Assembly (NCBI RefSeq): GCF_000297775.1
Contig: NZ_JH815519.1
Location: 83,073 to 147,072, forward strand
Direction of reading: 5' to 3'
Source: Sutterella wadsworthensis 2_1_59BFAA
GTDB taxonomy: Bacteria; Pseudomonadota; Gammaproteobacteria; Burkholderiales; Burkholderiaceae_F
Length of the DNA stretch: 64,000 nt
Shown: piece after piece, positions 1-64,000 of the stretch
Numbering within the stretch: the stretch's first letter is position 1
Layout of the letters: each line of letters begins with the position of its first letter
The notes under the pieces: generated by a model
The model's database searches: none
Told to the model about the DNA's origin: nothing
The model's input: only the letters and a program-made list of their open reading frames with translations
Program-made: the position numbers and the translations under genes

Positions 1-546
1 GAGGACATCCTCATCGCCGTTACGGATGGCCTGAAGGGCATGACGGAAGCTCTTGAAACCGTCTATCCGCAGACCCTCCATCAGACCTGCATCGTCCACC
101 TTATCCGCGCATCCACGTCATTCGTCTCTCATAAAGACAGGGCGGCCGTGTGCAAGGAGCTTAAGCCCATCTATCAGGCAATGGATGCCGACGCTGCAGA
201 ACGCGCTCTGGAGCGCTTTGGGAGCACGGCCATGGGCAAGAAGTACCCTGCCATCATCCAGATCTGGGAACGCGCCTGGGCACAGGTAATCCCGTTCTTC
301 CAGTTTCCTCCTGAGATCCGTACGCTGATCTATACGACCAATGCGATTGAAGGGCTCAACCGTGCTATCAGGAAGGTGATCAAGACGCGCACTCTGTTCC
401 CCAATGAGGACGCTGCCAAGAAGCTGATTTACCTGGCCATCATGAATTTCACGGCCTCCTGGAAGCGTGCTACGCCCAAGTGGGCTGCTGCCATGCCCCA
501 GTTCGCTCTGCTGTTTGGTGAGCGCTTTACAGGTGCCATGGAGTAA
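1..546 (+). CDS. IS256-family transposase, C-terminal part (5' end outside window)
   Basis: The reading frame is open from base 1 and ends at a TAA at 544-546, giving the last 181 residues of a mutator-type (IS256) DDE transposase. The first residues read DILIAVTDGLKGM, the region around the second catalytic Asp of this family. Further on, IYTTNAIEGLNRAIRK carries the segment with the catalytic Glu, followed by the usual helical tail that mentions the next residues of the KK-rich end. About half of a normal 400-residue protein is visible. Nothing in the visible part is broken, so the copy may be intact beyond the window edge. Confidence 0.9.
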   Translation, partial: EDILIAVTDGLKGMTEALETVYPQTLHQTCIVHLIRASTSFVSHKDRAAVCKELKPIYQAMDADAAERALERFGSTAMGKKYPAIIQIWERAWAQVIPFFQFPPEIRTLIYTTNAIEGLNRAIRKVIKTRTLFPNEDAAKKLIYLAIMNFTASWKRATPKWAAAMPQFALLFGERFTGAME

Positions 547-599
547 GGAAGGGATATGATTAGACCTCTCGCGCTAACGCGCCAGCCGCTTCGCGGCGC

Positions 600-670
600 G
601 CGATAGCGGGGGCTAAGGAGGATCCTCCCGCGCTCCGCGCGGGCCCCTCCACCTTAGCCCCCGCTATCGC
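600..670. repeat. Perfect 19-bp inverted repeat (long hairpin) in IS256 3' end
   Basis: Bases 600-618 are exactly complementary to 652-670. Inside, after a one-base mismatch, three further pairs form and a second GC-only stem (627-633 with 637-643) closes around a 3-base loop. The structure has no T-tract, so it is not a simple terminator. It may stop outside transcription from entering the transposase or mark an older insertion. Confidence 0.75.
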
Positions 671-703
671 ATCAGGTCTGGCATACTGCATCTCAAATAC
701 AAA

Positions 704-725
704 GGGCAGCCTCGTTGGGCTGCCC
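704..725. repeat. 8-bp hairpin inside IS256 right end
   Basis: Bases 704-711 (gggcagcc) pair with 718-725 (ggctgccc) around a 6-base loop, preceded by AAA. It lies between the transposase stop and the right terminal repeat and could act as a weak terminator. Confidence 0.45.
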
Positions 726-765
726 CTGGAATAACCTCCCCAGACACAGAAATCCTGACACTCCC

Positions 766-1007
766 GAACTCCGCACCAAAGCGCACGCATGCGAACGCTA
801 TCGCATGATTTGATACTGAGACCTAATAGAATGCAATCCCAAGGAGGAGTTCTTTTGCGCCGAGACTTGACAAAGTTCCGACCATTAGCATAGCTAATAG
901 TAATAGTTAGGAAAACTGTTGGTTTTTGTAGCTTTTCCCTTCGAAAAATAAGATTTCCTTGACTTCGAGCGGTTCACCTCTCTTGCCGCACGGAAAAGGA
1001 GAAAGCT
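766..1007 (+). other. Intergenic leader region upstream of the ureohydrolase gene
   Basis: No gene of normal size is visible. The region has a TTGACA hexamer at 867-872 without a convincing -10 partner. It also has a very strong ribosome binding site, AAGGAGG at 841-847, placed 7 bases before a TTG at 855 that opens a 12-codon frame ending at a TAG at 891-893. This could be a leader peptide or the start of a lost gene. The ureohydrolase ribosome binding site, AAAGGAGAAA, is just before 1008. Confidence 0.4.
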
Positions 1008-1967
1008 ATGCCTGAAAAAATTCACAATCTTCCGATCACTGGCATCGCCAGTTTTGCCAAGTATCCGATTTGCACAGATCTGGACGCTCTGGACGACGCC
1101 GACGTTTGCGTGATGGGTATTCCGTATGACATGGGCGCCCCCTATCTTTCTGGCGCCAAGTTCGGTCCTCGTCGCATTCGTGAAGTTTCCTGCCACTATG
1201 GCCGCGGCGACGCGGGCTTCTGGGATCCCGAACGTCTGGAACAGTATCTTGCTGCTCCGGTCAAGATCGTTGACGGCGGTGACGTTGACATGGACCCGAT
1301 GGAATACCGCAATACGTTCGACAACGTTGAAGAAGCCATCCGCAAGATCATCTCGAAGGGCGCCCTGCCCGTCATGATGGGTGGCGACCACTCGGTGACC
1401 ATCCCGATCGCCCGCGCTCTCGACATGTACGAGGACCTTTGCATTGTTCAGTTTGACGCGCATCTCGACTTCGGCATGCGCATCAATACGAACGGTAGCC
1501 CTATGCGCATGGTTTCCCAGATGCCGCACTTCACCAAGATGTGCCAGATCGGCATGCGCGGCCTCGGTTCCAATACCCGAGAAGACTTCCAGGCGGCCTA
1601 TGACTATGGCTCCGTCGTGATCCCGGCCCGCAAGGCTCTTGAAATGGGTGCTCAGGAAGTGCTCAAGATGATCCCGAAGGCCAAGAACTACTACGTCACG
1701 ATCGACATTGACGGCTATGACATGAACACCGCCCCTGGTGTTGGTTCTCCGTCGCCCGGCGGTCTCAACTATGTCTTCGAAACCGACGTTCTCGAAGGCA
1801 TCGCCAAGATGGGCAACGTCGTCGGCTTCGACCTGGTTGAAGTCGCGCCCCAGTATGACCCGACTGGCATCACACCGCGTCTCGGCGCCATGACGATGCT
1901 CGCCTTCATGGGCTTCATCATGAAGGAACGCGAAATGAAGGGGCTGCTGAAGCACCAGCAAGCCTAA
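1008..1967 (+). CDS. speB: Agmatinase-like ureohydrolase (arginase family)
   Basis: The 319-residue protein belongs to the manganese ureohydrolases, which hydrolyse a guanidino group to release urea. All metal ligands are present: His128 (GGDHS), Asp150, His152 and Asp154 (DAHLD), and Asp233 and Asp235 (DIDGYD). Glu278 in the LVEVAPQYD segment is the usual guanidino-contact position. Length is normal. The DAHLDF wording, rather than DAHTDT as in E. coli SpeB, places it in a branch whose substrate is less certain; agmatine is likely, but guanidine or guanidinobutyrate cannot be excluded. The ATG at 1008 follows a good AAGGAGAAA ribosome binding site. A terminator separates it from the dicarboxylate carrier downstream. 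Confidence 0.85.
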   Translation: MPEKIHNLPITGIASFAKYPICTDLDALDDADVCVMGIPYDMGAPYLSGAKFGPRRIREVSCHYGRGDAGFWDPERLEQYLAAPVKIVDGGDVDMDPMEYRNTFDNVEEAIRKIISKGALPVMMGGDHSVTIPIARALDMYEDLCIVQFDAHLDFGMRINTNGSPMRMVSQMPHFTKMCQIGMRGLGSNTREDFQAAYDYGSVVIPARKALEMGAQEVLKMIPKAKNYYVTIDIDGYDMNTAPGVGSPSPGGLNYVFETDVLEGIAKMGNVVGFDLVEVAPQYDPTGITPRLGAMTMLAFMGFIMKEREMKGLLKHQQA

Positions 1968-1989
1968 TAGGCATTACCCCGCCTTACCG

Positions 1990-2030
1990 GCCGGCTGAGA
2001 CTCTTTGCCCCCCGCCTCAGCCGGCTTTTT
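1990..2030 (+). terminator. Rho-independent terminator after the ureohydrolase gene
   Basis: A perfect 10-bp stem (1990-1999 with 2016-2025) is followed by TTTTT at 2026-2030. Confidence 0.85.
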
Positions 2031-2065
2031 CTCATCTCCGAATCGTTCGACTAAGGAGACCCCTC

Positions 2066-3385
2066 ATGTTCTGGTTGGAACTTTTAGTTGTCCTGGCCGC
2101 ATTGGCGCTTGGCGCTCGATTGGGCGGCATCTTCCTCGGTATCGCCGGCGGTCTCGGCCTTGCCTTCCTCGTCTTTGTTTTTGGTCTTGCTCCCTCCGCT
2201 CCGCCGATTGACGTGATGCTCATCATCACGGCTGTGATCGTCGCAGCCAGCGTCCTTCAGGTCGCAGGTGGCATGGATTACTTGGTGTCCGTCGCGGAAA
2301 AGATCCTGCGTTCGAACCCGAAGTACATCACGTTCCTGGCGCCGATGGTGTGCTATCTCTTCACGTTCATGGCTGGTACGGGCAACATTGCCTTTGCCCT
2401 TCTCCCTGTGATCGCCGAAGTGGCTCGCGAAACAGGCGTTCGTCCTGAAAGGCCGATGAGTATTTCCGTCGTGGCTTCTCAGCAGGCCATTACGGCTAGT
2501 CCGGTTTCCGCCGCCATGGCTGCTCTGGTTGCTCTTCTCAGCCCGCTCGGCGTCGGCATGGGTCAGATCATGCTGGTCTGCGTCCCCGCCACGCTCATCG
2601 GCTGCTTCCTCGGCGCGCTTTCCGTCTGCAAGCGTGGCGTTGAGCTCGACAAGGATCCTGTGTACCAGCGTCGTCTGGCTGCCGGCGTCATCAAGGCGAG
2701 CGAGTCTCGTGAAAAGGTTGCCTTTGTGCCGAAGAAGGGTGCCAAGCTTTCCGTCGCGATCTTCGTGCTCGGTGCTGTTCTGATCGTGCTCTTCGGTACG
2801 ATCCCCTCCCTGCGCCCGACCTTCATGGTCGAAGGCAAGCTTGTGACGCTCTCCATGACGCATATCATCGAGATCATCATGCTTGTGGTTGCCGGCGTCG
2901 TCTCGCTCCTTTGCAAGCCCAATATTGACGAAGTGGCCAAGAGCTCGGTGTTCCAGGCTGGTATGACGGGTGTGATTTGCATCTTCGGTCTCGCATGGAT
3001 GGGGGACACGCTCATCACGGCCTATTTGCCCGACATCAAGGCCATGACGCAGGCATTCGTGCAGGATCATCCTTGGACCTTTGCAGTCGGTCTGATGTGC
3101 GTCGCTTCGGTGGTGCTCTCTCAGGCTGCTACGACGCGACTGCTGTATCCGCTTGCCATTGCCCTCGGTCTTTCCCCGATCGCTCTGGTAGCCTCCTGGC
3201 CCGCTACTGGCTGCCTCTATATCATCCCGACTTATGCTACGATCGTTGCTGGCTGTGCATTTGACTCCACGGGCACGACTCACATCGGCAAGTACGTCAT
3301 CAACCACAGTTATCTGATCCCCGGTCTGATCACGACTTGTTCGAGCGTTGCAATCGGTTTTGCCATTGCTCAGGTTGTCCTTTAA
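2066..3385 (+). CDS. dcuB: Anaerobic C4-dicarboxylate carrier, DcuA/DcuB family
   Basis: The 439-residue protein is an inner-membrane carrier with about ten hydrophobic segments that exchanges fumarate, malate or aspartate for succinate during anaerobic growth. Family signatures are spread through the chain: QVAGGMDYLV, NPKYITFLAPMV, GTGNIAFALLPVI, QQAITASPVSAA and GTTHIGKYVINH. Several stretches (APPIDVML, RPERPM, ELDKDP, HIGKYVINHS) look closer to E. coli DcuB than DcuA, so the symbol is given with that caution. The ATG at 2066 follows CTAAGGAGA. The upstream terminator suggests separate transcription from the ureohydrolase gene. Such a carrier fits the fumarate-reductase-like flavoproteins found elsewhere in the window. 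Confidence 0.9.
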   Translation: MFWLELLVVLAALALGARLGGIFLGIAGGLGLAFLVFVFGLAPSAPPIDVMLIITAVIVAASVLQVAGGMDYLVSVAEKILRSNPKYITFLAPMVCYLFTFMAGTGNIAFALLPVIAEVARETGVRPERPMSISVVASQQAITASPVSAAMAALVALLSPLGVGMGQIMLVCVPATLIGCFLGALSVCKRGVELDKDPVYQRRLAAGVIKASESREKVAFVPKKGAKLSVAIFVLGAVLIVLFGTIPSLRPTFMVEGKLVTLSMTHIIEIIMLVVAGVVSLLCKPNIDEVAKSSVFQAGMTGVICIFGLAWMGDTLITAYLPDIKAMTQAFVQDHPWTFAVGLMCVASVVLSQAATTRLLYPLAIALGLSPIALVASWPATGCLYIIPTYATIVAGCAFDSTGTTHIGKYVINHSYLIPGLITTCSSVAIGFAIAQVVL

Positions 3386-3406
3386 TAGAGGTCTGATCCT
3401 TTGAAA

Positions 3407-3444
3407 ACAGAGGGCCTTCGGAAACGAAGGCCCTCTGTTCTTTC
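3407..3444. terminator. Bidirectional terminator between dcuB and the lysR remnant
   Basis: A perfect 14-bp stem (3407-3420 with 3425-3438) closes on a GAAA tetraloop and is flanked by A-rich and T-rich sequence. The two neighbouring genes converge on it. Confidence 0.85.
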
Positions 3445-3451
3445 ATCTGGT

Positions 3452-3946
3452 TCAGAGATCGTTCAAAAACAGTTCTTCCGCAGTCCACGGCATTGTGGAG
3501 CGAATAAGCGGGAGGACATCTTCTTTTATGCACTGATGGCAAGCCGATCCGACCGTTTCCATGAGGCTGAGCGGCGTGCTTTTCTTTCTTGCTAGCAACA
3601 GCTCGCGCGGCGGGCACGGGTGCGGAGCTTGAAGAATTTTGCAAGAGGCGATGAAGTCACGGGCACCTAATAAAGCCAGCGGCTGAGTCAGAGACCAGCC
3701 AAACCCTGCATTGACTAGAGAGAAGACGGTTAAATTGTCGTCGACCGCAAAGGTAGTGGGAAGATCAAGATGCGCCTGAGCGAGAACCATCTCCGTCTGT
3801 AGCCCTGAAGCGGTATTGCTTGTATAACGGATCAAAGGGATGCCGCAATACTGAAGATCCTCCCATTGCCACGACTGTCGACGTTTGGCGACGGCTTCTG
3901 GAAGAAGAATGACATGGGGTTCTAGGAAAAGAGTGCGTTGATCTAG
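3452..3946 (-). pseudogene. LysR-type regulator, C-terminal half (interrupted by IS)
   Basis: Read on the minus strand from the ATCTAG target duplication at 3941-3946, the frame is open to the TGA at 3452-3454 and gives about 162 residues of a LysR effector-binding domain. It includes the segment VFSLVNAGFGWSLTQPLAL that is typical of the second subdomain. The matching N-terminal half is at 5830-6306. Joining the halves with one copy of the duplication gives a continuous frame of about 321 residues, a normal LysR length. No other damage is visible, so the gene looks recently inactivated. Confidence 0.85.
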
Positions 3947-4002
3947 CCTAAAAGTCGTCGAAAGACCCCACGAAACCCTGTTGGGAGTAGGTCTTTTAAA
4001 CT

Positions 4003-4029
4003 AAAAGTCCGTGAAACACACGGACTTTT
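4003..4029. terminator. Insulating terminator at the IS left end
   Basis: An 11-bp stem (4003-4013 with 4019-4029) has AAAA on the left and TTTT on the right, so it can act in both directions. It lies between the IS end and the transposase promoter, where it would block read-through from outside; this use is inferred. Confidence 0.75.
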
Positions 4030-4031
4030 TA

Positions 4032-4061
4032 TTGACTCCAATAGTGCACCTATAATATAAT
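4032..4061 (+). promoter_or_regulatory. Transposase promoter
   Basis: TTGACT at 4032-4037 and TATAAT at 4056-4061 are separated by 18 bases. A second overlapping TATAAT is at 4051-4056 but at too short a distance. Confidence 0.7.
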
Positions 4062-4085
4062 ACAGGTACACCATTGGAGCAGATT

Positions 4086-5801
4086 ATGGGACGTCCTCTC
4101 ACTGGAAAAAAGCATGTTGGAATTCGTCGTGACACCCGCCCGAATGGCGATGTTTACGTGTATGAACGCGTCACCGGATATGACGCCAAGACGCAGAAAA
4201 CCAAGACGATCTCTACCCGACTTCTTGGAAAAATCCTGGCCGGAACGACGGAAATGATCCCGACTCGCCCCAAAAAATCGCGTTCTGAGGTTGTAGAGCC
4301 TCCGGTTGAAGCTGTGCGCACGCATGTCGGACTGCAGACAATTCTCGAATGGGCCGGAAAGGAATCGGGCATCGATGAGGATCTGAAGACATGCTTCGAG
4401 ATTGGGGAGGCTCAGAAATTGAGTTCAATCGCCCGATATTGGGTTGCCACTGATGGTGATACGCTGCCTCGCATGGAGACGTGGCAGATGATGAATCCGT
4501 TGCCTTACGAGTACCCCATCACGCAGGATGTGTACGGCAAGCTTTTTGCGTCTGTCGGACGTAATGAGTCAGGCGTGCAAGCCTATTTTCGAAGCCGTGC
4601 TCAAAGAGTTTCCTCGTCGGGCTTGAATTTGGCTCTGGACACAACGACCTTTTCTACATATTCGAAGAATCAAATCGAAGCGCGTCAGGGATTCAACAAG
4701 GATGGCGACGGACTGGATACGATCAAGCTTCTGGTCCTGTATTCAGTTGAGAATCGAGAACCGGTAGCTTTCAGCAAGCAGCCGGGAAACATTCCGGACA
4801 AGATCTCGCTGGCAAATTCTCTACGGCAGCTTGAGGTGCTGGGTCTCTCTGCACCGGTTATCGTGGCTGACAACGGCTTTTACTGTCAGGCCAACATGAC
4901 GTACCTCGCGCGGGAGCACGTGAAGTTCCTGATGCTCGCCAACAGCACCGACAAATGGGTTCGTGAAGAAATTGATGCTGTTCGCGAAGAGATTGGCGCT
5001 TTCGAAAATTCCTGTCCGTTTGATGTCGGTGTCAATGCCGTCATGCGTCGTCGCCAGCACGATTTCAGCATCGTTCGTCAGCGCACGCGCGGCAACTACG
5101 AAGCAGGACAGACTGAAACATTCACCCGGCGATTGTATGTTCATGTTTGTTACAAGCCGGAAGCAGCTCCGATTCAAGAAAGACGTCTCAAGGAGAGCCT
5201 TTTTTCAATCAAGAAAGATTTGGAAGATGGTGTTGAAGAATTCCGACCTGCCGCCCAGAAGCTGATCGACAACTTCCTCATCGTGAAGCGCACAAGCAAA
5301 GGCGTCAAGGTTTCCTTCAAGAATGAAAAGATCGAAGAAGCCAAGCGATACTGGGGGTACTTTGTCCTCGTGAGCAACGAAATTTGCGATCCCTTTGAAG
5401 CTCTGAAAGCATACCGCTCCCGCGAAAAGATTGAAGAGTTGTTCGCGACCTACAAGGACAGCTTCGACGGACGCAAGCCCAGAACGTGGTATCCGGAAAA
5501 CCTTTACGGCAGACAATTCGCACAATTCGTCGGGCTGGGCTATCACTGCTTCCTGACGAAGAGAATTCAGGATGTGAAAAAGGGGCTTGCCCAAAAGAGC
5601 ACTGAAAAGAAAACGAAGGAAGAGTTGAATCTCGAAGAAAAGCTGCTTGCTTGGCTCGATCAGCACTCACTGATTCAAATTCTTGATTGGTTCCGTTGCG
5701 TCGACTACGTTGCTACGACAGGTAACGACAGTGCTTCCAAATGGGCCACGGAAACAACCAAACGCGATCAGCTATTCCTCAAGCTGCTTGGTGTCAGTTG
5801 A
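4086..5801 (+). CDS. IS1634-like DDE transposase
   Basis: The 571-residue protein is a full-length transposase of the IS4 superfamily. The catalytic triad is visible: Asp185 (ALDTTT), Asp262 (VADNGFY) and Glu450 in an exact Y-x2-R-x3-E-x6-K signature (YRSREKIEELFATYK). The large insert between the second Asp and the Glu fits IS1634 relatives. The ATG at 4086 is preferred because GGAG lies 7 bases upstream; a TTG at 4074 would add four residues. The gene is intact, and with perfect terminal repeats the element should be able to move. GC content is clearly lower than in the core genes of the window. Confidence 0.92.
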   Translation: MGRPLTGKKHVGIRRDTRPNGDVYVYERVTGYDAKTQKTKTISTRLLGKILAGTTEMIPTRPKKSRSEVVEPPVEAVRTHVGLQTILEWAGKESGIDEDLKTCFEIGEAQKLSSIARYWVATDGDTLPRMETWQMMNPLPYEYPITQDVYGKLFASVGRNESGVQAYFRSRAQRVSSSGLNLALDTTTFSTYSKNQIEARQGFNKDGDGLDTIKLLVLYSVENREPVAFSKQPGNIPDKISLANSLRQLEVLGLSAPVIVADNGFYCQANMTYLAREHVKFLMLANSTDKWVREEIDAVREEIGAFENSCPFDVGVNAVMRRRQHDFSIVRQRTRGNYEAGQTETFTRRLYVHVCYKPEAAPIQERRLKESLFSIKKDLEDGVEEFRPAAQKLIDNFLIVKRTSKGVKVSFKNEKIEEAKRYWGYFVLVSNEICDPFEALKAYRSREKIEELFATYKDSFDGRKPRTWYPENLYGRQFAQFVGLGYHCFLTKRIQDVKKGLAQKSTEKKTKEELNLEEKLLAWLDQHSLIQILDWFRCVDYVATTGNDSASKWATETTKRDQLFLKLLGVS

Positions 5802-5829
5802 ATCGTGGCCGCATTAGACGACTTTTAGG

Positions 5830-6306
5830 ATCTAGACGATCGGAGGAACGGAATTGGCCAGTGGCTATGATCACGTCTAGTTCGTCCAGAAGAAGTTTCT
5901 GGTACAGAATGTCAGAGGTACCGCAATGCACCGTTATGCGGCAATTCTGATCCAACAAGGTCTTGAAAAAGCGGGGACCGATGGTTCTGAGCAGAGACTC
6001 GACACACCCGATTCGGATGAAAGGACGCAGGAAGTTGCTACTCTGGAGATTGTGTAGGACATCCTTGATGTCCGTCTGCCGCTTGGACAATTCGGTATAC
6101 AACACTCCGGCTTCTTTTGTCGGCGTCAAGGGGCGTGTCGTCCGGTCGAACAAATCCAGACCGATCTGTACTTCCAATTGGGCGATGGTTTGACTGACGG
6201 CAGACTGAGTGACGCCGAGTTCGTGGGCAGCCTTTGAAAAACTTCTATGGCGGAAGACAACTAAGAAAAATGTCGTGGCGTTTGAAAAGAAGGGGTCGGT
6301 AGTCAT
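5830..6306 (-). pseudogene. LysR-type regulator, N-terminal half (interrupted by IS)
   Basis: The ATG at 6304-6306 begins about 159 residues with a clear LysR winged helix-turn-helix (FSKAAHELGVTQSAVSQTIA, then LFDR) and the first part of the effector domain (FIRIGCVESLLRTIG). The frame runs into the IS at 5829. The rest of the gene is at 3452-3946 on the same strand. A longer upstream frame to 6447 exists, but the residues before this ATG do not look like LysR. The regulated target is not visible because mobile DNA follows upstream. Confidence 0.85.
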
Positions 6307-6513
6307 AATGCTGTTCTCAAGGGCGGGCCGGCACCAATGTCGTGTCTCCTGAGCATTGATGATCCGATCTATGGTAGCCAAGAGCTTGCGGCAAAGCCAG
6401 ATTTTTGAAGCTCCCCTGTTTAAAGACAGAGGATTCACTTTGACCATCAGACAGCTCTTTCGGGGGGCAAAGCCGCCTGAACGTCACCGTCCGTACAAAG
6501 TGTGCGCGGCAGA
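6307..6513. other. Intergenic region between lysR start and IS1111 element
   Basis: No gene, clear promoter or repeat could be supported here. It would hold the lysR promoter and perhaps the start of a lost divergent gene. Confidence 0.3.
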
Positions 6514-6704
6514 CCTCTTAATTAGATGGTCAGCTCCCAAGGGGCATCGAACACCGGAGACCATCCATGCAGAACTTGACAAACGGGCAAAAAAAGAAGC
6601 ACTCTCTCTTTTCTCTCGCTAGCGGGCTCGGGGCCCATGCGAGTACACCGGCATCAAAGTGCCATTGAGTCCTGATACTCATACGACAAGAGGAGTGCTT
6701 CGAC

Positions 6705-7769
6705 ATGAATACTACACAAAATTCGACTAAAAGCAAAATCGTGAAAGTCATCGGCGTTGACCTCGCGAAAGATCACTGCGATGTCATCGGCTACGATGAG
6801 AACGGAAAAATTTGCTTAAGGCTGGATGGATGCTCCTATGCAAAGCTTCGGGAGATTCTGTCCAATCTGCCTCAGGCTGTTGTCCTGATGGAGGCATGCA
6901 AGGGCAGCATGTTCCATGCTCGGAGTATCGCTGATCTCGGTCATGAGGTGCGCCTTGTTAAAGGGGCCGACGTAAAGGCACTTCGCAATATCAATCATAA
7001 GAATGACCTGCGTGACGCCGCCTATATCGCCAAGCTTTACTTCGTACCAGGTACCACGTACGTCTACATTAAAAGTCAACAGCAGCAGTCCCTGCAGTTT
7101 CTGCAGAACGAGTATAAGAGCCTTCAGGAGTTGCGCATTCAAGCAGGCAATCAGATCCACGCGGGACTCGAAGAGTTCGGATGTCCCGTCCGAAAATCTT
7201 CGAAGTTCATTAAGACCCGCATGGTGGCACATCTTGAAAAGCATGCCGAGCTTATTCCTGAGGACGTGATGGCTTCGTTTAAGCGCAGGCGTGAGATTTG
7301 GCTCAATCTTCTACAGCAAGAGGAGGAAGCCAAGAGGCGGATGGAACAGGTGGCTGCAACGGATGCCAATGCAAAGCGCATCATGACGGTTCCCTGCGTT
7401 GGACCTCAGACGGCAGTAGGACTGCTGGTTCATATTGGCGTCGACATCGGGCGCTTCAAGAACAGCAGGCAGTTCGCGGCCTCCCTCGGGCTTGTACCAA
7501 AGCAGAACAGCACCGGCGGCAACAACACGCTCAACCACATCACCAAATGTGGGCCCAAGAGGCTTCGCTCCAATCTCGTGCAGTGCGCCCAACTCGTCCT
7601 CATGCACACGGAAAAGTGGAAAGGGAATTTCGGTGACTGGGTGCGAAAAATGCGAGACAGCGGAAAGAAACATGGCGTCATTGTCTGCGCCATCGCAGCC
7701 AAGTTAGCTCGAATCATTTATCGTCTGATGAAAGACAAGGTCGATTACACATCTGTACTAAGCTGTTAA
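6705..7769 (+). CDS. IS110-family (IS1111 group) DEDD transposase
   Basis: The 354-residue protein has the two-domain layout of IS110-type recombinases. The N-terminal RuvC-like DEDD residues are Asp19 (GVDLAKDH), Glu63 (LMEAC), and Asp101 and Asp104 (KNDLRDA). The C-terminal Transposase_20 domain has MTVPCVGPQTAVGLLVHIG and the serine-bearing segment VPKQNSTGG. The EQQ/NQI-type spacing (QQQQSLQFL, AGNQIHAGLEEFG) is typical of the IS1111 group. The start follows AGAGGAG. The gene is intact. Members of this family use an element-encoded bridge or seeker RNA to pick targets; the likely location is the 3' non-coding end. Confidence 0.92.
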   Translation: MNTTQNSTKSKIVKVIGVDLAKDHCDVIGYDENGKICLRLDGCSYAKLREILSNLPQAVVLMEACKGSMFHARSIADLGHEVRLVKGADVKALRNINHKNDLRDAAYIAKLYFVPGTTYVYIKSQQQQSLQFLQNEYKSLQELRIQAGNQIHAGLEEFGCPVRKSSKFIKTRMVAHLEKHAELIPEDVMASFKRRREIWLNLLQQEEEAKRRMEQVAATDANAKRIMTVPCVGPQTAVGLLVHIGVDIGRFKNSRQFAASLGLVPKQNSTGGNNTLNHITKCGPKRLRSNLVQCAQLVLMHTEKWKGNFGDWVRKMRDSGKKHGVIVCAIAAKLARIIYRLMKDKVDYTSVLSC

Positions 7770-7919
7770 AGGTGCATATCGCACAGAGCGATCATCGGCC
7801 AATTCCCGCCAAGGACTACGAAGGCAACTACTAGTGACGAATCGTGCTCAACGCAATAGAGTGATGCTGTGAACGGTAATGTGATATCGCGTAGTTAGCG
7901 TTAATCACGCCCTCTTAAT
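7770..7919 (+). ncRNA. Candidate bridge/seeker RNA region of the IS1111 element
   Basis: The 150 bases after the transposase stop are non-coding and rich in short inverted repeats. One hairpin near 7777-7792 has atcgc/gcgat arms. Another near 7881-7907 has gtgat/atcac outer arms. The 9-bp pair 7853-7861/7927-7935 reaches just past the proposed end. In the IS1111 group the guide RNA is known to come from this side of the transposase. Limits and strand are inferred and no consensus was checked. Confidence 0.35.
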
Positions 7920-8214
7920 AAAGCACCTCTATTGCCCCGAATCTCACTATGTCGGCGGAGGTTTAGGAATGAATACCTCCTGACCGCGGATGTATTTCAG
8001 TGAAGCCCTTTCTTCAACTTCGAATGAGTTGCAGCAGGTTTCTTCTGGTAGAAGTCTGAATGAGTTACAGGCGCGCAGTGCGCGCTCAAAAAGGAAGGAA
8101 ATAGAGTCTGCTGAAAGCTTGTTGTGCGCAAGTCGACGAGGCCTTTCGAGCGACTTACCGGGCGCTGCGCTCACGAAGAGAATGGGGAACCAAACCCGGG
8201 CAGGCAGCTGCTTG
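7920..8214. other. Intergenic mobile-element debris
   Basis: No believable gene is present. The stretch has three local inverted repeats: ggaggt/acctcc at 7957-7980, gcgcgc-agt-gcgcgc near 8071-8085, and aagtcg/cgactt around 8130-8156. They look like remnants of element ends. An 85-codon frame at 7990-8247 has no family features and is not called. Confidence 0.4.
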
Positions 8215-8335
8215 TCATATGAAAGCCTTCTCGATTCCGTAATCTGACTTTACAAATTTAGTGGTGTGGCTTCGCCACGTATTGGATGGAGGACGCGCAT
8301 GGGCGCGCCCTCCAGGGGGAGTTGTACCCCAAAAA
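8215..8335 (-). ncRNA. Candidate reRNA (omega RNA) scaffold of the TnpB element
   Basis: Three hairpins are packed together at the 3' end of tnpB: 8266-8270/8274-8278 (gtggc/gccac), 8288-8298/8303-8313 (10 of 11 pairs) and 8316-8319/8327-8330 (gggg/cccc). In the tnpB direction they end shortly before the gene stop. The guide would be read from the DNA just beyond the element right end at lower coordinates. The limits are approximate. Confidence 0.4.
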
Positions 8336-9810
8336 ATGCCCCGAACACTTGCAAACGGGGAGCTGACCATGTATTCCCGTTCCGCCTTGCTCCCGCAATT
8401 CGGCTTCGTGAGCCCCGAAGCGTCTTTCGATACTTCAGGGTCGCTACAAGGTTCATGACGACACAGACCGCTGCCGCTCAACAGTGCTTCCGCAGTCGTC
8501 CACTTCTCCAGGAGAAGGGCTCGGTCGTGTCCTTTTTCAGTTGCATGGCACGCCAGAAATGCACTCATGGCGTCTCGCTGCACGAGCGTGCCAGTGTTTC
8601 CCCAGCGGTGCCACCTTTCCTTCAACGGCTTCTTGCGATATGCATCCGTTGCCGGATCGTACTGCGACATCTTCAGCTTATAGGCATTGAGTTCGATCAC
8701 CTCGCAGCCGGCACTTTCAGCCTTGCGTTTGAGATGCTCCACAAACTCGCCCATTCCCCTCCGATTCGTCGATCGTCCGAAGCAGCGTTGAAAAGATCGG
8801 TAATTGTTTTTCTCAATTTTGATCGTGCCGCCGATCTGCAGCAGATCGTTCACAAGCTCACCGTGGTCGCGCTTGCGGGTGGCCGCCAGGCACCGATGGT
8901 GCTCGGCAAGCTTTGCCGCCGGCCTGCGTCCGCGATTGCTCGTGTTCCAAGTCGACGAACCCTTTTTCACGGTTCCGTCGGGATTGTAGTTGTCGGGATT
9001 GTTCGCTCGTCTTGAACGGTCGATCCTGCGCTGCAGAAGGCGAATCTTCGGCTCTTTCAGATCCACGTGAGGTGCAACCTCGACTATGGCCGCCTGACAC
9101 TCATGAAAATAAGCAATCCGGCTTGGACCCGGGTCGATGCCGACGACCTCGCATTTGGGCGCATATACCTTGCGAACGGGCGGCAGACCTTCGACCACGA
9201 GCTGCACGAACCAGCGCCTGACGTCGTTGAGCGTCCTGCGCACGATTCGGCAGTATTTCACGCGCCGGTCGAAGGCGAGCGCCTCCTTCATGTAGTCGGT
9301 GTCGGGCTTCATGTACGGCATCACGTGCTTGCGCCAGACAATGGCTCCACGCTCGGGCTTGTACATGATTTCCTGATTGTTCGTGCCTTCGATGGAATTG
9401 AGTCCACGCCTGAAGGATTTGAAGCGAGGTCTGCCGGCTTTCTGGAACATGTGACGCTGTAGAGCCCTCCAGACCGCTTTACCAATGCTTTGCGCTTCAT
9501 GAGCACCAATGTCTTTTCGACCGCTCGCCTTGCGATGATTATTCGCAATGATCGTAAGGCCGAACTCGGTTAGTCCAAAGGCTTTGTGAACTGCACTGAA
9601 CGCTTTCGTGCGTGCTTTCCCCTTGGGCATGTCCCGTGCCCCCCGCCACTCCTGCGTCTCACGCATGCGCTGCAGACGTCCGAGAACTGTCCCGAGCGTC
9701 GCATTGTAGAGCGTGCGTCCGAACTCAAACGCCTTTTCGAGAAAACGATTCTGCTGATCGTTCACACGAAGCGGAAGTTCGACGATGTAGGAAGAGGTGG
9801 AGGTGCGCAT
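8215..9810 (-). CDS. tnpB: TnpB-family RNA-guided nuclease lacking a zinc ribbon
   Basis: The 531-residue protein has the TnpB RuvC core with all three acidic residues: Asp226 (VVGIDPGPS), Glu333 (IKIEKNNYRSF) and Asp413 (VQRDAMSAFLA). Between the second and third motifs, where TnpB normally has a CxxC...CxxC zinc ribbon, there are no cysteines; the region reads QYDPATDAYRKKPLKERWHR. The last ~95 residues, after RuvC-III, look unlike a protein domain and overlap predicted RNA hairpins, which fits the guide RNA scaffold overlapping the 3' end of tnpB. The ATG at 9810 is the first good start. TnpB proteins cut DNA using the element-encoded RNA and help keep the element in place. Confidence 0.85.
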   Translation of the reverse strand: MRTSTSSYIVELPLRVNDQQNRFLEKAFEFGRTLYNATLGTVLGRLQRMRETQEWRGARDMPKGKARTKAFSAVHKAFGLTEFGLTIIANNHRKASGRKDIGAHEAQSIGKAVWRALQRHMFQKAGRPRFKSFRRGLNSIEGTNNQEIMYKPERGAIVWRKHVMPYMKPDTDYMKEALAFDRRVKYCRIVRRTLNDVRRWFVQLVVEGLPPVRKVYAPKCEVVGIDPGPSRIAYFHECQAAIVEVAPHVDLKEPKIRLLQRRIDRSRRANNPDNYNPDGTVKKGSSTWNTSNRGRRPAAKLAEHHRCLAATRKRDHGELVNDLLQIGGTIKIEKNNYRSFQRCFGRSTNRRGMGEFVEHLKRKAESAGCEVIELNAYKLKMSQYDPATDAYRKKPLKERWHRWGNTGTLVQRDAMSAFLACHATEKGHDRALLLEKWTTAEALLSGSGLCRHEPCSDPEVSKDASGLTKPNCGSKAEREYMVSSPFASVRGIFWGTTPPGGRAHARPPSNTWRSHTTKFVKSDYGIEKAFI

Positions 9811-9841
9811 AAGGCAATGTTACTTCACGTTCGAAAACTTT

Positions 9842-9881
9842 GTGCGCCTTACCTCTCATTGAAATGAGAGGTAAGGCGCAC
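9842..9881. repeat. Perfect 19-bp hairpin at the left end of the TnpB element
   Basis: Bases 9842-9860 are exactly complementary to 9863-9881, leaving two bases between the arms. It lies between the tnpB start and the truncated LysE gene, where an IS605-type left-end hairpin is expected. A perfect stem of this length is unusual for such ends. Confidence 0.7.
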
Positions 9882-9885
9882 GGGT

Positions 9886-10269
9886 TCTGTCAAGACCTGG
9901 CGGAAGGTCCCGCCGAAGATCGTGATCGATGCGCCGAGCGTGCAGGTGCCCGACAACGCCGGCGAGGGGCTCTTTTCGAAGTGCTTCATCCTCGCCGTCA
10001 CGAATCCGCAGCCGATGATCTTCTGTGTCTCGCTCATGCCGCAGTTCATCGACCCGGAGATCGCCTACATCCCGCAGGTAACCTTCATGATCGCGGTCTA
10101 CGCGCTGATGGTCTTCGTCTGCATGATTTTTTACGCGCTCATCGCCGACCGCATGCGCGTCTTCCTCGCAAGGGGCAGCGGCCCGAAGCTCATGAACAAG
10201 GCAAGCGCCGTGATCTTCATGCTGCTCGCCTGCTGGGTGCTCTGGAACACGGCGCAGCCGTTCCTCTGA
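9886..10269 (+). pseudogene. LysE-family exporter, truncated 5' by the TnpB element
   Basis: The frame begins at the element junction with VKTWRK, which matches the conserved GxKTWR stretch in the middle of LysE-type amino-acid exporters. It continues through the family signature NPQPMIFCVSLMPQFIDP and three membrane segments to a stop at 10269. About 125 of the usual 205 residues remain. The N-terminal half was not seen on the other side of the element, so this is more than a simple insertion. A GTG at 9922 could start a fragment, but no useful transporter would result. Confidence 0.8.
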
Positions 10270-10388
10270 GACACCCACAAAGAGGTGTTTCCAAAGGCGC
10301 CCGCCTTTGGCACAATGCTCACTTGAATGTCCAGCCCGGCGCATTCCGCGTCCGGGCCGCTCTAATTTGAAGATACGCACACCTCATC

Positions 10389-10998
10389 ATGCTTGAAGGC
10401 ATCGTCCTCGGCCTCTTCGCCGCCGCCATCCTCTCCTGCGCACTCACGGGCCATACGGTCATCTGGGCACTCATCGCAGGCTTCTTCCTCTTCTCGGGCT
10501 ACGGGCTCTTCCGCGGACACGGCCTCAAGGCGCTCGGCGCCATGGCCTCGAAGGGCGTGCGCACCATCATGGGCATCGTGATCGTCATGGCGCTCATCGG
10601 CATGCTCACGGGCTCGTGGAGGGCTTCGGGCACGATCGCCCGTCTCGTCACGGATGCGGCGGGCTTCATCACGCCCGAATGTAACGCCCTTTGGCGCCGT
10701 CCTGACGACGGCCGTCGTCACCTGCGGCATCGCCTGCAACCAGGCCCTGCCCGTGATGCTCACGAACCAGCTCTGCGACGAGGTCCGCCCCGACCGCCAG
10801 AAGATGGCGATCGACCTTGAGAACACCGTCATCGTGATCGCGCCGCTCATCCCGTGGTCGATCGCGGGCGCCGTGCCCATCGCCTCGGTCGGCGCACCCG
10901 CGGCCTGCGTGCTCGCGGCGTTCTACCTCTGGTTCCTGCCGCTTTGGCAGTGGATCCTCGCATTCGTCGAGCGTGCGCGGCAGACTCGCGGAGCCTGA
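10389..10998 (+). pseudogene. NhaC-family Na+/H+ antiporter with large internal deletion
   Basis: The first part (10389 to about 10677) encodes about 97 residues with NhaC features (MALIGMLTGSWRASGTIA). After GFITPE the match stops, and the sequence continues in another frame from about 10684 with the C-terminal NhaC signature (CNQALPVMLTNQLCDE, then AIDLENTVIVIAPLIPWSIAG) to 10998. About 250 residues of the usual 460 are missing and the junction is out of frame. The product cannot be functional. It stands next to the truncated LysE gene, marking a decaying block. Confidence 0.85.
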
Positions 10999-11035
10999 TC
11001 CAGACGACCTCTGACACCGCCGGACTCAAAAAAGC

Positions 11036-11075
11036 AAAAAAATGGAGCACGTTTCAGCGCTAAGAAACGTGCTCC
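11036..11075 (-). terminator. Terminator downstream of tRNA-Ser
   Basis: A 12-bp perfect stem (11044-11055 with 11064-11075) is followed, on the minus strand, by a run of T (AAAAAAA at 11036-11042 on the plus strand). Confidence 0.8.
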
Positions 11076-11173
11076 AAATCGTACTACATGTCTGTACGTT
11101 GTCTGACTGGTCTACATGCGGCCCAAACGCACAGTAGTAGGACCGCCCCTCAGTCGACCAGGTATAGCTCCAT

Positions 11174-11261
11174 TGGCGGAAGCGGTGGGATTCGAACCCA
11201 CGAAGGGTTGCCCCTCGCTGGTTTTCAAGACCAGTGCATTCAACCACTCTGCCACACTTCC
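11174..11261 (-). tRNA. tRNA-Ser (anticodon TGA)
   Basis: The minus strand folds as a class II tRNA of 88 bases. It has a 7-bp acceptor stem GGAAGTG/CGCTTCC (one G-T pair), an anticodon stem CTGGT/ACCAG with loop CTTGAAA, a long variable arm and a T-arm loop TTCGAAT. The CCA end is encoded at 11174-11176. A consensus promoter lies 20 bases upstream and a strong terminator follows. Confidence 0.95.
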
Positions 11262-11280
11262 GACGTCAGATAAGTTTCGC

Positions 11281-11309
11281 ATTCTACAGAAGTAATGAAA
11301 AAAAGTCCA
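11281..11309 (-). promoter_or_regulatory. Promoter of tRNA-Ser
   Basis: On the minus strand TGGACT (11309-11304) and TAGAAT (11286-11281) are separated by exactly 17 bases, with the start of transcription expected a few bases before the tRNA. Confidence 0.7.
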
Positions 11310-11348
11310 CAGGCATCGCTTGTTCCGGCAAAAGCGGAAAAAACGTTC

Positions 11349-12935
11349 TCAGCGCCCGCCTCGACGCTCCGAAGCGGGCCTGTCGGCGAGATTGGGCCTG
11401 TCCGCGGGCGCTCCGAGCAGACTCGCTTCGGACCTGAATTCGAAGCGCACGAGCGTGTCGTCGTGGGCGAGTTCGTCGCAGAAGCGGATGTCCATGCCGA
11501 GCGCGCCCGTGAAGACGAGCTCCCCGTCGAGCCAGACGAGCGGAAGGTCGGCGCGTTCGAAGGCGGGCACGCCCGCCTCGGCGAAGAGGTCCTTGAGGTA
11601 CTTCGACGGACGGTTCGGCCAGAGCTTCATTCTTTCGGCGCCGCGGCGGGCGCGAACCTCGAGGGTGCCATCGCGCAGGCGCCTCGCGCTCACGCCGCAC
11701 TCTCCGGGCAGGCACGGAATGACGGCCAGAGAGCCGTTCCAGCCGGGAAGCGCCAGCGTGTCGCCGCCTTCCCAGACGAGCACCGCATCGCGCGTATCCT
11801 CCGACCGTCTGGGCGAGACGTCGCGGATGACGAGAAGGTCGCCCCACCTGCGCATCTCCTTGGAGCGCACCTGAAGCGCAAGCTGCGAGTCGGCGTGGCT
11901 CTGCCTCACCTGCCTGAGCCCCTCCTCAAGACGCGCTCGGTTGGGCAGCTGCATGCCTTCCTCCTGCATCCAGGTGCGCAGGCACCAGGCCTGGCGGGCG
12001 GGGATCAGCCTGAGAAGCGCGGGAATGCGCAGGGCGTGCGGATTCGCCTCGTCCCTGCACCGCGCAAGATCGTCGAGCGAAACGGAGCGGAGCACCTCGG
12101 CCGCCTCGGCCGTGAGCGAAACGGCGCGCGCCGCGGCCTGCCTGAAGCCCGGACGGATCTTGTCGAGAAGCGGCACGACCTCGCGGCGGATGCGGTTGCG
12201 CAGGTACTTCGGACTCTGGTTCGACTCGTCCTCGACGTAGCTGAGCTTCACGCTTCGGGCGTACCTGTCGATGTCGGCGCGAAGCACGCCGCTCCAGGGA
12301 CGCACGAGCAGAAGCGGCGGCGCGTTTCTCGAGGCCGCAAGTCCAGGGATCACGAGCTCGCGCGTCTGCGGAAAGGCGGCGAGTCCTTCGGGCCCCGCGC
12401 CGCGCATCCACTGCATGAGGAAGGTCTCGATGCGGTCGTCCTCGTGATGCGCCGTCAGCACGACGTCATAGGCCTCCTCGCGTGCAAAGCGCGCAAGCGC
12501 CCTGTAGCGGACCTCGCGGGCCGCGGCCTCGACGCCTTCGCCTGTCTGCCTGACCGTCACGCGCACGGGCGTGAACGGAATGCGCCTTGTCTCGCACTCG
12601 GCGCGGCAGTGCGCCTCCCAGTCGTCCGCATTGGGCGAGAGGCCGTGATTGACGTAGACCGCATGCACGCGGGCGATGAGAAACTGGCGTGGACGATGAA
12701 AGAGCTTCTCGACGACGTCAAGGAGCGCCATGGAGTCGCGCCCGCCCGAAAGCGCCACGACGACGCGCACGGGATTGAGCGGCCGGAGCGAGAATTCGTC
12801 CCCCTTGACGCCGAGAAGCGTTTCGGCCGCATCGGAGAGCGCGTCGTAGACGAGCTGCGTCAGACGCTCGGCGAGCGCCTTCGAGGGGCGCGGCGCGGAC
12901 TTGCGGGCTGGGGCTTTTCTGGGAGCGTCGGACAT
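11349..12935 (-). CDS. tilS: tRNA(Ile)-lysidine synthetase
   Basis: The protein of about 528 residues attaches lysine to C34 of tRNA-Ile(CAU) using ATP, so that the tRNA reads AUA. The N-type ATP pyrophosphatase P-loop SGGRDS is at about residues 63-68, followed by VNHGL and the TAHHEDDRIET segment that are typical of TilS. The C-terminal part matches the TilS substrate-binding domains more loosely. The start is taken at the ATG at 12935, since the upstream TTG at 12956 adds seven residues without a ribosome binding site. It is downstream of accA on the same strand, separated by a bidirectional hairpin. The Arg/Ala-rich ends are slightly longer than usual. Confidence 0.92.
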   Translation of the reverse strand: MSDAPRKAPARKSAPRPSKALAERLTQLVYDALSDAAETLLGVKGDEFSLRPLNPVRVVVALSGGRDSMALLDVVEKLFHRPRQFLIARVHAVYVNHGLSPNADDWEAHCRAECETRRIPFTPVRVTVRQTGEGVEAAAREVRYRALARFAREEAYDVVLTAHHEDDRIETFLMQWMRGAGPEGLAAFPQTRELVIPGLAASRNAPPLLLVRPWSGVLRADIDRYARSVKLSYVEDESNQSPKYLRNRIRREVVPLLDKIRPGFRQAAARAVSLTAEAAEVLRSVSLDDLARCRDEANPHALRIPALLRLIPARQAWCLRTWMQEEGMQLPNRARLEEGLRQVRQSHADSQLALQVRSKEMRRWGDLLVIRDVSPRRSEDTRDAVLVWEGGDTLALPGWNGSLAVIPCLPGECGVSARRLRDGTLEVRARRGAERMKLWPNRPSKYLKDLFAEAGVPAFERADLPLVWLDGELVFTGALGMDIRFCDELAHDDTLVRFEFRSEASLLGAPADRPNLADRPASERRGGR

Positions 12936-13019
12936 GGGCGGACTGGAGGGACTCAAAGGGCCGTGAAAAACAAAGCCGTCATTGTACTGCGGCGGGCGAC
13001 ACGAGCGGGAAGAAATCCA

Positions 13020-13056
13020 AAAAAGGCACGTCCTCCATGGAGAAACGTGCCTTTTT
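13020..13056. terminator. Bidirectional terminator between accA and tilS
   Basis: A perfect 12-bp stem (13020-13031 with 13045-13056) includes AAAAA on the left and TTTTT on the right, so it can end transcription of accA on the minus strand. Confidence 0.8.
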
Positions 13057-13082
13057 GAGACGGGCGGGACGGTGAGGTCCGC

Positions 13083-14234
13083 TTATTCGGCCTTTTCCGC
13101 TTCAGCGGCCTTCGCTTCTTCGGCGGCAGGCCTGGCCTTCACGGACTTCGCGGCCTGTGCGGCCTTCTTGGCGTACGGGCAATCGCAGGGATCGGCCTTG
13201 GCGTCGGGTTGAGCTTCAGGCGCGGCGGCGGGAGCCTCGGGCTCGGGAACCTCCTCAGCGAGGCGCTCGAAGCGGCCGTAGCCCTCGAGCCTCTCGGCGC
13301 GGCGTGCGAGCAGCGTCGGCATGTCGTGCTTCATGAGGACGCGAAGCTCGTCGACGAGAGCCTTCTTGAGGGTGGTCGCCATGAGCTTGGGATCGCGGTG
13401 GGCGCCGCCGAGCGGCTCGGAGAGCACGCGGTCGACGAGGCCGAGCTGCGAGAGGCGCGGGGCCGTCAGGGCGAGCGCTTCGGCGGCGCGCGGGGCCTGG
13501 CCGGCGTCCTTGAAGAGAATGGACGCGCAGCCCTCGGGACTGATGACCGAGTAGGTCGAGTACTGAAGCATCATCACGGTGTCGGCGACGGCGATCGCGA
13601 GCGCGCCGCCGGAGCCGCCCTCGCCAATCACGCAGGAGACGATCGGCACGTTGAGGGTGGACATCGCGTAGATGTTGTGGCCGATGGCCTCGGACTGGCC
13701 GCGCTCCTCGGCGTCGATGCCGGGATAGGCGCCCGGGGTATCGACGAAGGTGATGACGGGCAGGCCGAACTTCTCGGCGAGCTTCATGAGGCGCAGGGCC
13801 TTCCTGTAGCCCTCGGGACGGGCCATGCCGAAGTTGCGGCGGGTGCGCTCGCGCAGCGTGCGGCCCTTCTGGTTGCCGATCACGATGACGTTCATGTCGG
13901 CGAGGCGGGCGAGACCGCCCACGATCGCCTCGTCGTCCGCAAAGGCGCGGTCGCCGTGGAGCTCCTGGAAGTCCGTGAACATCATGTCGATGTAGTCGAG
14001 CGTGTACGGGCGGTTCGGATGGCGCGCGACGAGCGACATCTGCCAGGGCGTGAGGTCCGCGTAGACCTTCTTCAGAAGCTCGCGGGACTTGTTCTCCAGC
14101 TGCGCGACTTCGGCGTCGATCGAGACGGCGACGGCGCTCTCGGAGGTGTTCTCGGCAAGCTCCCTGAGCTCGTCGACCTTCTTCTCGAAGGCCTCGATGT
14201 CGTGTTCAAATTCAAGAAAAACGCGTTTTGCCAT
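13083..14234 (-). CDS. accA: Acetyl-CoA carboxylase carboxyltransferase subunit alpha
   Basis: The 383-residue protein is half of the carboxyltransferase that moves the carboxyl group from carboxybiotin to acetyl-CoA, the first step of fatty-acid synthesis, together with AccD. Typical segments are [46 protein letters not shown] and [11 protein letters not shown]. The body ends at about residue 320, the normal length. It is followed by an extra ~60-residue tail rich in Ala, Pro, Glu and Lys with one [10 protein letters not shown] cysteine cluster. The gene ends at the terminator to its left, and cysS lies 35 bases upstream on the same strand, suggesting a cysS-accA transcript. Confidence 0.95.
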
Positions 14235-14269
14235 GATGGTCGATATGTCCTGAAATGGGTCCGTGGAAC

Positions 14270-15676
<1,407 letters not shown>

Positions 15677-15994
15677 GGGTGAGGAGTCCTTCTACTCTTA
15701 TATATAGGCGTCTGCGCGCATGGAGGCGCGTGCGCAGGGGCGGGATGCGCCCCGCGCTTGCATGCGTGCGTCCTGCAGGGCCGTGAAACGGGAATCATCC
15801 GCCGTGAGGCCGCAGTGGGCTAAAATGTGGCGCAGACTGAAACATCGCTGCAGGAAGTATAGCCGCCCCGTCCCCTCGCTGCCGTCGCGAATCGAGCGCA
15901 AGCCGCTTTTTCGCGTGCGCCCTAGCCTCAAGCGGGGATGCGCGGTCATCCTTTCCGCCGAAGCCCATCATCCAAGACAGAAGAGAAGATACAC
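15677..15994. other. Divergent promoter region between cysS and the TPR gene
   Basis: No gene is supported. On the plus strand a TAAAAT at 15821-15826, in the context GGGCTAAAATGTGG, looks like the -10 element of the TPR-cyclophilin genes. The same GCTAAAAT wording precedes mltG and yciB in this window. On the minus strand the TATATA near 15700-15706 may serve cysS. Confidence 0.4.
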
Positions 15995-16534
15995 ATGCGA
16001 CGCCTCATTACCGCCGCGCTCCTCGCGCTCGCCCTCGGCTCCGCCCAGGCCGCCACCCAGATGGAGCAGCTCGCCAAGCAGATGCACCCGAGCGAATTCC
16101 CGGCCCAGATCGAAAAGCTTCTCAACAGCGGCAATGCCGCCCAGGCGCTCGAGCTCGCCGACCTCGGCATCCGCAGGAACGAACGCAGCCCGCAGCTGCG
16201 CTTCATGAGGGCCGTGGCGCTCGAAAACCTCACCAGGTCCGAAGAGGCCGTGCGCGAGCTCAAGCAGCTCATCATCGACTATCCCGAAATCCCCGAGCCC
16301 TACAACAACCTCGCCGTGATCGAGGCGGGTCTCGGCAACCTCGAGGAAGCCGTCGCGCACCTCAAGCAGGCCCTGCGCATCAACCCGGACTTCGCGCTTG
16401 CGCGCAAGAACCTCGGCGACGTCTATCTCGCGCTCGCCCGCGAGGCCTATGAGCAGGCCGTCGTGAAGCTTCCGAACAACCACGTCCTCGAGCGCCGCCT
16501 CAACACGCTCAAGAGCCTCGAGGCCGCCCGCTGA
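15995..16534 (+). CDS. Exported tetratricopeptide-repeat protein
   Basis: The 179-residue product starts with a clear signal peptide (RRLITAALLALALGSAQA, cleavage after AQA). Three to four TPR-like helical pairs follow, for example PEPYNNLAVIEAGLGNLEEA and AHLKQALRINPDFALARKN. It probably acts as a periplasmic protein-interaction module; the specific partner is unknown. The ATG at 15995 is chosen over one at 15938 because the signal peptide begins there and an AGAAGAG site precedes it. It is the first gene of a run with two cyclophilins and lpxH. Confidence 0.8.
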   Translation: MRRLITAALLALALGSAQAATQMEQLAKQMHPSEFPAQIEKLLNSGNAAQALELADLGIRRNERSPQLRFMRAVALENLTRSEEAVRELKQLIIDYPEIPEPYNNLAVIEAGLGNLEEAVAHLKQALRINPDFALARKNLGDVYLALAREAYEQAVVKLPNNHVLERRLNTLKSLEAAR

Positions 16535-16572
16535 GCCGGGCTGCGTGCAACCCAAAAACAAGGCAGACAATC

Positions 16573-17154
16573 ATGAAAATCCGCTCCCGCATCCTTCTTC
16601 CGCTCGCGCCCGCCCTTCTGGGCCTTCCCGGCGCCGTCCTCGCCGCCTCGCCCGCCCGCGACCCGCGCGTCGAGATCGTCACCGACATGGGCACGATCGT
16701 CGTGCAGCTCGCCCCGTCGCGCGCGCCCCGCACGGTCGAGAACTTCCTGCGCTACGTCCGCGAGGGCCACTACGCGGGCACGGTCTTTCACCGCGTGATC
16801 CAGGGCTTCATGATCCAGGGCGGCGGCTTCACCGCCGAGATGCAGCAGAAGCCCGTGCATGATCCGATTCCGCTCGAGGCCCGCGGCGGCCTGCCCAACG
16901 ACAGGTACACGATCGCCATGGCCCGCACCTCCTACCCGCACTCCGCGACCGCGCAGTTCTTCATCAACGTTGCGGACAACAGCTTCCTCAACGCCTCCCA
17001 GGCCGCCGACGGCCAGGGCTACTGCGTCTTCGGCCGCGTCGTCAAGGGTCAGGACGTGGTCGACAAAATCGCCGAGGTCCGCACGGGCGTCAAGGCCGGC
17101 ATGCGCGACGTGCCCGTCAAGCCCGTGACGATCGTCTCCGCGCGCGTGCTCTGA
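16573..17154 (+). CDS. ppiA: Periplasmic cyclophilin-type peptidyl-prolyl isomerase
   Basis: The 193-residue protein has an N-terminal signal peptide (LLPLAPALLGLPGAVLAA) and a complete cyclophilin domain with FHRVIQGFMIQGGGF, AMARTSYPHSATAQFFINV and YCVFGRVVKGQDVVDKI. It catalyses proline cis-trans isomerisation in the periplasm. It is 38 bases after the TPR gene and 115 before its cytoplasmic paralogue; the two are clearly duplicates. Confidence 0.9.
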   Translation: MKIRSRILLPLAPALLGLPGAVLAASPARDPRVEIVTDMGTIVVQLAPSRAPRTVENFLRYVREGHYAGTVFHRVIQGFMIQGGGFTAEMQQKPVHDPIPLEARGGLPNDRYTIAMARTSYPHSATAQFFINVADNSFLNASQAADGQGYCVFGRVVKGQDVVDKIAEVRTGVKAGMRDVPVKPVTIVSARVL

Positions 17155-17269
17155 GACACGGAGAACGGGCCTCTCGCACAGCCCTGCTTTGTGCGACAAT
17201 ACCCCATTGCCCGCCGCCCCGCGGGGCGGCGGATGTTTGAATGAATTACGTTTTTAGACTGACAAGACA

Positions 17270-17761
17270 ATGATTCGCTTTACGACCAACAAGGGCGTGA
17301 TCGACATCGAGCTCGATCACGAACACGCTCCCAAGAGTTCCGCCAACTTCGAACAGTACGTCCGCGACGGCTTCTACGACGGCACGATCTTCCATCGCGT
17401 CATCAAGGGCTTCATGATCCAGGGCGGCGGCTTCGAACGAGGCATGAAGGAGAAGGCCACCCGCGCCCCGATCGAAAACGAAGCCGCCAACGGTCTCAAG
17501 AACAACAAGTACACCATCGCCATGGCCCGTACGTCCGCCCCGCACTCCGCGTCGTCCCAGTTCTTCATCAACGTCGTCGACAACGACTTCCTGAACCACA
17601 CGGCTCCGAACCCGCAGGGCTGGGGCTACGCCGTCTTCGGCAAGGTCACGGCCGGCCAGAACGTCGTCGATGAAATCGCCCGCGTTCCCACCTCCACGCA
17701 CGGCTTCTACGGTGACGTCCCCGTCGATGACATCGTGATCGAAAAGGCCGAAATCCTCTGA
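17270..17761 (+). CDS. ppiB: Cytoplasmic cyclophilin-type peptidyl-prolyl isomerase
   Basis: The 163-residue protein is a minimal cyclophilin without signal peptide. It has all the usual segments (FHRVIKGFMIQGGGF, AMARTSAPHSASSQFFINVV, GYAVFGKVTAGQNVVDEI), including the catalytic Arg in FHRV. It acts on cytoplasmic proteins. It closely resembles the exported paralogue just upstream. Length and start are normal. Confidence 0.95.
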   Translation: MIRFTTNKGVIDIELDHEHAPKSSANFEQYVRDGFYDGTIFHRVIKGFMIQGGGFERGMKEKATRAPIENEAANGLKNNKYTIAMARTSAPHSASSQFFINVVDNDFLNHTAPNPQGWGYAVFGKVTAGQNVVDEIARVPTSTHGFYGDVPVDDIVIEKAEIL

Positions 17762-17845
17762 TAGAGCCCGCTCAACACGAGCCCCTGGGGCGCCGAGATG
17801 ACACGTCCGGCGCCCTTCCGTTCATTTAGACTGGACAAATCCGCC

Positions 17846-18628
17846 ATGGCAGACAAAAAGGTTCCGGCCCTCTGCGGCCTCAAGAGCGTGCCCGAGCTCA
17901 CCAATCCCGTCATCATCTCCGACGTGCATCTTGCGGCCAACAAGCCCAAGACCATCATGGCATTCCTGCGCTTCATGAAGAACGTCGCGCCGCGCTTTGC
18001 CGAGCTCGTCATTCTGGGCGACCTCTTCGACTACTGGCTCGGCGACGACGCCACGCCCGAAGCCGACCCGATCATCGCAGAACTCAAGCTCTACTCCTCG
18101 ACCGGCCGCCGCGTGCTCATCATGCAGGGCTCCCACGACGCCCTTCTGGGCGCCGACTTCGCCGAGGCCTGCGGTGCCGAGCTCATCGCCGACCAGATCG
18201 TCATTCCCGTCAACGGCAATCCGATCCTCTTCGCCTACGGCGACCAGTGGTGCGTCCGCGACCAGGTCCGCCAGGCCCGCCGCGCCGTGCTGCGCGACCC
18301 GATCTGGCAGGAAAACCTCCTCGCCCAGCCCGCCCACGAGCGCGCCGCCGTCATCGACGAGGCCCTGAGGAAGTGCGCCACCGAAAACGAGGCTCCGAAG
18401 AACCCGCGCGACTTCGACGTCATTGAAAGCGCCGTCGCCGAATCGGCCCGCGCCGCAGGCGTCGAGCTCGTCATCCACGGCCACACCCACCACCCCGGCG
18501 CCCACGTCAACGCCGTCATCGAGCGCTGGGTGCTCCCCGACTGGGAGTTCGACCTCACCGAAACGAGCTGCAGGAGCGGCTACATCACCTTCATGCAGGG
18601 CGGCCGCCCGCAGATCCAGATGATGTAA
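17846..18628 (+). CDS. lpxH: LpxH-like UDP-2,3-diacylglucosamine pyrophosphatase with altered metal site
   Basis: LpxH removes UMP from UDP-diacylglucosamine to give lipid X in lipid A synthesis, on the inner face of the membrane, using two Mn ions. This 260-residue homologue keeps Asp26 and His28 (SDVHL), Asp59 (GDLFDYW) and the final HGHTHHPG histidines. The loop usually reading GNRD is GSHD here (Ser96 for the metal-binding Asn), and the usual HGD is YGD (Tyr131 for His). The rest of the chain is convincingly LpxH-like (WQENLLAQPAHERAAVI), and its place after ppiB is conserved. Either the enzyme uses a changed metal site or another gene does this step. The ATG at 17846 is preferred over 17798. 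Confidence 0.8.
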   Translation: MADKKVPALCGLKSVPELTNPVIISDVHLAANKPKTIMAFLRFMKNVAPRFAELVILGDLFDYWLGDDATPEADPIIAELKLYSSTGRRVLIMQGSHDALLGADFAEACGAELIADQIVIPVNGNPILFAYGDQWCVRDQVRQARRAVLRDPIWQENLLAQPAHERAAVIDEALRKCATENEAPKNPRDFDVIESAVAESARAAGVELVIHGHTHHPGAHVNAVIERWVLPDWEFDLTETSCRSGYITFMQGGRPQIQMM

Positions 18629-18641
18629 CCCTTCTCAAACC

Positions 18642-18669
18642 GCGCCCGGCAGGCATGCCGGGCGCATTT
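18642..18669 (+). terminator. Terminator after lpxH
   Basis: A 10-bp perfect stem (18642-18651 with 18656-18665) is followed by ATTTT. Confidence 0.8.
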
Positions 18670-18685
18670 TCCTCCTGAGAACAAC

Positions 18686-19003
18686 ATGTCCGACAAACTT
18701 CTCGAGTCCCAGGCCGCCGTCTTCAAGGCACTCGGCCACCCGAGCCGGTTGCTGATGGTCAAGGCCCTCGCAGGCGGCGAGCGATGCGTCTGCGAACTCC
18801 GGACCCTCGTCGGCGCCGACATGTCAACCGTCTCCAAACACCTGACCGTCCTCAAGAACGCCGGCGTCGTCGAGGCGGATCGACGCGGCAACAACATCTA
18901 CTACAGGCTCGTCCTCACATGCCTTTCCGGCGTCTTCACATGTCTGGACGCCGACAGCCGATGCCCGGGAGTCCAAAGGCCGGGCAAGTGCAGCTGCTCC
19001 TGA
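18686..19003 (+). CDS. arsR: ArsR-family metalloid-responsive repressor
   Basis: The 105-residue protein is a small winged-helix repressor (ALGHPSRLLMVKALAGGERC, then VGADMSTVSKHLTVLKNAGV). A Cys pair sits at the start of the DNA-reading region (RCVCEL), as in classical ArsR proteins that bind arsenite. The C-terminal end is rich in Cys (CLSGVFTCLD, SRCPG, GKCSCS), which could add metal ligands. It is the first gene of an arsenic cluster and is followed by two copies of an inverted repeat likely to be its operators. The start follows TCCTCCTGAGAA, with weak ribosome binding. Confidence 0.9.
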   Translation: MSDKLLESQAAVFKALGHPSRLLMVKALAGGERCVCELRTLVGADMSTVSKHLTVLKNAGVVEADRRGNNIYYRLVLTCLSGVFTCLDADSRCPGVQRPGKCSCS

Positions 19004-19034
19004 AACCTCCTTCCCACATCAATCTCGTGGTAAA

Positions 19035-19058
19035 CTATTTGGCGGATTAGCCAAATAG
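19035..19058. promoter_or_regulatory. ArsR-type operator, copy 1
   Basis: ctatttggc at 19035-19043 and gccaaatag at 19050-19058 form a perfect 9-bp inverted repeat with a 6-base spacer. The identical arms and spacing recur at 19101-19124. Confidence 0.75.
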
Positions 19059-19068
19059 CTCAACAGTA

Positions 19069-19092
19069 GCCGGCCGTTCAGGCCGGCTTTTG
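19069..19092 (+). terminator. Terminator between arsR and the permease gene
   Basis: The stem gccggcc/ggccggc (19069-19075 with 19081-19087) is followed by TTTT. It lies exactly between the two operator copies, so arsR and the downstream genes can be controlled separately or by partial read-through. Confidence 0.7.
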
Positions 19093-19100
19093 ACGACCCG

Positions 19101-19124
19101 CTATTTGGCCAAACAGCCAAATAG
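19101..19124. promoter_or_regulatory. ArsR-type operator, copy 2
   Basis: ctatttggc at 19101-19109 and gccaaatag at 19116-19124 repeat the arms of copy 1 with the same 6-base spacer. It ends 9 bases before the permease start, overlapping where a promoter and ribosome binding site must be, and so is well placed to repress. Confidence 0.75.
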
Positions 19125-19133
19125 GTCTCAACC

Positions 19134-20216
19134 ATGACATCCATCATCTTCAGAGAGGGCGACAAGCCTCATGCTCAAAAGCTTCGGTACGGAGCCGCCG
19201 CTGCGGCGGTGCTCCTTTCGTGGTTTGCTCTCTACCGCTGGGCGGAACCTGCCTCAAGCTTGATCGTCTTCGAGCTTCTGGGCCTCTCGCCCGCTTCCAG
19301 AACCGGCGCGGCGCTGCAGTTCTTTCTTTATGACAGCACGAAGATTCTGCTTCTGCTCGTGCTGATGATCTATCTGATCTCGCTTCTACGAGCAGGGCTC
19401 AATCCGGACCGCGTCCGTGCAATCCTCGCGGGCCGCTCGCGCCTGCCCGGCTACGGCCTCGGAGCGCTCTTCGGCGCCATCACTCCCTTCTGCTCGTGCT
19501 CGAGCGTGCCGCTCTTCATTGGCTTCACCGCCGGTGGAATTCCGTTCGGGATCACCATGGCCTTTCTGATCACCTCTCCCGTCATCAACGAGGTGGCCGT
19601 CGTCCTGCTCTGGGAACTGCTCGGCTGGAAGCTGACGCTTCTCTACGTCGCAACGGGGCTTCTGATCGGCATTCTCGGCGGTCTGTTCGTTGACGCCATC
19701 CATGCCGGACGGTGGCTGCAGCCCTTCCTCCTTCAGTCCTTCGATGCGGATGCCTCCGGCCAGGCCGTCCACGGGAACCCGAGTCTCGGCCTGCAGGCAA
19801 GGCACGCCTTTGCGCTGTCGGAAACCCGCGACATTCTGCGCAGAGTTGCCAAATGGGTCTTCATCGGCGTTGGCGCAGCAGCTTTCATCCACGGCTGGGT
19901 TCCCGAAGGCTGGCTGCTCGAGCACTTCTCCTCCGACCGCCTCTGGAGCGTGCCCGCCGCCGTTCTGGTCGGCCTTCCCCTCTACACAAATGTCACGGGC
20001 ATCGTGCCCGTCATGGAAAACCTCCTTCTGAAGGGGCTTCCCCTCGGCACCACGCTCGCCTTCTGCATCTCTGGCGTCGCCGCCAGTCTGCCTGAGCTCA
20101 TCATGCTCAGGCAGGTGATGACCGATCGGCTCATCGCCGTTTTCCTCGGATTCCTGCTTGTCGCGATCACGGCGGCAGGCTGGCTTCTCAACCTTCTCGC
20201 GCCCATGCTCAAATAA
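19134..20216 (+). CDS. arsP: ArsP-type permease (UPF0718/DUF318)
   Basis: The 360-residue protein has about eight to ten membrane segments and the permease signature GAITPFCSCSSVPLFIGFTA followed by GIPFGITMAFLITSPVINEV. A paired second half has VGLPLYTNVTGIVPVM and GTTLAFCISGVAASLPE. Members exported with ars genes (ArsP) expel trivalent organoarsenicals such as methylarsenite; other members are uncharacterised. Here the context (ArsR before it, small thioredoxin and ArsC-like protein after it) supports a metalloid role. The ATG is directly after operator copy 2, giving tight control by ArsR. Confidence 0.85.
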   Translation: MTSIIFREGDKPHAQKLRYGAAAAAVLLSWFALYRWAEPASSLIVFELLGLSPASRTGAALQFFLYDSTKILLLLVLMIYLISLLRAGLNPDRVRAILAGRSRLPGYGLGALFGAITPFCSCSSVPLFIGFTAGGIPFGITMAFLITSPVINEVAVVLLWELLGWKLTLLYVATGLLIGILGGLFVDAIHAGRWLQPFLLQSFDADASGQAVHGNPSLGLQARHAFALSETRDILRRVAKWVFIGVGAAAFIHGWVPEGWLLEHFSSDRLWSVPAAVLVGLPLYTNVTGIVPVMENLLLKGLPLGTTLAFCISGVAASLPELIMLRQVMTDRLIAVFLGFLLVAITAAGWLLNLLAPMLK

Positions 20217-20252
20217 GAAGCCGGCGCTCAAACTTCACAAAAGGACAAAAAC

Positions 20253-20489
20253 ATGCACATCAGGATTCTGGGAACTGGCTGCAGCCGATGCACCCGCCTT
20301 GAACAGCTCGTGAGGGAGCGCGCCGCAGAGCTCCGCCCCGAGGCCATCATCGAAAAAGTCACCGACGTCATGCAGATGCTTCGCCTCGGCGTCATGAGCA
20401 CGCCTTCGATCCTCATCGACGACAAGCCCGTGGCAGTCGGCCGCGTCCCCTCCCGCGAGGAGATCGATGAATGGCTGCGGCAGGAATGA
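20253..20489 (+). CDS. Small thioredoxin-fold protein (redox-active disulfide family)
   Basis: The 78-residue protein is a minimal thioredoxin fold with the active-site pair at GTGCSRCTRL (CxxC) and the cis-Pro loop MSTPSILID. Such proteins commonly stand next to UPF0718 permeases and probably supply thiol reduction or deliver a bound metalloid; neither is proven here. It is 36 bases after arsP and overlaps the next gene by 19 bases, so the three are co-translated. Confidence 0.85.
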   Translation: MHIRILGTGCSRCTRLEQLVRERAAELRPEAIIEKVTDVMQMLRLGVMSTPSILIDDKPVAVGRVPSREEIDEWLRQE

Positions 20490-20944
20490 AGATGCCCGCC
20501 GTCCTCTTCTGCTGCACTCACAACAGATGCCGAAGCCGCATGGCCGAAGCCGTCGCCCGACATCTTCTTCCCGGCTGGACATTCATGTCGGCGGGATCCG
20601 CACCCGCAGGCGGCATCGATCCCGGTGCAGAGGCCGCGCTGCGCGAGTCGGGACTCGAAGCATCAGGCCCCGCACGACGCGTGCAGGACCTCGACCTTTC
20701 GGCATTTGATCTCATCGTCACGCTCTGCGCTCAGGAGGAAAGCTGCCTGTGGCTTCCGCCCGCTCTCTCGAGGCGTGTTCTGCACGTTCCCTTCGAAGAT
20801 CCGTCCCGTCTCGGCGCCGACACGCCGCAAAGCGTCCGCAACGAGGCCTTCAGGCATCTCATGATCGAACTCGGCGCCTTCTGCCTCACGCTTCCCGACA
20901 CGCTCGAGAAGATTCATGCGGCAGAGGATATGCGTCGTTCGTGA
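20471..20944 (+). CDS. arsC: Low-molecular-weight phosphatase-like arsenate reductase
   Basis: The 157-residue protein has the Cys-x5-Arg anion loop (CCTHNRCRSRMAEA) and the fold order of low-molecular-weight tyrosine phosphatases/thioredoxin-coupled ArsC. It would reduce arsenate to arsenite, with the small thioredoxin just upstream a likely partner. The late region VPFEDPSRL replaces the typical DPxx loop. The start at 20471 has a GAGGAG site 8 bases upstream, giving a 19-base overlap; an ATG at 20486 overlapping the previous stop as ATGA is an alternative. A true phosphatase role is less likely given the neighbours. Confidence 0.8.
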   Translation: MAAAGMKMPAVLFCCTHNRCRSRMAEAVARHLLPGWTFMSAGSAPAGGIDPGAEAALRESGLEASGPARRVQDLDLSAFDLIVTLCAQEESCLWLPPALSRRVLHVPFEDPSRLGADTPQSVRNEAFRHLMIELGAFCLTLPDTLEKIHAAEDMRRS

Positions 20945-21061
20945 AAAAATCCGAACGTCCGTTCGTTTTGCCGTAAAATGTCGCATGTTCTCAAACAAGC
21001 CCGATCGTCCGACAACCCCGCGGGACGAGCGGAACGACACAAGCACAAACGGAGAGACCCC

Positions 21062-21769
21062 TTGAGCAACCTCGAATGCAAGCACCGCCTCTACAAGAAG
21101 GTCGGCCTGATCGGCAAGGCCTTCAGCCATGAAGTCAGGCTCGAGCTCATCGAGCTCCTCTCCCAGTGTCCGCAGACCGTCGAAAAGCTGTCCGAGATGC
21201 TCGACGAGGACTACAAGAGCATCAGCGCGCACCTGCGCGTCCTCTATCGCGCGGGGCTCGTGACCTGCACCCGCAACGGCCGCTTCCAGCGCTACGGACT
21301 TGCGAGCCCCAAGGTGGCGGCGCTTGCCGTCATGATCCGAGAGACGGCAGAGCAGAGCATCGCCGAACTTTCCAGTCTCGAGGCCGAAAGCGGCATTCCC
21401 AACGCCTCGCTCGGCATCGAGGACGCCGTTCACTACGCCTCCGAAGGCAAGCTCATCCTGCTCGACGTCCGCCCCGAGGAGGAATTTGCGGCGGGACACC
21501 TTCCCCACGCCGTCAACATGCCCATCGAAACGCTCGGCAAGCGCGTGCACGAGCTGCCCCGAGGCATGGCGCTCGCCGCCTACTGCCGCGGTCCCTACTG
21601 CTTCCTCGCGCACGAGGCGGCAGCCATTCTCGAAGCTTCGGGCCGACGCCTGCAGGTGATCCCCTCGGGCGTCATGGAGTGGTCGAGCAGGGGCGCCGAA
21701 CTCGAGTCCGCGAGCCCCGAGGAATCCCAGGAAACGCCGCCGCGACGCGGCATCAGAACGAAGGCCTGA
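21062..21769 (+). CDS. ArsR-type regulator fused to a rhodanese domain
   Basis: The protein of about 235 residues joins an ArsR-type winged helix (FSHEVRLELIELLSQCPQTV, then DYKSISAHLRVLYRAGLV) to a single rhodanese domain (ILLDVRPEEEFAAGHLPHAV) with a reactive Cys loop AYCRGPYC. Proteins of this layout are thought to sense sulfur or redox signals through the rhodanese Cys. A TTG start at 21062 is preferred because GGAGAG lies just upstream and the family begins there; an ATG at 20978 would add 28 residues without family likeness. A small inverted repeat (20952-20957/20960-20965) lies upstream and may be its operator or the ars terminator. Confidence 0.8.
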   Translation: MSNLECKHRLYKKVGLIGKAFSHEVRLELIELLSQCPQTVEKLSEMLDEDYKSISAHLRVLYRAGLVTCTRNGRFQRYGLASPKVAALAVMIRETAEQSIAELSSLEAESGIPNASLGIEDAVHYASEGKLILLDVRPEEEFAAGHLPHAVNMPIETLGKRVHELPRGMALAAYCRGPYCFLAHEAAAILEASGRRLQVIPSGVMEWSSRGAELESASPEESQETPPRRGIRTKA

Positions 21770-21802
21770 GGCCGACGGATCCCTGACGAAGGACAAAATG
21801 AC

Positions 21803-21839
21803 GAAAGCCCGCCGCTTGAACAAAGACGGCGGGCTTTTC
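21803..21839. terminator. Terminator between the rhodanese regulator and the TolC gene
   Basis: A 12-bp stem (21803-21814 gaaagcccgccg with 21827-21838) has A-rich and T-rich flanks, serving two converging genes. Confidence 0.75.
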
Positions 21840-21858
21840 CTTTGGGAGAGCGTGAACT

Positions 21859-23136
21859 TCAGAGTTCGCTCATCGCGTGCCTGAGCCTCAGTCCCGCGAG
21901 CACGGCGTCATAGTGCGCGTACATCGCGTTCATGTCGCTCGAGAGCCTGAGCGTTTCCGCATCGAGCACCTCGGTGTGGGAGACGAGCCCGTGGCGGTAG
22001 CGCTCGCGCACGGCGCGCAGGTTCTCGTCGGCCTGCGCAAGGGCGCTCTGCGCGACACCAAGGCGTTCGTCCGCCTCGTTCACGTTGAGCAGGCACTGCC
22101 GGACGGCAAGTTCGACGAGCGAGCCCGCCTCGGCCTTCTGATGCTCGAGCGCGGCGCGCTTTTTGCCGATCTCGGTGACGTTCGCGGCGCGCACGCCGCC
22201 GTCGAGGATGTTCCACTTCATCGTGACGCCGACCATCCAGCCGCGGTCGCGGGCGAGGTACGGATCGTCCTGTCTCATCCAGCCGCCGGCCAGAGCCACC
22301 TGCGGGAGATAGGCGCCCTTTTCGGCCTTCGCCTGCGCGGCGAGCGCCGCGTCGGCGTGCCTGATGCCCTCGATGGCGGCGTTCTTTCTGACGGCGCGCT
22401 CGACGAGCGTAGCCTCGCCGCCCTGAAGGACCTCGGGGAGCGCAGGCTCCTCAAGGCGGGCCTCGGCGTCGAGCGGCCTGCCGATCTCGCGGTTGTAGGC
22501 GGACTTCGCGAGGCTGAGCGCGTTTCTTGCGCGGATCACGTCCTGACGAGCGTTCTTCACCCAGACCTCGGCCGCCAGACGGTCGGTCTTGACGACGAAG
22601 CCCTTTTTGAAGAGCTTCTCGACGTCGGCGGCGTGGGCCTGGAGCGTGCGCTCGTGAAGCTCGGCGAGTTCAAGCGCGCGCTGCGCCTGCAGGACGTTCA
22701 CGTAGCGCTCGGCCACCTTCATCTTCACGTCCTGTTCGGCCCCCCTGAGCTCGCTCCCCGCACGGGCCTTCAGGGCCTTGGCGGCCTCAACGCCCGAGAC
22801 GATGCGCCCGCCCGCAAAGACGGGAAGCGTCGCGACGGCGCCGTAGCCGTAGGTGCGGTCCTTCGCAAGCGGCATGGACATGCCCATGAAGCGCATCTGA
22901 GGCGCCTCCTCGAGCCTGAGGTAGTTCGCCTGCAGGTCCACGCTCGGCAGGTGCTTGCGCTCGGCGGCGCTCACAGCCGCATCGGCCGCCTCCTCGGTCG
23001 CGCGGGCGGCTTCGAGCACCCGGCTTCCCGAGAGCGCGGCGTTCCACGCGTCGTCGAGCGTCTCGGCCGCGAGCGGGCCCGCGGCCAGCGTCCCGGCCAG
23101 AAGGACGCCGATCAGCTTCTTCACATCACTCGTCAT
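21859..23136 (-). CDS. TolC-family outer membrane efflux channel
   Basis: The 425-residue protein has a signal peptide (KLIGVLLAGTLAAGPLAAET) and the two long repeated helical hairpins of outer-membrane efflux proteins. Typical stretches are RERYRHGLVSHTEVLDAE and the paired TYGYGAVATLPVFAGGRI and MVGVTMKWNILDGG. It forms the outer-membrane exit of the pump coded just upstream. The ATG at 23136 overlaps the stop of the RND gene (ATGA), showing translational coupling. The open frame upstream of this ATG belongs to the other frame of the RND gene and is not part of the protein. Confidence 0.9.
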   Translation of the reverse strand: MTSDVKKLIGVLLAGTLAAGPLAAETLDDAWNAALSGSRVLEAARATEEAADAAVSAAERKHLPSVDLQANYLRLEEAPQMRFMGMSMPLAKDRTYGYGAVATLPVFAGGRIVSGVEAAKALKARAGSELRGAEQDVKMKVAERYVNVLQAQRALELAELHERTLQAHAADVEKLFKKGFVVKTDRLAAEVWVKNARQDVIRARNALSLAKSAYNREIGRPLDAEARLEEPALPEVLQGGEATLVERAVRKNAAIEGIRHADAALAAQAKAEKGAYLPQVALAGGWMRQDDPYLARDRGWMVGVTMKWNILDGGVRAANVTEIGKKRAALEHQKAEAGSLVELAVRQCLLNVNEADERLGVAQSALAQADENLRAVRERYRHGLVSHTEVLDAETLRLSSDMNAMYAHYDAVLAGLRLRHAMSEL

Positions 23137-26100
23137 GCCTTCACCTCCGTGGCGGCCGCCTTCGTTCCGTCTTCGTCCGCATGGAACGGGAAGGCCTTGT
23201 AATACTGATAGAGCAGGATCGGAACCACGAACACCGTGCAGCACGCGCTCACGAGCGTGCCGAAGATGAGCGAGATCGCCAGTCCGCGGAAGACCGCGTC
23301 GGTGAGCATGATCAGGCTGCCGCACACGACGCACAGCGACGTGAGCAGGATCGGACGCATGCGCACGCTGCCCGCCTTGAGCACGGCTTCCTTGAGCGGC
23401 ATGCCGAGCCTGAGGTTGTCGATCACGAAGTCGATGAGCAGGAACGAGTTTCTCACCACGATGCCCGCCAGCGCCGTAAAGCCGATGAGGGACGTGGCCG
23501 AGAACTGCTCGCCCAGGAGCCAGTGGCCGGGGAAGACGCCGATCACGCCCATGAAGACCGCAGAGAGGGCAATCACGGGGAGAAGGAACGACTTGTAGTA
23601 GGCCACGAGCATCAGGTAGATGCCGCCCACCGCGAAGGAGAGCGCAATGACGAGGTCCCTGTAGGAGTTGAGCATCATGCGGATCTCGCCTTCCCAGAGC
23701 AGCTCGACGCGCGACTGCGTGAGGTCGGGGCGAACCTCGGAGACGCCGAGGTTCGACGTCGCGAGCGTTCCGCCCGCCGGCAGCGCCATGCCCTCGAGCC
23801 TGTTGTTGAGGTCGATCACGGCATAGGTGGCCGTCGTCCAGCCGAGCTCGCCGCCGATGCGCGTCATGGGCACGCCGTCCTTGTGGCGGATCGTCTGCTC
23901 GGCGGCGCCCGTCTCCGTGGTCACCAGGGAGGAGAGCGCCACGCGTGCGCCGCCCGCGCCCGGCACCGTCACGCCCGAGAGGAGCGACGGATCGAACTGG
24001 GCCTCGTCGGGAATGAAGAGCCTCACGGGCACCGGCTCGCGCTCGCCGCCGACGTGCGCGTATCCGCTCACGTCGCCCGAGACGAGCTTGCGCAGGAGCC
24101 CCGCCGCTTCGGCCGCATTCACGCCCGAGAGCGCGGCCTTCTCGCGGTCGATCGCCAGACGACGCTCGACGACGTCGGCCTCGGCGTTCCTCACGATCTC
24201 GACCATGTCGTAGGTCTTGCGGAACTCGGCTTCGATACTGTCGGAGATGACCCTGAGCTCCTTGGGATCACGCCCGTAGACCTCGGTGAGGACCGTGGCG
24301 ACGAGCGGAGGTCCCGGAGGATCCTCGACCACCTGGATCGTGCTGCCGGGCCATGCGGCCGCGACGGGCCTGAGCGCCTCGCGCAGCTCGCTCGCGATCT
24401 CGATCGTCGAGCGTCGGCCCGTGTCCTTGTTCGTGAAGTTCACGCGCACGGCGCCGATGTTCGAGCCCTTTTCGCCCGCGCCCTTGAGGAGCGAGTTGAA
24501 GTCGTCGATGCCGCCTTCGCCCGTCCAGCTCTGGTAGTTGACGACCTCGGGAATGCGGGAGACGACGGCCGCGACGTCGCGGACCGCGCGGTCGGTCACC
24601 TCAAGCGCCGTTCCCTCCTTCATCTTCACCGTGACGTTGAAGGTGTTCTTGTTGTCCTTGGGGAGGAACCCCATCTGCACGCCGAAGGCCGACGGTTCGC
24701 CCGCGGGCCCCTCGGGCCTGATGAACTGCCACGCGGGCAGCACGCACGAGGCCGCGAAGCTTGCCGCGAGCGCGAGCATCAGCACGAGCTCGCGCACGGG
24801 ATAGCCGATCACGCGTCCCGCGACCGCGTCGTAGACGCGCGCGATGAGGATGGGCTCCTCCTTCGGGGGCTCGCCGCCCTTTTCATGGCTCATCGGAATC
24901 CAGTGCCTGCACATCCAGGGCACGACGCTGTAGGCGATGAAGAGCGAGGCGAAGATCGCCACGGGAACCGTGACGCCCACGGGATGGAAGTACTGCTTGG
25001 GCATGCCCGTGAGCGTGGGCACGAGCGAGTAGAAGACGAGCATCACCGTGAAGGTGGCCATCATCGTGGGGCTGCCGATCTCGTCGGCCGCGCGCACGAC
25101 CTGCACGGGCTTGGACTCCTTCGAGCCAAGGCCGAAATGACGCACCACGTTCTCCACGACCACGATCGCGTCGTCGACGAGAAGGCCGAGCGCGATGATG
25201 AGCGCGTAGAGGCTCAGGCGGTTGATCGTGAGTCCGTCGATCTTCGTGATCGTGAGCGTGATGGCGAGAATGAGCGGAATCGAGAGCCCGACGATGAGCG
25301 CGGGCCTGCGGCCGAGGAAGAGCCAGGTCACGGCCACGACCGAGACGAGCGCGATGCCGAGATGCTCGAGGAGGAGGTTCACGGCGTCGTTCGCGCGCTC
25401 GCCGTCGTTTCGCGTCACGACGACATGCACGCCCTCGGGCACCGTGGCCTTCATGCGCTCGACGCGCTCGATGACCTGGTCGGCCACCTCGACGGCGTTC
25501 GTGTTCTTTTTCTTCGCCACGGCGAGCGTGACGGCGTTCATCTCGCGTCCGCCCGTGAGCACGTAGTTGTCGGCGTCGCTTCGCCCGTAGGCAAAGCGCG
25601 TCGTCATCGTGCGCCGCGCGGCGGGCCCGTCCGTGATCTCGGCCACGTCGCCGAGCCTCAGGGTGCGGCCCGAGAAGACGCCGATCGGCAGGCTGCGCAG
25701 CTCGTCGACGCCTTCGATGCCGTTGGCGAGCCTCACCTTCTGCTCAAGGCCGTTTTCAACCACGCTGCCGAGCGGGGCCGCCACGTTCGAGGCGGCGACC
25801 GCCATGCGCACGGAGTCGAGCGTCGCCCCGAAGCTCTGAAGCCTTTCGGGATCGATCGCGACCGTGAACTCGCGGCTGCGGCCGCCTTCCACCGTCGTCG
25901 TCGAGACGTCGGCCATGCTGAGGAGCTCGTCGCGCATCGCATTGGCGATGCGTCTGAGCGCAAAGTCGTCGTACTTCTCGCTCGCAAGCGTGACCGTCAC
26001 CGCCGCCACGTCGTCCGCGTCGGCGCTCACGATCATCGGCACGGACGCCGCCGCAGGCAGCAGGTGCCGTCCGCTGTAGACGCGGTCGTAGAGCTTGTTG

Positions 26101-26435
26101 AGCGACGCCTCCTTCTCCTCGCCCACCTTGAAGCGGACGGTGAGGCGCGCGACCGAGTCGGACGCCGCGCCTTCGGTATGGTCGACGCCCGGAATCTGGT
26201 TGACGATCGCCTCAAGGGGCTTGAGCACGGTCTGCTCGACCTCGGAGGGCATGGCGCCCGGCAGCACCACCTGAACGAGGGCGCCGGGCATCGTGATCTG
26301 CGGATTCTCCTCGCGGGGCGTGGAGAGCACCGCCCAGAGGCCGCAGATGAGACAGCCGAGAATGACGATCGAGGTGAGCTTGGAGTCGACGAAGAACTCC
26401 GAGAGCTTCCCCGTGATGTGTCCTGCTACGCGCAT
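23133..26435 (-). CDS. RND-family efflux pump inner-membrane transporter
   Basis: The 1100-residue protein is a proton-driven RND transporter with 12 membrane segments and two large periplasmic loops. Near the start are the PREENPQITMPGALVQVVLPG and EVEQTVLKPLEAIVNQIPGV stretches common to the family. In the membrane domain GLLVDDAIVVVENV carries the proton-relay Asp pair. It is slightly longer than AcrB. Substrates cannot be read from sequence; the PREENP wording is found in pumps outside the AcrB core group. It follows the fusion-protein gene by 12 bases and overlaps the TolC gene. Confidence 0.93.
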   Translation of the reverse strand: MRVAGHITGKLSEFFVDSKLTSIVILGCLICGLWAVLSTPREENPQITMPGALVQVVLPGAMPSEVEQTVLKPLEAIVNQIPGVDHTEGAASDSVARLTVRFKVGEEKEASLNKLYDRVYSGRHLLPAAASVPMIVSADADDVAAVTVTLASEKYDDFALRRIANAMRDELLSMADVSTTTVEGGRSREFTVAIDPERLQSFGATLDSVRMAVAASNVAAPLGSVVENGLEQKVRLANGIEGVDELRSLPIGVFSGRTLRLGDVAEITDGPAARRTMTTRFAYGRSDADNYVLTGGREMNAVTLAVAKKKNTNAVEVADQVIERVERMKATVPEGVHVVVTRNDGERANDAVNLLLEHLGIALVSVVAVTWLFLGRRPALIVGLSIPLILAITLTITKIDGLTINRLSLYALIIALGLLVDDAIVVVENVVRHFGLGSKESKPVQVVRAADEIGSPTMMATFTVMLVFYSLVPTLTGMPKQYFHPVGVTVPVAIFASLFIAYSVVPWMCRHWIPMSHEKGGEPPKEEPILIARVYDAVAGRVIGYPVRELVLMLALAASFAASCVLPAWQFIRPEGPAGEPSAFGVQMGFLPKDNKNTFNVTVKMKEGTALEVTDRAVRDVAAVVSRIPEVVNYQSWTGEGGIDDFNSLLKGAGEKGSNIGAVRVNFTNKDTGRRSTIEIASELREALRPVAAAWPGSTIQVVEDPPGPPLVATVLTEVYGRDPKELRVISDSIEAEFRKTYDMVEIVRNAEADVVERRLAIDREKAALSGVNAAEAAGLLRKLVSGDVSGYAHVGGEREPVPVRLFIPDEAQFDPSLLSGVTVPGAGGARVALSSLVTTETGAAEQTIRHKDGVPMTRIGGELGWTTATYAVIDLNNRLEGMALPAGGTLATSNLGVSEVRPDLTQSRVELLWEGEIRMMLNSYRDLVIALSFAVGGIYLMLVAYYKSFLLPVIALSAVFMGVIGVFPGHWLLGEQFSATSLIGFTALAGIVVRNSFLLIDFVIDNLRLGMPLKEAVLKAGSVRMRPILLTSLCVVCGSLIMLTDAVFRGLAISLIFGTLVSACCTVFVVPILLYQYYKAFPFHADEDGTKAAATEVKA

Positions 26436-26447
26436 GAGCGCCTCCCG

Positions 26448-27527
26448 CTAGTTCTGACGATCGGCGATCCTGACGGGCGAGCCCTCGTTGAGGGTCGCCC
26501 TGGGCGAATCGACCACGACCTCGCCGCCCTCGAGGCCCGCAAGCACCGTGACGAAGTCGCCGCGACGCTCGCCGAGCCTGAGCCAGCGGAACTTCGCCTC
26601 GCCGTCCCTGACGACGAAGACGCCTTCAAGGCCTGCGCGCTTCGTGAGGGCCGAAGCCGCCACGCGCACTTCGGACGTGCCCGCAAGCTCGAAGACGGCC
26701 GTGCCGAAGGTGCCGGGCATCACGTCCGCCGCATCCCCGCTGAAGGCAATCTTCACGAGACAGGTGCGCGTGAGTTGGTCGGCGGAGTGCACGACGCGCT
26801 CGACTGCGCCCGCAAGCGGCGCCCTGCCCTTGAGCTCGATCCTGACGGCCATGCCTTCCCTGACGCCGGGCGCGAACGATTCGGGCACGTAGGTCTCGAA
26901 GACGGGCGCGCCCGCGCTCTCCATCATGACGATGGGGGCGCCCGGCGTCACGAGGTCGCCCTCGCGCTTGACGAGCATCACCACCGTGCCGTCGAAGGGC
27001 GCGCGCACGTCGGCGTACTCGAGCTGCACGCGGGCTGCGTCGAGCTGCGCCTCGGCAGCCCTGAGCCTCGAGGCCGCGGCCTCGTGGTTGAGCCTCACCT
27101 TGCGCCACTCGTTGTCGGAGACGACGCCGTCCTCGTGAAGCGAACGGAACTTGCGCATGTCGACCGCCGCATCGCGCTCGGCGGCTCGGGCGGCCGCAAG
27201 CGACGCCTCGGCCGCCTCGATCCCCGCCCTGACGTCCGTGACGTCGAGCCTGGCGACGGAGTCACCCTTCGAGACGCGCGCGCCTTCACGGGCGGGCAGC
27301 GCCCTCAGATAGGCCGTGACGCGGGAGGCGATCGCCACGCGTTCGCGCGCGGCGGCCGTGCCGCTTGTCGTATAGGCGCCGGACACGTTGCTCTGCAGCG
27401 CCGCGGGAACGACCGTCTCGACCGCGCCCTGTGCGGGCGCCGCAGGCTCCGGAGCCTCCTTGCAGCCCGAGAGCGCCAGAAGCGCGGCGAAGAAGCCCGC
27501 CGCAAGGCCCGTTTTCAGAAATCTCAT
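26448..27527 (-). CDS. RND pump periplasmic membrane-fusion lipoprotein
   Basis: The 359-residue protein has a lipoprotein signal with lipobox LALSGC, then the barrel-sandwich, hairpin and beta-barrel order of membrane-fusion proteins. Recognisable segments include ASRVTAYLRALPAREGARVS, VRAPFDGTVVMLVKREGDLV and ARLDVTDVRAGIEAAEASLA. It links the RND transporter with TolC. The ATG at 27527 follows GGGAGG by a few bases; a GTG at 27542 would add five residues. It begins 11 bases after the regulator gene, in one operon. Confidence 0.9.
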   Translation of the reverse strand: MRFLKTGLAAGFFAALLALSGCKEAPEPAAPAQGAVETVVPAALQSNVSGAYTTSGTAAARERVAIASRVTAYLRALPAREGARVSKGDSVARLDVTDVRAGIEAAEASLAAARAAERDAAVDMRKFRSLHEDGVVSDNEWRKVRLNHEAAASRLRAAEAQLDAARVQLEYADVRAPFDGTVVMLVKREGDLVTPGAPIVMMESAGAPVFETYVPESFAPGVREGMAVRIELKGRAPLAGAVERVVHSADQLTRTCLVKIAFSGDAADVMPGTFGTAVFELAGTSEVRVAASALTKRAGLEGVFVVRDGEAKFRWLRLGERRGDFVTVLAGLEGGEVVVDSPRATLNEGSPVRIADRQN

Positions 27528-27538
27528 GACGCCTCCCG

Positions 27539-28156
27539 TCACCTGGGACTGACATGCACCTCAAGCAGTCCCGCCACGTATTCGATCATCTCCGCCTCTT
27601 CGTAGAGGCCGGGACCCGCCCCGGGAATCCGCTCGATGAGCATGCGGCCCTCGTAGGGCATGAAGCACAGCGAGCAGAGCGAGAGCACCCAGCGCCTGCG
27701 GTCGCCCGTCACGCCGAGCTCGGCCGCGAAGCCCATCATCAGGTCGAAGAAGCGCTTGAGGGGCTTCGTCGCGAAGATGAGCGCATTCTCGCGGTCCGTG
27801 TCGATGAGCACGCGCTGAAAGAGAATGCAGCCGTCGTTGTTAGAGGAAAAGCGCCCGATGATGCGGGCGATGACGCGGCGCAGCCTCTCGGGAGGCGTGC
27901 CGTCCTGAATGCGCACCACCTCCTCGATGCTGTCCGTCACCTGCTTGATCGCATGGTCGACCGCATGCCTGTAGAGGTCGATCTTGTCGGAAAAATGGTA
28001 GTAGATCGCCGCCTGCGTGAAGCCGACCTCAAGCGCAACCTCGCGCATCGAAACGCCTGCATACCCGTTGCGGGCGAAAAGCCTCAGCGCGACTTCAAGC
28101 ACGGTGGCGCGGGCGTCGGCCCCTCTCTGTTTTCTGGGATCCCTTGTGGTGGTCAT
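27539..28156 (-). CDS. TetR-family repressor of the efflux operon
   Basis: The 205-residue protein has a TetR-type DNA-binding head (ATVLEVALRLFARNGYAGVS, MREVALEVGFTQAAIYYHFS) and a ligand-binding body. It is the first gene of the efflux operon and has a perfect 9-bp inverted repeat 41 bases upstream of its start, so self-repression with release by the pump substrate is likely. The ATG at 28156 is preferred over one 14 codons upstream, which lies in a CAG/CAA-like repeat stretch without family likeness. Confidence 0.9.
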   Translation of the reverse strand: MTTTRDPRKQRGADARATVLEVALRLFARNGYAGVSMREVALEVGFTQAAIYYHFSDKIDLYRHAVDHAIKQVTDSIEEVVRIQDGTPPERLRRVIARIIGRFSSNNDGCILFQRVLIDTDRENALIFATKPLKRFFDLMMGFAAELGVTGDRRRWVLSLCSLCFMPYEGRMLIERIPGAGPGLYEEAEMIEYVAGLLEVHVSPR

Positions 28157-28196
28157 CTTCGTTCCCTTTTCTGCTGCTGCTGTTGTTGTCGAACGC

Positions 28197-28218
28197 ACTT
28201 ACTGATCGTTCAGTAAGT
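28197..28218. promoter_or_regulatory. TetR-type operator
   Basis: acttactga (28197-28205) and tcagtaagt (28210-28218) form a perfect inverted repeat around a 4-base centre. It is upstream of the tetR start, with no divergent gene, and probably controls the whole tetR-MFP-RND-TolC operon. Confidence 0.8.
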
Positions 28219-28277
28219 ATCCTTGTTTTCAGTATACGTCAGCTGCGGCAGAAGAAAAACCGGCTTCAGGGAAAACG

Positions 28278-28313
28278 AAAACCCCTCCGACGGCACTGCG
28301 GCGGAGGGGTTTT
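28278..28313. terminator. Terminator downstream of the DUF4418 gene
   Basis: A 12-bp perfect stem (28278-28289 with 28302-28313) includes AAAA/TTTT, active mainly for the minus-strand gene that ends at 28334. Confidence 0.8.
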
Positions 28314-28333
28314 CAAATGGAATATCCGGATGC

Positions 28334-28726
28334 TTATTCCGAACGCCTCTTCGAAAGGCGAAGGGCGTCGGCGGCCGAGAGGAAGGCGATGACGGCTCCC
28401 CAGATCATGACGACGGGCGCGGTGGTCTCGGCGCAGGGCGCGTTCTCGACGGCGCACGGGCCGATGACGAAGGCGGCGGCTAGCGTGATGACGATGCCGA
28501 GCAGCATGTTCATGAGCTGGATGCCCGCCGCAAGGCCTGCGGACGAGAACTGCAGCATGACGCCCGCAAGGGCGCTCGCGAAGCCGAGGACGGCCGTCAT
28601 GCGCACGAGATAGAAGCACGGCGCGGCGGCGTCCTTGTGAAACGGCAGGACGAACATGACGGCGATCGTGAGGCCGAGGCCCACGAGCATCATCAGAAAG
28701 CCGGAGAGAAAGGCGGGACGCTTCAT
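28334..28726 (-). CDS. Small four-helix membrane protein (DUF4418-like)
   Basis: The 130-residue protein has four hydrophobic helices. The short loop with two cysteines (GPCAVENAPCAETTAPV) before the last helix is the mark of DUF4418 proteins. The function of the family is unknown; in some organisms it stands next to ABC transporter genes, which is not the case here. The ATG at 28726 is the start of the hydrophobic region. The frame stays open far upstream only as a shadow of the sensor kinase. Confidence 0.7.
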   Translation of the reverse strand: MKRPAFLSGFLMMLVGLGLTIAVMFVLPFHKDAAAPCFYLVRMTAVLGFASALAGVMLQFSSAGLAAGIQLMNMLLGIVITLAAAFVIGPCAVENAPCAETTAPVVMIWGAVIAFLSAADALRLSKRRSE

Positions 28727-28809
28727 GTTGAAAAAGACTCCAGTGAATTCGGTGCGGGATGCGGGAAGGCGAATTCTACCCGTCCCGCACCCTCGGCTCA
28801 AGCCCTCGA

Positions 28810-31020
28810 TCAACCCTTGCTGCCGGGGATGCCGGGCGGGCGCGGGCGGCCCGTGCGGTGCATGTCGCCGTCCTGCATCAGGTGGACCGCATCGTTGAGG
28901 GTGCCCGTGTGCACCGTGGCGGGGAGGCTTCTCTCGAGCTGCGGCGACTCGTCGGCCTGCTCCTCGCCGCGCCTCTCGACCACCTCGCGGGCCACGCGGC
29001 CGTTGCCGCCCGACTCGTAGATGCTGACGGTCTCGGGGCCCATGTCGGCGATGACGGAGACGTCCTTCATCTGGGAGGGGATCGTCATCGTGAACTTCAC
29101 GCCCCGCGAGCCGTTGCGTGCGACCGTGATGTTGCCCGCATGGCGCTCGGCGATGTTGGCGACGATCGAGAGCCCGAGGCCCATGCCGGCCTCGCCCTTG
29201 CTCGTCTGCAGCGGCTTGAAGAAGCGCGAGAGCTGCTCGTCCGAGATGTAGGGACCGTTGTCGCCCACCGTCAGGATCCATGTGTGCTCGTCGCTCGGAT
29301 AGAGGCAGACCTCGATCTTCGGATCGGGAATGCCCGAAATGGCGTCGGCGGCGTTCTTGAGGAGGTTGAGCACCACGAGCTCGATCTCCCAGCCGTCGAC
29401 CTCGGCCATGCTGTGCGGATGCATGCGCACCGTCAGCTCGGCGTCGGTCGTGCGCGAGCGCCTGAAGGTCTGGATGGCGTTCTCGATGATGATCGAGAGG
29501 TCGGAGACCTTGCGCGGCGGATAGTCGTGCTTGGCGTAGGAGCGCACGCGCTCGACGATCTTGCTCGCGCGTTCGGCCTGCAGGACGATCTCCCTCAGGG
29601 CTAGTTCGAGCTTCTCGCGCTCGACGTCTCCGCGCCCGAGGCGCCTCAGAAGGCCGTTGCCGTAGTTGGTGATGGCGCCCAGAGGCTGCTTGAGCTCGTG
29701 CGCGATGATGGTCGACATCTGGCCCACGATGCCCGTGCGCTCGAGGTTCGCGATGTGCTGCCTCGACTGCGCGGCCTCGGCCTCGATGCGATCGCGCTGG
29801 TCCAGAGCGTCGCGAAGCGCCCTCGTGCGACGGCGCACCAGGATCGAGAGCGTCGTCGTGTACGTGAGCACGAGGAAGATCACGAGCATGATGAGCGCGA
29901 TGATCTCGGCGTGCTCCCTCACGAAGCGCTGGAAGCTCCAGCCCGCAAGGTCGCTGTAGGGACCGATCTTGAGCGTGTAGAAGAGGTCGAAGACGGGACG
30001 GTTCGTCACGGGCAGCGCCCATTCGGCCCCGTACTTGATGCTCGACATGCCGAGCAGCACGGCGGTCATCGCCTTCTTGAGCGTCGGATCGATGTCGTTG
30101 ACGGCCGCAAAGACGCGGCCGGGGTAGACCTCGGTCGAGTGGACGCAGGAGAGGCCGTCCTTCTTCTTGGGATTGAGGACCTCGATCTCGTCCATCGGAA
30201 AGGACGGATCAAGCGCGAGCTGCTCGAGCGCGCAGGCGGGCAGAAGCCCCACGCGCTCCCTGCCCGCGAGCACGTATTCGACGAGGTCGCGCTGCGAGTT
30301 GTTCGTGAAGGTCGTCCTCGAGAGCAGGTCCTCGTAGCCGATGCGGCGGCGCTTGACGAGCTCGCCCGCGCCGATGAGCCAGGCCGACATCGACTTCGGA
30401 GTCATGGCGGCGAGCTCGTGCGTGGCGACGTAGGTGAGCGGATCGTGAACTGCGGAGCCGTCGGCGGGCTTTTTGCGGAAGAAGGTCGAGGCCATCGCCT
30501 CGCTCGGACTGTCGCCCGTGCCGGGCCACATGACGGCGATCTGCTCGACGCCGCCCATGGCCTGCTCGAGGGCGTAGAAGGACTGGTCCGCGATGAAGAA
30601 GTCCACGCCGCCCGTGCGGATCGACTGCGACAGGTCGCGGTCGTTCAGATAATAGATGTTCACGTTCTGCGAGCCGAACATGACGCGGATGAACTCCTTC
30701 GTCGCGTTGATCATCTCGGCGTCAGGCTCTGATCCGGGCTCGTTGTGGACCGCGATGCGCATCGGACGCTGGAAGTTCAGCTGTCCCACGGCCTCGGGAC
30801 GCTCGAGGCCGTCGTCGGGCACTCCGCCGCCGTCGCGGCTGATGATGGGCGAGCGGTCGCGCTGGTGCGGATTGATGATCGCGAGCACGTCCCCCGAGGG
30901 CGTGCCCGTGCTCGTGCCCATGCCGAGGTAGGATGCGCTGACGGCGGCCCCGAAGGCGCACGACGCGATCCCGAGGGCCGCGGCGCCTGCAAGAGCCGCC
31001 CTGATGATGTGGCTAAGCAT
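28810..31020 (-). CDS. TtrS-like sensor histidine kinase with periplasmic PhnD-type domain
   Basis: The 736-residue protein has an N-terminal export signal and a periplasmic phosphonate-binding-type (PhnD-like) domain at about residues 85-345 (MRIAVHNEPGSEPDAEM, GGVDFFIADQ). One membrane segment follows at about 373-395, then a kinase core with phospho-acceptor His441 (IIAHELKQPLGAI), N box (LLKNAADA) and G boxes (DNGPYIS, GMGLGLSI). This is the layout of TtrS, which senses tetrathionate, and of its many relatives in Sutterella-type bacteria. No response regulator lies beside it, so it is an orphan here. The ATG at 31020 is used; an upstream frame to 31116 lacks export features. Confidence 0.87.
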   Translation of the reverse strand: MLSHIIRAALAGAAALGIASCAFGAAVSASYLGMGTSTGTPSGDVLAIINPHQRDRSPIISRDGGGVPDDGLERPEAVGQLNFQRPMRIAVHNEPGSEPDAEMINATKEFIRVMFGSQNVNIYYLNDRDLSQSIRTGGVDFFIADQSFYALEQAMGGVEQIAVMWPGTGDSPSEAMASTFFRKKPADGSAVHDPLTYVATHELAAMTPKSMSAWLIGAGELVKRRRIGYEDLLSRTTFTNNSQRDLVEYVLAGRERVGLLPACALEQLALDPSFPMDEIEVLNPKKKDGLSCVHSTEVYPGRVFAAVNDIDPTLKKAMTAVLLGMSSIKYGAEWALPVTNRPVFDLFYTLKIGPYSDLAGWSFQRFVREHAEIIALIMLVIFLVLTYTTTLSILVRRRTRALRDALDQRDRIEAEAAQSRQHIANLERTGIVGQMSTIIAHELKQPLGAITNYGNGLLRRLGRGDVEREKLELALREIVLQAERASKIVERVRSYAKHDYPPRKVSDLSIIIENAIQTFRRSRTTDAELTVRMHPHSMAEVDGWEIELVVLNLLKNAADAISGIPDPKIEVCLYPSDEHTWILTVGDNGPYISDEQLSRFFKPLQTSKGEAGMGLGLSIVANIAERHAGNITVARNGSRGVKFTMTIPSQMKDVSVIADMGPETVSIYESGGNGRVAREVVERRGEEQADESPQLERSLPATVHTGTLNDAVHLMQDGDMHRTGRPRPPGIPGSKG

Positions 31021-31130
31021 AGGTGGGTTTGTGCCGGCGGCAGGCGGGCGTGGCCGTGCGCACTGCAGCCGGGTGAGGCAAAATGTTCGTACGAAAAACT
31101 GTCCTAATTGTGCCACCTGCCGACCGAATC

Positions 31131-32642
31131 ATGTCCGAAAAAGCACTGAAGCCTGCGCTGACCGACGTCGGGCTACGATATAACACCAAGCTCGCGGACG
31201 TGCTCCCGCCAGACCTCGCCGAGCCGCTCAGGACCTTCGGCATCGAGACGGCCGAGGACCTCTACGAGTGCGCCGCCAACGCGGGCGCCTCGTGGTTCCG
31301 CCCCGTCACGGGCATCGACGCCTCGACGGCCACGGCCCTCATGACCTGGCTTCACAGGAACGGCAGGGACGTGGGCGAAGTGACCGAACGCTTCTTCCTG
31401 CCGGGCTGCGCGCCCTCGCCCGAATCTCGCTCCGTCGCGACCCAGGCCTCCGACGAGGGCATCGTGCCCATGGAGCGCCTCGTCGTGCCCGAAGGCCTGC
31501 GCGGAGACCGCGGCCTCAACAGGGCGCCCGCCATGGCCTGTTCGCTCGACGCCGAGGACGACCTCTCGGCCATCCGCGTCTGGCTTCAGGCACGCGCCTC
31601 CAATCCCAACACGCAGGCGAGCTACAGAAAGGAGGCCGAGCGCTACCTTCTCTGGTGCCTGCTTGAGCGCCGCACGGCGCTCTCCTCCGTGAGGGCGGGC
31701 GACGCGGCGCTCTTCCTGCGCTGGCTCGAGGGGCTCGGCCGCACCGACGAGAAGGCCTGGGCGCAGCAGTGGCGCATTCCCCAGAGCCGCTGGATCGGTC
31801 CCAAGAACATGCCCCGCACCTCGCCCGCCTGGCGTCCCTTCAACGGCCCGCTCTCCGCAACGAGCCGAAGAAACGCCGTCGTGGTCGTGCGCCAGCTGCA
31901 CAACTTTCTCAAGAACACCGGCTACCTCATCTTCAGCCCCTTCGACCAGGTGAGCCCCAAGGTTCCGCTCCTCAAGGGCGAAGGCGCCCCGCAGGCCTTT
32001 GCGGACCGCTCGCTCACCGACGAGCAGTGGGCCGAGATCGTCTCCCGCATCGACGATCTCCCCGAAGGATGGCCGCGCGAGCGCATGAAGCTCATCCTGA
32101 TGATGGGCAAGAGCCTCGGCATGCGCGCCTCCGAAATGCTCGACGCGCGCACGGGCTGGATCGTCGAGAGGCGCGTGGGCTTCAAGGTCCGCGCCGCCAT
32201 CGAGATCGTCGGCAAGGGCGCCAAGGTCAGGCGCCTGCCGCTCAACGACGAGCAGCGCACGATCATCGACGACGCGCTCAGGGCCCGCGGCATTGCGGGC
32301 GTCGCGGGGTCCGATCCCGAAACGCCGCTTCTCGTCAACCTAGGCCGCGGCAGGAACGCACACGGCCCCATGACCCGAAGCGGACTCTACGTCGTGCTCA
32401 CGAAGTTTCTCGAGGAAGTCGCGCTCGACGTCGCCGCCGAGCGTCCGATGGACGCCGCCAAGCTCCGCGCCTCGTCCACCCACTGGCTCAGGCACACCTT
32501 CGCCGTCAACGCCCTGACCGAGATGAGCGTCAACGTCGTGCAGGCCGCCATGGGACACGCCTCCGTGGCCACGACGGGCCGATACCTCTCGCCCGAAGAA
32601 GAGGCGATGAGCGAGGCGATGGAGAAGATGAAGGCGCTTTGA
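31131..32642 (+). CDS. Chromosomal tyrosine recombinase with DUF3701-type N-terminal part
   Basis: The 503-residue protein ends in a tyrosine-recombinase catalytic domain. The residues are Arg (GKSLGMRASEML), Lys (VGKGAKVRRLPL), His-x-x-Arg (STHWLRHTFAVN), His (AAMGHASVATT) and Tyr (TGRYLSP). Before it is a SAM-like core-binding domain (NPNTQASYRKEAERYLLWCL) and an ~80-residue head resembling the DUF3701/helix-hairpin part of core-genome integrases in Burkholderiales. It lies between housekeeping genes without an att site or phage genes, so it is probably a resident gene and not a prophage marker. The ATG at 31131 is used; another at 31083 adds 16 residues. Confidence 0.85.
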   Translation: MSEKALKPALTDVGLRYNTKLADVLPPDLAEPLRTFGIETAEDLYECAANAGASWFRPVTGIDASTATALMTWLHRNGRDVGEVTERFFLPGCAPSPESRSVATQASDEGIVPMERLVVPEGLRGDRGLNRAPAMACSLDAEDDLSAIRVWLQARASNPNTQASYRKEAERYLLWCLLERRTALSSVRAGDAALFLRWLEGLGRTDEKAWAQQWRIPQSRWIGPKNMPRTSPAWRPFNGPLSATSRRNAVVVVRQLHNFLKNTGYLIFSPFDQVSPKVPLLKGEGAPQAFADRSLTDEQWAEIVSRIDDLPEGWPRERMKLILMMGKSLGMRASEMLDARTGWIVERRVGFKVRAAIEIVGKGAKVRRLPLNDEQRTIIDDALRARGIAGVAGSDPETPLLVNLGRGRNAHGPMTRSGLYVVLTKFLEEVALDVAAERPMDAAKLRASSTHWLRHTFAVNALTEMSVNVVQAAMGHASVATTGRYLSPEEEAMSEAMEKMKAL

Positions 32643-32676
32643 TTCCGGGAAGGAAGGACGCCCGCAGAAGACAACA

Positions 32677-32712
32677 CGGCCCCGTCTTCCTTTACGGAGG
32701 GCGGGGCCGCTT
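32677..32712. terminator. Terminator between the recombinase gene and holB
   Basis: cggccccg at 32677-32684 pairs with 32702-32709 between two converging genes; it is followed by a weak T-rich stretch. Confidence 0.6.
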
Positions 32713-32740
32713 ATTTAGATGAACCGAATGAGGCTGAGCG

Positions 32741-33784
32741 TCAGACCTGGCCGCCGAGCGCCCTGACGTAGACGAGCAGCACGCCCTCCCAGACCTGGCG
32801 GGGTGCGAGCGGATGCTCGGCCGAACGGCGCATTTCGGCGACGGCGGCATTGAGCGAGAGAAGGTTCTTCATCGTCGCATCGGCGGCGATCTTCTCGAGC
32901 ACGTCCTTCTCGCGGATGAAGAAGTGCGGCTCGGCGCCCGACTTCACGCGCAGCAGGTCGTAGCACCAGCGGGAGAGATAAAGCGCAACTGCGGGAATGC
33001 CCATCGAGGCCGAGTAGCCGCGCACGATGCTGTCGGGCGTGAGGCTGCGGCCGCGGGCGAGCAGGTCCCTGAGCGTGGCGGAGGCCTTCGCGTCGAGCGT
33101 GAGGCCCGTGATGTCCTTCACGGCGTTGAGGGGCGCGCCGCCCGCCATGGCGAGCGCGACCTCGGGATCGCCCTTGAGGCGCTTCTGGGTCGAGAGCCAT
33201 GCAAGCGCGTCCTCCTTCGACGGAACGCCCACGCGCAGCAGGCGCGACCTCGAGCGGATCGTCGGGAGCACGGCGTCGATGTCGTCGGCCGCAAGAATGA
33301 AGACGCACCCCTCGGGCGGCTCCTCCATCGACTTGAGCAGCGAGGCGGCGGCCTCGGCGCGCACCATGTCGGCGGGATAGACGAGCACGCAGCGGCGTCC
33401 TCCGCGGCTCGGCGCCATCGTGAGGAAGTCCGTGAGGGCGCGGAACTGATGAATGCGGATTTCGCGCGAAAGCTTCTTCGAGGACGAGGAGGTTTCGGGC
33501 GGGGTGTACGGCAGGTCGAGCGCGTTTGCGAGGAATTCGCTCACGACGATGCGGCAGTCGGGATGGCCGTTGGCGTGCATCATGCGGCAGCCAGGGCACT
33601 TGCCGCAGGGCGACCCGTCGGCCTTCGGGCTTTCGCAAAGAAGGCGCTCGGCGAACCAGCGGGCGAGCTCGAACGTGCCCACGCCGGGCATGCCGTGGAT
33701 GAGGATCGCGTTGGGAAGCCTTTCGCGCATCGCGTCAAGGCGTGCGGCGGCCTCCTCGAGCCAGGGGTACTGCGTCAGAGCCAT
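32741..33784 (-). CDS. holB: DNA polymerase III subunit delta prime
   Basis: The 347-residue protein is the delta' part of the clamp loader. The degenerate P-loop (HGMPGVGTFELARWFAERLL), the four-Cys zinc module (CGKCPGCRMM with an upstream Cys) and the SRC-like arginine motif (TIRSRSRLLRV) are present. The start overlaps the end of tmk by 10 bases, as in other Burkholderiales. The chain is of normal length. Confidence 0.93.
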   Translation of the reverse strand: MALTQYPWLEEAAARLDAMRERLPNAILIHGMPGVGTFELARWFAERLLCESPKADGSPCGKCPGCRMMHANGHPDCRIVVSEFLANALDLPYTPPETSSSSKKLSREIRIHQFRALTDFLTMAPSRGGRRCVLVYPADMVRAEAAASLLKSMEEPPEGCVFILAADDIDAVLPTIRSRSRLLRVGVPSKEDALAWLSTQKRLKGDPEVALAMAGGAPLNAVKDITGLTLDAKASATLRDLLARGRSLTPDSIVRGYSASMGIPAVALYLSRWCYDLLRVKSGAEPHFFIREKDVLEKIAADATMKNLLSLNAAVAEMRRSAEHPLAPRQVWEGVLLVYVRALGGQV

Positions 33785-34389
33785 TTGGCGAACTCCTTCT
33801 CAAGCTGCGCGGCGATCGTCTCGGGCGCCTCCTCGGCATTGACCCTGACGAAGCGCTTCGGATCACGGGCGGCGCGGTCCAGATAGGCGTTGCGCACGCG
33901 GGCGAAGAAGTCCGCGCTCTCGCGTTCGAACCTGTCGCCTTCGCCCGCACGGATCGTGCGGCGGCGCGCAGCCACCTCGGGCGCCAGATCAAAGAGCACC
34001 GTCACGTCGGGCGCAAAGCCCGCGAGCGTCCAGGCCTCGAGCGCCTCGACGTCCTCGCCCTTCATGCCCTTGCCGCCCGTCTGATAGGCGTAGGTGGCGT
34101 CGGTGAAGCGGTCGGAGAGAACCCAGGCGCCGCGCTCAAGCGCAGGCTTGATCACCTTCTCGGCATGCTCGCAGCGGGCGGCGAAGAAGAGCAGCGTCTC
34201 CGTGCGCGGCGTCATCTCGTCCGTAAGGAGCAGGCCGCGGATCTTCTCCCCGAGCGGCGTGCCGCCGGGTTCTCGCGTGCGCACGACCTCATGCCCCGCG
34301 GCCCTGATGAGGCGCTCGAGCCCGTCGATCTGCGTGGTCTTGCCCGCCCCGTCAATGCCTTCAAAGGAAATAAAGCGTCCTGTCGCCAT
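33775..34389 (-). CDS. tmk: Thymidylate kinase
   Basis: The 204-residue enzyme phosphorylates dTMP to dTDP. It has the P-loop FEGIDGAGKTTQ, the DR(Y/F) motif with lid (SDRFTDATYAYQTGGKGM) and the REPGG motif (RTREPGGTPLGEK). Length is normal. It is translated just ahead of holB with a 10-base overlap and is divergent from mltG. Confidence 0.95.
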   Translation of the reverse strand: MATGRFISFEGIDGAGKTTQIDGLERLIRAAGHEVVRTREPGGTPLGEKIRGLLLTDEMTPRTETLLFFAARCEHAEKVIKPALERGAWVLSDRFTDATYAYQTGGKGMKGEDVEALEAWTLAGFAPDVTVLFDLAPEVAARRRTIRAGEGDRFERESADFFARVRNAYLDRAARDPKRFVRVNAEEAPETIAAQLEKEFAKWL

Positions 34390-34621
34390 CTGTGAAACTC
34401 CGAATTGAAACTCTCGGGGCCGCGCTCGGACGACCCGCTACGGCATTGTAGCGGATTGGCCCGCGCCGCCACGAAGACGCACATTCAAACAAACGCTCAC
34501 GACTCGGCGGGCTCCACAGGCCATGAACCGGCATCCGCCCGCGCTAAAATGTGCCGCACTTCATCCTTCGGAGGCACAAGCCGCCCGAAGGTCCCGAACA
34601 CTCAACCCAGGACTTCCCGTC

Positions 34622-35929
34622 GTGACGCAAGAAGAGAAGAAGAACACCGAAGCCGCCGCACCCGAAGCGCAGGAGCCCGCAGAGCAGAACGCAGGCACGA
34701 TGGCGGCGACCGCCCTGCCCCGGAATCAGAATGAGGCTCAGGATAAGGCTCAGCCCGAAGCGAAGGCTGAAGGCGCGCCCGACGAAAAACCGGAAGAAAA
34801 GGCGGGCGAAAAGCCGGCTGAAAAGCCCCGTCGCCGCCGTCGTTCGCTCACGCTCGTCGCGGGCGGCATGCTCGTCGTGCTCTGCGCGGCCATGGGGCTT
34901 CGCTGGGAGGCCGACCAGCGCGTCTTCGAGCGTGCGGTCGAGTCCGCCACGCCCGACACCGCCGTGCGCATCACGGTCGAGACGGGCGACTCCGCGCGCC
35001 GCGTAATGGAGCGCCTGCGGGAGGCGGGCCTTCAGGTGAAGGACTTCGACATGCGTCTGGCCGCACGCCTCGTGAAGGACCACAAGCTCTCGAGCATCCA
35101 CACGGGCACTTATGAGTTCAAGCCCGACCTCACGCCCGCAGGCATTCTCGAAACGCTCGCCAGGGGACCGATCGTCGACCAGTCGCTCAGGATTCCCGAC
35201 GGCGCGCCCGTCTGGGAGGTACTCGCCATCTTCAGGAACGCGACCGCGCTCAAGCAGACGGCCGCCTCGATGCCCGAGGCCGAGCTGCGCCGTGCGCTCG
35301 GCATCGACGCGGGCTCGCTCGAGGGATGGTTTGCGCCCGACACCTACCACTACACGTCGGGGAGCGCCGACCTTGCCGTCATGAAGCAGGCCGTCGCCAA
35401 GCAGAAGGCCCTTCTGGCCAAGGCCTGGGAGTCCCGCTCCGAGGCCGCTAAGGTGAAGACGCCCTATGAGGCGCTCACGCTCGCCTCCATCATCGAGAAG
35501 GAGACGGGCCTTGCCACTGATCGCCACCTCGTGAGCTCGGTCTTCAACAACCGCCTGAGCATCGGCATGCCGCTGCAGACCGACCCGACCGTCATCTACG
35601 GCCTCGGCGAGAAGTTCAGCGGCAACATCACCCGCAAGGATCTGCAGACGCCGACCCCTTACAATACGTACGTCATTCCGGCGCTTCCGCCCACGCCGAT
35701 CGCCGCGCCCACCTGGGCGTCGATCGAGGCTGCGGTCAATCCCGCCGACACCAGGTTCCTCTACTTCGTCTCGAAGGGCGACGGCTCGAGCCATTTCTCG
35801 CAGAGCCTCGCCGAACACAACCGCGCCGTCAGGCAGTTCATCCTGAACCGCCCGAAGACGCAGAAGAAGGCCAAGCCCAAGGAACCGCAACCTACGAAGG
35901 AAACAGCACGGTCAATAACCCCTGTCTGA
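34622..35929 (+). CDS. mltG: Endolytic murein transglycosylase MltG
   Basis: The protein of about 435 residues has a long Ala/Glu/Lys-rich cytoplasmic head, one membrane segment (LTLVAGGMLVVLCAAMGLRW) and the YceG/MltG domain. The catalytic Glu lies in TLASIIEKETG and the signature is VFNNRLSIGMPLQTDPTVIYG. It cuts nascent glycan strands in the periplasm. The GTG at 34622 is taken as start because a TAAAAT -10 element at about 34545 lies between it and the upstream ATG at 34523. The last few residues (after about SITPV) and the TGA stop come from the left end of the inserted IscB element. Confidence 0.9.
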   Translation: MTQEEKKNTEAAAPEAQEPAEQNAGTMAATALPRNQNEAQDKAQPEAKAEGAPDEKPEEKAGEKPAEKPRRRRRSLTLVAGGMLVVLCAAMGLRWEADQRVFERAVESATPDTAVRITVETGDSARRVMERLREAGLQVKDFDMRLAARLVKDHKLSSIHTGTYEFKPDLTPAGILETLARGPIVDQSLRIPDGAPVWEVLAIFRNATALKQTAASMPEAELRRALGIDAGSLEGWFAPDTYHYTSGSADLAVMKQAVAKQKALLAKAWESRSEAAKVKTPYEALTLASIIEKETGLATDRHLVSSVFNNRLSIGMPLQTDPTVIYGLGEKFSGNITRKDLQTPTPYNTYVIPALPPTPIAAPTWASIEAAVNPADTRFLYFVSKGDGSSHFSQSLAEHNRAVRQFILNRPKTQKKAKPKEPQPTKETARSITPV

Positions 35930-35938
35930 AGACAGAGG
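35919..35938 (+). repeat. IscB element end repeat, left copy
   Basis: cccctgtctgaagacagagg, identical to 37457-37476. The TGA inside it is the stop codon of mltG. Confidence 0.9.
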
Positions 35939-36180
35939 CTTGAAAGAGTCTTTATTGACTAGCCTCAGCGCCCCTCTTTCGAGAGGCGCTACGTTGGTTG
36001 GGAATGTACAGGCACCGTGGGATGTACATCCTAGTTCCACGCTCTGCGGCCTGTGATTAAAAGCTCCGAGAGGTAGGAGCGGTGTTGCAGGCACCAAACC
36101 CCTTCCAACATTGGCGAAGGATGTCAACCGGCCTTCGGGCCGTGTAAGCGGAGCCTGCGGGTATCCGCAAAGGAGATGCT
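35919..36180 (+). ncRNA. Predicted omega RNA of IscB
   Basis: The 240 bases between the element left end and iscB have no gene. They carry several hairpins, for example agcgcc/ggcgct at 35967-35990 and ggcc-ttcg-ggcc near 36132-36143. In IscB systems the omega RNA is read from just this place, with the guide at its 5' end taken from DNA flanking the left end. Here that would be about bases 35899-35918 of mltG. Exact limits are inferred. Confidence 0.65.
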
Positions 36181-37467
36181 TTGAAAGTATTTGTTTTGAA
36201 CATGCGCGGCCGGCCCTTGATGCCGTGCTCGCCTGCAAAGGCAAGGCATCTGCTCAAGGCAGGCAAGGCCGTGGTGAGGCGACGAACGCCGTTCACGATT
36301 CAACTTCGAATCGCCACCGGTGAAACGAAGCAGAGCGTGATACTGGGCGTTGACGCCGGCGCAAAGCATGTCGGCCTTTCCGCTGCGACGGAAAAGGAAG
36401 AGGTCTTTGCGTCCGAAGTCGAACTTCGACAGGACATCACGGGGCTTCTGGCTGCCCGGTTCTCGCTGCGTCGTGAGCGCCGCCAGCGCAAGACGCGCTA
36501 CCGTGCGCCGCGCTTTTTGAACCGTGTACGCTCGAAACACAATGGATGGCTTCCCCCTTCCGTTGAAAACCGCATTCAGGCGCACCTGTCGCGCATTGAT
36601 GCGATCTGCGGACTGCTGCCTGTCACCAAGATCGTGATCGAGACGGCGTCCTTCGACATTCAGAAGATCAAGCATCCGGATGTCGAGGGCACGGACTATC
36701 AGCAGGGCGATCAGCTCGGCTTTTGGAACGTGCGTGAATACGTTCTCTTTAGAGACGGTCACGTTTGCCAACACTGTCACGGTCATGCGAAGGACAAGAT
36801 CCTCAACGTACACCACCTCGAAAGCCGCCAAACCGGCGGCGATGCGCCCAACAACCTGATTACGCTCTGCGAGACCTGCCACAAGGCCTGTCACGCAGGG
36901 AAGATCAAGTTGAAGGTCAAGCGCGGCCAATCGTTCAGGGAGGAAGCCTTCATGGGCATCATGCGTTGGACATTGCTCGATCGCGTGCGCAAGGCGCATC
37001 CCGGCTTGCCTGTTGAGAACACCTACGGCTATCTGACGAAGAACACGCGCATCACCCTGGGACTCCCCAAAGCGCATTGCGTCGATGCCTACTGCATTGC
37101 GGGAAACCTCAAGGCCGTACGAAGAGGCGTCTATCTCCATCAGCGACAGGTTCGCAAGCACAACCGTCAGATTCACAAGTGTACGGTGCTCTCGAAGACG
37201 CTTAAGGACGGCACGAAGATCGGATACCGAAAGCTCAATCAAACACCGCATCTGGTCAAGAACTTCAGGCTCTTCGACAAGGTGAGATGTCTTGGGCAAA
37301 CCGGCTTCATCTTCGGGCGAAGATCGTCCGGCTACTTCGATGTCCGGAGGCTGGACGGCGTAAAAATTTCTTCCTGCATCAACTACAGGAAGCTCACGCT
37401 TCTCGAAAAGAGAAGCACCTGTTTAACCGAACTTAGAAAGGAGGACGGCGCTTCCTCCCCTGTCTGA
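36181..37467 (+). CDS. iscB: IscB RNA-guided HNH/RuvC nuclease
   Basis: The 428-residue protein has the full IscB layout. A short PLMP head (VLNMRGRPLMPCSPAKARHL) is followed by RuvC-I Asp58 (ILGVDAGAKH), an Arg-rich bridge helix (RFSLRRERRQRKTRYRAPRF) and RuvC-II Glu154 (IVIETASFD). The HNH domain has His211-His212 with Cys196, Cys199, Cys230 and Cys233 as zinc ligands, and RuvC-III has His299/Asp302 (AHCVDAYC). All catalytic residues are present, so it should be active. The TTG start at 36181 follows AAAGGAGATG. IscB is the family from which Cas9 arose; it cuts DNA at sites matching its omega RNA. The last codons and TGA come from the right end repeat. Confidence 0.95.
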   Translation: MKVFVLNMRGRPLMPCSPAKARHLLKAGKAVVRRRTPFTIQLRIATGETKQSVILGVDAGAKHVGLSAATEKEEVFASEVELRQDITGLLAARFSLRRERRQRKTRYRAPRFLNRVRSKHNGWLPPSVENRIQAHLSRIDAICGLLPVTKIVIETASFDIQKIKHPDVEGTDYQQGDQLGFWNVREYVLFRDGHVCQHCHGHAKDKILNVHHLESRQTGGDAPNNLITLCETCHKACHAGKIKLKVKRGQSFREEAFMGIMRWTLLDRVRKAHPGLPVENTYGYLTKNTRITLGLPKAHCVDAYCIAGNLKAVRRGVYLHQRQVRKHNRQIHKCTVLSKTLKDGTKIGYRKLNQTPHLVKNFRLFDKVRCLGQTGFIFGRRSSGYFDVRRLDGVKISSCINYRKLTLLEKRSTCLTELRKEDGASSPV

Positions 37468-37476
37468 AGACAGAGG
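37457..37476 (+). repeat. IscB element end repeat, right copy
   Basis: cccctgtctgaagacagagg, identical to 35919-35938. The TGA inside it is the stop codon of iscB. The ygfZ start is 19 bases beyond. Confidence 0.9.
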
Positions 37477-37494
37477 TTTCCGCGCCGAATTTCT

Positions 37495-38484
37495 ATGAAC
37501 TGCAACGCCAATGCCTGCACGACCGCCGACGCCGGCGACGACGCAGGCCGATTTGCCCTCACGACGACCGCCCCCTGCTGCCGCGTCACCGAATACGGTC
37601 TGATGCGCGTCTCTGGCAAGGACGCCGTCACGTTCCTGCACGGCCAGTTTACGAACGCCGTCACGGGCCTCGCCGACGAAGTCCGCAATGCGGGCTACTG
37701 CACCCCGAAGGGCCGCCTTCTCGCCACGTTCCGCGTCTGGATGGACGGCGACGACGTCATGATGCTCGTCCCGAAGGCTGTTGCGCCCGCCTTCTTCAAG
37801 CGCCTGCGCATGTACGTGCTCCGCGCCGACGTGACCTTCACGTGCACGGGCGGCGACGTCGTCATGACGGGCGTTCCCGCCGGCGCCGAGGCCTTCCTCG
37901 AAGCTGCGGGCCTGCCCGTCCCGGCGCCCAGCCGCGTCGTTCGCCACGACGGCCTCGTCATCGTCGACGCCGAACCTGCCTCCAAAGTCGAGGGCTTCTG
38001 CGCAGGAGGCCGCCGTGCGCTCATCATTGCCCCGAAGGACGACGCCCGCTTTGCCGACGCCTCGACGGACTCCGCCCTCTGGTGGGCCTCCGAAATCGCC
38101 GCAGGCAAGACCACCGTCTGGCCGGGCTCACGCGAACTCTTCGTGCCGCAGGCCGTCAACTACGAACTTTCGGGCGGCGTCGTCTTCAACAAGGGCTGCT
38201 ACCCCGGACAGGAAGTCGTCTCCCGCGTCCAGCACATCGGCGAGACGAGCCGCCGCGCCGCCTTCGGCCTCGTGGCCGGCACCGAGGCCCCGCTCCCCGG
38301 CGCTTCCGTATACTGCGACGGCGCCGAAGCCGGCTTCGTGACGCAGGCCGTCGCGGGCGAAATCTCGACCCTCGTCGCCTTCTCGTCCCTGCGCTCCGCC
38401 CTCACGGGCCGCCTCACGCTCACGCCCGAAGGCGCGCCGATCTCGATCCTGCCGCTGCCCTACAAGATCCCGTCCGCAGCCTGA
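37495..38484 (+). CDS. ygfZ: Folate-binding YgfZ/GcvT-like iron-sulfur maintenance protein
   Basis: The 329-residue protein is related to the GcvT folate-binding fold and helps maintain iron-sulfur enzymes such as MiaB. The diagnostic motif KGCYPGQEVVSR is near residue 235, with the reactive Cys. The early segment VSGKDAVTFLHGQFTNAV is also typical. The extreme N-terminus is Cys-rich (MNCNANACTTADAGD) and unusual. No clear ribosome binding site is seen before 37495, because the IscB element ends only 19 bases upstream; its expression may have been changed by the insertion. Confidence 0.9.
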   Translation: MNCNANACTTADAGDDAGRFALTTTAPCCRVTEYGLMRVSGKDAVTFLHGQFTNAVTGLADEVRNAGYCTPKGRLLATFRVWMDGDDVMMLVPKAVAPAFFKRLRMYVLRADVTFTCTGGDVVMTGVPAGAEAFLEAAGLPVPAPSRVVRHDGLVIVDAEPASKVEGFCAGGRRALIIAPKDDARFADASTDSALWWASEIAAGKTTVWPGSRELFVPQAVNYELSGGVVFNKGCYPGQEVVSRVQHIGETSRRAAFGLVAGTEAPLPGASVYCDGAEAGFVTQAVAGEISTLVAFSSLRSALTGRLTLTPEGAPISILPLPYKIPSAA

Positions 38485-38506
38485 TCGCACTGATCCGCAT
38501 TCGACC

Positions 38507-38545
38507 GGCGGCCGTCATCCCTCTGTGGTGACGGCCGCCTTTTCC
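38507..38545 (+). terminator. Terminator after ygfZ
   Basis: An 11-bp perfect stem (38507-38517 with 38529-38539) is followed by TTTTCC. Confidence 0.8.
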
Positions 38546-38828
38546 TTCATGAGCCTCACCCTTTCTCCTGCGCAACAGACAGAACATGTTATGTCGGCTT
38601 ATACGGAAGGCAAAATGGCAAATTCAACCGAGCCATCTTCCGGCTCCCTGCAGGGCGGCCGTGCCGTCCCGTGAGAGGGCTTCCTTTGGATGCGTCCGCG
38701 CAACATTCCGGCACCTGCGCCTGAGGGAAAACATGGTTTTGAGCGTTTTTCCAAATTTCCTCTGCTAGACTCAGACAGACAAGGCGGACACAGCGTTCCG
38801 CCCGCATGATTCACTTATTCCCAAGCCC
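38546..38828. other. Intergenic region upstream of the RelB-like gene
   Basis: No gene supported. The part at 38735-38775 is AT-richer, with a TAGACT hexamer at 38766-38771 that may be a -10 element for the gene at 38829, but no -35 at normal distance was found. Confidence 0.3.
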
Positions 38829-39524
38829 ATGCAGAAGACCCTCACGTTCACCATCACGCTCGACGAGATCGAGGCGGGGAAGGCGGCCGAAGTGCTCGCA
38901 GGGGCCGGACTGACACCCGAGGGCGTGATCCGCCAGCTTCTCGAGCGCACTGCACGCGAAGGTGTCGTGCCGCTGCGCAAGGGGCGTGCCCGTCCGAAGA
39001 GGACGGACGGTGGGGACGCAGGCGCGCACTTCGTGCAGGGCGACCTCTTCGCCCGTCCCGATCCCGCAGAGCCCTTCTACTCGTTCAATCCCCCTGCGGC
39101 CAAGCCCGAGACGCTTCTGCCCTCGCTCGTCACGCTGCGCGCCCTGCAGGACGCGCAGGCCAAGTTGCGCTGGCGTGAACGCGAGCGCGAAAGCGCCGAC
39201 GGCTCGATGCTTCAGAGCGGCCCCGACGCGCCGCTCGAGCTTCTCGAAACCAAGCAGTTCCGGTTCGACAAGTCCCTCATCGTGGGCGACCCGAGGCGTT
39301 CCGCCATCATCGCCGCCCTTGAGGCGCTCTTCACCGAGCTCACGAACAGGCGCGTACCCGAGGGGCTGCGACCCGTCGGAAACGGCGACAGCCTCTATGC
39401 GGTCCTCGACGTAGAGAGCGCTCCGCTCGGCCTCATCCTCCAGATCGGCGGCGCCGAGATCTGCCTCGTGCGCTACGGTACGCCCGAAAGTCTTCTCGAG
39501 AATCCGCACGTGCTCGAACATTGA
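38829..39524 (+). CDS. Uncharacterised protein with RelB/DinJ-like N-terminal domain
   Basis: The 231-residue protein begins with about 50 residues that follow the RelB/DinJ antitoxin pattern: a short strand (TLTFTITLDEIEAGKA), a helix, then AGLTPEGVIRQLLERTAREG and VVPL. The remaining ~180 residues are not recognised. They contain an Arg/Lys-rich linker, a helical middle (ALQDAQAKLRWRERERE) and an alpha/beta-looking end (SLYAVLDVESAPLGLILQIG). No toxin gene is adjacent on either side. It may be a DNA-binding regulator built on an antitoxin domain. It is flanked by terminators and so is transcribed alone. Confidence 0.65.
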   Translation: MQKTLTFTITLDEIEAGKAAEVLAGAGLTPEGVIRQLLERTAREGVVPLRKGRARPKRTDGGDAGAHFVQGDLFARPDPAEPFYSFNPPAAKPETLLPSLVTLRALQDAQAKLRWRERERESADGSMLQSGPDAPLELLETKQFRFDKSLIVGDPRRSAIIAALEALFTELTNRRVPEGLRPVGNGDSLYAVLDVESAPLGLILQIGGAEICLVRYGTPESLLENPHVLEH

Positions 39525-39554
39525 TCCCGTCGTCCGCAAACAGAACGCCCAAGC

Positions 39555-39595
39555 AAAAGGCGCCGACTCCTCATTCGGGAGACGGCACCTTTTTG
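39555..39595. terminator. Terminator between the RelB-like gene and thrB
   Basis: aaaaggcgccg (39555-39565) pairs, with one mismatch, with cggcacctttt (39583-39593), followed by further T. It serves two converging genes. Confidence 0.75.
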
Positions 39596-39615
39596 TTCCT
39601 TCAGAAGCTGCAGCC

Positions 39616-40500
39616 TCAGTCCTCGACCGTGACAGTCGTGCCCTCGTGACAGACGGTGAGCACTCTGGCGGCGAAGTCGGGCCAGGTCTCGCGGACCTTC
39701 GCGACGAAGGCTTCGGCGACGGCCTCGGACTTCGTGGCAGCGATCATGGTCGAGCCCGAGCCGCTGATGAAGAAGGTGGCGGCGCCCGCCTCGAGCGCCA
39801 TGGCGCGCATGGCGTTGTACTCGGCGATGAGCGTGCGGCGGTAGGGCTCGTGCAGGACGTCCGCGCAGGCGGCGCCCACCAGCGCCTCGTCGCCCGTCTC
39901 AAGGCCCCTCACCATCGCGATGGCGTGGGACATCGTGTGAACGGCGGCCGAGAGGTCGATGTCGCGCCTGACGATCCTGCGGGCCTCCTCGGTACGGACC
40001 TCGTAGTTCGGGATCACGGCCACGAAGCGCCAGGCGGGATCGGGCGAGAACGGAACGGCGACGGCCCTGCCCTCGTGCATGAAGCTCGCCGTCAGGCCGC
40101 CGAGGAAGGCCGGCGCGGCGTTGTCGGGATGGCCCTCGAAGGCCGTGCAGAGTTGGAAGAGGTCGTCGGTCGTGAACGGATTGCCGAGCATCGCGTTGGC
40201 GGCGGCCATGCCGCCCGCAATACAGGTGCTCGAAGATCCGAGACCGCGAGCGACGGGCACCTCGGAGTCGATCACGAGATGCACGGCGGGCACGGGACGG
40301 CCCGCCTTCTCGCAGACCATGCGGAAGCCCTGCATGACGAGGTTGTCGGCATTTCGGTAGGCCTCGGGACAGCCCTCGATCACGAGCTCGTCGGAGGGCT
40401 CGAACGTGAACTTCGCCTGCAGCGAGAGGGCCATGCCGAGCGAATCGTAGCCGGGACCGAGGTTCGAGGTCGAGGCGGGAACGCGGACGGTGACTTTCAT
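39616..40500 (-). CDS. thrB: Homoserine kinase, GHMP type
   Basis: The 294-residue enzyme phosphorylates homoserine for threonine synthesis. The GHMP ATP loop reads PVARGLGSSSTCIAGG, the head motif is VRVPASTSNLGPGYDSLG, and the C-terminal motif is ISGSGSTMIAA. Many betaproteobacteria use an unrelated aminoglycoside-phosphotransferase-like ThrB, so a GHMP type here is notable. It lies 15 bases after thrC in one transcript and is divergent in direction from hom-lysC-asd. Confidence 0.92.
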   Translation of the reverse strand: MKVTVRVPASTSNLGPGYDSLGMALSLQAKFTFEPSDELVIEGCPEAYRNADNLVMQGFRMVCEKAGRPVPAVHLVIDSEVPVARGLGSSSTCIAGGMAAANAMLGNPFTTDDLFQLCTAFEGHPDNAAPAFLGGLTASFMHEGRAVAVPFSPDPAWRFVAVIPNYEVRTEEARRIVRRDIDLSAAVHTMSHAIAMVRGLETGDEALVGAACADVLHEPYRRTLIAEYNAMRAMALEAGAATFFISGSGSTMIAATKSEAVAEAFVAKVRETWPDFAARVLTVCHEGTTVTVED

Positions 40501-40515
40501 GTGCGGCCTCCCCTG

Positions 40516-41994
40516 TCAGAATGCGCGCGCGACGGTCGCGCGGATGAAGTCGGCCATGCCCTCGGGACGCACGACGTCCTTGTGGAGCACGGGCATCGAG
40601 CGCAGCCCTGCAAGAGGCGCGGGGGCGTTTTCACTCGTGAGCCCGGAAAGCGCGTCCATGTATGCGAAGCCGTCGGGATCGCCTTCAAGCGGCCTGCCAG
40701 TGAGCGCGATGTAGACGTCGCGGCAGAACTTGAAGGGGCTCGCCGTCGAGAGCACCACGCACGGCACCGACCTGTCGGCGCGCTCGCGGGCGACCTTGAG
40801 GGCCACGGCGGTGTGCGGGTCGACGAGGCGGCCGTCCTTGCGCCAGGCCTCGCGGATCATCGCGGAGGTTTCGGCGTCGTCGGCCCAGCCGCACTTGAAG
40901 AGCGAGCGGATGCGCTCGAGCATCTCGCCCTCGACCCTGAAGACGCCCTCGTTCCTGAGGTTCTCCATGAGGCGGGCGATGAGCGCCGTGTCGCCCTCGG
41001 ATGCGTAGTAGAGCATGCGCTCGAGGTTGCTCGAGATCAGGATGTCCATGCTCGGCGTGATCGTCTTCACGAACGGACGGTTGCGGTCGTAGACGCCCGT
41101 CGTCAGGAAGTCCGTGAGCACGTTGTTGGCGTTGCTCGCCACGATGAAGTGGCGCACGGGCAGGCCCATGCGGTACGCATAGTAGCCCGCGAGCACGTCG
41201 CCGAAATTGCCCGTCGGGACGCAGAAGTCGACCTTGGCGCCCTGTTCGACCTCGTTGGCCTCGACGAGCTGGCGGTAGGCGTCGAAGTAGTAGACGACCT
41301 GGGGCACGAGGCGGCCGATGTTGATCGAGTTGGCCGAGGAGAGTTCCACGCCTTCGTCGGCGAGCTCCTGCCTGAGGTCCGAGGCGAAGATCTTCTTGAC
41401 GGTGCTCTGCACGTCGTCGAAGTTGCCCTCGACGGCGGCGACCGCGACGTTGCGACCCTCCTGGGTCGCCATCTGCAGGTACTGGATGTCGCTCACCTTG
41501 CCATGCGGATAGAAGACCGTGATGCCGATGCCGGGCACGTTCATGAAGCCCGAAAGGGCGGCCTTGCCCGTGTCGCCCGAGGTCGCCGTCGCGATCATGA
41601 CGCGGCGGCCCGTGTCCTTGAGCGCGGCGCTCATGAGCTGCGGCAGCATGCACAGGGCGACGTCCTTGAAGGCGGACGTGGGACCGTGATGCAGCTCGAG
41701 CAGGAATTCGTCGCCCACGCGGGTCACGGGCGTCACGGCGACGCTCGCGAAGTTGTCGGCATAGGCGCGCTCGATGCCCTCGGCGAGCTCGGTCTTCGTG
41801 AAGTCGGAGAGCAGGACCGAGAAGACGCGCAGCGCCGTCTCGCGGTACGTGAGGCCCTTGAGCATGTCGGGCGTCAGGACGCAGGTGAGGAGCTCGTCGC
41901 TCACATAGAGGCCACCGTCGTCGCACAGGCCCTTGAGCAGGGCTTCGCGGGCATTCACGCCGTTTTCAAGGCTTCTCGTGCTGTGGTAGATCAT
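40516..41994 (-). CDS. threonine synthase thrC: Threonine synthase
   Basis: The 492-residue PLP enzyme converts phosphohomoserine to threonine. The PLP lysine lies in HGPTSAFKDVALCML, the phosphate-binding region in ATSGDTGKAALSGF and the later ASNANNVLTDFL stretch is also conserved. The head YHSTRSL resembles the long-type threonine synthases of proteobacteria. The ATG at 41994 is used, with a GGAGAAG site upstream; an upstream start at 42051 adds 19 residues of no likeness. It is followed by thrB. Confidence 0.94.
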   Translation of the reverse strand: MIYHSTRSLENGVNAREALLKGLCDDGGLYVSDELLTCVLTPDMLKGLTYRETALRVFSVLLSDFTKTELAEGIERAYADNFASVAVTPVTRVGDEFLLELHHGPTSAFKDVALCMLPQLMSAALKDTGRRVMIATATSGDTGKAALSGFMNVPGIGITVFYPHGKVSDIQYLQMATQEGRNVAVAAVEGNFDDVQSTVKKIFASDLRQELADEGVELSSANSINIGRLVPQVVYYFDAYRQLVEANEVEQGAKVDFCVPTGNFGDVLAGYYAYRMGLPVRHFIVASNANNVLTDFLTTGVYDRNRPFVKTITPSMDILISSNLERMLYYASEGDTALIARLMENLRNEGVFRVEGEMLERIRSLFKCGWADDAETSAMIREAWRKDGRLVDPHTAVALKVARERADRSVPCVVLSTASPFKFCRDVYIALTGRPLEGDPDGFAYMDALSGLTSENAPAPLAGLRSMPVLHKDVVRPEGMADFIRATVARAF

Positions 41995-42183
41995 GGAGGA
42001 ACTTCTCCGAAATTTGGGAACAATCGGTTCATTGTGGCACAAAGCCTGCAAAAAAACCGCGTTTCACCTCAAGGCTAAAGCCTTCTAGGGCATTTCACCT
42101 AAGACATGCGCCCGAAGACGTTGGCAGAATAATCCGATATGATGCATAAGTGGTGTTTTCCGCTCAGGCTTCAATCCTGAAGC

Positions 42184-43296
42184 GTGAGCGAATCGCCCTT
42201 CACGAAAACGGAGCCCCAATTGAACATCGGACTGCTTGGATACGGAACCGTCGGCCGCACCGTGGCCGAACTTCTGGACGAGCGTGACTGCGGGATCAGG
42301 ATCAGGCACATTCTGCGGCGACCCGGCCACGCGGACGGCCCCCTGATGACCGACTCGTTCGAGGCCGTGCTGAACGACCCCGAGGTCACATGCATCGTCG
42401 AGGCCCTCCCGGGCCGCGACCCCGCCCTCTCCTACATCCGCGCCGCGCTTGCGGCCGGCAAGCACGTCGTCACATCCAACAAGGCCGCCGTGGCCGCCGA
42501 TCTCAAGGGACTCGCCGAGCTTGCCCGCGCCAACAACGTCTCGCTTCTCTTCGAAGCGAGCTGTGGAGGCGGCATGCACTGGGTCGAGATGATCAAGAAG
42601 ACCGCCCGCTTCAACGAGGTCTCCGACGTCTCGGGCATCCTCAACGGCACCTGCAACTACATGCTCGACCACATGGAGAGGAGCGGCCTCTCCTTCGAGG
42701 AGGCGCTCGCACGCGCCCAGGCCCTCGGCTACGCCGAAGCCGACCCGACGGCCGACATCACGGGCGCCGACGTCCGCAACAAGGCGATCATCTCCGCCTC
42801 GCTTGCCTACCGCACCCCCGTCGTGAGCGATATTCCGACGGCGGGCATCGTGGGCGTGACGAGAGGCATCATCGCCGCGGCCCGCGAGCGTGGCCGCAGC
42901 CTCCGCCTCATGATGCTCAGCGAAAGGCGCGGCGATCGCTACGCCGTCGGCATCGTGCCGGTGCTTCTTTCCCAGGACGAAATCGCCGCACACGTTCACG
43001 ACAACCTGAATTACGGCCGCATCACCGGCGACGTGGTGGGCGCCCTCTCGATCGTCGGGCAGGGCGCGGGCGGCAGGCCCACGGCCGACGCCATGATTCA
43101 GGACCTGATTTCCCTCGGACGCGGAGAGACCGGCAGGCCGGTTCTCGACCGCCCCCTGACGTACGACCCCGCCCTGCTCTGCGGCACAGGCCACTTCCCG
43201 GACGAAGTCCTTCCGGGACGCCCCCTCGCCGAGCTCATCGAGATCGCGCGTCAAAAGCAGTCCTTCCTTGCCTTTGAACCTCAGGCCACGGAGTAA
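42184..43296 (+). CDS. hom: Homoserine dehydrogenase without ACT domain
   Basis: The 370-residue enzyme reduces aspartate semialdehyde to homoserine. It has the NAD(P) loop GLLGYGTVGRTVAELL, the SNKAAVA segment and the catalytic region SGILNGTCNYMLDHMERSG and GYAEADPTADITGADVRNK. The chain ends at about the point where the C-terminal ACT domain of ordinary monofunctional enzymes would begin, so feedback control by threonine through that domain is missing. A GTG at 42184 is given as start; a TTG at 42220 with GGAG six bases upstream is a good alternative. lysC follows after 6 bases. Confidence 0.92.
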   Translation: MSESPFTKTEPQLNIGLLGYGTVGRTVAELLDERDCGIRIRHILRRPGHADGPLMTDSFEAVLNDPEVTCIVEALPGRDPALSYIRAALAAGKHVVTSNKAAVAADLKGLAELARANNVSLLFEASCGGGMHWVEMIKKTARFNEVSDVSGILNGTCNYMLDHMERSGLSFEEALARAQALGYAEADPTADITGADVRNKAIISASLAYRTPVVSDIPTAGIVGVTRGIIAAARERGRSLRLMMLSERRGDRYAVGIVPVLLSQDEIAAHVHDNLNYGRITGDVVGALSIVGQGAGGRPTADAMIQDLISLGRGETGRPVLDRPLTYDPALLCGTGHFPDEVLPGRPLAELIEIARQKQSFLAFEPQATE

Positions 43297-43302
43297 TCCA
43301 AC

Positions 43303-44652
43303 ATGATCAAAATCACCAAATTCGGCGGCTCGAGCGTCGCCGACGCCGAACAATTCAAGAAAGTCAAGGCCATCATCGAGGCCGATCCGTCCCGACGATT
43401 CGTCGTCTCCTCGGCCTCCGGCAAGCGCTTCAAGGGTGACAACAAGATCACCGACCTGCTCTATCTCTGCCAGGCCCACGTGACCTATCACGTCGACTAT
43501 CTGCCGCTCTTCAACATGATCGCCGACCGCTTCCGCAGCATTCGCGACGAGCTCGGCCTGAAGGTCGACATCGAGACCGATCTCGCGAAGATGCGCGACA
43601 GCCTTCCCGAAATGTCCGTCGACGAAATCGTCAGCCGCGGCGAGTACTTCACCTCCCGCCTGATGGCAGACTACCTCGGGTTCCCCTTTGTCGACGCCAC
43701 CGACGTTGTCTGCATCAACTTCGACGGCACCTTCAACTTCAACGAAACCACCGAACGCCTCAAGGAAATCCTCAAGAAGCACGACCGCTTCGTGATGCCC
43801 GGCTTCTACGGCCGGCTTCCCGACGGCCACGTCCGCGTCATGAGCCGCGGCGGCTCCGACATCTCGGGCTCCATCCTCGCCCGCTGCATCCAGGCCGACC
43901 TCTATGAGAATTGGACCGACGTCTCCGGCTTCCTGATGGCCGACCCGCGCATCGTCGAAAATCCCCGCAACATCGAACAGATCACCTTCTCCGAGCTGCG
44001 CGAGCTCTCCTACATGGGCGCGAGCGTGCTTCACGAAGACGCCGTCTTCCCACTGCGCGAGAGGAACATTCCGATTCAGGTCCTCAACACCAACCGCCCG
44101 CAGGATCTGGGCACGATCGTGCGCGACAAGATCCCCGCCGACCCGACGGCTCCGCTCGTCACCGGCATTGCAGGCAAGAAGGACTTCGTCTCCATCGAAA
44201 TCTCGAAGAAGAACATGTCCAACCGCGTTGGCTTCGTGCGCGAGGTGCTCTCCATCCTTGAGTCCTACAACGTCTCGGTCGAGCATCTGCCTTCCGGCAT
44301 CGACAGCTTCTCCGTCGTGGTCGCCAAGGCCGACGTGAAGCAGAACGTCTACGAGATCATCGCCCGCATCCAGGAGGCAATGAAGCCCGACTCCATCCGC
44401 CTCACCGAACCCTTCGCGCTGATCGCGACGGTGGGCCGCAACATGAACTCCCGCCCCGGCACCTCGGGCCGTCTCTTCGCCGCCCTCGGCAAGGCCGGCA
44501 TCAACGTCCGCATGATCGCCCAGGGAAGCGCCGAGCTCAACATCATCGTCGGCGTCGAAAACAAGGACTTCAACCGCGCCGTCGCCGCCCTTTACGAAAC
44601 CTTTGCCGCTGAAGCCAAAGAAGTCAGGGCCCAGCAGGCTCAGAACGCTTGA
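43303..44652 (+). CDS. lysC: Aspartate kinase
   Basis: The 449-residue enzyme phosphorylates aspartate, the entry to lysine, threonine and methionine. Features are the head KFGGSSVADAEQFKKV, the MSRGGSDISGSILA nucleotide region, the LSYMGASVLHEDAV stretch and two C-terminal ACT domains (RVGFVREVLSILESYNVSVE and GRNMNSRPGTSGRLF). The wording resembles the type III aspartokinases more than the usual betaproteobacterial form. It begins 6 bases after hom and is followed by asd after 15 bases, one operon. Confidence 0.93.
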   Translation: MIKITKFGGSSVADAEQFKKVKAIIEADPSRRFVVSSASGKRFKGDNKITDLLYLCQAHVTYHVDYLPLFNMIADRFRSIRDELGLKVDIETDLAKMRDSLPEMSVDEIVSRGEYFTSRLMADYLGFPFVDATDVVCINFDGTFNFNETTERLKEILKKHDRFVMPGFYGRLPDGHVRVMSRGGSDISGSILARCIQADLYENWTDVSGFLMADPRIVENPRNIEQITFSELRELSYMGASVLHEDAVFPLRERNIPIQVLNTNRPQDLGTIVRDKIPADPTAPLVTGIAGKKDFVSIEISKKNMSNRVGFVREVLSILESYNVSVEHLPSGIDSFSVVVAKADVKQNVYEIIARIQEAMKPDSIRLTEPFALIATVGRNMNSRPGTSGRLFAALGKAGINVRMIAQGSAELNIIVGVENKDFNRAVAALYETFAAEAKEVRAQQAQNA

Positions 44653-44667
44653 CAGGAGACAATCATC

Positions 44668-45687
44668 ATGGCCAGCTACAAAGTCGGCATTCTCGGCGCC
44701 ACGGGCGCCGTCGGCGAACAGATGCGAATCGTCCTCGCCGAACGCAAGTTCCCCATCTCCGAACTCCGCCTCTTCGGCTCCGCCCGCTCCGCAGGCAAGG
44801 TGATCAACTACGAGGGCCAGGACATCGTCGTTCAGGAAGCCAGCCTCGAGGCCTTCAAGGGCCTTGACCTCCTGCTCGGCGCCGCCGACAATCCCGTCGC
44901 CAAACAGTTCCTGCCCGAAGCCGCGAAGATGGGCATCCACGTCGTGGACAACTCCAGCGCCTTCCGCCTTGATCCCGATGTTCCGCTCGTCATCCCCGAA
45001 GTGAACCCCGAGGACGTGAAGCTCTCCAAGGGCCTCATCGCAAACCCGAACTGCGCGACCATCATCGGCCTCACCGCCGTCAACTCGCTTCACCGCCACG
45101 CCCGCATCCGCCGCATGGTCGTCTCGACCTATCAGGCCGTCTCCGGCGCAGGCAAGGCCGGCATCGACGCCCTTGAGGCCGAAGTCAAGGCCGCCAACGG
45201 CCAGCGCGCCGAAGGCTCCTGCTTCCCCTATCCGATCGCCTACAACCTGATCCCGCAGATCGGCGGCTTCAACGAAATGGGCTACTCCTCGGAAGAGATG
45301 AAGATGCAGAACGAAGGCCGCAAGATGCTCCACGACGAGACCATCCGCTTCGCCTGCACCTGCGTGCGCGTGCCCATCATCCGCTCCCACTCCGAGGCCA
45401 TCACCCTTGAGTTCGAGAACGACATCACGCCCGACAAGGCCCGCGAGCTCCTCGCCGAAGCTCCCGGCGTCGTCCTCTGCGACGATCCGAACAACGGCCA
45501 GTACCCGATGCCGCTCCTTACGAGCGACCAAGACCTCGTCTACGTCGGCCGCGTGCGCCGCGACCTTTCCGCCGACGCCGCGTCCTTCAACCGCTCGCTC
45601 ACGCTCTTCTGCTGCGCCGACCAGGTCCGCAAGGGCGCCGCGACGAACGCCGTTCAGATCGCCGAGCTCATCTTCGGCCTGAAGTGA
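44668..45687 (+). CDS. asd: Aspartate-semialdehyde dehydrogenase
   Basis: The 339-residue enzyme reduces aspartyl phosphate to the semialdehyde used by hom and by lysine synthesis. It has the NADP loop ILGATGAVGEQM, the active Cys in ANPNCATIIGL and the later segment YQAVSGAGKAGIDALE. The ATG follows a clear AGGAG site. With hom and lysC it completes the common aspartate branch in one operon, ending at a terminator 27 bases on. Confidence 0.95.
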   Translation: MASYKVGILGATGAVGEQMRIVLAERKFPISELRLFGSARSAGKVINYEGQDIVVQEASLEAFKGLDLLLGAADNPVAKQFLPEAAKMGIHVVDNSSAFRLDPDVPLVIPEVNPEDVKLSKGLIANPNCATIIGLTAVNSLHRHARIRRMVVSTYQAVSGAGKAGIDALEAEVKAANGQRAEGSCFPYPIAYNLIPQIGGFNEMGYSSEEMKMQNEGRKMLHDETIRFACTCVRVPIIRSHSEAITLEFENDITPDKARELLAEAPGVVLCDDPNNGQYPMPLLTSDQDLVYVGRVRRDLSADAASFNRSLTLFCCADQVRKGAATNAVQIAELIFGLK

Positions 45688-45713
45688 CCCGCACCTGAGA
45701 CCTGCTGAGTCCA

Positions 45714-45749
45714 CGGCCCGTCTTCCACTGCGAAGGCGGGCCGCTTCAT
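45714..45749 (+). terminator. Terminator after asd
   Basis: cggcccgtctt (45714-45724) pairs imperfectly with gaaggcgggccg (45732-45743), followed by CTTCATTTT. Confidence 0.6.
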
Positions 45750-45849
45750 TTTCACGCATGCGAAACGGCGCCCCTCCGGACAGGAAGGACGCCGCGGCTT
45801 GATCCTAAAAGCAAAAGTTGCATGACACGCAAGAAGCTTTCCTCACCCC

Positions 45850-46278
45850 TCAGAAAACGAGGCGCATCATGCGGTGCGGGATTCCTGCCTCGTCGAACTC
45901 GTCGCCGAAGGGCTCGAAGCCGAGGCGCTCATAGAACGGCATGGCCTGCACCTGTGCGGCGAGGTGCACGTCCTTCATGCCGCGCGCCTTCGCGCGCTCG
46001 AGGACAGTCTTCATCACGGCCTCGCCGATGCCGCGGCCGCGGAAGGGACGGAGTACCGCGACGCGGCCGATGCGACCGTTGTCGAGCAGCCTTGCGCAGC
46101 CCGTGACCATGTGCCTTGCGTCGAACGAAATGAAGTGCTCGGCCGTCTTGTCGTCCTCGTCGAACTCCAGCTCGCGGGGCACCTTCTGCTCCGCGATGAA
46201 GACCATGGCGCGCACGCGCTCGGCCTCGTGCTGATAGGTCTTCCAGTCGCCGTGGACGATATTGGGTGCGGTCTGCAT
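45850..46278 (-). CDS. GNAT-family N-acetyltransferase (ElaA/YjcF-like)
   Basis: The 142-residue protein is a compact GNAT enzyme. The acetyl-CoA loop is RVAVLRPFRGRGIGEAVMKT and the C-terminal AQVQAMPFYERLGFEPFGDE is typical of the YjcF/ElaA group; the substrate is unknown. The head FIAEQKVPRELEFDEDDKTA is a mark of this group. The ATG at 46278 follows GAGGAGACAACTC. The DNA directly upstream is the right end of a TnpB element, so the original promoter has probably been displaced. Confidence 0.85.
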   Translation of the reverse strand: MQTAPNIVHGDWKTYQHEAERVRAMVFIAEQKVPRELEFDEDDKTAEHFISFDARHMVTGCARLLDNGRIGRVAVLRPFRGRGIGEAVMKTVLERAKARGMKDVHLAAQVQAMPFYERLGFEPFGDEFDEAGIPHRMMRLVF

Positions 46279-46324
46279 GAGTTGTCTCCTCGAATAATCG
46301 TGACTGCTCCCCGTCCGATTTGCC

Positions 46325-46344
46325 AACAAATCGGGCGAGGCTTC
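46325..46344 (-). repeat. Right-end hairpin of the second TnpB element
   Basis: ccgattt at 46325-46331 and aaatcgg at 46338-46344 form a 7-bp stem with a 6-base loop, downstream of tnpB. It probably forms the last scaffold hairpin of the guide RNA. Confidence 0.55.
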
Positions 46345-46413
46345 CTGCTTCTTCAACACCGCCTGGACGATCGTTCGGGTCTTACATGTCTCCACAGGCT
46401 TCGGCTCGTGACG

Positions 46414-47544
46414 TTACGAGCGCAAGACGGTCAGCCCAGCCGCCTTCAACATTCTTATGCCTTCCTGCTTGATGTTCAGGGAGGCGTTTAAGTCGCGGTC
46501 ATGTTGTGCGCCGCAATGCGGACACGTCCACCTGCGGGTTGCAAGGCTCAATTCCTTGAGCTTGTGACCGCAGGCGGAACATGTCTTCGAAGACGGAAAG
46601 AAGGTGCCGATCTTTGCAAAGATTCTGCCTTCATGCTTCGCCTTGTATTCGCACTGGCGCATGAATTCAGCCCATCCTGCATCGGCAATCGCCTTTGCGA
46701 GATGGTGATTCTTCATCATGCCTTGAATTTTCAAAGTCTCGAAAATCAGCGCTTGGTTATCGTTCACCAATCGTCGAGATGTCTTGTGAAGGAAGTCGCT
46801 GCGGCGGCGCTTCACCTTGCGGTGCAGTCGCGCCAGACGCTTGCGGGCCTTTTCACGATTCTTGCTACCTTTCTGCTTTCTTGAGAAGGCGCGTTGCGCC
46901 TTCTTAAGCTTCTTTTCGGCTCTCTTGAGAGCTTTGGGAGACTTGATCTTTTCACCGTCGGAGCATGTGCCGAAGGTCTCAATGCCGACGTCGACGCCTA
47001 CCGTCTTGGTCTGGCGAACGCATGTCGCAGGTACGGCTTCGGTGAGGCCGTCCTCGTAGAGAACGGAAGCCCAGTAGTCGCCGCAGGCATCCATCGAGAG
47101 CGTGATGCTCTTGACCTTGCCTTCGATCTTCCGATGCATGACGGCCTTGATCTTCTTCATCTTCGGCACCTTGACGAAGTCGTCGCCTGCCGAAACGCCG
47201 GTGCAATGGTAGCTGGACTGTTCGCCGCGTCGGGACTTGAAGCGCGGATATCCGGCTTCCTTCTTGAAGAAGCGCCCATAGGCTTTGTTCAGATTGCGAA
47301 CTGATTCCTGCAATGCCATGCAGTCGTATTCCGCCAGCCAGGCGTACTTCTTCGACTTCTTCGCAATGGCGATGAGCTTCTTGAGGTCGTGAATCGGGTG
47401 AAGATTGACGCCCTTCACCTTGTAGAAATGCGTCTTGAGATACAGCGCCTTGTTGTAGCAGAACCGCACGGCACCGAAAAGACCGGCCAGATATTTCTTC
47501 TGGTCGGGCGTCGGATAGAGTCGAATGCGGATGGCGCGGATCAT
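46414..47544 (-). CDS. tnpB: TnpB RNA-guided nuclease with zinc ribbon
   Basis: The 376-residue protein is a standard TnpB. RuvC-I Asp185 is in TVGVDVGIETFG, RuvC-II Glu269 in LIFETLKIQGMM, and RuvC-III Asp351 in HDRDLNASLNI. The zinc ribbon is complete (Cys322, Cys325, Cys341, Cys344). The head IRIRLYPTPDQKKYLAGLFG is also canonical. The ATG at 47544 begins at this head; a longer frame to 47643 adds residues without likeness. All catalytic residues are intact. The guide RNA should overlap the 3' end of the gene and run into the GNAT upstream region. Confidence 0.93.
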   Translation of the reverse strand: MIRAIRIRLYPTPDQKKYLAGLFGAVRFCYNKALYLKTHFYKVKGVNLHPIHDLKKLIAIAKKSKKYAWLAEYDCMALQESVRNLNKAYGRFFKKEAGYPRFKSRRGEQSSYHCTGVSAGDDFVKVPKMKKIKAVMHRKIEGKVKSITLSMDACGDYWASVLYEDGLTEAVPATCVRQTKTVGVDVGIETFGTCSDGEKIKSPKALKRAEKKLKKAQRAFSRKQKGSKNREKARKRLARLHRKVKRRRSDFLHKTSRRLVNDNQALIFETLKIQGMMKNHHLAKAIADAGWAEFMRQCEYKAKHEGRIFAKIGTFFPSSKTCSACGHKLKELSLATRRWTCPHCGAQHDRDLNASLNIKQEGIRMLKAAGLTVLRS

Positions 47545-47725
47545 TCGTGACAGAGGAAGGAACGGTATGGAAATTTGATTATATGAGGCTTCCTCTTTTA
47601 ACGTATGCCTCGCATTTCGCCGTCTTTTCCGCCATTCCTCCACGCCTCACCGAGGCGAGGGTTCCTGGCGGATTTAGCTGAACAATCCGACATTTTATGC
47701 CTGCGAGGGGCGTTCAGAAACGACA

Positions 47726-47759
47726 GCGCCCCGCTGCTCGCGTCGGAGCGGCGGGGCGC
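47726..47759. terminator. GC-rich hairpin downstream of the M16 protease gene
   Basis: gcgccccgc (47726-47734) pairs with gcggggcgc (47751-47759). It has no T-run, so it is a weak terminator candidate. Confidence 0.4.
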
Positions 47760-47785
47760 CTGATGCCGTCTGGCCCGGCAGGGAG

Positions 47786-50539
<2,754 letters not shown>

Positions 50540-50772
50540 AACGAAAGTCCGTTGTTCATATCGTGTTGCGGGAGCGCGTCACAAACCGTCCCCTGACGGC
50601 CGGGAGCCCCCGACTGCACAACGATACCTGTCCCAGGTGACGAAAACGTTTCGAAGCACCTGAACAATGTTCGAAATGTTACCAAGCCTTCGGCCCCAGG
50701 GCCTCCCCCTGAAACATCAACTGCCAATTTCGCTAAAATTTCAGGATCCCGCTCCACACGAACCTCCTTACG

Positions 50773-51381
50773 ATGAAACTTCTCTTCGACCTCTTCCCCG
50801 TCATCCTCTTCTTCGCGGCCTTCAAGATCGCCGAGGACCAGCCCGACGCCGCCATCGCGCTTGCCGAGCGCTTTATGGGCGAGGGCCTCACCGCCATGAC
50901 CGCTCCGGTCTTCATCGCCACCGTCGTCGCCATCGCCGCCACCTTCCTGCAGGTGGGTTGGCTCATGCTGCGCGGCCGCAAGGTCGAGCCGATGCTCTGG
51001 ATCAGCCTCGCCGTCATCGTCGTCTTCGGCAGCCTCACGCTCTATCTTCGCAACGAGATGTTCATCAAGTGGAAGCCCACGATCCTCTACTGGATCTTCG
51101 GCGGCATCCTCGTCTACGGCAACATCGCGGGCCGAAACTTCATCCGCATGCTTCTCTCCAAGGCCGAGATCGAAATGCCCGGCCACGCCTGGGGGACGCT
51201 CCAGAACATGTGGATCGGCTTCTTCGCGGCCATGGGCGTCGTCAACCTCCTCGTCGCCTACCTCTGTTCGACCGACACCTGGGTCAACTTCAAGCTCTTC
51301 GGCCTGATGGGCCTGACACTAGTCTTTACAATTGGCATCGGCGTGTTCATGACCAAACACGCCGTCACTAGGCAGAATTGA
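50773..51381 (+). CDS. yciB: Inner membrane septation protein A (YciB/IspZ)
   Basis: The 202-residue protein has five to six membrane segments and the family head LLFDLFPVILFFAAFKIAE, followed by KPTILYWIFGGILV and FKLFGLMGLTLVFTIGIGVF. It is linked to cell-envelope assembly at division. A GCTAAAAT -10-like element lies about 40 bases before the ATG. In Burkholderiales it is followed by the parvulin gene as here. Confidence 0.93.
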   Translation: MKLLFDLFPVILFFAAFKIAEDQPDAAIALAERFMGEGLTAMTAPVFIATVVAIAATFLQVGWLMLRGRKVEPMLWISLAVIVVFGSLTLYLRNEMFIKWKPTILYWIFGGILVYGNIAGRNFIRMLLSKAEIEMPGHAWGTLQNMWIGFFAAMGVVNLLVAYLCSTDTWVNFKLFGLMGLTLVFTIGIGVFMTKHAVTRQN

Positions 51382-51492
51382 CCTGCATGACGCCCGAACC
51401 CCTTATAATTTCGGGTGCAATGACTAACAACCTGATAGCGGCGTACGGTGCTGGGAAGCGCCGAACACCTGCGGCAGTTAAGGAAGAAAGAA

Positions 51493-52275
51493 ATGGAAAA
51501 GAAACTTTTGGTTCTCGGCATGGCTGCCATGATGGCCGCCGGCGCGGCCAACGCTGAACTTCAGGCCTTCAAGGTCAACGGTGAAACCGTCAGCGTTGCC
51601 CAGCAGAAGGCACTCTACGACAGCGCCGTCGCTCAGGGCCAGCCCGCAGGCGCCGAACTTGAGCGCCAGGTGAAGAACGTCCTCACGCAGCAGACCGTCC
51701 TGCTTCAGGAAGCCAAGAAGGCCAAGCTTGACCGCAACTCCGACGTCAAGCAGGCCATCGAAGCCGCCCGCAACCAGGTCCTCATCAACGCCGTCCTGCG
51801 CGACTGGGCCAAGAAAAACCCGGTCAAGGACGAAGACGTCCGCAAGGCCTACGAGGCTGAAAAGGCCGCCTACGGCCCGACCGAATACCAGGTCCGCCAC
51901 ATCCTCGTCAAGACCGAAGACCAGGCCAAGAACATCATCAGCCGCCTCAACAAGGGCGCCGACTTCGACAAGCTCGCCAAGGAATTCTCCGAAGACCGCG
52001 GCAACAAGGATCGCGGCGGCCAGCTCGGCTGGGTCGTTCCCCGCTCCTTCGTTCCGACCTTCGGCAACGCCTTCGCCGGCATGAAGGAAGGCACGGTCAG
52101 CAAGGAACCCGTGCGCACGCAGTTCGGCTTCCACGTCGTGAAGCTTGACGCCAAGCGTCCGGCCCAGCTCTTCCCGACCTTCGAGGCTCAGAAGCCCGCG
52201 CTCGTCAACGCGCTCACGAACCAGCGCGTCAACCAGCACTTCGGCGAACTCGTCAAGAACGCCAAGGTCCAGTAA
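51493..52275 (+). CDS. Exported parvulin-type peptidyl-prolyl isomerase
   Basis: The 260-residue protein has a signal peptide (LLVLGMAAMMAAGAANA), a helical chaperone-like part and one parvulin domain (EYQVRHILVKTEDQAKNIIS, RGGQLGWVVPRSFVPTFGNA, TQFGFHVVKLD). It is a SurA/PrsA-type folding factor in the periplasm. The ATG at 51493 is used because the signal peptide begins there and AGGAAGAAAG precedes it. A terminator follows. Confidence 0.92.
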   Translation: MEKKLLVLGMAAMMAAGAANAELQAFKVNGETVSVAQQKALYDSAVAQGQPAGAELERQVKNVLTQQTVLLQEAKKAKLDRNSDVKQAIEAARNQVLINAVLRDWAKKNPVKDEDVRKAYEAEKAAYGPTEYQVRHILVKTEDQAKNIISRLNKGADFDKLAKEFSEDRGNKDRGGQLGWVVPRSFVPTFGNAFAGMKEGTVSKEPVRTQFGFHVVKLDAKRPAQLFPTFEAQKPALVNALTNQRVNQHFGELVKNAKVQ

Positions 52276-52310
52276 CGGATCCTTCGTCCCCGACGAATCG
52301 ACACGAACCC

Positions 52311-52343
52311 AAGGGGGAGGCCCGCATCGCGGACCTCCCCCTT
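52311..52343 (+). terminator. Terminator after the parvulin gene
   Basis: aagggggaggcccgc (52311-52325) pairs, with one mismatch, with 52329-52343. No long T-run follows. Confidence 0.6.
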
Positions 52344-52426
52344 CTGCATTGAGCGAAAACGCGCCTTTCCACCCGCGGCCCGGCTCCGTATACTGTCAGC
52401 AAAACCACTTTTTTCAAGGTTCCCTC

Positions 52427-53590
52427 ATGCAGAACTTCGAGTATTACAATCCGACCCGACTCATCTTCGGCCGCGGCGAAATCGCCTCCCTCACCCGCCA
52501 CATCCCCGAGGGCGTGCGCGTCCTCGTCACCTTCGGCGGCGGCTCCGTGAAGCGCAACGGCGTCTACGACCAAGTCAAGGCCGCGCTCGCCGGCATCGAC
52601 CACGTCGAATTCTGGGGCATCGAGGCCAACCCCAAGGTCGAAACCCTCAGGAAGTGCATCGAATTCGGCCGCGAACAGAAGGCGGGCTTCATCCTCGCCG
52701 TGGGCGGCGGCTCCGTGCTCGACGGCTCCAAGCTCGTTGCCTGCGCCCTCACCGAGGGCGAAACGCGCGACGCCTGGGACATCGTCCTCTCCCGCCGTCC
52801 CGCCCGCTGCATTCCCTACGCGAGCGTCATGACGCTCCCGGCCACGGGCTCCGAAATGAACGCCAACAGCGTCATCTCCCGCCTTGAGACGAAGGAGAAG
52901 CTTGCCTTCGTCGCGCCTGAAAATCCGTGCTTCTCGATTCTCGACCCCGAGTGCTGCCGCTCGCTCGGCGCCGCCCAGGTCGCCGCGTCCCTCGCCGACA
53001 TCACCGCGCACGTGCTCGAGCAGTACATGACCGAACCCGGCCAGTCCCGTCCGATGGACCGCTGGGCCGAAGGGCTCCTTCTCACGCTCGTCGACATCGC
53101 GCCCGCGCTGCGTACGCCCGAACCCGACTACGACGTGCTCGCCGACTACATGCTCACGGCTACGCTCGGCCTCAACGACATGATCTGCATGGGCGTGAAT
53201 CAGGACTGGGCCACCCACGCCATCGGCCACGAAATCACCGCCCTCACGGGCATGGCCCACGGCGCCACGCTCGCCATCGTCTTCCCCGCTCTCCTTCGCG
53301 TCCTCATCGACACGAAGGAAGCCAAGCTCGTGCAGATGGGCGAACGCGTCTTCGACGTGCATTACGGCACCGACCGCGAGCGCGCCCTCGAAACCATCGT
53401 GAGGCTCGAGGCCTTCTTCGCCTCCCTCGGTCTGCCGACCCGCCTTGACGAGGCAGGCGTCGGTGAAGACGTCGAACGCGAGATCGTCCGCCGCTTCGAG
53501 GAACGCAACTGGAAGCTCGGCGAGCACAAGAACATCACGCCCGCCCAGATCGCCGCGATCCTCGCCTCGGCCCGCCCCGCAAAGGCCTGA
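52427..53590 (+). CDS. yqhD: NADPH-dependent iron/zinc alcohol (aldehyde) dehydrogenase YqhD
   Basis: The 387-residue protein matches E. coli YqhD over its whole length. Examples are FEYYNPTRLIFGRGEIASL, VLVTFGGGSVKRNGVYDQVK, FILAVGGGSVLDGSK and TLPATGSEMNANSVIS, plus the metal-binding stretches DITAHVLEQYMTEPG and DWATHAIGHEITALTGMAHG. It reduces short-chain and reactive aldehydes with NADPH. A TATACT at 52389-52394 may be the -10 element. The frame is open far upstream, but the ATG at 52427 is the real start since the family begins there. Confidence 0.94.
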   Translation: MQNFEYYNPTRLIFGRGEIASLTRHIPEGVRVLVTFGGGSVKRNGVYDQVKAALAGIDHVEFWGIEANPKVETLRKCIEFGREQKAGFILAVGGGSVLDGSKLVACALTEGETRDAWDIVLSRRPARCIPYASVMTLPATGSEMNANSVISRLETKEKLAFVAPENPCFSILDPECCRSLGAAQVAASLADITAHVLEQYMTEPGQSRPMDRWAEGLLLTLVDIAPALRTPEPDYDVLADYMLTATLGLNDMICMGVNQDWATHAIGHEITALTGMAHGATLAIVFPALLRVLIDTKEAKLVQMGERVFDVHYGTDRERALETIVRLEAFFASLGLPTRLDEAGVGEDVEREIVRRFEERNWKLGEHKNITPAQIAAILASARPAKA

Positions 53591-53652
53591 GGCTGAAGAT
53601 CCTCTGCAAGCCCGCCCCCGCGGACAGCTGCGTGGAGAACAGCCAAAAGGAG

Positions 53653-53700
53653 AAGGGCGCCTGCAGCGTTTTCGCGCTGCGGGCGCCCTTTTCTTCTTTT
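53653..53700. terminator. Terminator between yqhD and the flavoprotein remnant
   Basis: aagggcgcc (53653-53661) pairs with ggcgccctt (53682-53690) with further inner pairing, followed by TTCTTCTTTT. Confidence 0.75.
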
Positions 53701-53745
53701 GTTGTGCCGCCCGCGAGGGACGGACGGCACGGCTCTCAATCGGCC

Positions 53746-55205
<1,460 letters not shown>

Positions 55206-55233
55206 ATGAGGGCAGTCTGCCTGCAGGTCCCCG

Positions 55234-56598
55234 TCAGGCGGGACGGGCGGTCTGTTCCGCCTGAACGTCCTGCGGCTCCTCGTCGATGGTGAAGACCTCG
55301 TCTAGGGGCTTCGCGAGCATTTCGGCGGACATGAAGCCGCGGTACCAGTCAAAGAGCATCCCTTCATCTCGGGACGACGAGGCGCGCTTGGGACTAGTGA
55401 GATGGTTGGTGCCGTCGACGAGAAGCGCCGTGCAGGCGTCCCTGAGGCTCTTGGCGGACGGATCGCACAGAAGCGCCCAGTCGCTGTGACTCTTGGGCTT
55501 CTCGCTCATGATCTCGACGCAGTAACCCTTTTCGGCGAGCCTGAGCAGAATGCGGCGGGCGGCCTGCGGGTAGCTGTCGACCTCGTCGGCGAGCGTCGTG
55601 ATGCCCACCGAGGTCTCGCCCTCGCGGCGATGGCGCCAGAGCGTCTTCAGGAGCGCGACGCCCGTAAGGAAGTCATTGCCGCGCTTGTAGCTGTCGGCGA
55701 AGCGCCCCGAAGTGAGAAGCGGGATCGTCGCCGTGATGGCTGCGCCGCCGAAGACGATGAGCCAGGAGACGTAGAACCAGAGCAGGAGCACGGGGAAGGC
55801 CACGAACGCGCCGTAGATCGACGTGAGCGTGCCCGCCGAGACGTAGTGCCCGAAGGCCTCGCGCACGGCGAGTCCCGCGAAGGAAGCGGAGACGCCGCCC
55901 ACGGCCGCGTGCGAAAGCTGCACGTGGCAGTTGGGCACGAACTTGTAGAGGAAGGTGTAGGAGGCGACCTGGATCGCAAACTGCAGAACGGCCATGCCCC
56001 ACTCGACCGACGTCGCGTCAACGCCCTCCGAGGCGGAGCGGATCGCCTGCGTCGAGACGGTGAGCGAGAAGGCGATCACCAGGGGCCCGAGCGTGATGAG
56101 CGCCCAGTAGAGCAGCGCCCTCTGTCCCCAGGGGCGCATGCGGCGCACCTGATAGATGCGGTTGACCGTCACGAAGAACTTGTCAATCAGGAGAAGCGCC
56201 GTCACGGCCAGACCCGCCAGACCGAAGATGCCGAGTCCCGAGGCGTGGTCCGTGAAGTTGCGCAGATACGTGACGATCGTCTCCGTGTACTGCTGCGGCA
56301 GCACGCCCGAGATGATCGCCTCCTCAAGCGCGTGGCGCGAGTCCGCGAAGCTCGGGAAGAGCGCAAAGGCCGACATCGCGACCGCGATGAGCGGAACGAG
56401 CGAAAGGAGCGTCGTGAGCGTCATCGAGGACGCCACCTCCTGAAGCTGAGTCTCGCGCATGCGGTCCATCGCAAAGCGGATGATCGTGCGCACGGCCTCG
56501 ATGCCGTGCTGCCGCCGAGCCCGCTTCACAAGCTCCGCACTCCTCGTTCCGGCCTCTCCCTCTGCATGGCCCTCGGAGGCCGTCTTCTCTTCCGACAT
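55234..56598 (-). CDS. yihY: YihY-family inner membrane protein
   Basis: The 454-residue protein has a YihY/UPF0761 membrane part with six segments (SSMTLTTLLSLVPLIAVAMS, IYGAFVAFPVLLLWFYVSWL, IVFGGAAITATIP). It is followed by a cytoplasmic winged-helix-like tail (TTLADEVDSYPQAARRILLR) common in betaproteobacterial members. The old label as RNase BN is wrong for the family; the function is unknown, perhaps lipid transport-related. The ATG at 56598 or the one at 56607 could be the start. Confidence 0.87.
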   Translation of the reverse strand: MSEEKTASEGHAEGEAGTRSAELVKRARRQHGIEAVRTIIRFAMDRMRETQLQEVASSMTLTTLLSLVPLIAVAMSAFALFPSFADSRHALEEAIISGVLPQQYTETIVTYLRNFTDHASGLGIFGLAGLAVTALLLIDKFFVTVNRIYQVRRMRPWGQRALLYWALITLGPLVIAFSLTVSTQAIRSASEGVDATSVEWGMAVLQFAIQVASYTFLYKFVPNCHVQLSHAAVGGVSASFAGLAVREAFGHYVSAGTLTSIYGAFVAFPVLLLWFYVSWLIVFGGAAITATIPLLTSGRFADSYKRGNDFLTGVALLKTLWRHRREGETSVGITTLADEVDSYPQAARRILLRLAEKGYCVEIMSEKPKSHSDWALLCDPSAKSLRDACTALLVDGTNHLTSPKRASSSRDEGMLFDWYRGFMSAEMLAKPLDEVFTIDEEPQDVQAEQTARPA

Positions 56599-56607
56599 CG
56601 TCTGCAT

Positions 56608-56858
56608 GCTATCTCTTCTTCTCCATGACGCCCGTCGTTGATGTCACGAGCTCTTGCGCTCATTGTACAGGCCGCCAACTCCCGCAGGCCCGCGCGGCCT
56701 CCGCGACACAAAAGAGCGGCAGTCGACGCGATCCTTCGCCCGAATGGTCGACAAATGATTTTCTCCTGCAACACATGGGCTTTGCCCGCACCATTCTCAG
56801 AAAACCCCAGGCTCTTCGCATCACGGGTCTTGAATTGCCGACAATTTGTAAACTTTGC
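56608..56858. other. Intergenic region between yihY and the RNA gene
   Basis: No gene supported. The part after about 56750 is AT-richer and leads into the RNA gene promoter. Overlapping short frames on both strands lack family features or ribosome binding sites. Confidence 0.35.
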
Positions 56859-56887
56859 TCGACAAGTCGCTAAAACTTGTGTATAGT
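56859..56887 (+). promoter_or_regulatory. Promoter of the orphan RNA gene
   Basis: TCGACA at 56859-56864 (5 of 6 to consensus) and TATAGT at 56882-56887 (5 of 6) are separated by exactly 17 bases, the best promoter seen in the core part of this window. It reads away from yihY, into a region without any gene. Confidence 0.75.
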
Positions 56888-56893
56888 TCACCC

Positions 56894-57037
56894 CTATCGA
56901 CGGACCGACTCTAAGCGGTTCGTCGTCTTTTCGGTCAGACGCGGCTCCTGTCAGGGGCGCCTGCGTCAGCGGCAGTAAGGCGCCGCTCCGAAAAAGGGGG
57001 AACGAAAAGGCCGGTTTTCGACGAAACCGGCCTTTTT
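56894..57037 (+). ncRNA. Orphan structured RNA gene of about 144 nt
   Basis: Between a near-consensus promoter and an intrinsic terminator lies a stretch without any reading frame but with three clear hairpins. Stem A is 56899-56907/56916-56924 (9 pairs, one G-U, 8-base loop). Stem B is 56938-56967 (gacgc/gcgtc, then ggc/gcc past a bulge). Stem C is 56968-56973/56982-56987 (agcggc/gccgct, 8-base loop). CCCCT near the 5' end can pair with AGGGG at 56995-56999, closing a multi-branch fold. It does not match tRNA, SRP RNA, tmRNA or RNase P features. Because the terminator comes before any gene, it is more likely a small RNA than a riboswitch. Confidence 0.65.
57005..57037 (+). terminator. Terminator of the orphan RNA gene
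   Basis: ggccggttt (57009-57017) pairs with aaaccggcc (57024-57032), with AAAA before and TTTTT after. Confidence 0.85.
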
Positions 57038-57060
57038 CATTTTGTACGCCGCGGACATGA

Positions 57061-57090
57061 AAAACGCCGCGGACCGCGGCGTTTTTTTTT
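57061..57090. terminator. Terminator downstream of pgsA
   Basis: aaaacgccgcgg pairs with ccgcggcgtttt across 57061-57085, with long A and T runs on the two sides, so it can act for the minus-strand pgsA and as a back-up for the RNA gene. Confidence 0.8.
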
Positions 57091-57131
57091 GATTTCCGGA
57101 TTCGCTTCCGGGTTCGTCTCGGGAGTCGTTC

Positions 57132-57761
57132 TCAGAGTGCGTCGGACGCGGGAGCCGTGAGAGCCTTGCGGGCGGCCATGAGGTAGACGTACATCGAATA
57201 GATGGTGAGCACGGCGGCGACGATGATGAGGACGCGGCCGAGGAAGGCGATGTTGAGCTCGCCGCTCAGGAGGCTCGTGCTAACGACGACGGGATCCCAC
57301 CAGAGGAGCATCGGGATGGCGGTCATCTGGGCAATGGTCTTGATCTTGCCGAACCAGTTGACCTTGACGGCGCCCGAGGCGCCGACCTTGGCCATCCACT
57401 CGCGCAGGGCGGAGACCGTGATCTCGCGGCCGATGATGACGAGGGCGACGAGCATGTCGCATCGGTCGAGGCCCACGAGGGCGACGAGCGCGGCGCTCAC
57501 GAGGAGCTTGTCGGCGACGGGATCGAGGAAGGCGCCCATGGGCGTGGCCCAGCCCTGATAGCGGCGGGCGAGGAAGCCGTCAAGCGCGTCGGTGATGGCG
57601 GCGATGACGAACATCAGCATGGCGGTCGCGTTCTTCGTCCCCATCGTCATCCACGTTTCGGGAAGATAGAAGATGCCGATGACGAGCGGAATCATCGCGA
57701 TGCGCATCCAGGTGAGGAGCATCGGGACGTTGAGCTTGAATGGGGGCTTGAGTTTGGGCAT
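57132..57761 (-). CDS. pgsA: CDP-diacylglycerol-glycerol-3-phosphate 3-phosphatidyltransferase
   Basis: The 209-residue membrane enzyme makes phosphatidylglycerol phosphate. The CDP-alcohol transferase motif D-x2-D-G-x2-A-R-x8-G-x3-D-x3-D is complete (DALDGFLARRYQGWATPMGA, then FLDPVADK). It lies 20 bases after uvrC, the common uvrC-pgsA order of proteobacteria, and ends before a terminator. Confidence 0.95.
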   Translation of the reverse strand: MPKLKPPFKLNVPMLLTWMRIAMIPLVIGIFYLPETWMTMGTKNATAMLMFVIAAITDALDGFLARRYQGWATPMGAFLDPVADKLLVSAALVALVGLDRCDMLVALVIIGREITVSALREWMAKVGASGAVKVNWFGKIKTIAQMTAIPMLLWWDPVVVSTSLLSGELNIAFLGRVLIIVAAVLTIYSMYVYLMAARKALTAPASDAL

Positions 57762-57781
57762 GTGCGGGTCCTTGTCGCTTT

Positions 57782-59725
57782 TTACTGGCTCCCGTGGAGC
57801 TGAGCATAGATTTTAGCCGCGAGCGCGGCGGAAATGCCGTCGACTCGCGCAATATCTTCGGCCGAGGCGTTCGAAAGCTGCTTCATGCCGCCAAAATGCG
57901 TGAGAAGCTTCGCGCGGCGCTTGGGTCCGATCCCCTCGAGATCCTCGAGCCGGCTCGACTGACGGGTCTTCGCGCGCTTGGCGCGCATGCCCGTGATGGC
58001 GAAGCGGTGGGCCTCGTCGCGGATCTCGGCGATGAGCATGAGCGCGCGGCTCATGGTGCCGAGCACGAGCGGCTCGCGGCGCACGCCGTCGATCTCGGGG
58101 AAGATCAGGGTCTCGAGACCCACCTTGCGGCCCTCGCCCTTGGCGACGCCGACGATGACGGAAAGATCGAGTCCGAGCTCAGTGAAGACCTGTCTGGCCA
58201 TCTCGACCTGCCCCTTGCCGCCGTCGACGAGCACGACGCTCGGCAGCACGGCCTCGCCGCGCGTCACGGGCCTGTAGCGGCGCTCGAGCACCTGGCGCAT
58301 GGCCGCGTAGTCGTCACCTGGCTCGATGCCCGTGATGTTGAAGCGCCTGTAGAGGGCGGACTGCATGCGACCCTCGGAGAAGACGACGCAGGAGGCCTGC
58401 GTGGCCTCGCCCGCCGTGTGCGAGATGTCGAAGCACTCGACGCGGAAGTTCATCGGATCGCCGTCGTCGGGCTCGAACCCGAGGATGTCGATGAGCTCCC
58501 TGAGTCTTGCGAGCTGGCTGCCTTCCTCCTGAAGGTGGCGCGCGAGCGCGATCTCGGCACCCTTCGCGCACATCTCGAGCCAGCGCCTGCGCGTCTCGCG
58601 CGGCTCCGCCACCACCGTGACGCGCCTTCCGGCCGCGGCCGACATCGCCTCGGCGACGGCCTCGACCGTCTCGTGGCGCTCCTCGTCGGACATGACGGCA
58701 CCGTCGAGGATGATGACGTTGGGCACCGGCATCCCGTCGCCGTAGTGCTGGCGCACGAAGGCCGTCATAATCTCGGCCTTCGAGGGCATGAGCGACTCGC
58801 TCCTCACGCCGAGCTTCGGGAAGCACGGACGGTCGCCGAGATGGCGCCCGCCCCTGACCATCGCGAGGTTGACGCAGGCGACGGCGCCCGAAACGGCGAC
58901 CGCCACGACGTCCGCGTCGGTGTCGCCGCCCGTCGTCTCGATCGCCTGCTGGTGCTGCACGGTCGTGAGCGCCGCGATGCGGTCCCTGTAGAAGGCGGCC
59001 TTCTCGAAGGCCCAGGCCTCGGAGGCCTCCCACATGCGCCTTTCATAGTCCTCGACGATGTCGCGCGTGCGCCCCTCGAGAAAGGCGGCGGCGCGCTCGA
59101 TGTCCTTCGCGTAGTCCTCCTTCGTGACGGCGCCCACGCAGGGCGCCGAGCAGCGGCCGATCTGGCCGAGCAGGCACGCGCGGTCGCGGTTCGAGAAGAC
59201 GGAGTTCTCGCAGGTCCTCAGGCCGAAGACCTTCTGCATGATCTGGATCGCCTCGCGCACGGCCGTCCCGTTGGGATAGGGCCCGAAGAAGCGGGACTTG
59301 CGGTCGACGCCGCCGCGATAGTAGGAGAGCCGCGGAAACGCCTCGGGACCGAGCCTCAGATAGGGATAGCTCTTGTCGTCCCTGAAGAGGATGTTGTACT
59401 TCGGGCTCAGCGTCTTGATGAGGTTGTTCTCAAGAAGAAGGGCCTCCGCCTCGCTGCGCGTGACGGTGGTCTCGAGTCTGGCGATCTGGCTCACCATGAT
59501 CGCGATGCGCGGGGAGAGCCCCGCGGGATTGCGGAAGTAGGACGAGACGCGCTTCTTGAGGTCGCGCGCCTTGCCGACGTAGAGGCATGCGCCCGCTGTG
59601 TCGAAGTAGCGGTAGCATCCGGGCAGGTTCGGAAGGGTCCTGATCTCCTGATGCGGATCGAAGGCGGTCTTCGGCGCGGCGTCCTCGGCGAGGACGATCC
59701 CGCCGGCGGCATCTTTTTCTGTCAT
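57782..59725 (-). CDS. uvrC: UvrABC excinuclease subunit C
   Basis: The 647-residue nuclease makes both cuts around a DNA lesion bound by UvrB. It has an N-terminal GIY-YIG domain ([20 protein letters not shown]), a UVR motif in the middle ([20 protein letters not shown]), an RNase H-like endonuclease domain ([17 protein letters not shown]) and a C-terminal double helix-hairpin-helix ([17 protein letters not shown]). Length is normal. It is the first gene of a unit with pgsA. Confidence 0.95.
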
Positions 59726-59824
59726 GGCTCGGCTCTGGTGAACGTCCGATGATTTTAACGCGCGCCCGCGCGCTACAATGCGCGCACGTTCAACTCGTTA
59801 CGCTTCTGCAAAGGCTTCAGCACC

Positions 59825-60976
59825 ATGTCCCAAAGAGCCGAATCCGCCGACACCGTCCTTGCGCCCGCAGGCGCCGTCATCTTCTGCCGCGTCATCGACA
59901 ACTTCGGCGACGCGGGCGTCACCTGGCGACTCTCCAAGCGCCTGCGCGACCTCGGCCTGCCCGTCACGCTCGTCATCGACGCCGTCGACGTGCTCGCGAG
60001 GCTCGTGCACGACCTCGACCCCGCCGCCACGGACGCGCTCGTGCGCGGCATCCGCATCGCCGACTGGGACGCCTTCGAGGCCGAGGTTTCGGCAGGCGAC
60101 CTCTCCCGCATCGGCGGCGTCTGGCCCTCGCTCGTCTTCGAGACCTTCGGCTGCCGCCTGCCCGACGCCGTCGAGGCAGGTCTCTGCGACGGCCGCACCC
60201 GCCTCTGGGTCAATCTCGACTACCTCTCCGCCGAGGAATGGGTCGAGGGCTCGCACATGGTCTGGGGCCTGCATCCGACGCTGCCCGTCAAAAAGCTCTG
60301 GTTCTTCCCGGGCTTCACCGACAGGACGGGCGGCCTTCTCATCGAGGACGGGCTCGACGAGGCCCGCAGGGCCTTCGACGCAGCCGCCTGGCGCCGTGCG
60401 CACGGTGCAAGGGACGGGCTTCGCACGCTCTTCTTCTTCGTCTACCCCGTCAACGCGATCGACCGCCTTGCCGCCGGCCTCAGGGCCGCGGGCGAGCCCC
60501 TCAACCTGATGCTCGCGCCGGGCGAGGCCTCCGACATGCTCGAGCGCGCCCTCAAGGGCGACGCCCGCTTCAACGTCGTGCGCCTGCCCTTCGTGCCGCA
60601 GGAGGAGTTCGACGACATCCTGCGCGCCGTCGACGGCGCAGTCATCCGCGGCGAGGACAGCTTCGTGCGCGCCCAGCTCGCGGGGACGCCGCTCCTCTGG
60701 GCCACCTACCCGACCGAGGACAAGGCTCACGAGATCAAGCTCGACGCCTGGCTCGCAAGGTTCAGGGAGGCCTGGCCTGCGGACGCCGCCGTCCCCTTCG
60801 AGACCTACGAGGCCGCCTCCCGCCACTGGGTCGACGGCACGCTCGAGCCCGCCGAGGTGAAGGCCTGGCTCGACCAGCTGCCCGTCCAGAAGAGGGCCGC
60901 CGAAGTCTGGCGCGAGTCGCTTCTCAGGCGCGGCGACCTTGCCCGCCGCATACTCGAACTCGTCCCGCGCGCCTGA
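59825..60976 (+). CDS. earP: EF-P arginine rhamnosyltransferase
   Basis: The 383-residue glycosyltransferase attaches rhamnose from dTDP-rhamnose to Arg32 of elongation factor P. The head VIDNFGDAGVTWRLSKRL and the late RGEDSFVRAQLAGTPLLWAT and TEDKAHEIKLDAW stretches, with the catalytic Asp/Glu region, identify the family. Efp follows after 180 bases on the same strand and has Arg at the target position. The ATG at 59825 follows AAAGG. Confidence 0.94.
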   Translation: MSQRAESADTVLAPAGAVIFCRVIDNFGDAGVTWRLSKRLRDLGLPVTLVIDAVDVLARLVHDLDPAATDALVRGIRIADWDAFEAEVSAGDLSRIGGVWPSLVFETFGCRLPDAVEAGLCDGRTRLWVNLDYLSAEEWVEGSHMVWGLHPTLPVKKLWFFPGFTDRTGGLLIEDGLDEARRAFDAAAWRRAHGARDGLRTLFFFVYPVNAIDRLAAGLRAAGEPLNLMLAPGEASDMLERALKGDARFNVVRLPFVPQEEFDDILRAVDGAVIRGEDSFVRAQLAGTPLLWATYPTEDKAHEIKLDAWLARFREAWPADAAVPFETYEAASRHWVDGTLEPAEVKAWLDQLPVQKRAAEVWRESLLRRGDLARRILELVPRA

Positions 60977-61156
60977 GGCGCAGGCAGGCGTCAGGGCTGC
61001 AGGGGCGCCTCCGCATCAAAACCCGGGCCCAAATTAACAGTTCAAGGGCCGGAAAATTTGGTAGAATCGTCTGCTATTGATTTTTTGCTTCTTGCGCCCT
61101 CTTGCAAACGGGCGCGGGAAAAATTCTCGCAACACTGCAATTAGGGAATCTGATAA

Positions 61157-61714
61157 ATGAAAACCGCTCAGGAACTCCGCCTCGGCAACGTCTTCATGGT
61201 CGGCAAGGACCCGATGGTCGTTGTCAAGTCCGAATACTCGAAGGGTGGCCGCGGTGCCTCCACGGTCAAGATGAAGATGAAGAACCTTCTCACGAACGCC
61301 ATGACGGAAACCGTTTTCCGTGCTGACGACAAGTTTGAAGACCTCATCCTCGAACGCAAGGAAGTGACGTACTCCTACTTCGCCGATCCGCACTATGTCT
61401 GGATGGACGAGGAATACAACCAGTACGAAGTCGAAGCCGACGTCATGGCTGAAGCCCTCAAGTACCTTGAGGACGGCATGGCTGCTGAAGCCGTCTTCTA
61501 CGAAGGCCGCGCCATCTCCATCGAACTCCCGACGATCCTCGTCCGTGAAGTCACCTACACGGAACCGGCCGTCAAGGGCGACACCTCCGGCAAGGTCATG
61601 AAGCCCGCCAAGATCGCCACCGGCTACGAACTCTCCGTCCCGGCCTTCGTTGAAGCTGGCGACAAGATCGAAATCGACACCCGTACGGGCGAATACCGCA
61701 ACCGCGTGAAGTAA
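61157..61714 (+). CDS. efp: Elongation factor P
   Basis: The 185-residue protein rescues ribosomes stalled at proline runs. Its loop reads YSKGGRGAS with Arg32 at the tip, the residue rhamnosylated by EarP, in place of the Lys used in E. coli. The three OB-type domains are complete ([20 protein letters not shown], ending [13 protein letters not shown]). A TAGAAT hexamer at 61062-61067 suggests its own promoter. Codon use is less GC-rich than in its neighbours, as expected for a highly expressed gene. Confidence 0.97.
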
Positions 61715-61743
61715 TCTTCACCGATCGGTCGATCGAACAGAAA

Positions 61744-61777
61744 ACCCGACGCTCCTCACAGGACGTCGGGTTTTTCT
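61744..61777 (+). terminator. Terminator after efp
   Basis: acccgacg (61744-61751) pairs with cgtcgggt (61764-61771), followed by TTTTCTTTT. Confidence 0.85.
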
Positions 61778-61843
61778 TTTGTTCCGGCTTGCGCTACACT
61801 GCGAGGCGTCTCAGCATCAACGCACTCCGCAGGTTCTACCACC

Positions 61844-62341
61844 ATGGACATCCAGAAAGACAACCGCATGTACATGCAGATCGCGCTTCTCACTTCCCAG
61901 AGAAGCTACGCCCGCCGCCTCAAGGTGGGTTGCGTAATCGTCAAGAACCACTCCATCATCTCATTCGGCTGGAACGGCATGCCCACGGGCTACGACAACT
62001 GCTGCGAAATGGAGGTGGACGGCCGTCTCGTGACCCGTCCCGAAGTGCAGCACGCCGAGCTCAACGCCATCGCGAAGCTCGCGGAGAACGGCTACTCCAG
62101 CAAGGGTGCCGCCATCTTCATCACGCACAGCCCCTGCATCCACTGCGCACTCCTCATCCAGAAGTGCGGCATCACCGACGTCTACTACCACACGCTCTAC
62201 CGCAGCAGCGAGGGCCTTGAATTCCTCAAGCGCGCGGGCGTCAACGTCACGCACCTTGACGTCGAGCCGCCGTTCCCGATGCAGCCGTGCGACTGCAGGA
62301 TCGAGGGCTGCGACTGCGGCGGCACGGGTTCCGTGCACTAG
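61844..62341 (+). CDS. dCMP deaminase-family protein (ComEB-like)
   Basis: The 165-residue zinc enzyme has the cytidine-deaminase signature: HAELNAI with the catalytic Glu, and PCIHCALLIQKCG with two zinc Cys. The head QIALLTSQRSYARRLKVGCV and the GWNGMPTGYDNCCE stretch are typical of deoxycytidylate deaminases, which feed dUMP for thymidylate. The C-terminal end is Cys-rich (PCDCRIEGCDCGG), which is unusual and may add a metal site. It converges with the next gene over 19 bases. Confidence 0.88.
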   Translation: MDIQKDNRMYMQIALLTSQRSYARRLKVGCVIVKNHSIISFGWNGMPTGYDNCCEMEVDGRLVTRPEVQHAELNAIAKLAENGYSSKGAAIFITHSPCIHCALLIQKCGITDVYYHTLYRSSEGLEFLKRAGVNVTHLDVEPPFPMQPCDCRIEGCDCGGTGSVH

Positions 62342-62360
62342 GATCCCGCATCCGGCCCGA

Positions 62361-63878
62361 TCAGGTCGGATCACTTCTCCACTTTTTCGCCTTTGGCTTG
62401 AGCGCGAGCGACCTTTCAGCCGCCGCGCGGCCCGCGTCGCGTCCCTGCACGAGGCAGGTGATGAGCGACATGCCGCCCGGACGCCCGCGTCCGAAGATCC
62501 CGCCCGTCGTCTCGCCCGCCGCCCAGAATCCCGGGATCGGCATGCCCCTGCGGTCCAGAAGCCGCGCCTCGGAACTCACCGCGAGGCCGCCCAGCGTCAT
62601 GTGCACGTACACCGCCTCCCGTCCCCAGTAGTAGGGCGGCGAATCGATCGCCTGCGTGAAGATCCGCTTGCCGAACCTGCGGTCAAGGCCCTTGGCGGCG
62701 TCCTCGTTGTATTCGCTGATCGTGCGCCTGAGGGGGTTGACGGGCACGTCCATGGCCCTTGCCATCTCCTCGATCGTGTTCGAGCGGCGCACCGTGCCGT
62801 CGGCGAGCTTGAGGCCGAGCGTCCCGCCCTTTCTCGAGCGGCTGTCCGTGATCACCCAGCACGTGCGGCCGGGCTGCGCCAGAATGGCCTCGCTGATGTC
62901 GTAGATGGGCATCTCCTCGTTCATGAAGCGCTCGCCCGAGCTGTTGACGTAGATGTCACCGCCCACGTAGTCGAGAAGACGCCCGCCCGCGTAGGGCAGC
63001 AGGATGATGTTGCTCATTCCGACCGTGTGACCGCCCACCATGGCGCCCAAATCGAGCCCGTCGCCCGTGGCACCGTCGAAGTAAAGTCCCTGCGGATTGG
63101 CCGTGGTGGGCACGTCGACCGTGAGACGATCGTCGTAGAGCAGGCGCCTGCCCACGTCGGCCGTGAAGCCGCCCGTGGCGATCACGATGCCGCCCGCGCG
63201 GAGCACCTCGTCCCTCACTTCGCCGCCGGGCAGCGTGCGCTTCACCGCAACCCTGACGAGTCCGTCCTCCTCGGCCCTGCCGAGCCGCACGGCGCGCGTG
63301 TTGAGCGCCGTCGTCACGCCGAGCATTCTTGCGTTCTCGTGAAGCGCGATCACGAAGCGGCGGCCTGCGGCAAGACCGAGCGCCGTCACGCTTCGCGGAT
63401 GCATGTCGCCCACGGCCTGATAGGCGGTGCGCGTCATGACGAGACCGAGCCCCTCGAGCCAGTCGACGGCCGCCTCGGACTCGGTCGCAATGCGGGTGAT
63501 GTGCGGTCTCAGGACCGTGCCGCCCGCCTTGATCGCGTCCTGGATCCAGAGCTCCACGGAGTCCGTGAAGCCGATGGGCGCCTGACGCCTCGGACTCAGC
63601 ACGGCGACGGAGCCCGCCGCATAGAGCGTGTGCCCGCCCACGAGCGGCCCCTTTTCAAGAAGCAGCACGCGCACGGCACCCGCCTCTCTGGCGGAGACCG
63701 CGGCCGTGAGGCCGGCCATGCCCGTGCCGATCACGATCACGTCCCAGTCCTGCTGCAGGTCCTCCCTGTGGCCGGCAAGCGCGTGCGCGGGGCAGAGCGC
63801 CGCTGCGGCGCCTGCCGCCAGCAGCCTGCGCCTCAGGCGGTCGGGTCCTTCCTTGCTCTTGTTGCGGGCGAACGTCAT
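62361..63878 (-). CDS. Tat-exported FAD-dependent fumarate-reductase-like flavoprotein
   Basis: The 505-residue protein begins with a twin-arginine-type signal (DRLRRRLLAAGAAAALCPAH) and then the FAD loop DVIVIGTGMAGLTAAVSARE. Further FAD and substrate stretches are GGIVIATGGFTADVGRRL and GFWAAGETTGGIFGRGRPGG. It has no heme domain of its own. Relatives reduce fumarate, urocanate or cinnamate-like acids in the periplasm; the substrate here is not known. The ATG at 63878 is used because the signal begins there. It lies 10 bases after a LuxR-type regulator gene on the same strand. Confidence 0.85.
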   Translation of the reverse strand: MTFARNKSKEGPDRLRRRLLAAGAAAALCPAHALAGHREDLQQDWDVIVIGTGMAGLTAAVSAREAGAVRVLLLEKGPLVGGHTLYAAGSVAVLSPRRQAPIGFTDSVELWIQDAIKAGGTVLRPHITRIATESEAAVDWLEGLGLVMTRTAYQAVGDMHPRSVTALGLAAGRRFVIALHENARMLGVTTALNTRAVRLGRAEEDGLVRVAVKRTLPGGEVRDEVLRAGGIVIATGGFTADVGRRLLYDDRLTVDVPTTANPQGLYFDGATGDGLDLGAMVGGHTVGMSNIILLPYAGGRLLDYVGGDIYVNSSGERFMNEEMPIYDISEAILAQPGRTCWVITDSRSRKGGTLGLKLADGTVRRSNTIEEMARAMDVPVNPLRRTISEYNEDAAKGLDRRFGKRIFTQAIDSPPYYWGREAVYVHMTLGGLAVSSEARLLDRRGMPIPGFWAAGETTGGIFGRGRPGGMSLITCLVQGRDAGRAAAERSLALKPKAKKWRSDPT

Positions 63879-63888
63879 GATCGGATCC

Positions 63889-64000
63889 TCAGTCCCTGCT
63901 CCTGCCCGCGCCCTTTTCGACGACGCCGATCGTCTCGAGCATCCAGTAGGCCTCAAGGGCGCTCTTGACGCCGAGCTTCGTGAAGGCGCTGCTGCGGTGC
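63889..64000 (-). CDS. LuxR-type response regulator, C-terminal end (partial)
   Basis: The last 36 residues are visible: HRSSAFTKLGVKSALEAYWM followed by a short tail and a TGA at 63889-63891. The HRS...KLGVKS pattern is the recognition helix and end of a LuxR/FixJ-type DNA-binding domain. The rest of the gene lies beyond the window. It is directly upstream of the flavoprotein gene and may control it, as in TtrR-like systems. Confidence 0.7.
   Translation of the reverse strand, partial: HRSSAFTKLGVKSALEAYWMLETIGVVEKGAGRSRD

Follow-up and report, generated by a model that had tools for sequence, protein, structure and literature searches.

When a stand-alone RNA keeps its hairpin loops unchanged on stems that vary freely, its usual mode of action is base pairing or the binding of a protein. 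Among the described bacterial systems, 6S RNA has as its hallmark a long helix that joins the 5′ and 3′ ends and has a central bubble, and RNAs of the CsrB/RsmZ type carry multiple GGA motifs in their hairpin loops. In the OxyS–fhlA system, hairpin loops are reported to meet a ribosome-binding site (PMC5793797).

The RNA described here lies in what we call the window, the whole stretch of 64,000 nucleotides of Sutterella wadsworthensis DNA that was analyzed. OxyS and this RNA are alike in being stand-alone and of roughly the same size, in combining hairpins with a Rho-independent terminator and in having a loop proposed to pair with a ribosome-binding site; they are unlike in that the RNA stretch has no OxyS match in Rfam, its proposed targets are other ones and its interaction is as yet a proposal. 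OxyS–fhlA is mechanistically the nearest system, by likeness of the proposed mechanism and not by membership. With the CsrB/RsmZ type the RNA shares several hairpins and exposed loops, but in the folds of three genomes the loops of hairpins 1–3 lack GGA. 6S RNA, likewise stand-alone and of similar size, was considered because none of the 12 genomes of the genus gave a 6S match; the window's fold, however, lacks the long 5′–3′ helix with its central bubble, and we rejected the identity as RF00013 matched neither the RNA stretch nor anything else in its own genome. The small RNA was found in only three of those 12 genomes. As an observation in its own right, 6S RNA (RF00013) went undetected at E ≤ 0.1 throughout three genera, our own (12/12 genomes), g16 (10/10) and g2 (5/5), and was present in 32 of 67 family genomes under stricter filters; its non-detection in the three genera would reflect loss or strong divergence.

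The preliminary description of the locus had been unable to assign the element to a known RNA class and had put it forward, as a structured RNA gene, as the best candidate for an undescribed element, and on both points we agree. Rfam 15 gave no match to the RNA stretch at the gathering score. At E up to 10 there were 26 matches, all below gathering and none to 6S, CsrB, SRP, tmRNA or RNase P, and the five alignments inspected rest mainly on two terminator-like hairpins. With nothing credible at either threshold, assignment to a known family was rejected. This absence from Rfam, together with compensating stem changes in two relatives, supports an undescribed gene, and no title among those listed by literature searches deals with a small RNA of Sutterella, which is no proof of absence. 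We regard the element as what appears to be a new, previously uncatalogued family of small RNAs, ordinary in kind; sequence comparison marks it as real, and the function given to it below is inferred. Elsewhere in the window, at 35911–36128 on the + strand, lies a HEARO RNA (RF02033), an HNH-endonuclease-associated RNA element, scoring 138.3 bits against a gathering score of 83.

A Predicted Transcription Unit between yihY and pgsA

The elements of the locus, in window coordinates, are as follows.

55234–56607, − strand: yihY (Pfam and NCBIfam)
56748–56754, + strand: distal TCGACAA box, present upstream of the RNA in G010 and G002 too
56839–56865, + strand: CGACAA-N15-CGACAA direct repeat with a 21-base period, the downstream copy overlapping the −35 hexamer
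56859–56864, + strand: −35 hexamer TCGACA (5/6)
56882–56887, + strand: −10 hexamer TATAGT (5/6); TATGAT in G010 and G002
56894–57041, + strand: small RNA of about 148 nt, both ends placed by promoter spacing and terminator
56898–56925, + strand: hairpin 1, with loop ACUCUAAG at 56908–56915, the proposed pairing loop
56938–56967, + strand: hairpin 2, with GUC in the loop in all three genomes
56968–56987, + strand: hairpin 3, with loop AGUAAGGC at 56974–56981
56996–57001, + strand: GGGGGA, invariant and unpaired in the window's fold
57004–57037, + strand: intrinsic terminator, 15 pairs followed by TTTTTCATTTT
57132–57761, − strand: pgsA (Pfam and NCBIfam)

The promoter TCGACA-17-TATAGT at 56859–56887 is the sole sigma-70-like site in 56600–57200 (shuffle mean 0.2), and the same interval contains three terminator-like sites against a shuffle mean of 0.7. 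The loop region of the terminator, TTCGACGA, is invariant in the three genomes that carry the RNA, namely the window's own (G000) and those of two relatives, G010 and G002. The CGACAA repeat at the promoter keeps identical spacing in all three and in its exact form occurs once in the window, which suggests a putative activator site; the single TCGACAA 7-mer is not rare, with 19 occurrences in the window against a shuffle mean of 9.6.

Most of the preliminary description is borne out here. It had placed the element between yihY and pgsA, and Pfam and NCBIfam confirm both neighbors; the promoter with 5/6 matches in each hexamer and a 17-base spacer, the three stable hairpins and the intrinsic terminator were all recovered. 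The roughly 144 bases said to be free of reading frames become about 148 bases in which no frame common to the three homologues was found. The only frame of the window copy starts with CTG and runs off the end of the stretch, the G010 copy has an ATG frame of 53 codons that also runs off, and G002 has nothing matching either one; a coding reading was rejected for want of a frame common to the three.

The stretch 56895–57043 folds at −72.4 kcal/mol (z = −5.04), and the two relatives give z scores of −6.42 and −3.85, the G010 stretch used for folding extending beyond the terminator; in each of the three genomes, none of 200 shuffles was as stable. A possible closing stem, also part of the earlier proposal, forms in the window's fold between 56928–56934 and 56988–56994 but is absent from the folds of G010 and G002, the latter having a different outer stem, and hence is not conserved. 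GGGGGA is partly paired in both relatives, with bases past the terminator in G010 and with the 5′ end in G002. Just past the RNA, at 57059–57087, lies a second, symmetric hairpin with T tracts on both strands, which the terminator search places on the + strand and which is probably the terminator of pgsA on the − strand.

Stems Change in Compensation while Loops Are Kept

Stretches around pgsA taken from the other 11 genomes of the genus revealed homologues in G010 and G002, whose PgsA proteins are the most similar (83 and 84% identity), in both cases between pgsA and yihY and on the strand opposite pgsA, so that the relative strand is the same in all three genomes. Each copy has the three hairpins and the terminator, with compensating substitutions in the stems, as the preliminary description had suggested looking for; no letter differs in the loops CUCUAAGC and CAGUAAGGCG, in GGGGGA or in the terminator loop.

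In an alignment built from sequence alone, without structure (A3), both sides changed in 7 of 23 pairs, a number reached by 3 of 500 shuffles, and controls in which the partners were slid by 1–3 columns gave 2 to 5. Of the cells in the same alignment, 80.3% were paired, in comparison with 29.7–44.9% with slid partners. The structure string for this test was drawn from the folds, a choice that to some extent tilts the result toward the structure, and the power of three sequences is low. In a table compiled by hand along each sequence's own fold, and hence fitted to structure, 14 of 23 pairs had double changes; 18 pairs vary, 13 of these 18 are paired in all three sequences and 5 are broken in at least one. 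Judged from these comparisons, the element has changed in the way that a structured RNA does. Two relatives have retained its shape and loops and differ in other letters, so that it looks like a real gene, and we consider it very likely that it is a genuine RNA gene.

A Narrow Distribution

Beyond the closest relatives the RNA was seldom seen. When 61 genomes were searched at the DNA level, the single match beyond its own genome was weak and partial and lay in G010. A covariance model, R1, identified the RNA in 3 of 67 family genomes and, among 399 genomes drawn evenly from the order, in its own genome only, and a strict two-gap pattern run against the GTDB collection returned the same two homologues. 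Comparison of the yihY–pgsA gap, proposed earlier for the Sutterellaceae, was informative in 3 of the 12 genus genomes: in eight of the other nine, about 5 kb downstream of pgsA contain neither yihY nor the RNA, and the G008 contig stops 273 bases past pgsA.

Scans with laxer filters added 5 matches in the 12 genus genomes and 6 in 31 other family genomes, all at 13.4–16.1 bits and E above 1. We judged them to be chance, having read the five genus matches, and not the six others, as alignments. The model scans depend on a coarse first pass and do not capture everything: a direct search found a match of 22.7 bits in G001 (L019) that the genus-wide scan had missed. We took this match as chance and not as a homologue, for it has neither hairpin 2 nor hairpin 3 and runs antisense within a frame of 404 codons (L019:1853-3067). 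In 800 kb of G003 and G007 that were searched directly there was one match (15.5 bits, E 0.63). Four stretches of viral contigs fitting a looser pattern were discarded as chance matches, since the pattern sites reached 5.8 bits over one loop only. The scans indicate that the RNA either is specific to a clade, at the given sensitivity, or has diverged beyond recognition elsewhere. At that sensitivity it appears narrowly distributed, in one Sutterella clade.

A GlnP-like Permease as Candidate Target

In all three genomes with the RNA, a GlnP-like permease gene has the exact complement of loop 1, GCTTAGAG, at its start site; neither of the two RNA-lacking congeners compared, G003 and G007 out of nine, has it there. 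The best NCBIfam match of the permease is glutamine permease GlnP, at 226 bits and so below the 303-bit cut-off. The leader site, GCTTAGAGGT, is ten bases long and identical in the three RNA-bearing genomes, and most of the 60 bases before it differ among them, the exceptions being ACAA just before the site and a CCCCC run about 40 bases upstream. At the same position G003 has ACTTAAAGGT and G007 an unrelated sequence. These comparisons make the permease mRNA a tentative target of the small RNA, a claim that we hold to be somewhat less probable than its opposite.

Upstream of the permease (L069, L071 and L073), the RNA-bearing genomes share a near-identical block, ATCTGTAAAATTCAGCAAATTTTGCCTTACACTTTTA, that is poorly kept in G003 and is probably a promoter or operator. 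The block contains GCCTTAC, which is complementary to loop 3 of the small RNA.

guaB and the Background of Chance Pairing

The second candidate is guaB, identified by a TIGR01302 match above the cut-off. We read 30 guaB leaders out of 66 genomes with a guaB match and found the exact 8-mer at the start in all three genomes with the RNA, in none of the nine genus genomes without it, among them G005 with a site one base off, and in 4 of 18 genomes outside the genus, these four having no credible match to the small RNA. Throughout the genus the guaB start region as a whole is conserved, and it is able to pair with the gene's own leader, so conservation of the site needs no small RNA. For this reason, and because the site also occurs without the RNA, guaB is weakened as a clean target, and we think it unlikely that its mRNA is one.

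The raw counts are uninformative. GCTTAGAG with an ATG within 16 bases gave 8 matches (7 sites) in G000, 6 in G010 and 18 in G002, and a reversed-pattern control 10, 12 and 10; the count is not above the control in G000 (8 versus 10) or G010 (6 versus 12) and therefore says nothing by itself. Inspected by eye, guaB and the permease alone among the own-genome sites lead convincing genes, and both sites recur in all three genomes. By chance, about one start region per genome would carry any given NNNNAGAG 8-mer, against two observed; the estimate comes from 265 start regions, picked out with a simple rule, and assumes 2300 genes for its scaling. The loop 1 duplexes at the permease and guaB (−11.8 to −17.2 kcal/mol) were stronger than those at all 264 background start regions, the two sites having been preselected for a perfect match. 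With loop 3, 180 to 259 of the 264 background regions paired as strongly as the two candidates or more so. The G run stands out mildly and for the permease only, with 10, 42 and 23 of 264 regions as strong or stronger in the window, G010 and G002, respectively. As the three homologues belong to one clade in which RNA and sites share one history, the association between them counts as a single event. On the comparative and background results together, we rate the permease a moderate lead and guaB a weak lead.

Proposed Mode of Action and Its Alternatives

The element has the sequence features of a trans-acting bacterial small RNA, that is, a promoter, a terminator, no conserved frame and no co-directional gene downstream, and its structure and loop motifs persist across species. 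Its action is probably by base pairing. We see about an even chance that it is a stand-alone, independently transcribed regulatory RNA of about 148 nt that pairs in trans through loop 1. Transcribed from its own promoter, such an RNA would use hairpin 1 to present CUCUAAGC for perfect pairing with GCUUAGAG at the permease ribosome-binding site, and possibly with guaB mRNA, and translation initiation would thereby be blocked. More speculatively, an activator at the tandem CGACAA boxes may switch the RNA on, perhaps under a nitrogen or purine condition. The fullest version, a clade-specific RNA that couples glutamine-type uptake to GMP synthesis through an 8-nt loop kissing both the permease and guaB sites under control of an activator at the CGACAA boxes, strikes us as improbable taken as a whole.

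The alternative that survives best, although we consider it unlikely, is that the small RNA binds a protein, for sequestration or as a scaffold, so that the invariant loops and GGGGGA are protein sites and not pairing seeds. The compact fold fits this, as do three invariant motifs, two with UAAG in common, that sit on freely varying stems, and a loop 3 that is invariant but suits neither candidate mRNA; the lack of GGA in the loops of hairpins 1–3 sets the RNA apart from CsrB/RsmZ, however, and none of the known classes named above appears among its 26 Rfam matches.

Loop 3 also bears on a second alternative, that the RNA does pair in trans, perhaps via loop 3 or GGGGGA, but that its targets include neither the permease nor guaB. 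Loop 3 (CAGUAAGGCG) is the longest invariant loop and a misfit to the candidate start regions. Against such targets, its exact complement CGCCTTACTG occurs, the RNA gene aside, once in G000 and twice each in G010 and G002, with no site common to the three genomes among the contexts listed. A loop 3 target through this exact complement was rejected for that reason, and pairing with other targets is likewise an unlikely reading.

The intergenic gap that contains the RNA is short, and the RNA is directed toward the 3′ end of pgsA, as a cis element would be, whether antisense to pgsA, part of its 3′ region or a leader to a co-directional gene. It ends, however, about 90 bases short of the pgsA stop codon, the next gene downstream is convergent in all three genomes with none co-directional just downstream, and in G010 a convergent 421-codon frame (L016:1434-2699), putatively a peptidase T, separates pgsA from an RNA that is nevertheless kept; a cis role is therefore very improbable. 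Equally improbable is a relic or chance cluster of hairpins without function, which the presence of the RNA in so few of the 67 family genomes would allow but which the letter-for-letter conservation of loops and promoter boxes over stems changing in compensation contradicts.

A covariance-supported RNA with a named candidate target offers a direct way into riboregulation in these Sutterella gut bacteria; even so, it is a further lineage-specific small RNA, and its kind is familiar.

The guaB Leader

Rfam gave no credible match at three guaB loci, the one sub-gathering match, to a miRNA, lying inside the gene. The guaB leaders of the 12 genus genomes (L102 1318-1500 and L103-L113) have a common layout of their own: CAATCTC or CAATCCC near the leader start, a variable middle and then 8–10 T that abut the ribosome-binding site. 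Folding, done for three of the genomes, allows CAATCTC to pair with GAGGTTG of the site, and the guaB leader looks like an undescribed attenuator or site-masking leader.
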